Shown piece after piece: positions 1 to 51,927 of a stretch of 51,927 bases of DNA. The notes under the pieces were generated by a model. It saw only the letters and a list, made by a program, of their open reading frames with translations. It was not told the DNA's origin and searched no databases. The position numbers and the translations under genes were made by a program. Position 1 is the stretch's first letter. Every line of letters begins with the position of its first letter. The stretch comes from Psychromonas sp. B3M02 (GTDB taxonomy: Bacteria; Pseudomonadota; Gammaproteobacteria; Enterobacterales; Psychromonadaceae). The DNA lies in NCBI RefSeq assembly GCF_003318165.1, contig NZ_QOCB01000104.1, positions 1-51,927 on the forward strand. Direction: 5' to 3'.

Positions 1-62
1 CCCATTGATAGCTTGACCGTTGCTTTATCGCTAAAGTAGTCTTTTTTGAAATCGAATTCCAT
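1..62 (-). CDS. yacL: UPF0231 (YacL-like) family protein, 5' end only
   Basis: Only the first 20 or so codons are inside the window, reading leftward from an ATG at 60-62. The visible peptide begins MEFDFKKDYF and reaches a VKLSMG stretch, which resembles the N-terminus of the UPF0231/YacL family (MxYEFxxD...SMGHE). The family has no established function. The identification rests on this short stretch, so it is tentative, and the rest of the gene lies outside the window. The upstream ribosome-binding site is weak. Confidence 0.55.
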   Translation of the reverse strand, partial: MEFDFKKDYFSDKATVKLSM

Positions 63-151
63 CTTGTTGTCTCTATGCTTAAAAATATGGACAGGAGTAT
101 AATACCAATCACTTCTTAAATGTAATTGATATATTAGCAATCACACCATTA

Positions 152-313
152 ATACCAATCATAGTAAGTAACTGATCTATTTTACTTGTTAAAACACCTT
201 ATTTTTTCGTTGTAAGTTTCGTATAGGGAACAACCATTTACATCAACTTACGCCTCAAACTAAGCCATTTTTCCGGCGCAAAATTTAGATCAGTTATTTA
301 ATACAATTGGTAT
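152..313. mobile_element. MITE-like element with imperfect terminal inverted repeats
   Basis: The element starts with ATACCAAT (152-159) and ends with the complement ATTGGTAT (306-313). Inside these, TAACTGATCTA (169-179) is matched exactly by TAGATCAGTTA (287-297), so each end is an imperfect inverted repeat of roughly 32 bp. The interior has no ORF. A second ATACCAAT lies at 102-109. Related, degenerate copies occur at about 23703-23755 and 30348-30380. The size (162 bp), lack of coding capacity and dispersal fit a miniature inverted-repeat transposable element; no parent transposase is visible in the window. The rest of the 63-449 gap holds only the terminator and tandem repeat listed separately. 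Confidence 0.7.
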
Positions 314-356
314 AATTAATATCTAACGTGATTGATATAATTAACTCTCGAAAATT

Positions 357-392
357 AAAAAGCCCAATGTTAGTGATAACATTGGGCTTTTT
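357..392. terminator. Bidirectional rho-independent terminator after the rlpA operon
   Basis: A perfect 16-bp stem (357-372 with 377-392) closes on a GTGA loop. A-run and T-run flank the GC-rich core (GCCCAATGTTA), so it can act in both directions. It would end the leftward rlpA-rodA-mrdA operon transcript. Confidence 0.85.
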
Positions 393-416
393 GTTAGCTA
401 TTTAATAACTTAATCA

Positions 417-456
417 GTTATTTAGTTATTTAGTTATTTAGTTATTTAGCTATTTA
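417..456. repeat. 8-bp tandem repeat (GTTATTTA) overlapping the rlpA stop codon
   Basis: Four perfect copies of GTTATTTA (417-448) are followed by a fifth with one change, GCTATTTA (449-456). The last unit overlaps the rlpA stop codon (450-452), so a change in copy number would not alter the protein beyond its final codons. A further isolated GCTATTTA sits at 397-404. Confidence 0.85.
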
Positions 457-1283
457 GTATGAATGATGTAGGCTTTTTCATAGTCTGCTCGAATCTCTGA
501 AAGTAGTCTATCCGCTTTACGTTGGCTGCTTAATGGGCCAACTCTTAGGTAATATAGGTCACCTTTTTGCTCAAAGTAGGTCATCACATGATATTTGTGA
601 GTGGCTTTTTGAGTGAGTTGCTCTGCTTTTTCGGGGCTTGAGGTCACCAAGTATTGAATACTGTAATTGCCATCCACTGCTTCACTTTGTTCTTCATAAA
701 GTGTGGAAGTGTCAGTTTCTTCAGGGAAGTGCAGTAGTTTAATCTCAACCTGTCCTGTGCCCGCTTTAATAATATCTAGTTTATCAGCCGCAGCATAAGA
801 AAGGTCGATGATACGACCTTCATGGAAAGGACCACGGTCATTCACACGGACGATGATCTGTTTATTATTTTCTAAGTTAGTGACTTGCACATAACTGGGC
901 AATGGTAAGTTTTTATGTGCCGCACTCATGGAGAACATATTGTAGCGTTCGCCGTTAGAGGTTAGGTGACCATGAAACTTATTACCGTACCAAGAGGCAC
1001 CACCACGTTGTGTCAATTTGGTAATATCACGCCATACTTCATAATCAACACCACGTACCGTGTAATCTTTATTACCACCACGCGAATAGGGTTCATAACG
1101 TGGCACTGCATCTTCAACATTGTCTAGCGGTGGGATCTCTGCAGGAGCATGATCTTGGCTATATTGGTAACGACCATTAGCAGTATCTTGGTTGTTAGTA
1201 TTGTCCGTTTTTGCTGTTTCATTGCTACTACATGCTGCTAAAAATAGGGCAACAAAACATAAGGTGATCAGGTGTTTTATCAT
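450..1283 (-). CDS. rlpA: Septal ring lytic transglycosylase RlpA family lipoprotein
   Basis: A 277-residue lipoprotein: signal peptide with lipobox LAAC (Cys18), a double-psi beta-barrel domain around residues 95-185 containing the family motifs WYGNKFHG, TSNGE and VNDRGPF, and a C-terminal SPOR domain (about 207-277). RlpA family members sit in the outer membrane. SPOR binds denuded glycan at the septum, and in Pseudomonas the barrel domain cleaves such glycan; in E. coli that activity is not established, so catalysis here is an inference. It is last in the operon after rodA (4-bp gap), the usual partnership with elongasome genes. Confidence 0.93.
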   Translation of the reverse strand: MIKHLITLCFVALFLAACSSNETAKTDNTNNQDTANGRYQYSQDHAPAEIPPLDNVEDAVPRYEPYSRGGNKDYTVRGVDYEVWRDITKLTQRGGASWYGNKFHGHLTSNGERYNMFSMSAAHKNLPLPSYVQVTNLENNKQIIVRVNDRGPFHEGRIIDLSYAAADKLDIIKAGTGQVEIKLLHFPEETDTSTLYEEQSEAVDGNYSIQYLVTSSPEKAEQLTQKATHKYHVMTYFEQKGDLYYLRVGPLSSQRKADRLLSEIRADYEKAYIIHTK

Positions 1284-1287
1284 ATAA

Positions 1288-2391
1288 CTACCGTTTAATA
1301 TTAAATCGTTTATGCGTATGGATTGACATTAAAATACCAAATCCTGCAAGTAAAGTTACAATCGAGGTACCCCCAAAGCTCACTATCGGCAATGGGACAC
1401 CTACAACAGGTAATAAACCACTTACCATGCCTATATTTACAAAAACATAAACAAAGAAGGTCAGTGTGATACTTCCTGCGATCAGTTTAGTGAAAGCATC
1501 CTGTGCTTGATTTGCAATGATCAAACCACGTGTTATCAGGAAGATATAAATGCTTAACAGGAGTAGGACACCAACAAATCCAAATTCTTCTGAAAAAACT
1601 GAAAAAATAAAATCGGTATGGCGTTCAGGCAAAAATTCCAGTTGTGATTGTGTGCCATGCATCCAACCTTTACCCCACAGTCCACCGGAGCCGATGGCTA
1701 TTTTCGATTGGATAATATGGTAACCCGCACCTAGAGGATCAGCCTCTGGATTTAATAGCGTTAATACTCGCCCTCGTTGATAATCGAGCATCAAGAAAAA
1801 CCATAAAATAGGAATAAAAGCTAATACCGCTGCTACGGCTAGGCCGATATATATCCAAGAAACACCCGATAAAAACAACACAAATATCCCTGAAGAGGCT
1901 ACTAGAATAGAGGTGCCTAAGTCAGGTTGTTTAGCGATTAATAAGGTTGGGATAACCACTATAAGTAATGCAATAAAGGCTTGTCTAAAGCGTGTTGGCA
2001 TGGTGAACTGACTAATATAATAGGCGACCATTAACGGCATGATCAGCTTCATTACTTCTGAGGGTTGGAACTTAGTAAAGCCTAAGTCTAACCAACGTTG
2101 TGCACCTTTACCGGTATGACCAATGACTAATACTGCAATTAATAGTAGCACACTGACCAGGAAGATTGCGGGTGTCCAGCGTTGGTACCATTCAGGCGGT
2201 ATTTGTGCGATAAAAATCATCGCCGCAAGGGCTATCGCTAAGCGAGTAACCTGACGATATAGCATATCCAAGCCACCCACAGAATATAATACAGTTAAGC
2301 TGATGCTCATTAAGGCAAACAGACCCAATAGTAAATAAGGGTCGATATGCAAACGGTAAAAAATGCTTTTTTGAGCTTGAGTACTAACCAT
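1288..2391 (-). CDS. rodA: Peptidoglycan glycosyltransferase RodA
   Basis: A polytopic SEDS-family inner-membrane protein of 367 residues, with about ten hydrophobic segments. It polymerises lipid II into glycan strands for side-wall growth, paired with PBP2. Family landmarks include FQPSE near residue 108 and the extracytoplasmic ERHTDF motif. Asp260 matches the catalytic Asp262 of E. coli RodA, and the C-terminal PIVSFGG motif is intact. It follows mrdA with a 2-bp gap, so the two are translated together. Also called mrdB. Confidence 0.96.
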   Translation of the reverse strand: MVSTQAQKSIFYRLHIDPYLLLGLFALMSISLTVLYSVGGLDMLYRQVTRLAIALAAMIFIAQIPPEWYQRWTPAIFLVSVLLLIAVLVIGHTGKGAQRWLDLGFTKFQPSEVMKLIMPLMVAYYISQFTMPTRFRQAFIALLIVVIPTLLIAKQPDLGTSILVASSGIFVLFLSGVSWIYIGLAVAAVLAFIPILWFFLMLDYQRGRVLTLLNPEADPLGAGYHIIQSKIAIGSGGLWGKGWMHGTQSQLEFLPERHTDFIFSVFSEEFGFVGVLLLLSIYIFLITRGLIIANQAQDAFTKLIAGSITLTFFVYVFVNIGMVSGLLPVVGVPLPIVSFGGTSIVTLLAGFGILMSIHTHKRFNIKR

Positions 2392-2393
2392 AT

Positions 2394-4292
2394 TTACTGA
2401 TCCGCTGAAGAGGTGGTTGGTATAGGTGACACTTGTTCTTTCTCTTTAAAGTATTCATCAAATAGTGCACGGGCAATAGGGGCCGCGTTGGTACTACCGC
2501 CACCGGCATTCTCTAATACTACGGTTGCTACAATTTCAGGTGACTCAAAAGGGGCAAAGGCAATAAACATGGCGTTATCACGATGACGTTCACTGATTTT
2601 ATCTGCATCATAAACTTCATCTTCTTTAATGTTAATGACCTGTGCAGTACCCGATTTACCAGCCACTGTATAATCTGCATCGCCAAAACTACGGTAAGCG
2701 GTACCACGACGTTTACTGGTTACACCTTGCATCGCTTCTAATGCTATCTCCCAGTAGCGTTCACTAGCCAATGTTACTTTCTTACTGGTATCGTATTTAG
2801 GTGTCACTGTTTCATCAGCTGAAATAATAGACTGCAAAATATGCGGTTTAATATTATCACCACGACGCGCTAACATAGCAGTTGCTTTAGTTAACTGAAT
2901 AGGCGTTACTGTCCAGTAACCTTGACCAATACCAATCGAGATAGTGTCACCATCATACCAAGGTTGATTAAAACGAGAGCGTTTCCAATCACGAGATGGC
3001 ATGATCGCTTTAGTCTCTTCTGCGAGATCTAATCCACTGTATTCACCAAAACCAAATAAACGCATAAAGGGCTCAATACGATCAATACCTAGTTTATAAG
3101 AAGTATCGTAGAAGAAAGTATCACAACTTTGCTCGATAGCATGAAATACATCAACTAAACCATGACCCCAACGTTTCCAGTCACGGAAGCGGCGTTTTGA
3201 GTTAGGTACTATCCACCAACCTGGATCGTAAACTTGAGTTTCTTCGGTGATCACTTTTTCATCTAAGGCTAATAGTGCCATTTGTGGTTTGATCGTTGAA
3301 GCTGGCGGGTAACGACCCTGTGTTGCTCGGTTGATCAATGGACGATCTCGAGATTCTAATAAAGCTTGATATTGTTTTTGACTGATCCCAGTTACAAATA
3401 AGTTAGGATCGTAGCTTGGTGCAGAAACAAGGCTTAAGATTGATCCATTTCTTGCATCCATTAAAATAATGCTACCGCGGTTATCACCAAGTAACTCTTG
3501 GGCTTTTAGCTGTAAATTAATATCAATATTAAGCTTTATATCTTTACCAGGTGTGGGTGCGGTAAAGCTCAAAGTACGGATAACCTTACCCCAGCTATCT
3601 ACCTCTACTTGGCGTTGTCCTGGTTGACCATGCAATATATCTTCGTAATATTTCTCAATACCTAGCTTACCAATGTAGTGAGTACCTTGGTATCGTGCTC
3701 GTTCACCCTTTGCTTCAATTTTTTCTAAATCGCGGTTATTGATTTTAGCAATGTAACCCAATACATGAGTAAAGGCGTTACCAAACGGATAGTAACGTTT
3801 TAAACTCGCTTGGATCGAAAAGCCTTTGAAAAGATGTTGGTTAACCGTAAATAGTGCCACTTCTTCGGGTGTCAGTTGGTCACGTATGGTGATTGCTTTG
3901 AAGGAGCGAGAGTAGCGGTTATTTTTATTAAATTTCTCGATTTCGTCATCGGTTAAGGAGAGGAGTTTGGTTAAACGCTTAATATCATTTTTCAAGTCAT
4001 TGGCTTTATTCGCGATAACTTGCAGACTATATACCGGACGGTTCTCAGCTAAAATAACGCCATTTCGATCATAGATTAAACCTCGGTTTGGTGGGACGGT
4101 CTGTACGCTGATTCGGTTGGCATTGGAGCGTGTTTTATAAGTATCAAAGGAGTTTATTTGCAGGTAATACAGGTTGGTAAATAAAATGCCTACGGCAAAT
4201 AAGATCCCTAAGAAAACCACAATGGTTCTGCGCATGAAGAGGGCAGATTCAGCACTGTGGTTACGGATGCTATTACGTTTTCTTTTCACCAT
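2394..4292 (-). CDS. mrdA: Peptidoglycan DD-transpeptidase PBP2
   Basis: A 632-residue class B penicillin-binding protein. It has a short cytoplasmic tail, one membrane anchor (about 22-44), a pedestal domain and a C-terminal transpeptidase domain. The three active-site motifs are present: S332-T-I-K335 (nucleophile Ser332), S389-C-D and K546-S-G-T. It crosslinks the strands made by RodA, and MreB/RodZ direct it to the side wall. The SxD rather than SxN second motif is normal for PBP2. It abuts rlmH with no gap. Confidence 0.96.
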   Translation of the reverse strand: MVKRKRNSIRNHSAESALFMRRTIVVFLGILFAVGILFTNLYYLQINSFDTYKTRSNANRISVQTVPPNRGLIYDRNGVILAENRPVYSLQVIANKANDLKNDIKRLTKLLSLTDDEIEKFNKNNRYSRSFKAITIRDQLTPEEVALFTVNQHLFKGFSIQASLKRYYPFGNAFTHVLGYIAKINNRDLEKIEAKGERARYQGTHYIGKLGIEKYYEDILHGQPGQRQVEVDSWGKVIRTLSFTAPTPGKDIKLNIDINLQLKAQELLGDNRGSIILMDARNGSILSLVSAPSYDPNLFVTGISQKQYQALLESRDRPLINRATQGRYPPASTIKPQMALLALDEKVITEETQVYDPGWWIVPNSKRRFRDWKRWGHGLVDVFHAIEQSCDTFFYDTSYKLGIDRIEPFMRLFGFGEYSGLDLAEETKAIMPSRDWKRSRFNQPWYDGDTISIGIGQGYWTVTPIQLTKATAMLARRGDNIKPHILQSIISADETVTPKYDTSKKVTLASERYWEIALEAMQGVTSKRRGTAYRSFGDADYTVAGKSGTAQVINIKEDEVYDADKISERHRDNAMFIAFAPFESPEIVATVVLENAGGGSTNAAPIARALFDEYFKEKEQVSPIPTTSSADQ

Positions 4293-4763
4293 CTACTCTC
4301 TGTGGTAAGGGTGATTAATTGTTAGGGTAAATGCGCGGTACAAGCTTTCTGCAACAATAATACGAACCAAGGGATGCGGTAATGTTAATGCAGAAAGTGA
4401 CCAACGTTGTTCAGATAATTTGATGCATTCAGGCGCTAATCCTTCAGGGCCACCGATTAACAAACTAATGTTACGCCCATCGTGTTGCCATTTGGTCATT
4501 TCACTGGCTAATTGCTCTGTGGTCCAAGATTTCCCAGTCACTTCCAGCGTGACAATTTTGTTACCTTTTGGGATCGCTTCTAAGGTTAGTTCACCCTCTT
4601 TTTTTAAAATGCGTTTAATGTCTGCATTTTTACCACGTTTACCTGCGTTAATTTCCACTAGCTCAAGTTGCATCTCTTTCGGGAAGCGTCGTGCGTATTC
4701 AAGGTAACCTTTTTCAACCCAGTCGGGCATTTTGGTGCCCACTGCAATTAGCTGAATTTTCAT
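4293..4763 (-). CDS. rlmH: 23S rRNA (pseudouridine1915-N3)-methyltransferase RlmH
   Basis: A 156-residue SPOUT-class methyltransferase, the normal length for the family. It methylates pseudouridine 1915 in helix 69 of 23S rRNA on the assembled 70S ribosome, using S-adenosylmethionine. The knotted SAM-binding site is seen as LLIGGPEG (about 103-110) and the C-terminal [10 protein letters not shown] segment. The ATG overlaps the rsfS stop codon by one base (TAATG), so translation is coupled. The rsfS-rlmH pair is a widely conserved ribosome module. Confidence 0.97.
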
Positions 4764-5089
4764 TATGCCGTTTCAGTCCATAACTTTTCTAATTGGTAGA
4801 ATTGACGAGTTTCGTCTTGCATTACATGCACGACAACATTACTCATATCAATCAGTACCCACTCACTGCCTTCAAGGCCTTCAACGCCTAGTGGCACTTC
4901 GCCGGCGTTTTTAGCTGCCAATGCAGTTTGCTCTGCAATTGAACGTACATGACGTTTTGAAGTACCCGTACAGATAATTAATGTATCAGTCACATCAGAG
5001 ATATCAGCCACATCGATGGTTACGATATCTTTTGCTTTCATGTCTTCAAGTTGGTCAATGAGAAATGCTTTTAATTGGTCGTCTTGCAA
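4763..5089 (-). CDS. rsfS: Ribosomal silencing factor RsfS
   Basis: A 108-residue RsfS/YbeB/Iojap family protein. It binds ribosomal protein L14 (uL14) and blocks joining of the 30S and 50S subunits, lowering translation when nutrients run out. Recognisable segments are the central [14 protein letters not shown] and the C-terminal [14 protein letters not shown]. It is the first gene of the leftward operon and is preceded by a good ribosome-binding site (AAGGAA in the gene sense). The upstream control region is shared with divergent mraZ. Confidence 0.96.
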
Positions 5090-5230
5090 GGGAATTTCCT
5101 TCCGTTTTTATTGATTAAATTGTAATAAGCCGCGGAGTATATCACGCAACTTATAAATTGGTCGCCTTTTGAGGTTAATTTCACATTTTTATTAACTGAT
5201 AAACCATACAAATTAAATGCATTCCAGGGG

Positions 5231-5254
5231 AAAGTGTGATCTGTGTCACTTTTT
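5231..5254. promoter_or_regulatory. CRP-like binding site between rsfS and mraZ
   Basis: TGTGA (5235-5239), six bases, then TCACT (5246-5250), flanked by AAAG and TTTT. This matches the CRP consensus TGTGA-N6-TCACA except for the last base. It lies in the 298-bp divergent gap, about 140 bp from each start codon, so it could serve either or both operons. No experimental support is available from sequence alone. Confidence 0.5.
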
Positions 5255-5299
5255 TAAAAGATCCATCACTTGCAATAATATTGGAGTTTATTAGACTGG

Positions 5300-5354
5300 G
5301 TGGTCAAAAGTGGGGAAAAGTGTCGATTTGTGGATCTTTTTCTGAAAAAGTGGA
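5300..5354 (+). promoter_or_regulatory. MraZ operator: GTGG boxes at 10-bp intervals
   Basis: GTGGT (5300), GTGGG (5310), GTGTC (5320), GTGGA (5330) and GTGGA (5350) fall on an exact 10-bp ladder, with one rung (5340) missing. MraZ is known to bind TGGGN repeats separated by 5 bp, which gives this 10-bp period, just upstream of its own gene. The array ends 33 bp before the mraZ start, as expected for autorepression of the dcw promoter. Core promoter hexamers upstream are weak; TTGCAA at 5270-5275 and TAATAT at 5276-5281 are only candidates. Confidence 0.75.
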
Positions 5355-5387
5355 TCATTTACCCATCTAAAATGGAATTGAATAATC

Positions 5388-5849
5388 ATGTTGCGTGGTG
5401 CAAATGCAATAAATCTTGATACAAAAGGACGTATTGCGATCCCGACTCGGTATCGTGATTGGCTGATGGATAACTGTCAGGGTCAACTTGTGTGCACCAT
5501 CGATTTTCAATCTCAAAATTGTTTATTACTTTATCCATTACATGAATGGTTATTGATAGAAAATAAACTACGCGGTTTATCCAGTACCAACCCACAGGAA
5601 AGACGTATACAACGCTTGATATTAGGGCATGCCAGTGAGTGTGAACTAGATAAAAGTGGACGTACTTTAATCGCACCGACACTACGTCAACACGCAAAAT
5701 TAGATAAGAAGATAATGTTAGTAGGGCAATTGAATAAATTTGAAATTTGGGATGAGCAAGTGTGGCATCAACAAGTACAGCAAGATCTACAAAGTGATAT
5801 GTCGTTAGGCATGGAATTAAGTGATTCTCTTAAGGAGTTCTCGTTCTAA
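5388..5849 (+). CDS. mraZ: Transcriptional regulator MraZ
   Basis: A 153-residue protein with two AbrB-like MraZ repeats (about 5-55 and 80-125), each ending in the family-type (L/C)DKSGR or LDTKGR signature. It forms ring-shaped oligomers that bind spaced TGGGN boxes and repress the dcw cluster. A five-box ladder directly upstream (5300-5354) supports autoregulation here. Its stop codon overlaps the rsmH start (TAATG). It is the first gene of the division and cell wall cluster. Confidence 0.96.
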
Positions 5850-6796
5850 TGAGTGAGCATATAACCGTATTATTAGATGAAGCTGTGGATGGTTTAGCGA
5901 TTAAACCTGATGGCATTTATGTTGATGGCACCTTTGGTCGAGGTGGTCACTCTCGTCATATTTTGTCCAAACTAGGCCCTAACGGTCGATTAATTGCGAT
6001 CGATCGTGATCCACGTGCGATTGCCACTGCCGAAGCATTAAAGTTAGAAGATAGCCGTTTTGATATCGTTCATGGGCCTTTTTCTGGTATTGCTGAATAT
6101 ATTAAAGAGATGGGATTAGCTGGCAAGATTGATGGTGTGTTATTAGATCTTGGTGTGTCATCACCACAATTAGATGATGCAGAGCGTGGATTTAGTTTTA
6201 TGCGTGACGGCCCATTAGATATGCGTATGGATCCTACATCAGGGATCAGTGCTGCAGATTGGTTAGCAAAAGCAGATGTTGATGATATCGGCTGGGCATT
6301 AAAAACCTTTGGTGAAGAGAAGTTTGCTTATCGTATTGCGCGTGCAATTGTTGCTGATCGCGAAGAAACGCCTTTTACACGTACTTTACAGTTAGCACAG
6401 TTAATTGAACGTTTATGCCCTAAGCGTGAAAAGAAGAAACACCCCGCGACACGTAGCTTCCAAGGGATTCGCATCTACATTAACAGTGAACTAGAAGAGA
6501 TTCATAAAGTACTGGATGGTGCTTTAGATATTTTGGCAATTGGTGGGCAACTATCAGTGATCAGTTTCCATTCTCTGGAAGATCGCATTGTAAAACGCTT
6601 TATTCGTAAACAAGAAAAAGGCCCTGAGTATCCAGCAGGTTTGCCGTTAACCGATGCACAAATGCAAGTCGGTAAGAACGTTAAATCTGTGGGCAAGGCA
6701 TTAAAACCCAGTGCTGCAGAAATTCAAGAAAACCCGCGCTCGCGCAGTTCTGTGTTACGTGTTGCTAAAAAACTTAGACAGCCAGAGGCAAACTAA
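5849..6796 (+). CDS. rsmH: 16S rRNA (cytosine1402-N4)-methyltransferase RsmH
   Basis: A 315-residue Rossmann-fold methyltransferase (formerly MraW). It adds the N4 methyl group to C1402 of 16S rRNA in the decoding site. The SAM-binding motif [12 protein letters not shown] lies at about residues 25-36, and [13 protein letters not shown] and [12 protein letters not shown] are conserved family blocks. It sits in second position of dcw as in most bacteria, coupled to mraZ by a one-base overlap and one base from ftsL. Confidence 0.97.
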
Positions 6797-6797
6797 G

Positions 6798-7112
6798 ATG
6801 GTGGCATCGCGTGATAACTTATTACTGATTATTTTGGCTGACTTACGTCACAACGCCATCTTGGTCATTCTAGGCATAATGATATTAATCAGTGCGTTAT
6901 ATAACATTTATATTACGCATGAAACACGCGAGTTGGTGACAAAAAAAGAGTATTTGTCACAACAGAAAGACAACTTAATGATTGAATGGCGAAACTTATT
7001 GATCGAAGAGCATACGCTTGATGAACATAGTCGGATCCGTTCCGTAGCTGGTGACCAATTATCAATGGCACAGCCAACTAAAAAAAATAGTGTATTAGTG
7101 GAAATCCGATGA
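6798..7112 (+). CDS. ftsL: Cell division protein FtsL
   Basis: A 104-residue bitopic protein with a short cytoplasmic tail, a membrane segment (about residues 17-36) and a periplasmic leucine-zipper-like helix (about 40-85). It forms the FtsQLB complex that activates FtsWI. I start it at ATG 6798, one base after rsmH, rather than at a longer in-frame start inside rsmH, because this gives the usual length and the conserved short N-terminus. It overlaps ftsI by four bases (ATGA). Confidence 0.93.
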   Translation: MVASRDNLLLIILADLRHNAILVILGIMILISALYNIYITHETRELVTKKEYLSQQKDNLMIEWRNLLIEEHTLDEHSRIRSVAGDQLSMAQPTKKNSVLVEIR

Positions 7113-8938
7113 ATAGAAAACGCAGCACATCAAGGCCTAAAGCAGGTCCTCAAACGCGCAAGAAAAAAGTCTATCCAACGTATTCGTCGGGTCGATATCT
7201 TTTTGTAGCCGTCACTATATCTTTGATCGCCGTTGCCTTGATCTCTCGCCTTGCTTTTATTCAAATCCTAGAGCCTGAATACCTGACGAATGAAGCTGAT
7301 AAACGTAGTTTACGTGTCACTAGTTCTGTTGCACACCGTGGCAATATTGAAGATCGTAATGGTGAAGAGTTAGCGATCAGTGTGCCTGCTTATGCCATTT
7401 GGGTTGATCCTAAAGAAGTTAAAAAACACTTTGCTTTCACTAAAGATGAGTGGGAAAACAGTGTGGTTGTTAACCCTAAAACTGGCCTAGAGCGTCATAC
7501 TAAAAAGTTCTTTTATGAATCAAAAAAATGGCCGGCTCTAGCTGAAGTGCTTGATATTAAAATGGAAGACTTAGCAAAGGTATTACAAAAACCTCGTTCT
7601 CGTTTTGCTTATCTAAAACGCCAAGTTAATGATCCAGTTGTGCAATATGTAAAACAGTTAAAGTTATCAGGTATTGCTAGCCAACTTGAATCGCATCGTT
7701 TTTACCCAACGGGTGAAATTAATGCCAATATTTTAGGGTTAACGGATCTCGATGCACAGGGCATTGAAGGTATTGAAAAAAGTTACAATGATTATCTAGA
7801 AGGGCAAACCGGTAAGCGCCGTGTACGTAAAGACCGTTTAGGTAATGTGATCGATGATATTGAAGTCTTAAAAGAGAAAAAGCTAGCGGGTAATTTACAA
7901 CTAACCATAGATCAACGTATTCAAGCCGTGGCTTACAGTGAATTAAAACGTGCTGTGAAAATGAATAATGCAACCTCTGGATCGATTGTGGTGATCGATA
8001 TTCACAGCGGTGAAATTTTTGCAATGGCTAACTATCCTTCATTTAACCCTAATGATCGTAATCAATACCAAGCCTATAAATTACGTAATCGTGCCATTAC
8101 TGATACCTTTGAGCCGGGTTCAACGGTTAAACCACTAGTTGTAGCCAGTGCGTTAATCCATCATAAAACCAATGTTGATGAGGTGATTGATACGTCTCCT
8201 GGTTGGATGAACTTAGGTGGTCGTCGAGTACGTGATAGCCATAACTACGGTAAAATGCACCTAGCCAAAATATTGAAAAAATCTAGTAACATTGGAGTAA
8301 GTAAACTTGCTTTGCGTTTAAAACCTGAAGAGTTGCAACAAACTTTTGCTGATTTTGGCTTAGGTAATGATACTGGTATTGGTTTAATTGGTGAAAGCGT
8401 GGGGCGTTTACCAATTCGTCACCGTTGGTCTGATTTTGAATTGGCGACTATGTCTTTTGGTTATGGGATAACGGCAACCACATTACAATTAGCTAAAGCT
8501 TACGGTATTTTAGGTAGCGGTGGTGTGCAATATCCATTGTCTATTATTAAAGGTGCTAAACAACCTGGTGAACAAGTTGTTCCTGAAAATATTGCGCGTG
8601 AAGTAGTAGAGATGATGGAAGGCGTTAGTGAAAAGGGCGGTACTGCACCAAAAGCAAAAGTTGATGGCTACCGTATTGCGGGTAAAACAGGTACATCACG
8701 TAAAGCGGAAGCAGGTGGTTACGGTGATGATTACGTTGCTGTTTTTGCCGGTTTAGCACCAGCTACTCGCCCACGTTTCTCGATTGCTGTGATGATTAAT
8801 GAGCCACAAGGCGACCGTTATTACGCAGGTGATGTAGCTGCACCAGTATTCTCTGAAGTAATGAAAAGTACGTTACTGTTAACCCATGTATTACCTGACG
8901 GTGGAGATGAGAGTTACACCTACCTGGAGGCTAAATAA
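7109..8938 (+). CDS. ftsI: Peptidoglycan DD-transpeptidase FtsI (PBP3)
   Basis: A 609-residue class B penicillin-binding protein for septal crosslinking. It has a basic cytoplasmic tail, a membrane anchor at about residues 29-52, a pedestal domain and a transpeptidase domain. Active-site motifs are S338-T-V-K341, S392-S-N394 and K526-T-G-T. The PGSTVKP context of the nucleophile is typical for FtsI. FtsW is its glycosyltransferase partner, encoded downstream. Overlaps with ftsL (4 bp) and murE (1 bp) indicate coupled translation. Confidence 0.97.
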   Translation: MNRKRSTSRPKAGPQTRKKKVYPTYSSGRYLFVAVTISLIAVALISRLAFIQILEPEYLTNEADKRSLRVTSSVAHRGNIEDRNGEELAISVPAYAIWVDPKEVKKHFAFTKDEWENSVVVNPKTGLERHTKKFFYESKKWPALAEVLDIKMEDLAKVLQKPRSRFAYLKRQVNDPVVQYVKQLKLSGIASQLESHRFYPTGEINANILGLTDLDAQGIEGIEKSYNDYLEGQTGKRRVRKDRLGNVIDDIEVLKEKKLAGNLQLTIDQRIQAVAYSELKRAVKMNNATSGSIVVIDIHSGEIFAMANYPSFNPNDRNQYQAYKLRNRAITDTFEPGSTVKPLVVASALIHHKTNVDEVIDTSPGWMNLGGRRVRDSHNYGKMHLAKILKKSSNIGVSKLALRLKPEELQQTFADFGLGNDTGIGLIGESVGRLPIRHRWSDFELATMSFGYGITATTLQLAKAYGILGSGGVQYPLSIIKGAKQPGEQVVPENIAREVVEMMEGVSEKGGTAPKAKVDGYRIAGKTGTSRKAEAGGYGDDYVAVFAGLAPATRPRFSIAVMINEPQGDRYYAGDVAAPVFSEVMKSTLLLTHVLPDGGDESYTYLEAK

Positions 8939-10482
8939 TGGCCTCGGACAGCGCTCAACCCGATACTAGTTGTCCACTTTCTTGGTTGTTGGCAGACTTA
9001 CTGCCAAACCAAGTTTCATCACTTTCTGTTAAAATTTCAGGCATGACCTTAGACAGCAGAGCAGTCACTTGCGGTGATCTGTTTGTTGCGGTACAAGGTG
9101 CTGTTAGTGATGGTCGTCAATTTATTGATAACGCGATTGCTTCTGGTGCTGCAGCCGTTTTATCTGAAACCTTAATAGAGCATGAAGACGGTAAATTAAG
9201 TGTTCAGGGTGATACGCCGGTTATTCACATTTTTCAGCTGCAACAGAAATTAAGCGCGATTGCTATGCGCTTTTATTTTCCCCAGTCAAACTTACACCAT
9301 GTTACTGCGGTCACTGGTACAAACGGTAAAACGACTATTGCCAGTCTTTTAGCTAATAGTTATATGTTATTGGGTCAACAAAGTGCGCAAATGGGCACGA
9401 TTGGTAATGGTTTATATAACCAATTACAAGCTAGTTTAAATACGACATTAGATGCTATTTCAGTGTGCCGCGAGTTAGCTAGTTATCAAGCCCAAGGTGC
9501 AACGCAAACGATCATGGAAGTTTCTTCTCATGGTTTAGTGCAAGGGCGTATTGCGGCGGTGCCATTTAATACCGCTATTTTCACTAATTTAACCCGTGAT
9601 CACCTTGATTATCATGGCACTATGCATGCCTATGCAGAAGCCAAACAAACCTTGTTTGATAAATTTCCTTTAAAGCATCGTATTATTAATGCCAATGATG
9701 CCGTGGGAAGAGATTGGTTAGCAAAATACCCTGACGCTATTGCTTATGGTTTAAATATTGGTCAAAGCTTCACTAAGCAACATTACTTTAATGTGACTAA
9801 AGTAGATTATCTCCCACAAGGGTTAGCCTTTGAGTTTGCCTCAAGTTGGGGGGCAGGTATCATGACTAGCCCTTTTTATGGTGATTTTAATGTATTAAAT
9901 ATGGCAGCGGTAAGTTGTGCATTATTAGCTGATGGTGTGCGCTTAAACGACATCCAAAAAGTGATGGCAGAGTTAACCGTTGTCCCAGGCAGAATGGAGC
10001 AGTATTTCTTTGCGAAACAACAGATCACCTTTGTAGTTGATTATGCTCATACACCCGATGCATTAGATAATTCCTTACAAGCATTACAACATCATAAACA
10101 ACAAGGTCGTATTATTGCGGTATTTGGTTGTGGTGGAGACCGCGATAAAGGTAAACGCCCGCTAATGGCTAGCGTTGCAGAACAAGGTGCTGACTTAGTA
10201 GTGATTGTTGATGATAATCCTCGCAGTGAAGAGGCGACTTTAATTGTAGAAGATATTAAAGCAGGGTTAAAAAAACCAGAGAAAGCGCTAGTGATACATG
10301 AGCGACAACAAGCGATTCAATACTTATTAGCTAATGCACAACAACACGATATAGTGTTATTAGCGGGTAAAGGTCATGAAGATTATCAGATATTTGGTGA
10401 TAAAAAAGTGCATTATAGTGATCGAGAAACACTACAAGCATTAGTCAAAGAACAAGCAATACAGGACAACACCAATGATTGA
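8938..10482 (+). CDS. murE: UDP-MurNAc-tripeptide synthetase MurE
   Basis: A cytoplasmic Mur ligase of 514 residues. It adds the third stem-peptide residue to UDP-MurNAc-L-Ala-D-Glu using ATP. The P-loop GTNGKTT lies at 127-133, and the likely carbamylated lysine at K236 (AEAKQ). The D426-N-P-R429 motif marks specificity for meso-diaminopimelate rather than lysine, so the wall is meso-DAP type as expected for a Gram-negative. It overlaps murF by 8 bp. Confidence 0.97.
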   Translation: MASDSAQPDTSCPLSWLLADLLPNQVSSLSVKISGMTLDSRAVTCGDLFVAVQGAVSDGRQFIDNAIASGAAAVLSETLIEHEDGKLSVQGDTPVIHIFQLQQKLSAIAMRFYFPQSNLHHVTAVTGTNGKTTIASLLANSYMLLGQQSAQMGTIGNGLYNQLQASLNTTLDAISVCRELASYQAQGATQTIMEVSSHGLVQGRIAAVPFNTAIFTNLTRDHLDYHGTMHAYAEAKQTLFDKFPLKHRIINANDAVGRDWLAKYPDAIAYGLNIGQSFTKQHYFNVTKVDYLPQGLAFEFASSWGAGIMTSPFYGDFNVLNMAAVSCALLADGVRLNDIQKVMAELTVVPGRMEQYFFAKQQITFVVDYAHTPDALDNSLQALQHHKQQGRIIAVFGCGGDRDKGKRPLMASVAEQGADLVVIVDDNPRSEEATLIVEDIKAGLKKPEKALVIHERQQAIQYLLANAQQHDIVLLAGKGHEDYQIFGDKKVHYSDRETLQALVKEQAIQDNTND

Positions 10483-11950
10483 ACTTACTGTCGAACAGTT
10501 ATGTGAAGCAACTCAGGGCCGTTTAAGAAAAGGTTATCATAGCGCCGCTAAATGCGCTTGTGTTTCTATTAACAGTGTCAGTACAGATACTCGTACTATT
10601 CAACAAGGCGATCTATTCATTGCCTTAAAAGGTCCATCATTTGATGCCCACCAACTATTAGCCAGTGCTCTTGAACAGGGCGCAGCTGTTTTATTGGTAG
10701 AGGAAGCGAGTGACCTTGCTATCTCATTCAATAATGTCGTAATTGAAGTAGCAGATACACGTATTGCATTAGGATTATTAGGGCGTTACGTCAGAGAGCA
10801 AATCAGCAACCTGAAATGCGCTGCTATTACTGGCAGTAATGGTAAAACAACCTGTAAAGAGTTACTAAGCGCCATCTTAACTGTACATTGCGACAATCAA
10901 AATGCCGTATTAGCAACGGCGGGCAATTTTAATAATGACATTGGTTTACCTTTAACCCTACTAAGATTGGCACAGCAACATCAATTTGCTGTGGTGGAAT
11001 TAGGTGCAAACCATATTGGTGAGATTGCTTATACGTCAGCGTTGGCAAAACCCGATGTGGCTTTAGTTAATAATATTATGCCAGCACATTTAGAGGGCTT
11101 TGGTTCTCTTGAAGGAGTGGCCACCGCAAAATCAGAGATTTGGTCAAACTTAAATGCAACGGGGACGGCGGTTGTGAATCTTGATGCTAAATTTGCAGAG
11201 ACGTTCATTACTCGATTAACTGAACAAAAACAGCGTTATATTTGCTTTTCAAAAGAGCCTAAAAACCAGGCCGCAGATGTGTTTGCTACCGACATTAGCA
11301 GTAACCCATTAGGGCAAGCGCAATTCACATTGAACATTAATTCAGCAAGCTGCTCAGAATACGTAAATAATCTGCAAAATATTGATGTGCAGTTGAACCT
11401 TCCAGGCTTACATAATGTCAGTAATGCATTGGCGGCAAGTAGTATGGCGTTAGCCCTAGGTTGCTCGTTATTAAGCATTAAAAAAGGGTTAGAAACGTTA
11501 CAGCAAGTGGCTGGCCGTGTTAATTGTTCTGTATTGTCTGAACAGTTGACTGTGATTGACGATACTTACAATGCCAACTCTGCATCAGTGAATGCAGGTA
11601 TTGATCTATTAGCGCAATATCAAGGCCAACGCCTGTTAATTTGTGGTGATATGGGCGAATTGGGTGATTATGCTGAACAAGAGCACGCTGCAATTGGTGA
11701 GTATGCTCAACAAAAAGGCATTGAGAAATTATTTACGGTTGGACATTTGAGTCAACTAGCAACAAATGCGTATAATGCGGCCTCTCAAAACGCAGAGGCG
11801 GAACACTTCTCAGACAAACAACAACTTGAATTAGCACTTGATGCTTTTTTAAGTGGTCAAAAATCGAAAGTAGTGGTGCTTGTTAAAGGCTCGCGCAGTG
11901 CAAGGATGGAAGAGATCGTGGCTTTCATTAAAGGGAAATTTAGTGCGTAA
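10475..11950 (+). CDS. murF: UDP-MurNAc-tripeptide:D-Ala-D-Ala ligase MurF
   Basis: A 491-residue Mur ligase that adds the D-Ala-D-Ala dipeptide made by Ddl, completing the UDP-MurNAc-pentapeptide. The P-loop GSNGKTT is at 120-126, followed by the family blocks NFNNDIGLPLTLL and VELGANHIGEI. It is about 40 residues longer than the E. coli enzyme (452), with the extra length spread over insertions rather than an added domain. It starts inside the end of murE. Confidence 0.96.
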   Translation: MIELTVEQLCEATQGRLRKGYHSAAKCACVSINSVSTDTRTIQQGDLFIALKGPSFDAHQLLASALEQGAAVLLVEEASDLAISFNNVVIEVADTRIALGLLGRYVREQISNLKCAAITGSNGKTTCKELLSAILTVHCDNQNAVLATAGNFNNDIGLPLTLLRLAQQHQFAVVELGANHIGEIAYTSALAKPDVALVNNIMPAHLEGFGSLEGVATAKSEIWSNLNATGTAVVNLDAKFAETFITRLTEQKQRYICFSKEPKNQAADVFATDISSNPLGQAQFTLNINSASCSEYVNNLQNIDVQLNLPGLHNVSNALAASSMALALGCSLLSIKKGLETLQQVAGRVNCSVLSEQLTVIDDTYNANSASVNAGIDLLAQYQGQRLLICGDMGELGDYAEQEHAAIGEYAQQKGIEKLFTVGHLSQLATNAYNAASQNAEAEHFSDKQQLELALDAFLSGQKSKVVVLVKGSRSARMEEIVAFIKGKFSA

Positions 11951-11998
11951 GCTTCATCATCAGCTATTAAGCTGCTTTACAAAATAGGATTTTAAAAA

Positions 11999-13081
11999 AT
12001 GGTCGTCTGGTTAGCAGAGTTACTTTCGAGTCATTATACTTTTTTCAATGTTTTAACATACTTATCCGTGAGAATGGTGTTAGCTGTGTTAACCGCATTG
12101 GCATTTTCATTGTGGGCCGGGCCTAAATTAATTCGTTACTTACAAAGCCAGCAAATAGGCCAGATTGTACGTGACGATGGCCCTGAATCTCATTTTAGTA
12201 AAGCCGGTACACCGACTATGGGTGGTTTGTTAATTCTTGCCGCTATCGTGTTAAGTACACTGTTATGGGCAAGACTAGATAATCTTTATGTATGGGTGGT
12301 GATGTTTACGACCATCTCATTTGGTGCCATTGGTTTTATGGATGACTACTTAAAGGTTGTACGTAAACACCCAGATGGTTTGATTGCGCGTTGGAAGTAC
12401 CTCTGGCAATCGGTTACTGCGTTAGTGTTAGGAGTCGTGTTATACCTGACTGCACAGGGCGATGCGCAATTAACTTTAGTGGTTCCTTTCTTTAAAGAAT
12501 ATATGCCTTACTTGGGCCTATTGTTTATTCCTTTAGTGTATTTCACCGTAGTAGGTAGTAGTAATGCCGTTAATCTAACAGATGGTTTGGATGGTTTGGC
12601 TATCATGCCAACAGTAATGGTTGCTGCTGCATTTGCATTAGTGGCTTACTTAACCAGCCATATTAACTATTCACACTATCTATTCATTCCTTATATCCCA
12701 CAAGCCAGTGAGTTAGTGATTATTTGCGGAACGATTGTTGGAGCTGGGTTAGGTTTCCTATGGTTTAACACCTATCCTGCACAAGTATTTATGGGCGATG
12801 TAGGCTCATTAGCATTGGGCGCTATTCTGGGTGTGGTTGCTGTTCTGGTAAGACAAGAGTTTTTATTGGTGATTATGGGCGGTATTTTTGTATTGGAAAC
12901 CGTATCCGTTATTTTGCAAGTAGGCTCTTATAAAATGCGTAAGCAACGTATCTTCAGAATGGCACCCATCCATCACCATTATGAGAAAAAAGGCTGGCCT
13001 GAACCACGTGTTATTGTACGTTTTTGGATTATCACAATTGTATTAGTCTTAGTCGGACTAGTGACATTGAAGGTACGTTAA
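11999..13081 (+). CDS. mraY: Phospho-MurNAc-pentapeptide transferase MraY
   Basis: A 360-residue inner-membrane enzyme with about ten transmembrane helices. It transfers phospho-MurNAc-pentapeptide from UDP to undecaprenyl phosphate, forming lipid I. Visible signatures are MDDYLKV (Asp-Asp motif), [13 protein letters not shown] and the cytoplasmic [11 protein letters not shown] loop. The 48-bp gap after murF is the largest in the mur part of the cluster. It contains only a small hairpin-like CAGC/GCTG pair and a ribosome-binding site (AGGA). Confidence 0.97.
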
Positions 13082-13082
13082 T

Positions 13083-14411
13083 ATGACAAGTAAGCGAGTT
13101 GCTATTATTGGTTTAGGTGTGACAGGTTTATCTTGTGTGACTTTTTTCAATAATAAAGGGATTAATGTTACTGTCTTTGATACTCGCTCTGCTCCTCCTG
13201 GTAAAGATAGCTTAGATATTAATACTGAGTTAGTGATTGGTCCTTTATCTGCAACACGCTTATCAAGCTATGATCTATTAGTGGTTAGCCCAGGGATTGC
13301 TATTGCAACCCCTGCAATTGCTACAGCGATAGAAGCGGGTGCAGAAGTGGTTGGTGATATTGAGTTATTTGCTCGCGAGTTAGCAACGCCCGCTTATCAA
13401 GATGCAAAGTTAGTCACTATTACCGGCTCTAATGGTAAAAGTACGGTAACCACATTATTAGGTGAAATGGCTGCCCATGCTGGCGTTAAAGTCGGCGTTG
13501 GCGGCAACATCGGTGTACCTGCATTAGATCTATTATCCCCTGATAAACAATTGTATGTACTAGAACTTTCAAGTTTCCAATTAGAAACCACTTCATCTTT
13601 AAATGCTGATGTTTCAACTATTTTAAATATCAGTGAAGATCATTTAGATCGCTATCCAAGCTATCAAGCTTATATCGATGCAAAACACAAAATATATACA
13701 CAAAGTAAAGTGTGCTTAATCAATCGCGATGACCCACTTACTTTTACTTTGCAACAACCACAACTTAGCTTTGGTGTTGACCATTCAGAGTTCGGATTGA
13801 TAGCGCAGCAGGGCGAACCTTTTTTAGCGCAAAACCAACAGCCATTATTGCCTTGCAGTGCAATTAAATTAAGTGGTAAACATAACTGGATGAATGCGTT
13901 AGCTGCGCTTGCTTTAGGGCAACAGGTTGATCTTCCTATGAAGGCAATGCTGGCTGCATTACAAACTTACAAAGGCTTAAGTCATCGATGTGAATTTGTT
14001 GCTGAACATCAAGGTGTGCGTTGGATTAATGATTCTAAAGCCACCAATATAGGCGCGACGCAAGCAGCCTTGTTAGGTTTATCGGAAACTATTACCGGCA
14101 AAGTACATGTTATTTTAGGTGGTGATGGTAAAGGGGCTGATTTTACTGAGTTAGCTCCTGTGTTAACGGAAATTAAGGGACAAATTGTCTGCTTTGGTCA
14201 AGATGCGGCACTGATTGCTGCACAGCATCCATCGGCAATTATCGTTGCTGATTTGATGCAAGCGGTGAATCATATTGAGCAACATGCGACTACTGGCGAC
14301 CTGGCTATTTTAACACCTGCCTGTGCGAGTTTAGATATGTACAAAAACTTCATGGCGCGTGGTAATCATTTTATTCAGTTAGTGAATCAATTAACGGAGG
14401 CGTCACTCTGA
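13083..14411 (+). CDS. murD: UDP-MurNAc-L-alanine:D-glutamate ligase MurD
   Basis: A 442-residue Mur ligase that adds D-glutamate to UDP-MurNAc-L-Ala with ATP. It has an N-terminal Rossmann-like UDP-binding domain (IIGLGVTGLS at 8-17), the P-loop GSNGKST at 115-121, and C-terminal HRCEFV, WINDSKATN and LLTPACASLD-type blocks. Length is standard. It begins one base after mraY and overlaps ftsW by one base. Confidence 0.97.
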   Translation: MTSKRVAIIGLGVTGLSCVTFFNNKGINVTVFDTRSAPPGKDSLDINTELVIGPLSATRLSSYDLLVVSPGIAIATPAIATAIEAGAEVVGDIELFARELATPAYQDAKLVTITGSNGKSTVTTLLGEMAAHAGVKVGVGGNIGVPALDLLSPDKQLYVLELSSFQLETTSSLNADVSTILNISEDHLDRYPSYQAYIDAKHKIYTQSKVCLINRDDPLTFTLQQPQLSFGVDHSEFGLIAQQGEPFLAQNQQPLLPCSAIKLSGKHNWMNALAALALGQQVDLPMKAMLAALQTYKGLSHRCEFVAEHQGVRWINDSKATNIGATQAALLGLSETITGKVHVILGGDGKGADFTELAPVLTEIKGQIVCFGQDAALIAAQHPSAIIVADLMQAVNHIEQHATTGDLAILTPACASLDMYKNFMARGNHFIQLVNQLTEASL

Positions 14412-15661
14412 TGTTCCGTGCGATAGCAGCGAGATTAGGTAATCTATATCAATCTTTAACCGTGGAGTCAGAAACTCACCCACGTGCCTATGATCGTTCA
14501 TTTCTGGTGTTGGTTTTTACCTTGATGGGGATTGGCTTAGTGATTGTTGCATCAGCCTCTATGCCTGAAGGGATTGCATTATCTGCAGACCCATTTCGTT
14601 TTTTAAAGCGCCACCTGATCTACATTATTCTCTGTTTGTTTATCTTAGCGGCAGTGGTCTCTATTCCCATTGATCATTGGCATAAATATACCCCGGTTAT
14701 TTTGTTACTTTCTGGTTTAGGGTTATTAGCTGTACTGGTGATTGGTACTGAAGTTAATGGTTCATTGCGTTGGTTACGTTTAGGGCCATTAAATATCCAG
14801 CCCTCTGAATTCGGGAAACTCTCGGTTGTTCTGTTTATTTCCAGCTACCTAATGCGTCGTCAAAAGGAAGTAATTGATACCATCAAAGGTTTTATCAAGC
14901 CATTAGTGGTATTAGCGATCCTGGCTATGTTGTTACTGTTACAGCCTGACTTAGGCTCAACCGTAGTAATTGTAGTGATCATGATGGGCATGCTTTTTAT
15001 CGCTAATGCACGCATGATCTCCTTCGTGGGGATTGCTGTTGCGTTATTGTCGGTGATTATTTTGCTGATTGTGACCTCTCCTTACCGTATGGCAAGGGTC
15101 TTTGGTTTCTTAGACCCATGGTCAGACCCATTTGGCCGAAGCTATCAGTTAACGCAATCATTAATGGCCTTTGGCCGGGGTGGTTGGTTTGGCGAAGGCT
15201 TAGGTAACTCAGTACAAAAATTGGAATACTTACCTGAAGCGCATACCGATTTCATTATGGCTATCTTAGCCGAAGAATTAGGTTTTATTGGTGTAAGCAT
15301 CGTTATTATTTTAGAGTTTGTATTGGTTTATAAAGCCTTTTCTATTGGTAAAAGGGCGCTGGAAAAGAACCTGATATTTTCGGGGTATGTTGCTATCGGT
15401 ATCGCTATTTGGTTTGCTTTTCAAACAGCCGTTAATATCGGCGCGGCTTCAGGTATTGCACCAACTAAAGGGCTAACATTGCCGTTGATCAGTTATGGTG
15501 GCTCCAGTTTGATCACTATCGCGATAGCGGTTGGTCTGGTATTAAGAATCGATTTTGAAACGCGCATTCACTCTGCACAGGCGCGTATTACTAAAAAAAA
15601 TAAGAAAAAGCCAAGTGTTGCTAAACAAGCAAACGAAGCTGTGGTGGAAAATAATGAATAA
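14411..15661 (+). CDS. ftsW: Septal peptidoglycan glycosyltransferase FtsW
   Basis: A 416-residue SEDS protein with about ten membrane helices. It polymerises lipid II at the septum together with FtsI. Landmarks are NIQPSEFGKL (128-137), the PEAHTDF motif with the likely catalytic Asp280, and the PLISYGGSS block near the C-terminus. A basic tail follows the last helix (KKNKKK). It is a paralogue of RodA at 1288-2391. Its last eight bases overlap the murG start. Confidence 0.97.
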   Translation: MFRAIAARLGNLYQSLTVESETHPRAYDRSFLVLVFTLMGIGLVIVASASMPEGIALSADPFRFLKRHLIYIILCLFILAAVVSIPIDHWHKYTPVILLLSGLGLLAVLVIGTEVNGSLRWLRLGPLNIQPSEFGKLSVVLFISSYLMRRQKEVIDTIKGFIKPLVVLAILAMLLLLQPDLGSTVVIVVIMMGMLFIANARMISFVGIAVALLSVIILLIVTSPYRMARVFGFLDPWSDPFGRSYQLTQSLMAFGRGGWFGEGLGNSVQKLEYLPEAHTDFIMAILAEELGFIGVSIVIILEFVLVYKAFSIGKRALEKNLIFSGYVAIGIAIWFAFQTAVNIGAASGIAPTKGLTLPLISYGGSSLITIAIAVGLVLRIDFETRIHSAQARITKKNKKKPSVAKQANEAVVENNE

Positions 15662-16727
15662 AACAAAAACGCTATTAGTGATGGCTGGCGGCACTGGCGG
15701 GCATGTTTTTCCTGGTTTGGCTGTGGCGAATAAGTTAAAAGAGGAAGGGTGGCAAGTAAGCTGGTTAGGCACTGCTGCCAGAATGGAAGCTAGACTGGTT
15801 CCTGAGCACGGTTATGAAATCGACTTTATTGATGTAGTAGGTGTGCGAGGTAATGGAATTAAGCGTCTATTAGCAGCGCCATTTCAAGTGATAAAATCTA
15901 TTTTCCAAGCACGTAAAGTATTAAAAAAACGTAACGTAGACTTAGTGTTAGGTATGGGGGGATTTGCCAGTGGACCCGGTGGTATTGCAGCTTGGACAAT
16001 GGGAATTCCGGTTGTGCTGCATGAACAAAACGCAACAGCGGGTTTAACTAATCGCATTCTTTCCTATTTTTCTAAAAAAGTGTTAATGGGCTTTAGCGGT
16101 GCATTTTCTGGTGAAAAGGCTGTTTTAGTAGGGAATCCAATTAGAAAAGATCTATTAGACTTGCCTGAAAAAGTTTTTTCGACTCCAGAGCAAGCTTTAA
16201 AAGTATTAGTGATTGGTGGAAGTTTAGGCGCTCGAGTTTTAAATGAAACAGTTCCCGATGCATTGCTGAACTTCGATGCTCGGCAGGTGTCTGTTTTACA
16301 TCAAACTGGCAAAGGTTTTTCAGAGTCGGTAACTGAGAGTTACCAACAAACTCAGGTTGATTACCAAGTACAAGAGTTTATTAGCGACATGGCTTCTGCC
16401 TATCAATGGGCAGACTTGATTATATGTCGAGCAGGTGCATTAACCGTAGCTGAAGTTGCGGTGGTAGGGCTACCTGCTATCTTTGTTCCTCTACCTCATG
16501 CTGTGGATGATCACCAAACCAAAAACGCACAAAGTTTAGTAAGTGCTGATGCCGCGATATTAATTGCGCAAAAAGAGTTGGATGCGAATAAATTAAGTGA
16601 ATGTTTGATGACATTAAGTCAAAATAGGCTGTTACTTAATGAAATGAGTCAAAATTGTAAAAATATAGCTATTAGAGAGGCAACGCAGCAAGTGACTGAT
16701 GTTTGTCTGTCTTTAGTATCAAAATAA
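15654..16727 (+). CDS. murG: Lipid II synthase MurG (GlcNAc transferase)
   Basis: A GT28-family enzyme of 357 residues, peripheral on the inner face of the cytoplasmic membrane. It transfers GlcNAc from UDP-GlcNAc to lipid I to give lipid II. The N-terminal glycine-rich loop MAGGTGGHVFPG, the GMGGFASGPGG loop and the VIGGSLGARVLN block are intact. I start it at ATG 15654, within the end of ftsW, because the protein then begins MNKTKTLLVMAGG as in homologues. A longer reading frame starting at 15555 would add ftsW-derived out-of-frame residues. Confidence 0.96.
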   Translation: MNKTKTLLVMAGGTGGHVFPGLAVANKLKEEGWQVSWLGTAARMEARLVPEHGYEIDFIDVVGVRGNGIKRLLAAPFQVIKSIFQARKVLKKRNVDLVLGMGGFASGPGGIAAWTMGIPVVLHEQNATAGLTNRILSYFSKKVLMGFSGAFSGEKAVLVGNPIRKDLLDLPEKVFSTPEQALKVLVIGGSLGARVLNETVPDALLNFDARQVSVLHQTGKGFSESVTESYQQTQVDYQVQEFISDMASAYQWADLIICRAGALTVAEVAVVGLPAIFVPLPHAVDDHQTKNAQSLVSADAAILIAQKELDANKLSECLMTLSQNRLLLNEMSQNCKNIAIREATQQVTDVCLSLVSK

Positions 16728-16744
16728 AGTAGAAGTGAATCCCG

Positions 16745-18205
16745 ATGATAAAAATTGAACTAGCAGAAATTCGTACCATGATCCCAGAAATGCGTCGTGT
16801 AAAACAGATTCATTTTGTTGGTATTGGTGGTGCGGGTATGGGCGGTATTGCCGAAGTATTAGCCTATGAAGGTTATAAAATCACTGGTTCTGATATCGCT
16901 GAAAACACTGTGGTTAAACGTCTGCGTTCATTAGGTGTTGAGGTCTTTATTGGCCACGCACAAGAAAATATTTACGGCGCTTCTGTGGTTGTTGTTTCTA
17001 CCGCTATTAATCCTGAAAACCCAGAATTGTTAGCTGCTAAACAAGCGCGTATTCCAGTGGTGCGTCGTGCAGAGATGCTTGCTGAGTTAATGCGTTACCG
17101 TCATGGTGTGGCTGTTGCCGGTACCCATGGTAAAACAACTACTACCAGTTTGATTGCGAGTATTTACCGTGAAGCTGATTTAGATCCGACCTTTGTTATT
17201 GGTGGTTTGTTAAATAGCGCGGGTACTAATGCTAAATTAGGACAAAGCCGTTACTTAATTGCCGAAGCTGATGAAAGTGATGCATCTTTCTTGCACTTAC
17301 AGCCAATGGTGTCTGTAGTGACTAACATCGAAGCGGATCATATGGATACTTATCAAGGTGACTTTGAAGTATTAAAAGATACCTTTGTCCAATTTATTCA
17401 AAACTTACCGTTTTACGGTACGGCAGTGGTTTGCTTAGACGATAAAGTAGTAGAGGAGCTGATCCCTCGTTTTGCACGTCAATGTGTCACTTATGGGTTT
17501 AGCGAACAAGCTGATGTGCGTATTTCTGGTTTTAAGCAAACAGTTAATCGCAGTGAGTTTATCGTGCACAGAGCAAATCGCCCTGATTTAACTATCCATC
17601 TTAATTTACCGGGTAAACATAATGCCTTAAATGCAGCTGCTGCGATTGCAGTGGCGATGGAAGATGACATTGATGATTCAGCAATTTTAGCTGCTTTAGA
17701 GAGCTTTGAAGGTATTGGTCGTCGCTTTGAACAATACGGTGAATTCGAAACAGGTCGTGGTAAAGCGATGTTAGCTGATGATTACGGTCATCACCCAACA
17801 GAGGTACAGGCGACAATTAATGCAGCACGTGAAGGCTGGCCTGAAAAACGTTTAGTGATGGCTTATCAGCCGCACCGTTACACACGTACACGCGATCTAT
17901 ATGAAGATTTTGCTCATGTGTTATCACAGGTAGATCAATTATTGTTACTAGATGTTTATGCCGCTGGCGAAACACCTATTGCTGGTGCAGATAGCCGCTC
18001 TTTATGTCGTACTATTCGTCAACAAAGTGGTAAAGAGCCTATTTTTGTCCCTTCACCAGCTGCGTTACCTAGTGCGTTAGCAAAAGTCTTACAAGATGGA
18101 GACTTAGTGCTGACTCAAGGTGCTGGTAATATCGGAGCAGTAGTTAAAACGCTAGCTGAGTTCAAGCTAGATATTGAAAAAATGCAACAAGCGAGCGCAA
18201 ATTAA
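16745..18205 (+). CDS. murC: UDP-MurNAc:L-alanine ligase MurC
   Basis: A 486-residue Mur ligase catalysing the first step of stem-peptide assembly. It has an N-terminal UDP-binding domain ([14 protein letters not shown] near 24-37), the P-loop GTHGKTT at 126-132 and the C-terminal [10 protein letters not shown] block. The [13 protein letters not shown] lead-in matches other gammaproteobacterial MurC proteins, supporting this start. It overlaps ddl by one base. Confidence 0.97.
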
Positions 18206-19125
18206 TGACAACAGAATTTGGTAAAGTAGCGGTTTTATTTGGTGGCAATAGCGCAGAGCGTGAAGTGTCATTAAGTTCAGGTAATGCAGTATTAAGTGCA
18301 TTACTGCGTCAAGGTGTCGATGCACATGCTGTTGATCCTAAACATGATGACTTATCACAAATCAAAACCTTAGGTTTTGACCGTGCTTTTATCGTGTTGC
18401 ATGGCCGTGGTGGCGAAGATGGCACAATCCAAGGTTTCCTTGAAACATTAGAGATACCTTACACTGGTAGTGATGTTTCTAGCTCTGCGATTGGTATGGA
18501 TAAAGCCAAAACTAAACAAATTTGGCAAAGTTGCCAGTTACCAACTGCACCGTATCAAATTATTATCAAAGAAAACTTTGAAGCAGCGCAGGCTGCAGAT
18601 ATACTTAGCAGTCTATCTGGTACTGTGATAGTGAAACCTGTACATGAAGGATCAAGCATCGGTATGGCTAAAGCAGAAACGGCTGAACAGTTGGTCGCTG
18701 CATTAGAAGACGCCTTCAAATACGATACAAAAGTATTATTAGAGTCTTGGATCACTGGTGATGAATTCACCGTGTCTATGCTCAATGGTAAAGCTTTACC
18801 TGCGATCACCATGAAAACGTCTCATACCTTTTATGATTACCAAGCTAAGTATCAGTCTACTGATACCCAATACTTGTGTCCTTGTGGGCTAGATGAGCAG
18901 CAGTTAAATGAATTAAACCAGCTAGCGGAAGAAGCTTTTATGGCGGTCGGTTGTAGCGGTTGGGGACGTGTTGATTTTATGCGTGATGAACAACATAACT
19001 GGTACTTGTTAGAGGTGAATACTGTACCTGGTATGACGGAAACTAGCCTAGTGCCAAAAGCCTCAAAACAGGCTGGTATTAGTTTTGATCAACTTGTATT
19101 ACGTATTTTAGAGCAAACCTTATAA
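18205..19125 (+). CDS. ddl: D-alanine:D-alanine ligase Ddl (DdlB position)
   Basis: A 306-residue ATP-grasp ligase joining two D-alanines for use by MurF. It has the N-terminal LFGGNSAEREVSL block, GRGGEDGTIQG, a central EGSSIGMAKA loop that closes over the active site, and C-terminal LEVNTVPGMTETS, which supplies Mg2+ ligands (Glu, Asn). No vancomycin-type D-lactate ligase feature is evident. It is followed by ftsQ after 3 bp. Confidence 0.97.
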   Translation: MTTEFGKVAVLFGGNSAEREVSLSSGNAVLSALLRQGVDAHAVDPKHDDLSQIKTLGFDRAFIVLHGRGGEDGTIQGFLETLEIPYTGSDVSSSAIGMDKAKTKQIWQSCQLPTAPYQIIIKENFEAAQAADILSSLSGTVIVKPVHEGSSIGMAKAETAEQLVAALEDAFKYDTKVLLESWITGDEFTVSMLNGKALPAITMKTSHTFYDYQAKYQSTDTQYLCPCGLDEQQLNELNQLAEEAFMAVGCSGWGRVDFMRDEQHNWYLLEVNTVPGMTETSLVPKASKQAGISFDQLVLRILEQTL

Positions 19126-19128
19126 TTT

Positions 19129-19875
19129 ATGTGGCTGAAGCTAAAAAAAATCACCATCAGTAAATGGATTAGCTTCTTTATTTTTTTACTGTTGATTTAT
19201 ACCTTGCAAGATGGATTTTTTAAGTTAAAGCATTGGTTAACAGACGAAAAATCTTTACCGTTGACGGCATTAATTTTGACGGGTGAGCGTCATCATGTGA
19301 CGGAAGATGTGGTAAGAAGTGTGTTAGCAAAACAGCATGATAAGTTGAATTTCTTCACCTTAAAGATTGCTGAAATACAAAAACAGTTAGAAGAGAAACC
19401 ATGGGTTTATTCAGCATCGATTCGTAAACATTGGCCGGATACCTTAAAAATCCATATTGTTGAGCAAGCTATTGCAGCTTCTTGGAATGAAAAATCATTG
19501 CTAAATCGCTTTGGCGAAATTATTGATGTTAACCCTGATCCAGATGATCAATACATCGCTTTATCCGGCGAAGATGATCAAGCTGAAGTGGTTTTAACTA
19601 CGTATTTGCAATTAAAGCAACTCTTGCAACCTAGTCATTATCGTATTGCCGGTTTGTCTAGTGATAAACGTAATGCGACACAGCTAGTATTAAAAAATGG
19701 GATCAGTTTAAAGTTAGGTAAAGAGCAGAAGCTTGAGCGTATTCAGATATTTTTAAAGGCTTTCCCGAGGATTGCTGAAAATTATGATATTAACACCATC
19801 GATTACGTTGACTTGCGTTACGACACTGGGTTAGCAATCGGTTGGAAAGAAGCTGAAAAAGAGCAGAAAAAATAG
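19129..19875 (+). CDS. ftsQ: Cell division protein FtsQ
   Basis: A 248-residue bitopic protein: cytoplasmic tail, membrane segment at about residues 14-29, a POTRA domain (about 40-110, LILTGERHHVTEDVVRSVL) and a beta domain. It is the hub of FtsQLB in the divisome. Sequence conservation is low, as usual for FtsQ, but PWVYSASIRKHWPDTLKIHI and NRFGEIIDV are characteristic. Unusually, the next gene, ftsA, is 182 bp downstream rather than immediately adjacent. Confidence 0.94.
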   Translation: MWLKLKKITISKWISFFIFLLLIYTLQDGFFKLKHWLTDEKSLPLTALILTGERHHVTEDVVRSVLAKQHDKLNFFTLKIAEIQKQLEEKPWVYSASIRKHWPDTLKIHIVEQAIAASWNEKSLLNRFGEIIDVNPDPDDQYIALSGEDDQAEVVLTTYLQLKQLLQPSHYRIAGLSSDKRNATQLVLKNGISLKLGKEQKLERIQIFLKAFPRIAENYDINTIDYVDLRYDTGLAIGWKEAEKEQKK

Positions 19876-19971
19876 AAATTAAGTGATGTTGAATTACTCA
19901 ACATAATGGCTTAGTAAAATAGGTTGATTTTTCCCTAAAAATGACTGTCTCATTGTGAGTAGAATTTAAAA

Positions 19972-20001
19972 TAGTGAAATTAATCATATATTTACTATAA
20001 T
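19972..20001 (+). promoter_or_regulatory. Candidate promoter for ftsA-ftsZ
   Basis: A perfect -10 hexamer TATAAT at 19996-20001 lies 17-18 bp after a weak -35 (AGTGAA/TAGTGA, 19972-19978), in the AT-rich 182-bp gap between ftsQ and ftsA. It lies about 57 bp before the ftsA start codon. It is inferred from sequence only. Confidence 0.5.
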
Positions 20002-20057
20002 TAGTATTACAATAAAGTTAATTATTCTCTTATACGAGAGAAAGTGGTGATGAACGA

Positions 20058-21302
20058 ATGGAAAGTAATTACACAGTTGGTTTAGACATCGGTAGCCATA
20101 AAGTCGTTGTCTTGATTGGTGAGTTATTAGCAAACGATGCAATTAATATTGTTGGTGTGGGCTCTGCTCCTTCAAAAGGTGTAGATAAAGGCTCCGTCAC
20201 TAATCTAGATTTAGTGGTTGAATCTATCACAACTGCATTAAAACAAGCTGAAGATATGGCCGACTGTCGTGTTTCATCGGTGAACTTATCTGTGTCTGGT
20301 TCGCATATCGAATCGATTAATGAAACCGGAACCTGGGCGATAGAAGCACATGAAGTCACTTCTTATGATGTAGAGAGTGTCTTACATAATGCTCGTTCAG
20401 TGAAAATACGTGATGAGCAACGTTTATTACATGTTATTCCTCAAGAGTATTCCATTGATGCTCAAGGTCGAATTAACAATCCAATCGGTTTGTCGGGTGT
20501 AAAATTAAAAGCAAATGTACATTTAATCACCTGTCATAACGATCTAGTTAAAAATTTAGAAAAAGCAGTTGAACGATGTGGATTAGTTATTGACCAACTA
20601 ACATCATCAGGCGTAGCGTCAAGTGCAGCGATTTTGAGTGAAGATGAAAAAGAGCTTGGCGTATGCATGATCGATATGGGAAGTGGTACAATGGATTTGT
20701 CGATCTATATCGCTGGCGCTTTACAACATAGCATGGTGTTAGATTATGCTGGTAATTCAGTCACTAATGACATCGCCATTGCCTTTAGTTCTCCGCCGAC
20801 TTCGGCAGAAGAAGTAAAAGTAAAATATGGCTGTTTAGATAGGTCGTTAGTGAATAGTGATGAAATAATTGAACTACCGAGTGTAGGTGGTCGAGCAGCA
20901 CGTAGTTTACAGCGTTCTATTTTAGTTGATGTCATTGAGCCACGTTACAGTGAATTATTGATGTTAGTAAAAAACGAAATCTACAAGCTGAACGATAAAT
21001 TTGCACGCGAAGGGTTAAACCAACAGCTTGCTGCTGGTGTTGTTATTACCGGTGGTGCTGCACAAATTGAAGGTTTAGTTGACGTTGCTGAAGAAGTATT
21101 TGGTAACATTCAAGTCAGAATTGGTAAGCCAGAGCATATTAAAGGTTTAGCAGATGATGTAAACTCTCCAGCTTACTCAACAGCTGTTGGTTTATTACGT
21201 CATAAAAATAATGAATTTGCTGACGAAGATGAAGCCGAAACTGAGAATCGTTTTACAAGTATTTTTAGCAAAGTTAAAAATTGGATTAAAAAAGAATATT
21301 AG
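20058..21302 (+). CDS. ftsA: Cell division protein FtsA
   Basis: A 414-residue actin-fold ATPase that tethers FtsZ filaments to the membrane. It has the phosphate-1 motif GLDIGSHKV (8-16), the SHS2/1C domain, phosphate-2 MIDMGSGTMDL, and adenosine motif VITGGAAQIEGL. A C-terminal amphipathic helix (about FTSIFSKVKNWIKKEY) is the membrane-targeting sequence. An out-of-frame ATG 8 bp upstream is not used. ftsZ follows 34-70 bp downstream, depending on its start. Confidence 0.97.
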   Translation: MESNYTVGLDIGSHKVVVLIGELLANDAINIVGVGSAPSKGVDKGSVTNLDLVVESITTALKQAEDMADCRVSSVNLSVSGSHIESINETGTWAIEAHEVTSYDVESVLHNARSVKIRDEQRLLHVIPQEYSIDAQGRINNPIGLSGVKLKANVHLITCHNDLVKNLEKAVERCGLVIDQLTSSGVASSAAILSEDEKELGVCMIDMGSGTMDLSIYIAGALQHSMVLDYAGNSVTNDIAIAFSSPPTSAEEVKVKYGCLDRSLVNSDEIIELPSVGGRAARSLQRSILVDVIEPRYSELLMLVKNEIYKLNDKFAREGLNQQLAAGVVITGGAAQIEGLVDVAEEVFGNIQVRIGKPEHIKGLADDVNSPAYSTAVGLLRHKNNEFADEDEAETENRFTSIFSKVKNWIKKEY

Positions 21303-21372
21303 TTATCAAGTTTCATGGATTGGGTGGTAACAAACGATGTCACAAGAAGTTAATAGAGTGGAAGAGAATCAA

Positions 21373-22596
21373 ATGTTTGAAATAATCGATGATGAAGATC
21401 ATTCAGCACAGGCCATAATCAAAGTTATTGGCATCGGTGGTGGTGGTGGTAATGCGATCAATTATATGATCGAAAAAGGCCTAACAGGTGCCGAATTTAT
21501 TGCAATGAACACGGATGCACAGGCATTACGCTCATCAAAAGCAGATATTCGCTTACAATTAGGTTCAAATATAACCAATGGTTTAGGTGCTGGTGCTAAC
21601 CCGGAAATCGGGTACAAATCAGCGCTAGAAGATAAAGAGCGTATCCGAGAGATCGTGACTGGCGCCGATGTTGTATTTATCGCTGCAGGTATGGGCGGTG
21701 GTACAGGTACGGGTGCTTGTCCTGTGGTTGCTGAAATAGCAAAAGAAGAGGGCGCATTAACCATTGGTGTTGTGTCAAAACCTTCTATGTTTGAAGGCCG
21801 TAAGCGTATGAACTACGCAACACAAGGTATTGCTCGTTTATCTGAAAACATTGACTCATTATTAATTATCCCGAACGATAAATTACAGAAGTCATTACCA
21901 CGAGGTATCTCTTTCCTAGACGCATTAAGTGCGGCTAATGGAGTACTTTATGATGCAGTTTCTGGTTTCTCGTCTATTATTAATAATGAAGAAAGTACTA
22001 TTAATATCGATTTCGCGGACGTACGTACCGTGATGACTGAAGCAGGAACAACTGCAGTAATGGGTATTGGTGTGTCTGCTGGTGAGAACCGTGCAGAAGA
22101 AGCCGTTGAAGAGGCTATCTCTTGTCCATTACTGGAAGATGTTGATCTATCTGATGCGCGTGGCGTATTAGTACACATTGTAGCTGGTATTGATTTCAGT
22201 TGGGATGAGTACCACACAGTGGGTGATGCATTGAAACAATTTGCTTCTGAGGACTCTCAGAACATTATTGGTGTAACAGTTGATCCAACGCTAGAAACTG
22301 GTGAATTACACGTTACTGTGATTGTGACGGGTATTGGTGAACGTAAGTCAGAGCTGAATGTAGTTAAAAATCCAACATTAAATAGTAAAAAAGATGTTAA
22401 TGAGACTACAGAAAAAACAGTTGCTGCCGATAATACTAGTGTACAAGCAGAAGAACAAGCGTTAGCTAAAGCAACTGAAGAAGCGGCTCAGGCGGAACCT
22501 GAAATTGTTGAGCCAATTGCTGAAGTTAAAGATAAAAGCAGTGCTGAGAGTTATTTAGATATTCCAGCGTTTTTAAGACGTCAAGCGGATAACTAA
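21373..22596 (+). CDS. ftsZ: Cell division protein FtsZ
   Basis: The tubulin-like GTPase that forms the Z-ring. It has glycine-rich GIGGGGGNA near the N-terminus, the tubulin signature GGGTGTG (about residues 108-114), the T7 loop NIDFADVRTVM, a variable acidic linker, and the C-terminal peptide LDIPAFLRRQ that binds FtsA and ZipA. I prefer ATG 21373 (407 residues). It gives the MFE start seen in relatives and has GGAAGAG spaced about 6 bp upstream. An in-frame ATG at 21337 would add 12 residues and has a weaker site. Confidence 0.93.
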   Translation: MFEIIDDEDHSAQAIIKVIGIGGGGGNAINYMIEKGLTGAEFIAMNTDAQALRSSKADIRLQLGSNITNGLGAGANPEIGYKSALEDKERIREIVTGADVVFIAAGMGGGTGTGACPVVAEIAKEEGALTIGVVSKPSMFEGRKRMNYATQGIARLSENIDSLLIIPNDKLQKSLPRGISFLDALSAANGVLYDAVSGFSSIINNEESTINIDFADVRTVMTEAGTTAVMGIGVSAGENRAEEAVEEAISCPLLEDVDLSDARGVLVHIVAGIDFSWDEYHTVGDALKQFASEDSQNIIGVTVDPTLETGELHVTVIVTGIGERKSELNVVKNPTLNSKKDVNETTEKTVAADNTSVQAEEQALAKATEEAAQAEPEIVEPIAEVKDKSSAESYLDIPAFLRRQADN

Positions 22597-22619
22597 TTTT
22601 ACCTTGGAAATATTACAGT

Positions 22620-22648
22620 TTGTGATATAAGTCGCAAACTGCTATAAT
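22620..22648 (+). promoter_or_regulatory. Promoter for lpxC
   Basis: TTGTGA (22620-22625), a 17-bp spacer, then a perfect TATAAT (22643-22648). It lies 36 bp before the lpxC start in the ftsZ-lpxC gap. The spacing and -10 match a sigma-70 promoter, giving lpxC an expression route independent of the upstream dcw transcript. Confidence 0.75.
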
Positions 22649-22683
22649 TCGCAGCAGAAATTATCGTAGTGGAGATCATTCTT

Positions 22684-23613
22684 ATGATTAAACAAAGAAC
22701 ATTGAAAAAAAGTGTTAAATCAACGGGCGTTGGTTTACATTCAGGGAATAAAGTAACTATTGAGCTGCACCCTGCACCTGCTAACTCAGGTATTGTTTAT
22801 CGTCGAATAGATCTCGACCCTGTAGTTAGCTTTAAAGCCCATGCTCAAGCTGTGCAAGAGACATTATTATGTACTTGTCTAGTGAATGAGCAAGGTGAAA
22901 AAATTTCAACTGTAGAGCATTTATCTGCAGCGCTAGCTGGCTTAGGTATCGATAATGTGATTATTGATGTGGATGCACCTGAGATTCCAATTATGGATGG
23001 CAGTGCAAGCCCGTTTATCTTCCTACTGCAATCTGCAGGTATTGAAGAGTTAAATGTTGCTAAGAAATTTATCCGAGTTAAAAAGACGATTCGTGTTGAA
23101 GATGAAGAAGAAGGTAAGTGGGCTGAACTACACCCTTCTAATAACGGCTTTAGCTTAGACTTTAAAATTGACTTTGATCACCCTGTTTTCGAAGGTCAAA
23201 ACCAACATGTTGAAATGCAATTCTCTGGTGACCTGTTTGTTAAAGAGATCAGCCGTGCACGTACATTTGGTTTTATGAAAAGTGTTGAGTACCTTCAATC
23301 TAACAACCTAGCATTAGGCGCAAGCTTAGATAACGCCATTGGTTTAGATGAGTTCCGCGTACTAAACCCTGAAGGTTTACGTTACGAAGATGAGTTTGTA
23401 AAACATAAAGTATTGGATGCTATTGGCGACCTTTACTTATCTGGTTTTACTATTCTTGGTCACTTAAAAGCTTACAAAACAGGTCATGCTTTAAATAACA
23501 AACTGCTGTGTGCGTTATTAGCGGATCAAGAAGCATTTGAAATGGTTACGTTTGAAGAGCCTGTGAGCGAGTCTCCAGTGCAATACATCGAACCAGCATT
23601 TGTTCCTGCATAA
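22684..23613 (+). CDS. lpxC: UDP-3-O-acyl-N-acetylglucosamine deacetylase LpxC
   Basis: A 309-residue zinc enzyme for the committed step of lipid A synthesis. Likely zinc ligands are H79 (STVEHL), H241 and D245 ([10 protein letters not shown]); H268 (KTGHAL) is the general acid candidate. ATG 22684 begins [10 protein letters not shown] as in relatives and has GGAGA 8 bp upstream; an in-frame GTG at 22669 would only add the ribosome-binding site region. FtsH-controlled turnover via the C-terminus is known in E. coli, but the tail here (IEPAFVPA) resembles it only partly. Confidence 0.97.
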
Positions 23614-23620
23614 ATACGAT

Positions 23621-23681
23621 TGAGTTGGCCGATAAGCCAACTCATGGAAAACCACCTTGTTAGTAATAACAAGGTGGTTTT
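23621..23681 (+). terminator. Tandem hairpins and rho-independent terminator after lpxC
   Basis: A first 9-bp hairpin (23621-23629 with 23636-23644) is followed by a 15-bp stem (23648-23662 with 23667-23681, GTAA loop). The second has a GGTGG core and a run of eight or more T. It closes the dcw cluster. Confidence 0.88.
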
Positions 23682-23702
23682 TTTTTGCCTGAAAGATATT
23701 TA

Positions 23703-23755
23703 ATACCAATCATACTAAGTGATTTTTCCTACGCAAAATTTAGATCACTTATTTA
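23703..23755. repeat. Degenerate copy of the ATACCAAT MITE
   Basis: ATACCAAT at 23703-23710 leads into TAAGTGAT, then a CGCAAAATTTAGATCA block and TTATTTAAT. Both halves match the ends of the 152-313 element, but the interior and the closing ATTGGTAT are missing. It reads as an internally deleted, one-ended relic between the lpxC terminator and dciA. Confidence 0.6.
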
Positions 23756-23786
23756 ATGAATGGAGTGAATGGAGAGACACAGCTTA

Positions 23787-24248
23787 TTACTTTTTATCGT
23801 CAGAAAAGGTCGCTAAAGATTGCAATGCTTTTTTAAGTTGCGGGTCAGCATTTTCAGCTAACGCCAGGAATGCTTCTGAAATCCCTTTACTCATTTTTTC
23901 AGCACGCTTTTTAACCGGCTTGGCTTTTTTGATTTGAGTTGGAGATGCTTTTGCTAGTTGTGGGTTCACTTTCACTTTAATATTTCTAACCGAGGAGTGA
24001 TGTTGGCGTAATTCACTCAACAGGTCACTTCGTACAAATTGTAAGCGCTGCACCCAAAGTGCGCTGGGACTTTCTATTAACAAGCTCCCATTTTCAATAT
24101 TTCCTACCCGACAACCACTGATATTGTGTTGTTTTAAAAACCTTTGTAGTACTATATCTAATTTAGTTATTAATGATGTGCTTTGTTGGAAGTTATTTTT
24201 ATCCAATAACAACGAGATTGGTTTAGGTTGTTTTTTATTTCTTGTCAT
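23787..24248 (-). CDS. dciA: DciA family protein (DUF721), helicase-loader type
   Basis: About 153 residues with an N-terminal DUF721/DciA domain. The core segment includes SALWVQRLQFVRSDLL, typical of the KH-like fold, followed by a basic tail rich in Lys and Ala (KKAKPVKKRAEK). DciA is the ancestral partner that helps load the replicative helicase DnaB in bacteria lacking DnaC. I start it at ATG 24248 (MTRNKK); ATG 24257 is also possible. A still longer frame to 24317 would overlap the divergent peptidase gene and is unlikely. Position between lpxC and secA matches many gammaproteobacteria. Confidence 0.8.
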   Translation of the reverse strand: MTRNKKQPKPISLLLDKNNFQQSTSLITKLDIVLQRFLKQHNISGCRVGNIENGSLLIESPSALWVQRLQFVRSDLLSELRQHHSSVRNIKVKVNPQLAKASPTQIKKAKPVKKRAEKMSKGISEAFLALAENADPQLKKALQSLATFSDDKK

Positions 24249-24275
24249 AACAGCCATCAAAAGTGAATTAGGTTT

Positions 24276-25229
24276 ATGAGTATAACGGTTATTTATAATA
24301 GGAAGGAGTCTAAACACAGCTTTTCTATAACAAAATCTACATTTATTTTTGTCTGCATTACCTTTGTGGCAGTATTGATGACCAGTGCATGGTTACTACA
24401 GTCACACTATCATCAGCAATTTATACAATATAAAATCAACACCTTACATGAAAAAAATGAAATCAAACAACAATACTTAGAATCCATCACTTCGCAAACT
24501 AACCAACAATTACAAATGCTAGCCCAAAAGGTCAGTGAGTTACAAGCGCAAAGTAATCGCTTAAACAGTTTAGGTGAGCGGATCATCGATAAATCCAATC
24601 TGCCAAAAGCAGAATTTGAATTAGAAAATACAGAAGAGCAGGAGACTGAAGAAACGCCAGTCACTAAAACAGAAGACACCAGTGCATATCTTGCGATTGA
24701 TCATCCTGAGCTCTCTCCATTGGTAAATCAAGTCTCAATGTTGGAACAACAATATAAAAATAATGAAAATTTGTTTCAACAACTTGAAATTACCTTCAAC
24801 AATCTCCATCTTATTGATGAGCTATTCATTTCTGGTCGTCCAGTACCTTATAAAGGGTCTTGGATCTCCTCTTCATTTGGAACGCGAACAGACCCATTTA
24901 CTGGACGTTTAAGACGTCATAAAGGGGTCGATATTGCAGGTTATACAGGTATGCCAATTATGGCAACCGCCGCCGGTGTGGTAACTATCTCTGAAGCAAG
25001 AAGTGGTTACGGTTATTTAGTTGAGATTAATCATGGAAGTGGTTTTATGACTCGATACGCACATGCTTCTGATATCGTCGTTTCTGTCGGTGATGTTGTT
25101 GATAAAGGGCAGCAAGTTGCGGTAATGGGAACCACTGGGCGCTCAACGGGCCCACATGTACATTATGAAGTACTCAAAAATGGCCAACAAATAGATCCAA
25201 ATTATTATATACAAAGAATATCAAGTTAA
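24276..25229 (+). CDS. M23 family metallopeptidase, membrane-anchored
   Basis: A 317-residue protein with a membrane segment (about 21-42), a periplasmic coiled coil (about 50-105), an acidic linker rich in Glu and Thr, and a C-terminal LytM/M23 domain. Zinc-site residues are intact: H215 and D219 (HKGVD), H263 (YAH) and H294/H296 (HVH). It is therefore expected to be an active peptidoglycan endopeptidase, unlike degenerate EnvC/NlpD-type factors. It occupies the place that secM has in E. coli, upstream of secA, but shows no SecM arrest motif. Its substrate bond is not determinable here. Confidence 0.88.
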   Translation: MSITVIYNRKESKHSFSITKSTFIFVCITFVAVLMTSAWLLQSHYHQQFIQYKINTLHEKNEIKQQYLESITSQTNQQLQMLAQKVSELQAQSNRLNSLGERIIDKSNLPKAEFELENTEEQETEETPVTKTEDTSAYLAIDHPELSPLVNQVSMLEQQYKNNENLFQQLEITFNNLHLIDELFISGRPVPYKGSWISSSFGTRTDPFTGRLRRHKGVDIAGYTGMPIMATAAGVVTISEARSGYGYLVEINHGSGFMTRYAHASDIVVSVGDVVDKGQQVAVMGTTGRSTGPHVHYEVLKNGQQIDPNYYIQRISS

Positions 25230-25269
25230 ATGACAATTTTTTCCGATTTTATACAATGAGAAAAGCAAA

Positions 25270-27996
25270 ATGATCACATCGATAATAACAAAAATAATAG
25301 GCAGTCGAAATGACCGTTATCTGAAGAACCTGCGCAAAGTTGTTAATGAAATTAATAAACTTGAGCCAGAGATAAAGGCACTGTCAGAAGAAGAGTTAAA
25401 AGCAAAAACAGCTTATTTCAAAGAGCGTCTTGCTAATGGTGAAACCATTGAAGACATTCTTGTTGAAGCATTTGCTGTTGTTCGAAGTGCATCTGAGCGT
25501 GTATTTGGTATGCGTCACTTCGATGTTCAGTTAATTGGTGGCATCGTATTAAACGAAAATAAAATCGCAGAAATGCGTACAGGTGAAGGTAAAACATTAA
25601 CTGCAACCTTACCTGCGTATTTAAATGCTTTAACAGGTAAAGGTGTTCACGTTATTACTGTGAATGATTACCTAGCGCGTCGTGATGCCGAATGGAATGC
25701 ACAACTTTTTGAATACTTAGGTTTAACCGTTGGTATTAACTTGTCTGGTATGTCTGGCGAAGAGAAACGTGCCGCTTATGCAGCTGATGTGACTTATGGT
25801 ACAAACAATGAGTTTGGTTTTGATTACCTACGTGACAACATGGCCTTTGAAGCGTCACAACGTGTAATGCGTGGCCTGAACTTCGCTATTGTCGATGAGG
25901 TTGACTCCATCTTAATCGATGAAGCAAGAACACCTTTAATTATCTCTGGTCCAACGGACGGCGATGCAACGCTGTACACTAAATTAAACAGTATTATTCC
26001 TTTATTAAGCAAACAAGATAAAGAAGATACTGAAGAATACGTAGGTGAAGGTGACTTCACGGTTGACGAGAAAAGCAAACAAGTATTGCTAACGGAACGT
26101 GGCCAAGAAAAAGTAGAGCGTATTTTACAGGAGCGTGGACTATTAGAAGAAGATACTTCTCTATACGCCGCTTCTAGCATCAGTTTATTACACCATGTGA
26201 ACGCAGCTTTACGTGCTCATACCTTGTTTGAAAAAGATGTTGAATACATTGTGACTGCTGAAGGCGAAGTGGTTATCGTTGATGAGCACACTGGTCGTAC
26301 AATGCCAGGTCGCCGTTGGTCTGAAGGTTTACACCAAGCGGTAGAAGCAAAAGAAGGTGTACAGATTCAGAATGAAAACCAAACATTAGCGTCAATCACT
26401 TTCCAAAACTACTTCCGTCTTTATGAAAAACTAGGCGGTATGACAGGTACAGCAGATACTGAAGCTTTTGAATTTCAATCTATCTATGGTTTAGAAACCA
26501 TCGTAATCCCAACTAACCGTCCAATGGCACGTAAAGATGGCGGTGATTTGGTTTACCTGACGGAGATTGAAAAATACCAAGCGATTATTGAAGATATCAA
26601 AACGCGTTTAGAACGTCGTCAGCCGGTATTGGTAGGTACGGTTTCTATCGAGAGTTCTGAATTGCTATCAAGCTTAATGGAAAAAGCTAAAATTAAGCAC
26701 AGTGTGTTAAATGCTAAATTCCATGAAAAAGAAGCAGACATCATCGCGCAAGCAGGTGCACTTGGTTCAGTAACAATTGCGACGAACATGGCGGGTCGTG
26801 GTACGGATATCGTACTAGGCGGAAACTTACAAAATCGTCTTGAGAAATTAGGTAACCTATCTGAACAGCAAATCGAAGCTGAAACAGCTAAATGGAAAGC
26901 TGAACAAGCTGAAGTATTAGCGGCAGGTGGTTTATACATTATTGGTACTGAGCGTCATGAATCTCGTCGTATCGATAACCAGTTACGCGGTCGTGCGGGT
27001 CGTCAAGGTGACGCCGGTGAGAGTCGTTTCTACCTATCAATGGAAGATTCATTGATGCGTATATTTGCCTCTGAAAAAGTATCTAATATGATGAAAAAAT
27101 TAGGTATGGAAAATGGAGAAGCGATTGAACATCCATGGGTGACTCGTGCTATTGAAAATGCACAGCGTAAAGTAGAAGGTCGTAACTTCGATATGCGAAA
27201 ATCATTACTGGACTTCGATGATGTTGCCAATGACCAACGTAAAGTGGTTTACCAGCAGCGTAACGGTGTGATGGACAGTGAAACAATCACTGAAAACATC
27301 GAGCAGTTCTGGGATGATGTATTCAATGCTTGTATCGATGAATATGTACCCCAGCAATCGTTAACTGAGCAATGGGATCTTGAAGGGTTAGAAAAACGCT
27401 TAAAACAAGATTACTTAATTGAGCTACCGGTTCAACAATGGTTAGTTGATGATGCAAACTTACAAGAAGAAACGATTCGTGAACAAGTGGTGACACACGC
27501 ACGTAATGTTTACCAAGACAAAAAAGAGCAAGTCGGTGAGTCAATCATTGCTGGTTTTGAAAAATCTGTGATGTTGCAAACTATCGATATGCTATGGAAA
27601 GAACACCTAGCTGCGATGGATCATCTACGTCAAGGTATCCATCTACGTGGTTACGCTCAAAAAGATCCTAAACAAGAATACAAACGTGAGTCTTACGAGT
27701 TATTCATTGCCATGCTTGAAAACTTAAAAACAGATGTTGTTGGTATCTTGTCTAAAGTACAAATTCAAAGCCGTGAAGAAGCACAAGCAATTGAAGAGCA
27801 ACGTCGTGAAGCGGAAGCAAAAGCGAATATTCAATATCAACACGCGCAAGTAAACAGTGATGGCGAAGAAGAAAAGCCAGAAGCTGCTGAGACGGATGAT
27901 ACGTTTGTACGTCAAGACAAGAAAGTAGGCCGTAATGACCCTTGTCCTTGTGGTTCAGGTAAAAAATATAAGCAATGTCACGGTAAACTAAGCTAG
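25270..27996 (+). CDS. secA: Preprotein translocase ATPase SecA
   Basis: A 908-residue motor that drives unfolded precursors through SecYEG. Visible are Walker A MRTGEGKT (about 102-109), the DEVD motif in [15 protein letters not shown], the helicase motifs [10 protein letters not shown] and [11 protein letters not shown], the two-helix finger region, and a C-terminal zinc-binding [14 protein letters not shown] tail that binds SecB and phospholipid. Length equals that of E. coli SecA (901). It lies 40 bp after the peptidase gene, which suggests cotranscription. Confidence 0.98.
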
Positions 27997-28034
27997 GGTT
28001 TATTTTTACTCGCTAAGTTTCTTAAGTGATAAAT

Positions 28035-28070
28035 AAAAAAGGTGGTACTTCATTGAAGACCACCTTTTTT
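28035..28070. terminator. Rho-independent terminator after secA
   Basis: AAAAAAGGTGGT (28035-28046) pairs with ACCACCTTTTTT (28059-28070). An inner CTTC/GAAG stem lies in the loop. It is followed by mutT 28 bp later, so mutT probably has its own promoter or depends on read-through. Confidence 0.8.
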
Positions 28071-28097
28071 AATGTGATTGATACAGGAGAATAATCA

Positions 28098-28481
28098 ATG
28101 CCTCAACAAACCATTAGTATTGCCATTGTGCAAAATAAACAAAAAGAGTTGTTAATCAGCCGACGTCAAAAAAGCCAACATTTAGCAGGTAAATGGGAGT
28201 TCCCTGGCGGCAAGGTAGAGCAGGGTGAAGCCCTTGATACCGCTATGTGTCGAGAGCTAAAAGAAGAGGTGGGTTTAACAGCTACTGAATACTCATTATT
28301 TGAGTCTCTTAACTTTGATTATGATGATCTTACATTAACCCTACACTTTTATTTGGTTACCGACTTTACTGGTGAAGCAAGTGAACTAGAAGGACAACAA
28401 ATAAAGTGGATTCAGCCTGCTGATTTAGTCGATTATGATTTCCCTAAGGCTAATATTACGGTCATTAATAAATTGCTCTAA
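28098..28481 (+). CDS. mutT: 8-oxo-dGTP diphosphatase MutT
   Basis: A 127-residue Nudix hydrolase. The Nudix box (about residues 36-58) runs GGKVEQGE, then REL, then EEVG, matching GX5EX7REUXEEXGU. MutT removes 8-oxo-dGTP from the nucleotide pool and prevents A:T to C:G transversions. The N-terminal QQTISIAIVQNKQKELLISRR and KWEFPGGK blocks are typical for MutT proper. The secA-mutT order is shared with E. coli. The gene ends 17 bp inside the convergent DNA ligase gene. Confidence 0.93.
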   Translation: MPQQTISIAIVQNKQKELLISRRQKSQHLAGKWEFPGGKVEQGEALDTAMCRELKEEVGLTATEYSLFESLNFDYDDLTLTLHFYLVTDFTGEASELEGQQIKWIQPADLVDYDFPKANITVINKLL

Positions 28482-29373
28482 CTCGCATGAAAGAAGCAAA
28501 CCGAGGAATGTTATTGCGTGTTTTACCTGTGTAACGATAAGTAATAACTTTGCCTATCGGTGGCGGGTTTTGACGTTCTTTATCGCTAAATCCTGTACCA
28601 ATTTTAAAACGAATACCATCTTCTGTTTCGACCAGTAAAGCACCCAACATACCTTGATATTTGCCTTTACCGGGAAAGTGACCAACCACTGTCGCTTCAG
28701 CATCTTCAAAGCGTTTTAACTTCATTAAGTCTCGACTACGAAGGTGCTGATACAGGGCATCTTGATGATGTAACATTAATCCCTCTCCACCGGCATTAAC
28801 CACTTTGTCTAATAAGTTGAATAAAGCCTCACTGTCAGTGAGTTTGTCTTGAGGGATCATTTTAAAATATGGGTTATTTGTTGAAGTGACTAGCTGTTCC
28901 ATTGCTGTCACTCGCTCACTAAAAGGCTGAGGGCTAGTCGGTAGGTCAAAAATCATAAACTTAACCTGTTGCCAGCGTTGATTGTGCTTATCTTGAGTGC
29001 GCACAATGCTAGAGGCTTGTTCAAAGGTTTGTCTGGCTATCCATAGTTCACCATCAACAGCTTGCCTTGGGAAATTCGCGATAAACCAATCCGGCGCTGT
29101 AAAGGTATTCCCCTGTTTAGAGAGGAGTTGTTGTCCATCCCAATAGGCACGAATACCATCGAGTTTTTCACTAACAAAATAGTCGCTCACTATAATATCT
29201 TGGCGATATGAGGTGGCCAGTTGAATTGCAGGTGCGTTGAGGTTTTTGGCAGACAGTGAATAAGGTGTAGAAATACTCAATACAATCAAGGTTTGGCAGA
29301 CAGATAGCAAAACAGATTTCACAAAACATCTGTTTAATAACTTACTCGCAAACTTGTGGTATAACGTTGTCAT
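28465..29373 (-). CDS. Exported ATP-dependent DNA ligase (Lig E type)
   Basis: A 302-residue minimal ATP-dependent ligase with an N-terminal hydrophobic export signal (about 18-42). Nucleotidyltransferase motifs are in order: I, K70-L-D-G-I-R (AMP-binding lysine); III, D107-G-E-L; IV, E197-G-L-M-L; V, L-M-K-L-K (216-220). The OB domain follows, with no extra DNA-binding domains. This fits Lig E, reported as periplasmic and found in many naturally competent Gram-negatives; a role in DNA uptake is proposed, not proven. An excellent ribosome-binding site (GGAGG) precedes ATG 29373. It overlaps mutT tail-to-tail by 17 bp. Confidence 0.87.
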   Translation of the reverse strand: MTTLYHKFASKLLNRCFVKSVLLSVCQTLIVLSISTPYSLSAKNLNAPAIQLATSYRQDIIVSDYFVSEKLDGIRAYWDGQQLLSKQGNTFTAPDWFIANFPRQAVDGELWIARQTFEQASSIVRTQDKHNQRWQQVKFMIFDLPTSPQPFSERVTAMEQLVTSTNNPYFKMIPQDKLTDSEALFNLLDKVVNAGGEGLMLHHQDALYQHLRSRDLMKLKRFEDAEATVVGHFPGKGKYQGMLGALLVETEDGIRFKIGTGFSDKERQNPPPIGKVITYRYTGKTRNNIPRFASFMRVRAIY

Positions 29374-29438
29374 GAAACCTCCAACACTTAGCCCTTAACG
29401 GCGTGAACTAAGTGTAGAAAGGTTTTTAGATATTGGTA

Positions 29439-31009
<1,571 letters not shown>

Positions 31010-31078
31010 GGTTTTTGATTGTTTAGTGCTAGCTCCTTATGTAACCTTACTTTTTTATAAAAATGAATAGACAGTCTT

Positions 31079-31810
31079 ATGATCTCTTTTGAATATCCCC
31101 TGACAGAAAAAAGCCGTAGTTATTTACGTTTTGAATCGCTTTTCCTACAAATTAATCAAAGCATCTCTCTGAATAACGATAATGATGCCATTACCTATTT
31201 CAAATCATTATTTGAGTTAATTGAATTAAGTGATCGCAGTGATATTCGCCATGATTTAATTAAAGACCTACGAGCATTATCTGAAGAGATGCAATCTTGG
31301 TTAAGCAGTGATCAAGCCGATACAGAGGCAATTAAAGCGTTAATGGTAGAGATTAGCGAATTAATTAGTGCATTATTGGTGATGTCTAAACAACTTAAGT
31401 TCTTTAAAGAGAGCCGCTTTTTAACCTCGCTTAAACAGCGTTTCTTTATTCCTGGTGGTTGCTGTAGTTTTGATTTACCGCAGTTTCACTTTTGGTGTGC
31501 ACAACCGATGGAACTGAAAAGAGCGGATACTAAAAATTGGTATGAATACTTTCAAGTACTAGAGCGTGCTTTGTTTCTATTTTTGAAAATTAAACGTCAT
31601 CAAGGTATTAAATCAGTACAAAAAGCAAATAATGGCTTCTTCCAAGGGGAAGTTGAGCATGCTTTATTTATTATCTTAAATGTTGATCCTAGTTTGCAGG
31701 TTTACCCTATGGTATCTGGCCACAAACATCGTTATTCTGTGCGCTTTATGAATGCAGATGCGGAAAATAGCCAAGCTGAACATATAGAATTTGAACAAAT
31801 ATTTTGTTAA
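31079..31810 (+). CDS. zapD: Cell division protein ZapD
   Basis: A 243-residue soluble protein of the ZapD/YacF (DUF1342) family that crosslinks FtsZ filaments through the FtsZ C-terminal tail. Recognisable blocks are FEYPLTEKSRSYLRFE at the N-terminus, GGCCSFDLPQFHFW in the middle and GHKHRYSVRFM near the end. It acts in the cytoplasm with FtsZ, encoded at 21373-22596. The 69-bp gap after coaE holds no clear signal. Confidence 0.95.
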   Translation: MISFEYPLTEKSRSYLRFESLFLQINQSISLNNDNDAITYFKSLFELIELSDRSDIRHDLIKDLRALSEEMQSWLSSDQADTEAIKALMVEISELISALLVMSKQLKFFKESRFLTSLKQRFFIPGGCCSFDLPQFHFWCAQPMELKRADTKNWYEYFQVLERALFLFLKIKRHQGIKSVQKANNGFFQGEVEHALFIILNVDPSLQVYPMVSGHKHRYSVRFMNADAENSQAEHIEFEQIFC

Positions 31811-31825
31811 TGGTGAGGAATAAAG

Positions 31826-32020
31826 ATGAAGGTTAATTGTCCAACATGTAAAAAAGAAGTGGTTTGGGATAAAACCAGCATGTATCGCCCATTTTGTTGT
31901 AAACGCTGCCAGCTTATCGATTTAGGTGAATGGGCTGATGAAGAAAAGCGTATTAAAGGCGAGTCAGTTAGCCCTGAAAATATGCCACAAAATAAAACGA
32001 TTTATTTCGAAGAAGATTAA
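31826..32020 (+). CDS. yacG: DNA gyrase inhibitor YacG (zinc-binding)
   Basis: A 64-residue protein with a zinc site formed by CPTC at residues 4-7 and CCKRC at about 27-31. The following [15 protein letters not shown] segment is a family signature. In E. coli YacG binds GyrB and inhibits gyrase supercoiling. The start has a GAGGAA ribosome-binding site. It follows zapD by 15 bp, as in E. coli. Confidence 0.94.
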
Positions 32021-32061
32021 ACTAATTTTAGAAAAGACAAATGAAAATAAAAGGGTACAGG

Positions 32062-32406
32062 ATGTTATTACAAGATTTTTTAAACAAGCTAAGCAATACA
32101 CCAGAGCAAGTTGAATTTGCAGATACGATGGCGGTGATTGAAGAAAATTATGAATTCAAAGCAACGGCTTTTAATAATGGTCAGCAAAAAAATGCTGAAG
32201 GTGAAAATGCTGGCTCATGTAAGATATTTTCATTTGCACAGTTAAATAAATTATCAGAAGCACAAACATTAGCGTGTTTTGGTACTTATTACCGTGATGA
32301 TGTATTAGCACATCCAGATGCTCAAGATCACCAAAACATTCGTCAGTTTATGATTAATGGTTGGGCTGGTATCGACTTTGCTGGTACTGCATTAACTGCT
32401 AAATAG
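32062..32406 (+). CDS. HopJ-like family protein
   Basis: A 114-residue protein matching the HopJ type III effector family in Pfam. Visible are a central YEFKATAFNNG block and C-terminal GTYYRDDVL and NIRQFMINGWAGI segments. The family name comes from Pseudomonas syringae, but close relatives are widespread in free-living bacteria without type III secretion. Its function here is unknown and an effector role should not be assumed. I start it at ATG 32062, preceded by AAGGG at a good spacing, rather than the ATG at 32041. Confidence 0.78.
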   Translation: MLLQDFLNKLSNTPEQVEFADTMAVIEENYEFKATAFNNGQQKNAEGENAGSCKIFSFAQLNKLSEAQTLACFGTYYRDDVLAHPDAQDHQNIRQFMINGWAGIDFAGTALTAK

Positions 32407-32428
32407 TAAATAATTAGATTAAATTAAG

Positions 32429-32455
32429 AGAAAAGGGGCTGTTAGCCCCTTTTCT
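32429..32455. terminator. Bidirectional terminator between hopJ-like gene and yciH
   Basis: A 12-bp stem (32429-32440 with 32444-32455, GTT loop) with GGGGCT core and A/T-rich flanks on each side. It serves the two convergent genes. Confidence 0.85.
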
Positions 32456-32480
32456 ATTCTTGTTAATAAGTTTACTAAAC

Positions 32481-32807
32481 CTAGCCGCCCGATAATTTTA
32501 CCTGATAGCCTTTTTTCTCTAACACGCTTTTAATAATGTCACGTTGATCCGTTTGAATCTCGATAACAAAATCCTTCACTGTGCCACCACAACCGGTTTT
32601 CTTTTTAATCTCTTTTGCTAATGCTTTGATTTCTGGCTCATCAAGTTGTAACCCTTTAATTAAGGTTACGCCTTTGCCTTTACGACCTTTTGTTTCTCGG
32701 TGTAAACGGATAATGCCATCACCTTCTGGCGCAGTTGCTTTCTCTTTGGTTTTTTCTACTTTTCCACCATCGGTAGAGTAGACTAAATTTAATTCACTAA
32801 AATCCAT
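32481..32807 (-). CDS. yciH: SUI1/eIF1-family translation factor YciH
   Basis: A 108-residue SUI1-domain protein. The core is RETKGRKGKGVTLIKGL, then KKKTGCGGTVKD and IEIQTDQRDIIKSVLEKKGY, standard for bacterial YciH. In E. coli YciH affects the accuracy of start selection and represses translation under stress, but is not essential. It stands alone, convergent with the upstream plus-strand group and divergent from feoA. Confidence 0.93.
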   Translation of the reverse strand: MDFSELNLVYSTDGGKVEKTKEKATAPEGDGIIRLHRETKGRKGKGVTLIKGLQLDEPEIKALAKEIKKKTGCGGTVKDFVIEIQTDQRDIIKSVLEKKGYQVKLSGG

Positions 32808-32913
32808 GATATTTCCTACTTAGTAAGTTCTTATTTAAGTTTATACCTGTTCCTATTAAAGATGTAAAACCCAACTCGTTATTCATAAAACCCTTGTAAA
32901 TAGGGCGACTAAA

Positions 32914-32927
32914 TTGATCTAAAACAA
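32914..32927 (+). promoter_or_regulatory. FNR-like binding site upstream of feoA
   Basis: TTGAT-CTAA-AACAA differs from the FNR consensus TTGAT-N4-ATCAA at one base. In E. coli FNR activates feo under low oxygen, when ferrous iron is available. The site lies 110 bp before the feoA start. Confidence 0.6.
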
Positions 32928-32967
32928 CAGACTCTTTATTACCTAGTCAAGCGTGTCGAATTGCATT

Positions 32968-32986
32968 GTTAATGATAATAGTTTGT
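32968..32986 (+). promoter_or_regulatory. Fur box-like site upstream of feoA
   Basis: The 19-bp site reads GTTAATGATAATAGTTTGT and matches 13 of 19 positions of the classical Fur box (GATAATGATAATCATTATC). It overlaps the most likely promoter (TTGCAT 32961-32966, 17 bp, TGTATT 32984-32989), so iron-loaded Fur would block initiation. No other gene is present in the 230-bp gap 32808-33037. Confidence 0.65.
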
Positions 32987-33037
32987 ATTAATTTCCTATT
33001 TAAAGCATCTCAATGAATAAAATTGATAGGGGTTACC

Positions 33038-33262
33038 ATGAAATTATCTGAGTTAAAAACAGGACAAACGGCCAGTATTGTTAATATTAATACGCTGGAT
33101 CCGGTAATGCGTAAAAAATTACTCAACTTAGGTTTTTTACCACGTGCAAAAGTACAATTATTGCGTACTGCACCATTAGGTGACCCTTTAGCCATTCGAT
33201 GTGCAAATAGCTCGATTGCAGTACGTAAAAGCATTGCACAACAAATTATAGTGGAGTACTAA
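33038..33262 (+). CDS. feoA: Ferrous iron transport protein FeoA
   Basis: A 74-residue SH3-like cytoplasmic protein that supports FeoB. The block LLNLGFLPRAKVQLLRTAPLGDPLAI is characteristic. ATG 33038 (MKLSEL) is preceded by AGGGG at the right distance. An ATG five codons upstream is poorly placed. It is first in the operon and separated from feoB by one base. Confidence 0.94.
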   Translation: MKLSELKTGQTASIVNINTLDPVMRKKLLNLGFLPRAKVQLLRTAPLGDPLAIRCANSSIAVRKSIAQQIIVEY

Positions 33263-33263
33263 C

Positions 33264-35558
33264 ATGCCTCTAAATATAGCTACTATCGGTAACCCTAACT
33301 CAGGTAAAACCACTTTATTCAACGCATTGACTGGCAGTCATCAACGAGTAGGGAATTGGAGTGGGGTGACAGTTGAAAAGAAAACCGGGCATTTTAAGAT
33401 TAATGACAAAAGCATAAAAATTATTGACTTACCGGGTATCTATAATCTAGATATCGACCAACAAGGTAGTTCAATAGATGAACGTGTTGCCTTTGATTAC
33501 ATCATGGATAGCCAGCCAGATATGGTATTGAATATTATTGATGCCAGTTGTTTAGAAAGAAGTTTATATTTAACCATGCAGTTATTAGAGCTAGGTCTAC
33601 CAGTGGTTGTAGTGTTAAATAAAATAGATGTGGCAGATAAACAACATAAGGTGATTAATCATAAGCAGCTAAGTGAACAACTAGGTTGTCCAGTCATCGC
33701 TATTTCGGCTCATAATCAACAGGCTGTTACTAAGTTAACACAAACTATAGGCAAGCTAGAACTTACTGCGTTAATACCTAATTTATCATTAGATTATGGC
33801 GATCAGTTAGAAGCCGTATTGTCGAAAATTGAATACTATTTCGATATGGAAAGTCATCTTAATAAAAAAGCCTTGGCCATTAAATGTATAGAAGGTGATG
33901 CATCGATTATTGATCAGTTACCGATATCAACCCGTTTGAAAATACAAAACCTCAGCAACCAAATTTCATTTGATATCGATTTACAGGTAGCCGATACACG
34001 TTACACCTATATCTATCAATTGACTCAATTAGCGGTGCGCAGCAAAGGCTGCTTAAGTAAAAGCTTAACCGATAAAATAGACGCAGTTGCATTGAATCGT
34101 TATTTGGGATTGCCACTATTTTTATTAGTGATGTACTTGATGTTTATGTTTGCTATCAATATTGGTAGTGCGTTTATTGATTTTTTTGATATTGCTTCTG
34201 GGGCTTTGTTTGTTGATCAAACAGCGCAATGGTTGACTGCAGTAAGCGCACCAGATTGGTTAATTAATGTGTTAGCTTATGGTGTGGGCGGTGGTATTCA
34301 AACGGTGATGACCTTTATCCCTGTTATTGCCTGTTTGTATCTGTTCTTAGCCGTACTTGAGAGCTCAGGTTATTTGGCCAGAGCAGCCTTTGTGATTGAC
34401 CGCTTAATGCAAGTGATTGGCTTACCCGGTAAATCCTTTGTACCTATGATTGTTGGTTTCGGTTGTACTGTGCCTGCTGTTATGGCCGCAAGAACCCTAG
34501 AAAAAGAGCGCGAACGTTTGTTAACGGTGGTGATGTCACCCTTTATGTCCTGTGGTGCACGTTTACCTGTATATGCCTTATTTGCTAGCGCATTCTTTCC
34601 AGAGCAAGGTCAAAATATCGTATTTCTACTGTATCTGATTGGTATTTTAGTCGCAGTATTAACCGGCTTTATTTTAAGTAGAACGATTTTACCAGGCAAA
34701 AGTGAAAACATGATATTGGAAATTCCTGATTACGAATTACCAACAATAAAAAATACGGGAATTAAAACTTGGCAGAAATTGAAAGGGTTTGTGTTTGGTG
34801 CAGGACAAACTATCGTCTTAGTGGTGACACTGTTAAATGTGGTTAACTCAGTGGGTATAGATGGTAGTTTCGGTCATCAGGACAGTGAAGGGTCAGTATT
34901 AAGTAAAGCTGCTCAAATTATTACTCCCGTACTTTCTCCTTTAGGCATTACCGATCAAAATTGGCCTGCAACCGTAGGTATTGTCACTGGGATATTTGCG
35001 AAAGAAGCTGTAGTAGGCACGTTAAATAGCCTATACGCCAATGAAGTCAGCGAAGATGAAGAGGCATTAAGTTTATCAGAAAAGCTCATTGCTGCAGTGG
35101 ACACTATTCCTGAAAATTTAATGGGCATTGATGTTAGTGATCCATTAGGTATACATGTTGGAGAGTTAGAAGATTTAACCCTTGCTGCCGAAGAACAAGG
35201 GGTTGATTTAACCATTTACACTAATATACAGCAGGCTTTTGTTAGCCAGCAGGCTGCTTTTGCTTATCTACTGTTTATCTTACTTTATGCACCTTGTGCT
35301 GCGGCGATGGGGGCAATAGTCAGAGAGGTAGGGATTAATTGGGCACGCTTTGTAGCAGTCTGGTCAACTGGTATTGCTTATCTTATTGCTGTGGTTTATT
35401 ACCAAATGGCTACCTTTGCTGAGCATCCTGTAATGAGTTTAACCTATTTGTCATTGGTTACCTTATTGGTTGCTGGTGCTATCTATGTACTGAAAAACAA
35501 AGGTAATCTGTTAATACAATCTAGTCATGACGACCAACATAAATGGGCGAGAGTATGA
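33264..35558 (+). CDS. feoB: Ferrous iron transporter FeoB
   Basis: A 764-residue Fe2+ transporter. The N-terminal G domain has G1 GNPNSGKTT (8-16), G3 DLPGIYNL and G4 NKID. A helical regulatory domain follows, then a membrane domain with about eight to ten helices. The latter carries the conserved GFGCTVPA and MSCGARLPVY Cys motifs and the C-terminal LYAPCAAAMGA motif. This is the NFeoB-full-length, gammaproteobacterial type. Its stop overlaps the feoC start (ATGA). Confidence 0.97.
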   Translation: MPLNIATIGNPNSGKTTLFNALTGSHQRVGNWSGVTVEKKTGHFKINDKSIKIIDLPGIYNLDIDQQGSSIDERVAFDYIMDSQPDMVLNIIDASCLERSLYLTMQLLELGLPVVVVLNKIDVADKQHKVINHKQLSEQLGCPVIAISAHNQQAVTKLTQTIGKLELTALIPNLSLDYGDQLEAVLSKIEYYFDMESHLNKKALAIKCIEGDASIIDQLPISTRLKIQNLSNQISFDIDLQVADTRYTYIYQLTQLAVRSKGCLSKSLTDKIDAVALNRYLGLPLFLLVMYLMFMFAINIGSAFIDFFDIASGALFVDQTAQWLTAVSAPDWLINVLAYGVGGGIQTVMTFIPVIACLYLFLAVLESSGYLARAAFVIDRLMQVIGLPGKSFVPMIVGFGCTVPAVMAARTLEKERERLLTVVMSPFMSCGARLPVYALFASAFFPEQGQNIVFLLYLIGILVAVLTGFILSRTILPGKSENMILEIPDYELPTIKNTGIKTWQKLKGFVFGAGQTIVLVVTLLNVVNSVGIDGSFGHQDSEGSVLSKAAQIITPVLSPLGITDQNWPATVGIVTGIFAKEAVVGTLNSLYANEVSEDEEALSLSEKLIAAVDTIPENLMGIDVSDPLGIHVGELEDLTLAAEEQGVDLTIYTNIQQAFVSQQAAFAYLLFILLYAPCAAAMGAIVREVGINWARFVAVWSTGIAYLIAVVYYQMATFAEHPVMSLTYLSLVTLLVAGAIYVLKNKGNLLIQSSHDDQHKWARV

Positions 35559-35785
35559 TCTTAAAACGTTTATCTAATTATATTGAAACGCATCAATATG
35601 TGGCAGAAAGCCGTTTACTTAGTACTTTTCATATTAGTCGAGAAGGGGTAGCGCCAATGTTAGCGGTATTAATGCAACGCGGACATATTAAAAAGATAGT
35701 CAATACTCGGGGCGATAGGCTATCTGCTCAGATTTTTTATAGCTGGCAAAAAGACAAAATGATCCCATTAGTTAGCGTTGTGTGA
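35555..35785 (+). CDS. feoC: FeoC-like winged-helix protein
   Basis: A 76-residue small protein with a winged-helix pattern (YVAESRLLSTFHISREGVAPMLAVLMQRGHIKKI). FeoC proteins are found only after feoB in gammaproteobacteria; regulation of transport or protection of FeoB from FtsH is suggested. The cysteine cluster of Klebsiella/E. coli FeoC is absent: the wing region here has none, so no iron-sulfur cluster is expected. ATG 35555 overlaps the feoB stop by four bases and starts MILKRL. Confidence 0.85.
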   Translation: MILKRLSNYIETHQYVAESRLLSTFHISREGVAPMLAVLMQRGHIKKIVNTRGDRLSAQIFYSWQKDKMIPLVSVV

Positions 35786-35850
35786 AAAGTGTTGTTTATT
35801 TTTCAAACAAATTAAACCGTAAAATTTCAAATAATGCTTATGCAACAAGT

Positions 35851-35883
35851 ACCTGATGACAGAAATGCATCAGGTATTTTTTT
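35851..35883 (+). terminator. Rho-independent terminator after feoC
   Basis: ACCTGATG (35851-35858) pairs with CATCAGGT (35868-35875), followed by ATTTTTTT. It ends the feo operon before rlmN. Confidence 0.85.
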
Positions 35884-35972
35884 AGTTAAAATTTGTGACT
35901 AGCATCGGGTATTCAAAATATGTACAATCCCCCTCCGAATTTATACCAGAATTAGTCTAGTTGAGGCATCGC

Positions 35973-37091
35973 ATGAGTCAGAAAAAAGTAAACCTATTAG
36001 ATCTAAACCGTCAAGGTTTACGCGATTTTTTCACTGAAATGGGTGAAAAACCGTTTCGTACAGAACAAGTAATGAAATGGATCTACCATTTTGGTTGTGA
36101 TGATTTCGATCAAATGACCAACATTAATAAAGCATTGCGTGAAAAATTAAAGCAACGTGCTGAAATTGTTGCACCGGAAGTAAAAGTTGAACAACGCAGT
36201 GAAGATGGCACCATAAAATGGGCAATGACACTGGGTGATCAAGAAGTAGAAACAGTTTACATTCCTGAAAAAGACCGCGCGACCCTATGTGTATCTTCCC
36301 AGGTAGGTTGTGCATTAGCTTGTGATTTCTGTTCAACGGCGCAACAAGGTTTCAACCGTAACTTAAGCGTGTCTGAGATTATTGGTCAGGTATGGCGTGC
36401 AGCTAAAATCATCGGTGTAATGGGTGAAAGTGGCCAACGTCCAATTACTAACGTCGTAATGATGGGAATGGGTGAGCCATTATTAAACCTAAACAATGTA
36501 ATTCCAGCCATGGAATTAATGTTGGATGACTTAGGTTATGCACTGTCTAAACGTCGTGTGACTCTATCGACATCGGGTGTTGTTCCTGCATTGGATATCT
36601 TAGGTGATCGTATTGATGTGGCACTCGCTATCTCATTACATGCGCCAAATGATAAATTGCGCTCTAAAATGATGCCAATTAACGACAAATACGATATTGC
36701 TGACTTCTTAGCGGGCGTTAAACGTTACGTTGCAAAATCAAATGCAAACCGCGGTAAAGTTACTGTTGAGTACTTATTACTTGACCACGTTAATGATTCA
36801 ACAGATCAAGCTCATGAACTTGCACACCTGTTAAAAGATACCCCGTGTAAGATTAACTTGATTCCGTTTAATCCGTTCCCGGGTAACGATTACACTAAAC
36901 CAAGTAACAGCCGTGTAGACCGTTTTAATAAAGTATTGATGGAATACGGCTATACAGTGATTGTGCGTAAAACCCGTGGTGATGATATTGATGCGGCTTG
37001 TGGGCAGTTAGTAGGGGATGTAATCGATCGTACTAAACGTACTATGAACAAACGTAAACACGGTGCAAGCATCGATGTGCAAGAAAGTTAA
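35973..37091 (+). CDS. rlmN: Dual-specificity RNA methyltransferase RlmN
   Basis: A 372-residue radical SAM enzyme that makes 2-methyladenosine at A2503 of 23S rRNA and A37 of some tRNAs. The radical SAM cluster motif C113-x3-C117-x2-C120 lies in GCALACDFC, and the C-terminal DAACGQL supplies the second active cysteine. ATG 35973 begins [11 protein letters not shown] and has GAGG 6 bp upstream. It heads the conserved rlmN-pilW-rodZ-ispG-hisS-yfgM-bamB-der order. Confidence 0.97.
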
Positions 37092-37235
37092 TCCACTTTA
37101 AAATCAGATGGTTCTTGGGTAAATAGATCAAAATCCAAGAACCATTAAAAAAAACATGCATCCAGCTTCAAGTTACTTCACAATAGGGTAACTTGAAATA
37201 ATTTTCCGGCACGACTATTAGCGCTAGAGGAATGT

Positions 37236-38027
37236 ATGCGACTTATCTTTATAATTTTATCATCTATCTTTTTCATCTCAGCTTGTGTATCAAGTGAAAC
37301 TGTCACTACCTTAAACAACCCCAAAGGCCAAAAAATGGCATTTGATCCTAAAGGGGCTGCTGATACACGTATTAAACTTGCCTTAGTCTACATTGAAAAT
37401 GAACAGATGCAGCAAGCTAAAGAAAACCTCGACAAAGCATTATCTTATCAACCTGACAGTGCAAAAGTGCATCGTATTTTTGCTTACTATTATGAAAAGG
37501 TGCAAGAGAATGAAAAAGCTGAAAAATTCTACAAAGAAGCTATCTCTTTAGACGATAGCGATGGTGATACCTACCATAACTACGGTACCTTTTTATGTGG
37601 TCAAGCACGTTATGATGAAGCTGATGCCGCTTTCTTAAAAGCCATTTCTGTCCCTAAATACACTCGTGTTGCACGCTCTTATGCGAATGCGGCTATTTGC
37701 TCTGAGAAAGCCGGTGCCAATGAAAAAGCCATTTTTTATTATAAGTATGCCCTAGCGCATAGTCCTAAAAGCAATGAGATTAATTTATCTTTAGCAAAAA
37801 TCAACATTACAGAAAAAAATTATAAAGAAGCGATATTAAACCTATTTTCTTTCCAAAAAGCATCGGATGCTACTGCTGAAAGTCTATGGCAATGGATTCG
37901 TTTGAGTTATGCTACTGGGAAAGAAAATAGTTTAGAGCGATATTCTAATCAGCTATTAACGCAATTTCCCGACTCTCAACAAGCGTTAGACTATTTAACT
38001 AATAAGCATCACAACCTTTCAAACTAA
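37236..38027 (+). CDS. pilW: Type IV pilus biogenesis lipoprotein PilW (PilF)
   Basis: A 263-residue TPR lipoprotein with lipobox ISAC (Cys17). TPR motifs fill residues about 40-200 (ALVYIENEQMQQAKENLDKAL and so on). In Pseudomonas it stabilises secretin PilQ multimers. Its locus between rlmN and rodZ is conserved even in bacteria whose other pil genes lie elsewhere, as here. The 144-bp gap upstream contains an 11-bp inverted repeat (37108-37118 with 37135-37145) without a T-run. Confidence 0.9.
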   Translation: MRLIFIILSSIFFISACVSSETVTTLNNPKGQKMAFDPKGAADTRIKLALVYIENEQMQQAKENLDKALSYQPDSAKVHRIFAYYYEKVQENEKAEKFYKEAISLDDSDGDTYHNYGTFLCGQARYDEADAAFLKAISVPKYTRVARSYANAAICSEKAGANEKAIFYYKYALAHSPKSNEINLSLAKINITEKNYKEAILNLFSFQKASDATAESLWQWIRLSYATGKENSLERYSNQLLTQFPDSQQALDYLTNKHHNLSN

Positions 38028-38045
38028 GTTGATAATGGAACCTGT

Positions 38046-38621
38046 ATGACTCTTGATAACGCTTTAAAAGAACAACGTGTCGCCGCTAATTTATCCGTTG
38101 AAGATATCGCATTAAAACTCAACTTAAAAGTAACAGTGATTAACGATATTGAAAATGACTTAGAGCAAGTGATTGAAGAGAAGCGTTATCCAGTTATCTA
38201 TCTACGTGGCTATTTAGCCAATTACGCCAAAGCGGTGCAATTACCAGAGATAGAGTCCTATGCTGAATATCAACAACTGAGCACACCTTCAAAGCACAAT
38301 AACACTTTAAGTAACCCTTATTTATTAAGTAAAAAGAAAACATCATCGAACAAGTTTGGCTGGTTTATTTTTCTGTTGTTTGTTGCCGGTATTGCTACAG
38401 TGGTAACACAGTGGGAGTCGATTAGCACAGCGCTTTACAAAGAATCTTCAGTGGATACTGAAAACATTCACATGCGTTTACCTGAGCCAGAAAGCACTCA
38501 CTTAATTGTACCACTCAATGAACAAAGCCTGCCTGTAGCCGAAACCCCAGAGCAAGTCACTGAGATACAAGCTACTGATACAGAACAAGTTACTGAAAAT
38601 CAGGACGTTGTGGCTGAATAA
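38046..38621 (+). CDS. rodZ: RodZ-like cytoskeletal protein, short form
   Basis: A 191-residue bitopic protein: N-terminal Cro/CI-type helix-turn-helix (about 1-78) with ALKEQRVAANLSVEDIALKLNL, a basic stretch (KKKTSSNK), a membrane segment (104-121), and an acidic periplasmic tail of about 70 residues. RodZ links MreB to the elongasome. The C-terminal DUF4115 domain, present in E. coli RodZ (337 residues), is missing, and no shifted-frame remnant of it appears downstream. The stop could be genuine or a recent truncation; the HTH and membrane segment, which suffice for MreB binding, are intact. Confidence 0.85.
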   Translation: MTLDNALKEQRVAANLSVEDIALKLNLKVTVINDIENDLEQVIEEKRYPVIYLRGYLANYAKAVQLPEIESYAEYQQLSTPSKHNNTLSNPYLLSKKKTSSNKFGWFIFLLFVAGIATVVTQWESISTALYKESSVDTENIHMRLPEPESTHLIVPLNEQSLPVAETPEQVTEIQATDTEQVTENQDVVAE

Positions 38622-38677
38622 GCCTAAGTTAGCACTTGCAGGTGTTTGCTGATTTCATTTAAAATCACCTTATTAGC

Positions 38678-38738
38678 GTTGAATTTCAGTAAAAAGTTAT
38701 TTCATTCTTATTTAGAAGTGAACTTTACTGGTTTCAAC
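38678..38738. repeat. Imperfect inverted repeat in the rodZ-ispG gap
   Basis: GTTGAATTTCAGTAAAAAGTT (38678-38698) and AACTTTACTGGTTTCAAC (38721-38738) form an imperfect inverted repeat of about 18-21 bp, with a 22-bp centre and no T-run. It is the only structured element seen in the 345-bp gap 38622-38966, which otherwise holds no ORF. A weak promoter is possible near 38890-38930 before ispG. Confidence 0.55.
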
Positions 38739-38966
38739 GAATCAATTTAATGTAAAATAACTGAGTGATTCAGAAGCAGTACTTAAGCGGTGTTTTGATT
38801 TGCTTAATGTAATGATATTCAAGAGGTGAGTGTACCTTGGTTTATATGATTATTATCCAGCGACCCCTTAGATCTGCTCCTTCGTTAACGTTACATTTGT
38901 CATAAAATAGATCATATTAGCTTCTATGATTACTATTCGACCTTTAACTTTTTAAGAGTAAATATA

Positions 38967-40076
38967 ATGAGCCATACCTCTTCGATTAAACGCCGCGACT
39001 GTAAACAGATCATGGTGGGCAATGTCCCTGTGGGTGGCGGTGCACCTGTTACCGTGCAGTCTATGACTAATACACTAACCACAGATGTTGAAGCAACTGT
39101 GGCGCAAATTAAACGCCTAGAAGCGGTAGGTGCGGACATGGTGCGAGTGTCTATTCCAACAATGAACGCAGCTGAAGCATTTAGAGAAATTAAAAAGCAA
39201 TCTAATATTCCATTGATTGCGGATATCCATTTCGATTACCGTATCGCGTTAAAAGTCGCTGAGTACGGCGTTGATTGTTTGCGTATTAACCCTGGTAACA
39301 TTGGTAACGAACAACGTATTCGTAGTGTGGTGGATTGTGCAAGAGACAATAATATCCCAATTCGAATTGGTGTTAATGGCGGTTCATTAGAGGCTGATAT
39401 TCAAGAAAAATATGGTGAACCAACAGCGCAAGCCTTGGTGGATTCAGCGCTACGCCATGTAGATATCTTAGACCGTTTGAACTTTGACCAATTTAAAGTG
39501 AGTGTAAAAGCTTCTGATGCTTTATTAGCCGTAGAGTCATACCAACTATTAGCACAGCAGATTGTGCAACCTTTGCATCTTGGTATTACTGAAGCGGGTG
39601 GTTTACGAAGTGGTAGTGTTAAGTCTGCAGTGGGTCTAGGCATGTTATTATCGCAAGGTATCGGTGATACATTACGTGTTTCCTTAGCGGCTGACCCAGT
39701 GGAAGAGATCAAAGTCGGTTTTGATATCCTTAAATCATTACGTATTCGTAGCCGTGGTATTAATTTTATCGCTTGCCCAACTTGTTCACGTCAAGAGTTT
39801 GATGTGATTGCAACGGTTAATGCGTTAGAAGAACGTTTAGAAGACGTGGTGATGCCAATGGATGTATCTATTATCGGTTGTGTTGTAAATGGACCTGGTG
39901 AAGCATTAGTGTCTGACTTGGGTATTACTGGCGGTAAAAACAAAAGTGGTTTTTACGAAGATGGTACACGGCAACGTGAGCGTTTTGATAACGAAAAAGT
40001 AATCGATCAAATGGAAGCAAGAATTCGTGCACGTATTAGTCGTAGTGATGAAAGCAACATTATTATTAAAAGCTAA
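38967..40076 (+). CDS. ispG: 4-hydroxy-3-methylbut-2-enyl-diphosphate synthase IspG
   Basis: A 369-residue iron-sulfur enzyme in the methylerythritol phosphate pathway. It converts MEcPP to HMBPP. Cluster ligands C270, C273 (CPTC) and C305 (GCVVNGPGE) are present, with the Glu312 fourth ligand. The TIM-barrel N-terminal half has the QSMTNT and DIHFDYRIA blocks. Also called gcpE. The 345-bp gap from rodZ suggests its own promoter, although none is clear. Confidence 0.97.
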
Positions 40077-40155
40077 TCTAAGCGCACTAAATAAATTAAA
40101 CACTTAACTACTTAATATAAAATAAATATTAGGATTGAGTTTAATATAGATGATG

Positions 40156-40187
40156 AAGCCCAAATGTTTTGAACATTTGGGCTTTTT
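40156..40187 (+). terminator. Rho-independent terminator after ispG
   Basis: A 13-bp stem (40156-40168 with 40172-40184, TTG loop, GCCC core) followed by a T-run. It resembles the terminator at 357-392 in sequence. Confidence 0.87.
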
Positions 40188-40245
40188 ATTAGACTTTAAA
40201 CGAGCAAAGCCGAGTTGTATTGTTCCATCTCACCGTAAACTTCCC

Positions 40246-40251
40246 TATAAT
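40246..40251 (+). promoter_or_regulatory. Candidate -10 element for hisS
   Basis: A perfect TATAAT at 40246-40251 lies 69 bp upstream of the hisS start, after the ispG terminator. The -35 (TTCCAT, 40223-40228, 17 bp spacer) is poor, so strength is unclear. Confidence 0.5.
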
Positions 40252-40319
40252 GACTCTCAATTTTATTGAGAATACATCTTAAATGTATTTTTATTCATCG
40301 ACAGAATTCGGAAATCATT

Positions 40320-41597
40320 GTGGCAAAGAAGATACAAGCTATTCGTGGTATGAATGATACCCTTCCTGAACAAACCCCAGTTTGGCAGAAACTAGAATCC
40401 TTAATTAGACAAACCGTGAGCAGTTACGGTTACTCAGAAATTCGCATGCCAATCGTTGAAAGTACTCATCTTTTCAAACGTTCTATCGGTGAAGTAACTG
40501 ATATCGTTGAAAAAGAGATGTACACCTTTGATGATCGTAATGGTGATAGCTTAACCCTTCGCCCAGAAGGTACAGCATCATGTGTTCGTGCCGGTAATGA
40601 GCATGGTTTGTTATACAACCAAGAACGCAGAATGTGGTACATCGGTCCTATGTTCCGCCATGAACGTCCACAAAAAGGTCGTTACCGTCAGTTCCACCAA
40701 GTGGGTATTGAAACCTTTGGTATGGCAACACCAGATATCGATGCAGAAGTGATTTTATTATCTGCTCGTTTATGGAAAGCATTAGGCATTGAACAGCATG
40801 TAGAGTTACAACTTAACTCATTAGGCAGCAATGAAGAGCGTAATGCCTACAAAGAAAAATTAGTGGAATTCCTGCAAGCGCATGAAGACCAATTAGATGA
40901 AGATAGCAAGCGTCGTATGCTAACTAACCCGTTACGTGTGTTAGACAGCAAAAACGAAGGCGTACAAGCATTATTAGAGAATGCACCGAAACTATCGGAC
41001 TATTTTGGTGACGAAACAGCTGAGCATTTTGCAAAAGTACAAGCCTATCTAGATGCTGCGGGCATCAAGTATGTGATCAACGAGCGCATTGTACGTGGCC
41101 TAGATTACTACAACCGCACGGTATTTGAGTGGGTGACATCAAGTTTAGGGTCACAAGGTACTATTTGTGCTGGTGGTCGTTACGATGGTTTAGTAGAGCA
41201 ACTGGGTGGTAAAGCAACACCGGCTGTTGGTTTTGCAATGGGCCTTGAGCGTATCATCTTAATGTTAGAAACATTAGAGCTTAACGGTGACGTAAAAGGT
41301 GATGTTGATATCTACAGTATTTTAGTGGGTGAAAACACTGACGTTGCTGGTTTTAAAGTAGCAGAGCTAGTACGTGACCACTTACCAGAATTAAAAATGA
41401 TGCATCATTGTGGCGCAGGTAACTTTAAAAAACAGATGAAACGTGCAGATAAAAGCGGTGCGTCAGTAGCATTGATTATCGGTGAAAGTGAATTAGAAGA
41501 TGGCACTGTAACCATCAAAGACTTGCAAGGTAATTCAGAACAACAAACCGTTGCAATTGATAGCTTAGTGCAGGTGTTACCTAGTTACTTTGCGTAA
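40320..41597 (+). CDS. hisS: Histidyl-tRNA synthetase HisS
   Basis: A 425-residue class II aminoacyl-tRNA synthetase. Motif 2 lies in [15 protein letters not shown], the histidine-specific motifs are [12 protein letters not shown] and CAGGRYDGL, and motif 3 is [11 protein letters not shown]-terminal anticodon-binding domain follows. The start is a GTG at 40320 giving [13 protein letters not shown], matching MAK in relatives, with GGAA upstream; a longer reading from 40266 has no support. It begins a probable hisS-yfgM-bamB transcript. Confidence 0.95.
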
Positions 41598-41634
41598 ATT
41601 ATTCATCAATAAATAGAATCAGTAAGGAATACAC

Positions 41635-42309
41635 GTGGTTGATATTATCGAAGGTTACGAAACAGAAGAACAGCAAGTTGATGCCATTAAAAAATGGTGG
41701 AATGACAACGGGACTATGCTTATCGTGGGTGCAGTGATCGGCTTAGCGGGTTTATGGGGATGGCGTTACTATGGTGAAAGCGTTACTGCTAGCCAAGAAA
41801 AAGCATCAACTGAATTTGCACAAGTGTCTGCTAAATTTAATGCGCAAGGTGACGCTCAGGATAGCACTGAACTGAAACAGTTTGTGGCGGCTAACGAAGG
41901 TAATAACTACGCAACATTAGGCGCATTATTATTAGCAAAAGAAGCGGTAGATGCAGGTGATTTTGAGCTAGCTAAAACCCAGTTATCTGACCTATTAGCA
42001 AGTAATGAAGTAGAATCATTAACGCCAATCATCGCATTACGTTTAGCACGTGTTAGCGCTGAATTAGGTGAATATGATGATGCGTTAAGCACTTTAAACA
42101 GTGTGGAAGGTGATGCTTTCTTAGTAAAAATAAATCAAGTTAAAGGTGATATCTACCTTAAACAAGGCGATACAGACGCAGCGCGTGATGCTTATCAAGC
42201 GGCTGTTGATGCAAGTGAAGGTCGTATTGACCCTGTATTGCAACTACAACTTAATGATTTAGCTGTGCAACAAAATGCAACTGCACCGAAATTAGATGAC
42301 GCACAATAA
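41635..42309 (+). CDS. yfgM: YfgM family protein, SecYEG-associated
   Basis: A 224-residue bitopic inner-membrane protein with one membrane segment (about 26-44) and a TPR-like periplasmic domain (ALLLAKEAVDAGDFELAK, DIYLKQGDTDAARDAY). In E. coli YfgM forms a supercomplex with PpiD at SecYEG and assists periplasmic chaperones. The start is a GTG at 41635 with AAGGAA upstream. It lies 37 bp after hisS and 14 bp before bamB, as in relatives. Confidence 0.93.
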   Translation: MVDIIEGYETEEQQVDAIKKWWNDNGTMLIVGAVIGLAGLWGWRYYGESVTASQEKASTEFAQVSAKFNAQGDAQDSTELKQFVAANEGNNYATLGALLLAKEAVDAGDFELAKTQLSDLLASNEVESLTPIIALRLARVSAELGEYDDALSTLNSVEGDAFLVKINQVKGDIYLKQGDTDAARDAYQAAVDASEGRIDPVLQLQLNDLAVQQNATAPKLDDAQ

Positions 42310-42323
42310 ACTGAGATAATATC

Positions 42324-43523
42324 ATGATTAAATGGGTCAAAAATGCCACCGTCATTGCTACTAGTGCAGTTGTATTAAGTGGTTGTTCTATCTTTAGTGG
42401 TGACGAAGATGTCGTGGAAATGGCTGAGTTACCAGTCTTTGAAGCAACCTATGAACCACAGATAGCTTGGTCTAGAAGCATTGGTGATGGCGTGGATAAA
42501 TACTATTCACAACTACAACCTGCTGTTGATAATAATGCGGTTTATGTGGCGGCACGAGATGGTGACGTTGCTGCTTTTTCTGCGGAAAAAGGCGAAAAGT
42601 TGTGGTCTATCGATTTAGAAGATCACCAAACTAATGACTTTAATCGTTCAGCGCGTATTTCAGGCGGTATCGGCTTAGGCTATGATACGCTTTACTTAGG
42701 CACTGAAAATGCACAAGTGTTTGCTCTTGATAAACAGAATGGTGACATTAAGTGGGTGAGTGAACTCAATGGTGAAGTGATTGCACAACCTGTTTATGAC
42801 AGTGGTTTAGTTGTGATCCATACTTCACGTGGTGAGCTGGTTGCTTTAGACAGTGAAACAGGCGAGCAACGTTGGTCATTGCCAAATGCACAACCGCGAT
42901 TAACCTTACGTAGTAGTGCTACACCAAGTATTGCACAAGGTGGTATCATCTACGGTCGTGCCGATGGTTATGTATCAGCTGCACTATTAGAAAATGGTCA
43001 ACCACTGTGGCAACTACCTGCGGCGAGAGCTTACGGTGCAACAGAGTTAGACCGTTTAGCCGATGCAGATATGAAACCTGTGATTGTTAATGGTACAGTT
43101 TACGCGCTTGCGTTTAATGGTAATCTAGTGGCTATCGACCTATTAAAAGGTGAGCAGTTATGGGCTAAGCCTTACTCTGGTTACAATGATATTAGTGTGG
43201 CAGGGCGTGATATCTACTTAACCGATTACCGTGGTTATGTTTTTTCAATCAACCGCAGTGATGGCACACAAAATTGGTCGAATAAACAGCTTGCTTACCG
43301 TAACTTAACAGGTGTAACTGTTGCTAATGACTTTATTGTTGTTGGTGATGCAGAAGGTTATTTACATTGGATTGACCGTGAAACAGGTCAATTTGTAGCA
43401 CAACAAGAGTTGGATTCCGATGGGCTATATATTGAGCCAGTGGCAACCTCAACTCATCTTTATTTACAAACACGCAGTGGTGATTTAATTGCCATTGAAA
43501 AACCGATCTTAAATGTAGAATAA
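42324..43523 (+). CDS. bamB: Outer membrane assembly lipoprotein BamB
   Basis: A 399-residue lipoprotein of the BAM complex, with lipobox LSGC (Cys21) and an eight-bladed beta-propeller. Blade repeats are visible as recurring LDxxxGxxxW segments, such as LDKQNGDIKWVSEL and LDSETGEQRWSL. It delivers or positions unfolded outer-membrane proteins on BamA. A short rho-independent terminator (43550-43572) separates it from der. Confidence 0.96.
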   Translation: MIKWVKNATVIATSAVVLSGCSIFSGDEDVVEMAELPVFEATYEPQIAWSRSIGDGVDKYYSQLQPAVDNNAVYVAARDGDVAAFSAEKGEKLWSIDLEDHQTNDFNRSARISGGIGLGYDTLYLGTENAQVFALDKQNGDIKWVSELNGEVIAQPVYDSGLVVIHTSRGELVALDSETGEQRWSLPNAQPRLTLRSSATPSIAQGGIIYGRADGYVSAALLENGQPLWQLPAARAYGATELDRLADADMKPVIVNGTVYALAFNGNLVAIDLLKGEQLWAKPYSGYNDISVAGRDIYLTDYRGYVFSINRSDGTQNWSNKQLAYRNLTGVTVANDFIVVGDAEGYLHWIDRETGQFVAQQELDSDGLYIEPVATSTHLYLQTRSGDLIAIEKPILNVE

Positions 43524-43549
43524 TTTCATCGGTTTTTACGCTATACTGT

Positions 43550-43577
43550 AGCCCCATGCTGTGCATGGGGCTTTTTT
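43550..43577 (+). terminator. Rho-independent terminator after bamB
   Basis: AGCCCCATGC (43550-43559) pairs with GCATGGGGCT (43563-43572), TGT loop, followed by T5 or more. It is only 24 bp before der, so der needs its own promoter or read-through. Confidence 0.88.
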
Positions 43578-43600
43578 AGTTTTATAGGATTTCAAAATAT

Positions 43601-45064
43601 ATGTTACCAGTCATCGCTTTAGTAGGTCGCCCTAATGTAGGTAAATCTACGCTTTTCAATCGTTTAACTCGCACCCGAGATGCGCTAGTTGCCGATTTCC
43701 CTGGCTTAACGCGTGACCGTAAATATGGTCAGGCGAAAGTCGAAGAACTTGAATTTATCGTGATTGATACCGGTGGTATTCAAGGTGATGAAGAGGGAAT
43801 CGATGCATTAATGGCGGAGCAATCATTAATTGCAGTCGAAGAAGCAGATGCGGTTTTATTCTTAGTAGATGCACGTGCTGGTTTAACCGTTGCTGATGAA
43901 GCAATTGCGGCACACCTACGTAAGCAAAACAAAAAAGTCATGGTTGTGGCAAATAAAACCGATGGTATTGATGCTGACTCTATGTGTGGTGAATTCTATG
44001 CATTAGCCTTAGGTGATATTTTCCAAATTGCTGCAGCACACGGTAAAGGTGTGCGTCAGATGATTGATGCGGCACTAGAAGAGTTCCAAGAAGAAAACCC
44101 AGTAACTGATGAAGTTGATGAGTACGAATTCGCATTAGAACATGATGATGAAGACGAAGATAAAATTGCACAAGAGCAAGAGCGTCTTGCAAATTTACCA
44201 ATTAAACTCGCATTAATCGGTCGCCCAAATGTAGGTAAATCAACACTAACTAACCGTATTTTGGGTGAAGAGCGTGTATTAGTTTATGATATGCCAGGCA
44301 CAACACGTGACAGTGTTTATATCCCAATGGAACGTGATGGTCGTGAATATGTACTGATCGATACAGCCGGTGTTCGTAAGCGTAAAAAAGTAAATGAGAC
44401 AGTAGAAAAATTCTCTGTGATCAAAACCCTAAAAGCCATTGAAGACTCAAACGTTGTATTGTTAATTATCGATGCACGTGATGGTATTTCAGACCAAGAT
44501 TTGAGTTTACTAGGTTACACATTAAACTCAGGTCGTTCATTAGTCATTGCAGTGAACAAATGGGATGGCATGACAGAGTACGATAAAGAGCGTGTTAAAA
44601 CGGAATTAGATCGTCGTTTAGGCTTCATTGACTTCGCTAAAATTCACTTTATTTCTGCGTTACATGGAACAGGTGTTGGTCACTTATTCGAGTCAGTAGA
44701 AGAAGCTTACATGTCTTCAACTAAACGTATCTCTACTGCAATGTTAACGCGTATTATGGGTATGGCAACCGACGACCATGAGCCACCAATGGTGGGGGCG
44801 CGTCGTGTTAAATTACGTTACGCACATGCGGGTGGTTATAATCCACCATTGATCGTTATTCACGGTAACCAAGTGAAGAAACTGGCTGATTCATACAAAC
44901 GTTACTTAATGAACTACTTCCGTCGTACATTAGGCATCATGGGCACACCAATTCGTATCGAATTTAGAGAAGGTAGTAACCCGTTTGAAGGCCGTCGTAA
45001 CAAACTAACGCCGCATCAAATGTACAAACGTCAACGTATGATGCGTCATCATAATAAGAAGTAA
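43601..45064 (+). CDS. der: Ribosome assembly GTPase Der (EngA)
   Basis: A 487-residue protein with two tandem GTPase domains and a C-terminal KH-like domain. Both have G1 GRPNVGKST (about 8-16 and about 207-215). G3 motifs are DTGG and DTAG and G4 motifs NKTD and NKWD. An acidic linker rich in Glu and Asp separates the domains. It is essential for 50S maturation. The last residues are basic ([12 protein letters not shown]). Confidence 0.97.
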
Positions 45065-45068
45065 TGAG

Positions 45069-45293
45069 ATGCAACTGCTTTGTCCTAACTGTCAGTCCGA
45101 ATTAACCCGCAGTGGTGAGTCAAAACGCCACTGTCAAGCATGCCATAGCGACTTTATACTTAATATTGAGTGCAATGAGTGCGGAGAAGCATTACAGCGT
45201 TTAAAAGCCTGTGGTGCGGTTAATTTTTGGTGTGATCATTGTCATGAGTTGAAGAGTAAATCTTCTGCAAATTATAGGCTGGTTGAAGCTTAA
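45069..45293 (+). CDS. yfgJ: Zinc-ribbon protein YfgJ
   Basis: A 74-residue protein with three CxxC pairs: CPNC (5-8), CQAC (22-25) and CNEC (35-38), plus a CDHCH site near the end. The block LKACGAVNFWC is the family signature (DUF1407; LKACGAVDYFC in E. coli). The function is unknown. It follows der by 4 bp, as in E. coli, supporting the assignment. Confidence 0.92.
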   Translation: MQLLCPNCQSELTRSGESKRHCQACHSDFILNIECNECGEALQRLKACGAVNFWCDHCHELKSKSSANYRLVEA

Positions 45294-45325
45294 TAGTCTA
45301 CGTTGAATAAATGACTGTCAGCTAT

Positions 45326-45355
45326 AAAAAAGGAGTGTTAATACACTCCTTTTTT
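45326..45355. terminator. Bidirectional terminator between yfgJ and dolP
   Basis: A 13-bp stem, AAAAAAGGAGTGT (45326-45338) with ACACTCCTTTTTT (45343-45355), TAAT loop. It ends both the rightward der-yfgJ and leftward dolP transcripts. Confidence 0.87.
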
Positions 45356-45398
45356 CGTTTGTTAGGTCTGGTTTTAGTTACTGAGAGGATATTTAGCG

Positions 45399-45980
45399 CT
45401 ATTTAGCTGGGATTATCTCAAATACTCTTACTACCTGTTTTACGCCGTCAATATTACTGGTTATTTCAGTCGCAAAGTCAGACATCTCTTTAGTTACTTG
45501 CCCAATCAAAAATACTTCTGCGTTCTCTGTCACCACTTTAATTTTTAATGGATTTATTTTATCGTGACCGGTTAGTTGGCTTTTCACCTTAGTGGTTAAC
45601 CAAGTGTCCTGTGTTTGTTGCACAATGCTGATCGGTTGATTAACACGTAATTGGTTATATACACCCGCCACACCATCAATATTATTTAATAGGCTTTCAA
45701 TCTGATTACTGTGTTCTTGAGAGTCAATCTGACCAATTAATAACAGGTAACTATTATTCGCCACGATATTAATACGAATCTCTCTACTATAAGCATCTGA
45801 AGCAACAATGGCATCAATAGCAGCTTCCGATAAATCATCATCTTTCACTAACTGTGCAATACTACGTTCATCACTGCTTACTGCCACTGCTGTCCCTGCA
45901 GCCACAATCAAACCACCTGCACAACCTTGTAAAGCCAGTGTAGAAAGTAAAAGTGTAACGATAAAAAATGGTGTTCTCAT
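45399..45980 (-). CDS. dolP: BON-domain outer-membrane lipoprotein DolP (YraP)
   Basis: A 193-residue lipoprotein with lipobox LQGC (Cys20) and two BON domains (about 45-115 and 120-190). In E. coli DolP binds anionic phospholipid at the division site and supports BAM. Blocks RINIVANNSYLLLIGQIDS and ENAEVFLIGQVTKE are the paired BON cores. It is last in lpoA-yraN-diaA-dolP, separated from diaA by 8 bp. Confidence 0.93.
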   Translation of the reverse strand: MRTPFFIVTLLLSTLALQGCAGGLIVAAGTAVAVSSDERSIAQLVKDDDLSEAAIDAIVASDAYSREIRINIVANNSYLLLIGQIDSQEHSNQIESLLNNIDGVAGVYNQLRVNQPISIVQQTQDTWLTTKVKSQLTGHDKINPLKIKVVTENAEVFLIGQVTKEMSDFATEITSNIDGVKQVVRVFEIIPAK

Positions 45981-45988
45981 TGTCTGTC

Positions 45989-46576
45989 CTAGTATTGAGG
46001 GAATAATTGCTGGTCTATTAAATCACTTAAACAATTCACCACCAACATGTGAATCTCTTCGATACGCGCACCTTTATCACTAGGAGCGCGAATTTCAATA
46101 TCATCAGGACCTAATAGGCCGGCGATTTCACCACCATCAACACCTGTCATAGCAATGATCTGGATATTTTTACTTAATGCCGTTTCAACCGCTTTGACCA
46201 TATTGCGGCTATTACCACCGTGACTGATGGTGATCAACACATCACCCGGTTGTGCTAAGGCTGAAATTTGACGCGCATAGATTTGATCAAAGTGACTGTC
46301 GCTGGCAATTGCAGACACTAAAGATGAGTCTGAAGTGATCGCAATTGCTGGCAAAGCAGGGCGGTCTGTTTCATATTTATTTAGTAAATGTGAGGCGAAG
46401 ATTTGCGCTAAACCAGCAGCGCCACCATTACCACAGATAAGCAGTTTGTGGCCGTTGATTAAACAATCTTTTAATAAAACAGCAGCAGCTTCAATCTGCT
46501 CTGGTAAGGCTTCTGCGGCAACGATTTTAGTTTGAATGCTCTCTGCAAAGTGAGCGTGGATTTTTTCATTAACCAT
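45989..46576 (-). CDS. diaA: DnaA initiator-associating protein DiaA (SIS domain)
   Basis: A 195-residue SIS-domain protein related to GmhA phosphoheptose isomerase. It binds DnaA and promotes its assembly at oriC. Blocks LLICGNGGAAGLAQIFASHLLN and VLITISHGGNSRNMVKAV are SIS signatures. Genomic context (yraN, lpoA, dolP) favours DiaA over GmhA. I start it at ATG 46576 (MVNEKI); a longer frame to 46612 would overlap yraN. Confidence 0.9.
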   Translation of the reverse strand: MVNEKIHAHFAESIQTKIVAAEALPEQIEAAAVLLKDCLINGHKLLICGNGGAAGLAQIFASHLLNKYETDRPALPAIAITSDSSLVSAIASDSHFDQIYARQISALAQPGDVLITISHGGNSRNMVKAVETALSKNIQIIAMTGVDGGEIAGLLGPDDIEIRAPSDKGARIEEIHMLVVNCLSDLIDQQLFPQY

Positions 46577-46584
46577 GTGATTTA

Positions 46585-46953
46585 TTACTCTTGAAATGCA
46601 TCTTGTATCCATTGCGGTTGTGTTGCTGACTCGCTAATTGCAATCACATCAAAGCGACAATAGGGCTCTTGATCAAGCTGAGATAAATAGTGCTTAGCGG
46701 TCTTTATTAATTTTCGCTGTTTTTGCGCTGTAATGGAAGCGGTTGCTCCACCAAAATCCTGATTTTTTCGATAACGTACTTCAATAAATACCAATGTTTC
46801 TTGATCTGACATAATCAAATCGATTTCACCAAAGCGACAATAAAAGTTTTGGCAAATTAACTGCAAGCCCTGTTTTTGTAAAAAATCCAGAGCTTGCCGT
46901 TCCGCTTGAACGCCGCGGGTATTACTGGCTTGAAAGAGGCGAGGTAACTTCAA
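46585..46953 (-). CDS. yraN: YraN family endonuclease-like protein (UPF0102)
   Basis: A 122-residue protein of the UPF0102/YraN family with a PD-(D/E)xK-like fold. The putative active site shows FGEIDLIM then LVFIEVRYRK. No function is established. Its start lies within the end of lpoA: the two overlap by 32 bp, so they are translated in different frames over that stretch. Confidence 0.93.
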   Translation of the reverse strand: MKLPRLFQASNTRGVQAERQALDFLQKQGLQLICQNFYCRFGEIDLIMSDQETLVFIEVRYRKNQDFGGATASITAQKQRKLIKTAKHYLSQLDQEPYCRFDVIAISESATQPQWIQDAFQE

Positions 46954-49048
46954 CTAAATTACCATCCTCATAAGTAGCCCAGGTTAACTTGCTCTCAACG
47001 GTATTGTTTGCATCTAAGGTTAATTCACCCACTAGACCAGGGAATTTATAACCTTCAATGACCTGTAACGGTTTTAATTGCTCAATTAAGTTATAGCTAT
47101 CATACCCTAAGGCAAATAAACGTAACGTACTTAAACGCTGTTTTGGCCAGATTGCTTGAATCTTCTCATTCATCTGAGTTTCATCATTAATTAAAAAGTT
47201 CACATCAGAGAAAGTGAGCCCGTTTAACTCTTTATCCTGCGTATTAGTGATATCCGCTGAATGACTGCGCGAACTTGCATAAAGTGGAATGGTCTCAGCA
47301 AAAGGGCTAATAGTGACTGCTAAGAAAGGTTTAATAAAGATTAACTCGCGACGTTTACTAATAATGTAAATGGCATCAATATCACGGCGACTTCTTACTT
47401 CTGCTTCTAGTTTTCTGCCCAACATACCTTGCATCTGGCTAATGCGTTCTTTACTTTGGTCAGTGTGCAATGCACTTGCTAAGAATTTCCCATAATCAGA
47501 ATCTTTAGAGAAGTAGTGGCTTTCAGCAGGGTAGCTTTCAACACTTTCATCAGTAGCTTGTTGTGCTTCCGATAATGACTTCCAACGCGCCTCAAACGCG
47601 GCTGCAGTTCGGCGACCAAAATTAGAATTGGGCGCTATCAGTAAGGGTTTTTTATGCTTGTTTTGGAAGATAACCTCAGCTGCTTGCTCCGCTTCACCCT
47701 CTGGTGATAGTGGGAATGCATAGTGAATTGATGAAGTACGTTGATCAGCAGGAAAGCCGTTCAACGCCAACACAGGAATATCTTTCACTAAAGGTAATAG
47801 TGCTTCTACATTAGGTTTTAATAACGGGCCAATAACAAAACCAATGTGTTGGCTATGTAATTGATCTGCAATCTCTTGCATGGTCATTGTATTAGTATCA
47901 AGGAACAACATATGTGGTGGTGTTGCAATATAGTCGCTGTCAGCTCTTGTACTGATACCTTGTACATCGCCTGCACTGTTCACTAAACTTGTATCATAAC
48001 CAGCAACTTGCTGTTCGCGCTCACGTTTTTTGTTATCAGCCTGATTGTAAAAAGCATAACTAATACCGTATTGGATAGCTTGAGCAGGTTTTTTGAAACG
48101 ACCTGTTAAAGGTAACAATACCGCAATCTTAGTTGGCTGATATGGAGTCGCTTCTGGAATATTTTGTAATTGCGATGGCATGTAATCAATCACAGGGTGA
48201 TCTGGGTACAGTAGTTTCCATGCTTCTACACCACGTAATAATTGGTTAGTACGTAGTTGATAACGATGGTAGATACTTGCTAAAGCATACCAACCTTGTT
48301 CAAACATCTGTTGCTCTGTTAATGGTGTCGCTCCAGTGTTTGTTGATTGTTGTGCATTTATTTGTGCTTCAATGGCTGCTAATTCACTATCAAAGCTGTT
48401 GTTTGTCGTGGCATCTGAAACAGGTGCTGAACTGCTTTGGCGGCTATTAGCAGGTGTATTGTTAAACTGATTCAAGACACTTGGGTCAAGCATATTTAAT
48501 TCAGAAAGCAGTAAATCATTGTATTGTTGTTTTTGCTTAGCCCCGGTTAATAAAGGTGTTAATTGGAACAGGGTATCAACCGCTGCTTGATGCTGCTTAT
48601 TACGCACATGCAATTCTGTTTTTAACTGCAGGTAATGTAGGTTAGCAGGGTCAGAAATCACACTCGCATCAATACGTTTAAGCGATTTCATCGCATCATC
48701 TAGCTGGTTTTGCGCATATTGATTATCGGCTATCAATAATAGAAGATGATTTTTTTGCTGTGCATTGAGTGTTTTATTTTGTAAATATTCAATCACTGAG
48801 TCAGCTAACACATATTTACTTTCTTTGGTTAAGGCTTGTACCGCCGCTAACTGCCATTCAGTATTTTGTGGTTCCTTCACTTCCTCTGCTTTTTGTAGCA
48901 GGTATTCCGCTGTTTCATAGAACTCCGTGAACAGGCCAGGCGCACCTTGTTTATCTTGCCCGACACTTGTACAAGCTGAAACAAGCAAAATGCTTAAAGC
49001 AACAAGATAGAAATGTATAATACGTTTAGATAAATTTGCAGTGGTCAA
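46922..49048 (-). CDS. lpoA: Penicillin-binding protein activator LpoA
   Basis: A 708-residue outer-membrane lipoprotein that activates PBP1A. It has a signal peptide with lipobox LVSAC (Cys26), an N-terminal TPR-like domain (about 30-270) and a C-terminal periplasmic-binding fold that starts about residue 310 with TKIAVLLPLTGRF. The start is best placed at TTG 49048, eight bases after an AAGGA Shine-Dalgarno, giving MTTANLSK. An in-frame TTG at 49069 lies upstream of that site. No ATG is available nearby. Confidence 0.92.
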   Translation of the reverse strand: MTTANLSKRIIHFYLVALSILLVSACTSVGQDKQGAPGLFTEFYETAEYLLQKAEEVKEPQNTEWQLAAVQALTKESKYVLADSVIEYLQNKTLNAQQKNHLLLLIADNQYAQNQLDDAMKSLKRIDASVISDPANLHYLQLKTELHVRNKQHQAAVDTLFQLTPLLTGAKQKQQYNDLLLSELNMLDPSVLNQFNNTPANSRQSSSAPVSDATTNNSFDSELAAIEAQINAQQSTNTGATPLTEQQMFEQGWYALASIYHRYQLRTNQLLRGVEAWKLLYPDHPVIDYMPSQLQNIPEATPYQPTKIAVLLPLTGRFKKPAQAIQYGISYAFYNQADNKKREREQQVAGYDTSLVNSAGDVQGISTRADSDYIATPPHMLFLDTNTMTMQEIADQLHSQHIGFVIGPLLKPNVEALLPLVKDIPVLALNGFPADQRTSSIHYAFPLSPEGEAEQAAEVIFQNKHKKPLLIAPNSNFGRRTAAAFEARWKSLSEAQQATDESVESYPAESHYFSKDSDYGKFLASALHTDQSKERISQMQGMLGRKLEAEVRSRRDIDAIYIISKRRELIFIKPFLAVTISPFAETIPLYASSRSHSADITNTQDKELNGLTFSDVNFLINDETQMNEKIQAIWPKQRLSTLRLFALGYDSYNLIEQLKPLQVIEGYKFPGLVGELTLDANNTVESKLTWATYEDGNLVEVTSPLSSQ

Positions 49049-49166
49049 ATTATTGTCCTTTTTAATCAAACTAATTCAAGATCAGTTTTCAGATAGGTAT
49101 CAAGATGCCTATAGTGTAATATTGCCGACTTAGTTAAACAATCCTTAACACTTATTAGAGTCGAAT

Positions 49167-50027
49167 ATGTCTGAAAATAATCAATTAAATAACGAAGTAA
49201 GCGCAAAGTTGTACATTGTCGCCACTCCTTTGGGCAATATCGGTGATATTACCTATCGTGCCGTTGAAATCTTAAAAAACGTTGATTTAATTGCTGCCGA
49301 AGATACTCGCCACAGTGGTAAACTGCTGAGTTACTACCAAATCAGCAAACCTACTTTCCCATTACACGACCACAATGAACGCCAACGCGGTAGTGTATTG
49401 ATTGAAAAAATAAAAGCAGGTCAATCTGTTGCATTAATTTCTGACGCTGGTACTCCATTAATCAGCGACCCTGGTTATCATTTAGTCAATGAATGCCGAG
49501 AAGCGGGGGTTGATGTTGTACCTGTGCCTGGCGCATGTGCTGCAATTACTGCACTTTCAGCCGCTGGCTTACCTTCTGACCGCTTTTCTTTCGAAGGGTT
49601 CTTACCCGTCAAAGAAAAAGCAAAAACAGAGAAATTAACCGCACTCTCTGAAGAAACGCAAACCATGATTTTTTACGAATCTCCTCGCCGTATGCAGGAT
49701 ACCGTAAAACATATAATAAATATCATGGGAGAAGACCGAAAATTAGTGGTTGCGCGTGAATTAACCAAAATGTTTGAATCTTATTATGTGCTACCCGCCG
49801 GTGAAATGTTGGAGTGGTTAGCATCGGATAGTAACCATTGTCGTGGCGAATTTGTGTTAATGGTCGCAGGCGCGACTAACGATCAAGGGGCGCTGTCAGT
49901 CGAGGCAATTAACACTCTGACATTATTGAAAAAAGAGTTACCGTTAAAAAAAGCAGCCGCTATCACTGCTGAAATTCATCACCTTAAGAAAAATGACTTA
50001 TATAAATGGGGTTTAGAGAACCTCTAA
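49167..50027 (+). CDS. rsmI: 16S rRNA (cytidine1402-2'-O)-methyltransferase RsmI
   Basis: A 286-residue SAM-dependent enzyme of the tetrapyrrole methylase fold. It 2'-O-methylates C1402, the same nucleotide that RsmH (5849-6796) methylates on N4. Blocks are LYIVATPLGNIGDIT, AAEDTRHSGKLL, LISDAGTPLISDPGY and FYESPRRM. It is divergent from lpoA across a 97-118-bp gap that contains a near-palindrome TAGGTATC-AA-GATGCCTA (49094-49111). rnpB follows closely. Confidence 0.97.
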   Translation: MSENNQLNNEVSAKLYIVATPLGNIGDITYRAVEILKNVDLIAAEDTRHSGKLLSYYQISKPTFPLHDHNERQRGSVLIEKIKAGQSVALISDAGTPLISDPGYHLVNECREAGVDVVPVPGACAAITALSAAGLPSDRFSFEGFLPVKEKAKTEKLTALSEETQTMIFYESPRRMQDTVKHIINIMGEDRKLVVARELTKMFESYYVLPAGEMLEWLASDSNHCRGEFVLMVAGATNDQGALSVEAINTLTLLKKELPLKKAAAITAEIHHLKKNDLYKWGLENL

Positions 50028-50030
50028 CCC

Positions 50031-50058
50031 TTGTTATCTGTATAAGTTTCCGTATAAT
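50031..50058 (+). promoter_or_regulatory. rnpB promoter
   Basis: TTGTTA (50031-50036), 16-bp spacer, TATAAT (50053-50058), then a GC-rich discriminator (CCGCCGCG). Transcription would begin near 50065, exactly where the RNase P RNA starts. Confidence 0.8.
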
Positions 50059-50065
50059 CCGCCGC

Positions 50066-50436
<371 letters not shown>

Positions 50437-50442
50437 CCATTC

Positions 50443-50480
50443 AGCCCCTAGTTTATGAAAATAAACTAGGGGCTTTCTCG
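50443..50480 (+). terminator. rnpB terminator
   Basis: A 14-bp perfect stem (50443-50456 with 50461-50474) with a GAAA tetraloop, followed by TTTCTCGTTT. It lies 8 bp after the mature 3' end of the RNase P RNA. Confidence 0.9.
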
Positions 50481-50500
50481 TTTCTGGAGCAGGGTGGAAA

Positions 50501-50528
50501 GGTACAAGGTACAAGGTACAAGGTACAA
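50501..50528. repeat. 7-bp tandem repeat (GGTACAA)4
   Basis: Four perfect GGTACAA copies at 50501-50528, followed by diverged copies (GAGGACAA, AGTACAAGGTAA). It sits right after the rnpB terminator and marks the start of the AT-rich accessory stretch. Such short arrays are prone to copy-number change. Confidence 0.85.
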
Positions 50529-50736
50529 GAGGACAAAGTACAAGGTAATGTTACTGGGCTAGATAAAGAGTTAAGTAATAAACTCACTTTGGTTTGGTGC
50601 TTGAGACGGTTTTTTATACAGAGAAGTCAATATTCCATATTACCGTTATTAATTTGGACTTTTTCCATCCATTCTCATGATGAAGATTTGACAAAATAAC
50701 TTAATTGATTGATTTTATGATTGGTAAAGGTATTGT

Positions 50737-50762
50737 TATGTTAATTTTAGCAAATTAACATA
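50737..50762. repeat. Palindromic hairpin upstream of the last gene
   Basis: An 11-bp perfect inverted repeat, TATGTTAATTT (50737-50747) and AAATTAACATA (50752-50762), with loop TAGC. A second small repeat, ATTTCC-ACC-GGAAAT, spans 50769-50783. ATTCCATAT (50632-50640) is complemented by ATATGGAAT (50782-50790). Together these occupy most of the 354-bp non-coding stretch 50475-50828, which has no ORF. They could be operator, attachment or terminator structures; the sequence does not decide. Confidence 0.55.
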
Positions 50763-50808
50763 TTCTGTATTTCCACCGGAAATATGGAATTTTTCGGTTT
50801 ACTAAACT

Positions 50809-50816
50809 GTTATAGC
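50809..50816 (+). other. Candidate recombination core site at left of cassette
   Basis: GTTATAGC is the exact reverse complement of GCTATAAC at 51893-51900. In an integron cassette, the left core (GTT...) and the first core of its own attC are complementary, and the coding start follows closely. Here ATG 50829 lies 12 bp after this core. The site departs from the strict GTTRRRY consensus at one base. Confidence 0.45.
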
Positions 50817-50828
50817 TACGGAGTAAAT

Positions 50829-51893
50829 ATGGCACTTCCGTTCCCCAGAAAAGATATTACAAAGCTATTAATCTCTACTCCATCTCATTTTGTTGGGCAC
50901 TATGAAAATGAAGTTTTTAGAGCTGTAGTGGCCAATGAAAATTTAGGAGTGAAATCGGCGAGAATAGATGAAAGGACATACAAGCAGTACATAGAGGTGA
51001 CAGTAGAAACTCCAGAGTATAAAAATGATACTGTAGTCATTCCTGATTATAGCCAAATTGGAGAGAACTTTTGTATTGCAATGTCAGTACTTTTTGGAAA
51101 AGCATTTGATTCACATGGGCTTTTGCAACAGCATGGCTGGGCTTACCTCCCAGATCTCAATTCAAATCACAAGATACACAACAAAAACCTTACTATAAAC
51201 AGTTCTGAACCTAGAGTTGATTATGAAATAAAATTAGATCTTGAGAATATAAAATTAATAGAAAATGTATTGTTTCAACATGATGAGGATACTGTTGATG
51301 CCCAGTCGACATTTTGGTATGCAGGGCGTTTCTATCTTCAATCTCTTCGTATAGTTGAAGAAAATCCAGAACTTGCATTTCTCAGCTTAATCACTGCTGG
51401 TGAAATATTAGCTTCATATTTCAAATACAGCGTTGATGAGCTCCTGGATAGTAATAGTAAAGAACTACTAGAGAGGTTGAAAAGTCTAGGTGAGGACGGC
51501 GAGCAACTTCATAAGCAAGTTAGTAAAAAATTAATGGGTATTTCAGAAGCATTCTGTAAATTTTTAATCGATTGTTTGGATGATGAATTTTTTGAGAGAA
51601 CTGAGTCTAAACATGATTTTTCAAAGTTAACTAAATCTGATATCAAACAACGATTGAAAGCTGCTTATAATTTACGAAGTAAATATGTGCACGCAGGAAA
51701 AACTCCTTCAGGCTGGATGTCAGTTGATTATTTGAATAACAATGAAGAAGTACACCACGGAAACCCCGTGTTGGAAGATAAAGAGATGAAAAAAGCTATT
51801 AAGCGTTCCCCTACATTTATTGGTATGGAAAGGATTATTAGATATTCACTACTTAAATTTGTAATGAAAACAAATGTGATCCCCGATATATAG
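50829..51893 (+). CDS. Unrecognised protein with C-terminal HEPN-like (Apea-type) signature
   Basis: A 354-residue soluble protein with no signal peptide or membrane segment. I do not recognise the N-terminal half. The C-terminal half is helical and contains LRSKYVHAG, where R283-x4-H288 matches the R-x4-6-H motif of HEPN domains, best resembling the Apea-like subgroup. HEPN proteins are often RNases in toxin-antitoxin and antiphage systems, so a defence role is possible but unproven. ATG 50829 has GGAG 5 bp upstream; the ATG at 50784 has no such site. Codon use is AT-rich relative to neighbours. The gene lies between cassette-like core sites, with no partner gene visible. Confidence 0.55.
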   Translation: MALPFPRKDITKLLISTPSHFVGHYENEVFRAVVANENLGVKSARIDERTYKQYIEVTVETPEYKNDTVVIPDYSQIGENFCIAMSVLFGKAFDSHGLLQQHGWAYLPDLNSNHKIHNKNLTINSSEPRVDYEIKLDLENIKLIENVLFQHDEDTVDAQSTFWYAGRFYLQSLRIVEENPELAFLSLITAGEILASYFKYSVDELLDSNSKELLERLKSLGEDGEQLHKQVSKKLMGISEAFCKFLIDCLDDEFFERTESKHDFSKLTKSDIKQRLKAAYNLRSKYVHAGKTPSGWMSVDYLNNNEEVHHGNPVLEDKEMKKAIKRSPTFIGMERIIRYSLLKFVMKTNVIPDI

Positions 51894-51927
51894 CTATAAC
51901 AAGGCACTTAAACGGAGCTTGATGCTC
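51893..51927 (+). other. Possible attC site, left half, cut by the window end
   Basis: Directly at the stop codon, GCTATAAC (51893-51900) is followed by AAGGCACTTAAACGG and then GAGC-TTGAT-GCTC, a 4-bp hairpin. Integron attC sites start with a TAAC-AA core and an L'' box such as AAGAGGGA, and fold around a central hairpin. The resemblance to vibrio-type TATAACAA repeats is clear, but only the left half is visible. Its right half, ending GTTATAGC, should lie just past the window. Confidence 0.5.

Follow-up and report, generated by a model that had tools for sequence, protein, structure and literature searches.

A HEPN-like gene cassette at an attI-like site without an integrase gene beside rnpB, and related orphan sites across Psychromonas

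The window analysed here, a stretch of 51,927 bases that constitutes an entire contig (C97) of Psychromonas sp. B3M02, closes with a single HEPN-like gene to the right of rnpB that is framed by two complementary 8-mers. The arrangement raises the question whether this gene is a mobile integron cassette and, if so, into what kind of site it was placed and by which integrase, as a relic of an integrase gene (intI) alone was found at this locus and the intact intI of the genome lies on a different contig (C108).

The HEPN-like gene and its boundaries

The gene is an open reading frame of 354 aa on the plus strand (50829..51893). An R' box, GTTATAGC (50809-50816, plus strand), with an inferred crossover at G^TT, lies 12 bp 5' of the ATG at 50829, and similarity to the closest relative stops here. 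Its exact complement, the R'' box GCTATAAC (51893-51900, plus strand), begins with a G that is also the last base of the TAG stop codon, and is directly followed by the L'' element AAGGCACTTAAACGG (51901-51915, plus strand) and the start of an apical hairpin, GAGC-TTGAT-GCTC (51915-51927, plus strand), with which the contig ends. R'', L'' and hairpin start make up the left half of the cassette's attC (51893..51927, plus strand), the remainder being cut off by the contig end. A complementary R'/R'' pair flanking a single frame is one of the features by which the gene was assigned to the integron gene cassettes, and the two 8-mers, the attC half and the small hairpin were all confirmed where the original prediction had placed them.

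A search allowing up to 3 mismatches to the 20-mer TATAACAAGGCACTTAAACG revealed a single occurrence in the window (0.01 expected) and six in the genome, including the copy in the HEPN cassette, while control matches amounted to 0. Three of the other five occurrences, on contigs C130, C77 and C100, were judged by eye to be attC left halves. An Rfam search of the window reported RNase P alone. Two hairpin-based attC finders were applied, of which one reported no true attC across nine loci and the other found the C130 site and some of the C108 sites and missed the attC before the Vibrio copy described below as well as those on C77 and C32. As these finders proved unreliable, attC sites were called by inspection and pattern matches, on which all statements on attC rest.

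Comparison with other genomes revealed the same gene with the same ends between unrelated flanks in two further genera. In an uncultured Vibrio (L021), an 88%-identical gene directly follows what reads by eye as a complete attC, and the local alignment covers window positions 50809 to 51903, i.e. the cassette ends. On a replicon of Pseudoalteromonas sp. CuT4-3 (L053), a 73%-identical gene lies between GTTATAGC and GCTATAACAAG; here the local alignment spans window positions 50801 to 51906, and the reading frame extends beyond its R'' box. No complete attC was recognised 3' of either copy, and a search of 40 relatives did not find the gene outside its own genome. The R'/R'' pair, the Vibrio copy behind an attC, the Pseudoalteromonas copy with its boundary 8-mers and the other attC sites of the genome bear out the proposal that the gene is mobile, and its nature as an integron gene cassette is near certain.

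Regarding the encoded protein, the Rx4H sequence RSKYVH (R283SKYVH288) is invariant in all four aligned homologue sequences, and the HEPN-like label is based on Rx4-6H, which we take to be the HEPN motif. Two plasmid homologues carry the database name HEPN domain-containing, and the Vibrio homologue matched Pfam HEPN_Apea with 16.8 bits, under the cut-off of 24.4, a match that was absent for the other two homologues. The window protein itself gave no HEPN match in Pfam or NCBIfam, and 0 families among the PADLOC models. Motif, two homologue names and one sub-threshold Pfam match together suggest a HEPN-like identity; a role in phage defence is a guess, as no HEPN profile rose above its cut-off and no defence model matched. 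AlphaFold prediction from a two-row alignment yielded a mean pLDDT of 33.7. A more distant homologue (27.5% identity) was found on an Exiguobacterium plasmid, and searches of phages and viral contigs found no relatives.

The attI beside rnpB

The left chromosomal neighbour of the integron locus is rnpB, encoding class A RNase P RNA (50066..50438, plus strand; Rfam RF00010, 339.7 bits), which is followed by a terminator-like stem at 50443-50474. According to the original prediction, intI is absent from the 354 bp on the gene's left side. This holds for a gene, but an intI relic of about 50 bp is present at 50540..50589 on the minus strand, with 84% identity over 50 nt to the interior of intI in the related genome G006 (E 9e-10). 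Short tandem AAGGTAC repeats (50498-50547), expanded in G018, were observed between the rnpB terminator and this relic. In G018, the closest relative found (94% over rsmI-rnpB), a longer relic matches IntI residues about 101-128. Alignments place the approximate junction of the intI deletion at 50596..50620 (unstranded), common to contig C40 of G018 and in part to contig C15 of G020. Since the window species and G018 have the same deletion junction, at which the 5' part of intI was removed, the gene was lost before the two split.

The adjacent 183 bp (50631..50813, plus strand) matched our attI model R1 with 127.5 bits (E 7.6e-37; the site is part of the training set) and are 72-77% identical to intI-linked attI regions in four related genomes. 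Comparison with the spacers between intI and cassette gave 77% over 182 nt for G006 (E 2e-36), 74% for G020, 73% for G007 and 72% for G012, whose intI has one stop, and all four alignments (E 2e-36 to 6e-12) end at window position 50812-50814. The core, an inverted repeat ATTCTGTATTTCC/GGAAATATGGAAT with the crossover GTT, lies at 50762..50811 (plus strand), and the cassette is joined exactly at this GTT. Judged by this homology, the docking site of the HEPN cassette is an attI whose intI was deleted and left a relic, hereafter an orphan attI, and the proposal of an integrase-less cluster is supported.

A possible cassette promoter Pc (TTGATT, 16 bp, TATTGT; 50709..50736, plus strand) is predicted within the attI. 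Its TTGATT part is nearly constant across sites and its second part variable, and a formal promoter consensus scan of the window did not report it. The core inverted repeat with a T run (50762-50790) scored as terminator-like; it may act on cassette transcription or represent an integrase-binding palindrome.

The alignment of window and G018 downstream of rnpB ends at 50812. At the same crossover, G018 carries a different frame of 273 aa, which has its own boundary pair, GTTACATG / CATGTAAC. To the right of the G018 array lie genes for a permease, an AraC-type protein and an anti-sigma/sigma pair, all named by eye. By synteny (85% over 3.9 kb), the right side of the locus in the own genome is contig C32, which in reversed orientation starts, as judged by eye, within an attC and continues with an OMP-decarboxylase-family cassette (271 aa; PF00215, 98.2 bits), the attC of this cassette, and the permease with its neighbours. 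The attC seen at the locus therefore comprise one half on C97 and, placed by synteny, one partial and one full site on C32. The expectation that the array continues to the right is supported indirectly: given the order on C32 and the synteny with G018, the array would span rnpB to the permease, with its middle unassembled and the two contigs joined by synteny alone. The end of the OMP-decarboxylase cassette together with an unusual attC left arm was observed on both C32 (L110) and C93 (L123), so that the genome may hold two copies of this cassette, a possible cause of the contig breaks.

Orphan attI sites across the genus and their first cassettes

A direct search with the attI region gave matches in 14 of 41 genomes, all belonging to one genus. 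Model R1, a 185-position sequence model built from 29 sites of this same genus and applied at a cut-off of E <= 0.001 with filters that lose some weak matches, matched 21 of the 24 genus genomes and 0 of the 17 genomes outside. The total of 217 matches is a rough figure, as the model stems from the same genus, partial matches are included and some opposite-strand echoes are possible; weak matches are uncertain for the first of these reasons. Twelve matches fall in the own genome (G000), 28 in G020, 27 in G009, 22 each in G019 and G012, and 6, three of them partial, in the single-contig genome G006. As a positive control, the model recovered attI beside uninterrupted intI, e.g. on C108 of the own genome and in G006, and it gave no match in G004, G017 and G022, though G017 and G022 carry intI. 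The attI query found no match in plasmids. The integrases of the genus belong to the TIGR02249 family, which scored above the cut-off 29 times in the same 24 genomes (1-2 copies in each of 21 genomes, some broken).

A closer inspection covered 73 profile matches, located in 61 fetched stretches that had been selected mainly for strong matches. Eighteen were excluded for a missing attI end or GTT or a short right flank, five of which are, by position, opposite-strand echoes of counted sites. At 42 of the remaining 55 sites (41/54 under an earlier crossover choice), tblastn with a cleaned set of 14 IntI rows (E <= 0.01) found no intI match within 2.5 kb upstream. The exact R'' 8-mer was present within 2.5 kb downstream at 28/55 sites (24/54 under the earlier choice), with a permuted mean of 3.6 and a maximum of 10 in 1000 permutations; for the orphans alone, the count was 19/42 (permuted mean 2.8, maximum 8). 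As the exact R'' 8-mer is absent at 27/55 sites, and the GTT or the attI end is lost at some, many sites may be decayed. The fetched stretches included 11 of the 12 matches in the own genome, with eight readable crossovers (C108, C126, C130, C131, C24, C69, C90, C97), five of them with an exact 8-mer pair under the earlier crossover choice.

Orthologous integrase-less sites were compared in six groups, which comprise 15 sites and 12 pairs, with upstream flanks 79-95% identical over 1.3-2.4 kb and attI 76-97% identical. An alignment that starts, in both members, in the first 250 bp after the crossover was found in 0/12 pairs, and the 15 first frames, which were picked mechanically, showed no similarity to one another; farther to the right, 8/12 pairs have some common sequence, such as repeats. 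An intI relic is common to both members of the rnpB pair and of the G009 C4 / G019 pair; the remaining groups have colinear flanks with no intI match. Cassette turnover at orphan sites is well supported by these comparisons, the simplest reading being that an integrase acting in trans exchanged the cassettes when intI had already been lost. Loss of a leading cassette, not a new insertion, could account for the differences in single pairs; given the exact boundaries left behind, such loss would also need site-specific recombination.

Several further observations were made at these sites. On C24 of the own genome, 3,443 bp compare with 60 bp in G009 and 31 bp in G002, in a sample with G018 outside; the left edge of the extra stretch lies just after a terminator-like hairpin (by eye). 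Many sites lose similarity near -181, and a fixed 181-bp transposing unit was considered and rejected; functional conservation explains this loss equally well, as the left repeat of attI begins there. Frames at the orphan attI of C69 (L145 1550-2248) and C126 (L122 2132-3568) match the candidate defence models PDC-S31 and PDC-M36A. Stretches L220 (G009 C29, 33881-37708) and L211 (G019 C1, 1683059-1688771) contain tandem rows of an attI-like element plus gene with roughly 430-bp repeated elements. Each holds one group II intron match (RF00029), by eye similar sequence recurs between the genes where attC would be expected, and two neighbouring genes of L220 look near-identical by eye. A TwoAYGGAY RNA (RF01731) lies ~40-55 bp upstream of orthologous orphan attI in the same two stretches (L220 9762-9897 in G009; L211 12814-12975 in G019). 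Finally, an attI-like sequence (GTCGTAGACTAAATTGTTATAGC; L053 7900-8001) was recognised by eye ahead of the HEPN cassette of Pseudoalteromonas; the ~500 bp before it gave no convincing intI match, and the region is possibly another orphan attI, in a second genus.

Integrase supply, competing explanations and known systems

The own genome holds one intI above the cut-off, which is uninterrupted and located on C108. Its cis attI is 95% identical to the attI of C126, which keeps a 17-aa intI relic, and 88% identical to that of C130, which has no intI gene. The C97 attI belongs to another subclass, about 60% identical to the C108 attI and 77% to that of G006; as it is closer to the latter, the integrase acting at C97 may be one that was lost. 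The IntI proteins of G006 and C108 are 71% identical. In G018, no uninterrupted intI above the cut-off was found, so that cassette exchange there must be past or draw on another source.

We regard it as probable that the HEPN-like gene is the first cassette at an intact attI whose intI was deleted before the window species split from its closest relative, and that this attI is one of many orphan attI, most likely served in trans. The attI homology, the missing intI, the exact cassette boundaries and the different cassettes at orthologous sites can be read directly from the compared sequences. On this explanation, orphan attI would be scattered over the chromosomes of the genus, each offering a separate first position for a cassette, and IntI from elsewhere (in the own genome, C108) or from a recent ancestor would insert and remove cassettes through attI x attC recombination at G^TT; from the sequence comparisons we infer this trans action as well as a present-day activity of the sites. 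Somewhat more tentatively, we favour the wider view of a distributed integron, in which many orphan docks, each with its own first cassette and perhaps its own promoter, would depend on one or two integrases acting in trans.

The contig end shows half of the attC and no more, which leaves some room for the idea that chance complementary 8-mers flank an ordinary chromosomal gene. However, 0 of the 48 window frames (>=100 aa) combine GTTNNNNN within 60 bp 5' with its complement around the stop (the script misses the HEPN frame itself because its first in-frame ATG is at 50784), and similarity to Vibrio and to G018 ends at these same boundaries. We consider chance refuted by this comparative evidence and next to impossible. 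Scarcely more credible is an attG-like insertion into a chance GTT beside rnpB. The original prediction had allowed for such a secondary site; the missing intI in cis would agree with it, and cassettes are known to enter attG sites according to the accessible text of PMC12901181. Yet an attG site would be unrelated to attI, whereas homology to intI-adjacent attI sites covers the 183 bp to the left of the junction, with an intI relic next to them. This homology refutes insertion at a secondary site.

Of greater weight, though still unlikely in our view, is the reading that the orphan attI are dead remnants, now inert, of once complete integrons copied within the genome, which would have taken up their cassettes when they still had intI in cis. 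Relics of intI as found at C97 and G018 C40, on C126 (17 aa), in G005 (21 aa), on G009 C4 (32 aa), in G019 (38 aa) and on G003 C48 (about 100 aa) are what such decay would leave, as are sites without GTT or attI end, and duplicated integrons with intI pseudogenes are known from the available part of PMC2426708. Against this stands that the first cassette differs in 12/12 orthologous pairs, even though the relic is shared (rnpB and G009/G019 pairs) or the flank is colinear and free of intI. The orphan attI is also more conserved than its upstream flank in 8/12 pairs, although less so in four, two of them clearly.

The layout resembles several known systems in part. With sedentary chromosomal integrons of the Vibrio type it shares attI, attC cassettes and a TIGR02249 IntI, but the textbook layout of one platform with attI beside intI (accessible text of PMC9024848 and PMC11023631) differs from up to 28 attI-like matches per genome, most examined sites being without intI. 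CALINs, i.e. attC clusters without integrase that include conserved Xanthomonas loci and are said, in the text available from PMC12444791, to be mobilisable in trans by IntI, are similar in that cassette arrays lie away from intI at conserved chromosomal loci; here, however, the arrays examined have a recognisable attI at their start, and the cassettes differ between orthologous sites. As IntegronFinder, according to the available text of PMC9024848, does not detect attI outside class 1, attI ahead of CALINs could have gone unseen. Cassettes inserted outside the intI platform are also a feature of attG sites, which the accessible part of PMC12901181 describes as divergent from classical att sites, whereas the sites reported here are attI homologues over 183 bp. 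The same part of that paper describes delta-attI-type cassettes of class 1/2, in which an attI copy downstream of a gene can move with it; these pieces are mostly 14-18 nt long (244 nt in one type) and confined to one array, in contrast to the near-full attI scattered over chromosomes here. Duplicated integrons with intI pseudogenes share intragenomic copies and decayed intI with our sites, but the survey in PMC2426708, as far as its available text goes, looked for intI and does not take up attI persistence or cassette turnover. Among the matches listed from the integron literature, covering titles and the starts of abstracts with subscription papers outside, no dispersed integrase-less attI was described.

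In the usual teaching, an integron has a single integrase, a single attI and a single array, of which the first cassettes alone are expressed. If the distributed layout is true, many cassettes would simultaneously hold a first position, and hence be expressed, without queuing in one array, which would alter the view of how cassettes are stored and expressed and would provide one origin for integrase-less attC clusters (CALINs). As IntegronFinder misses attI other than those of class 1 (available text of PMC9024848), other genera could harbour this layout unnoticed, and it can be searched for there by modelling each genus's own attI. Within the genus, the orthologous orphan sites constitute natural pairs with which cassette turnover may be measured.
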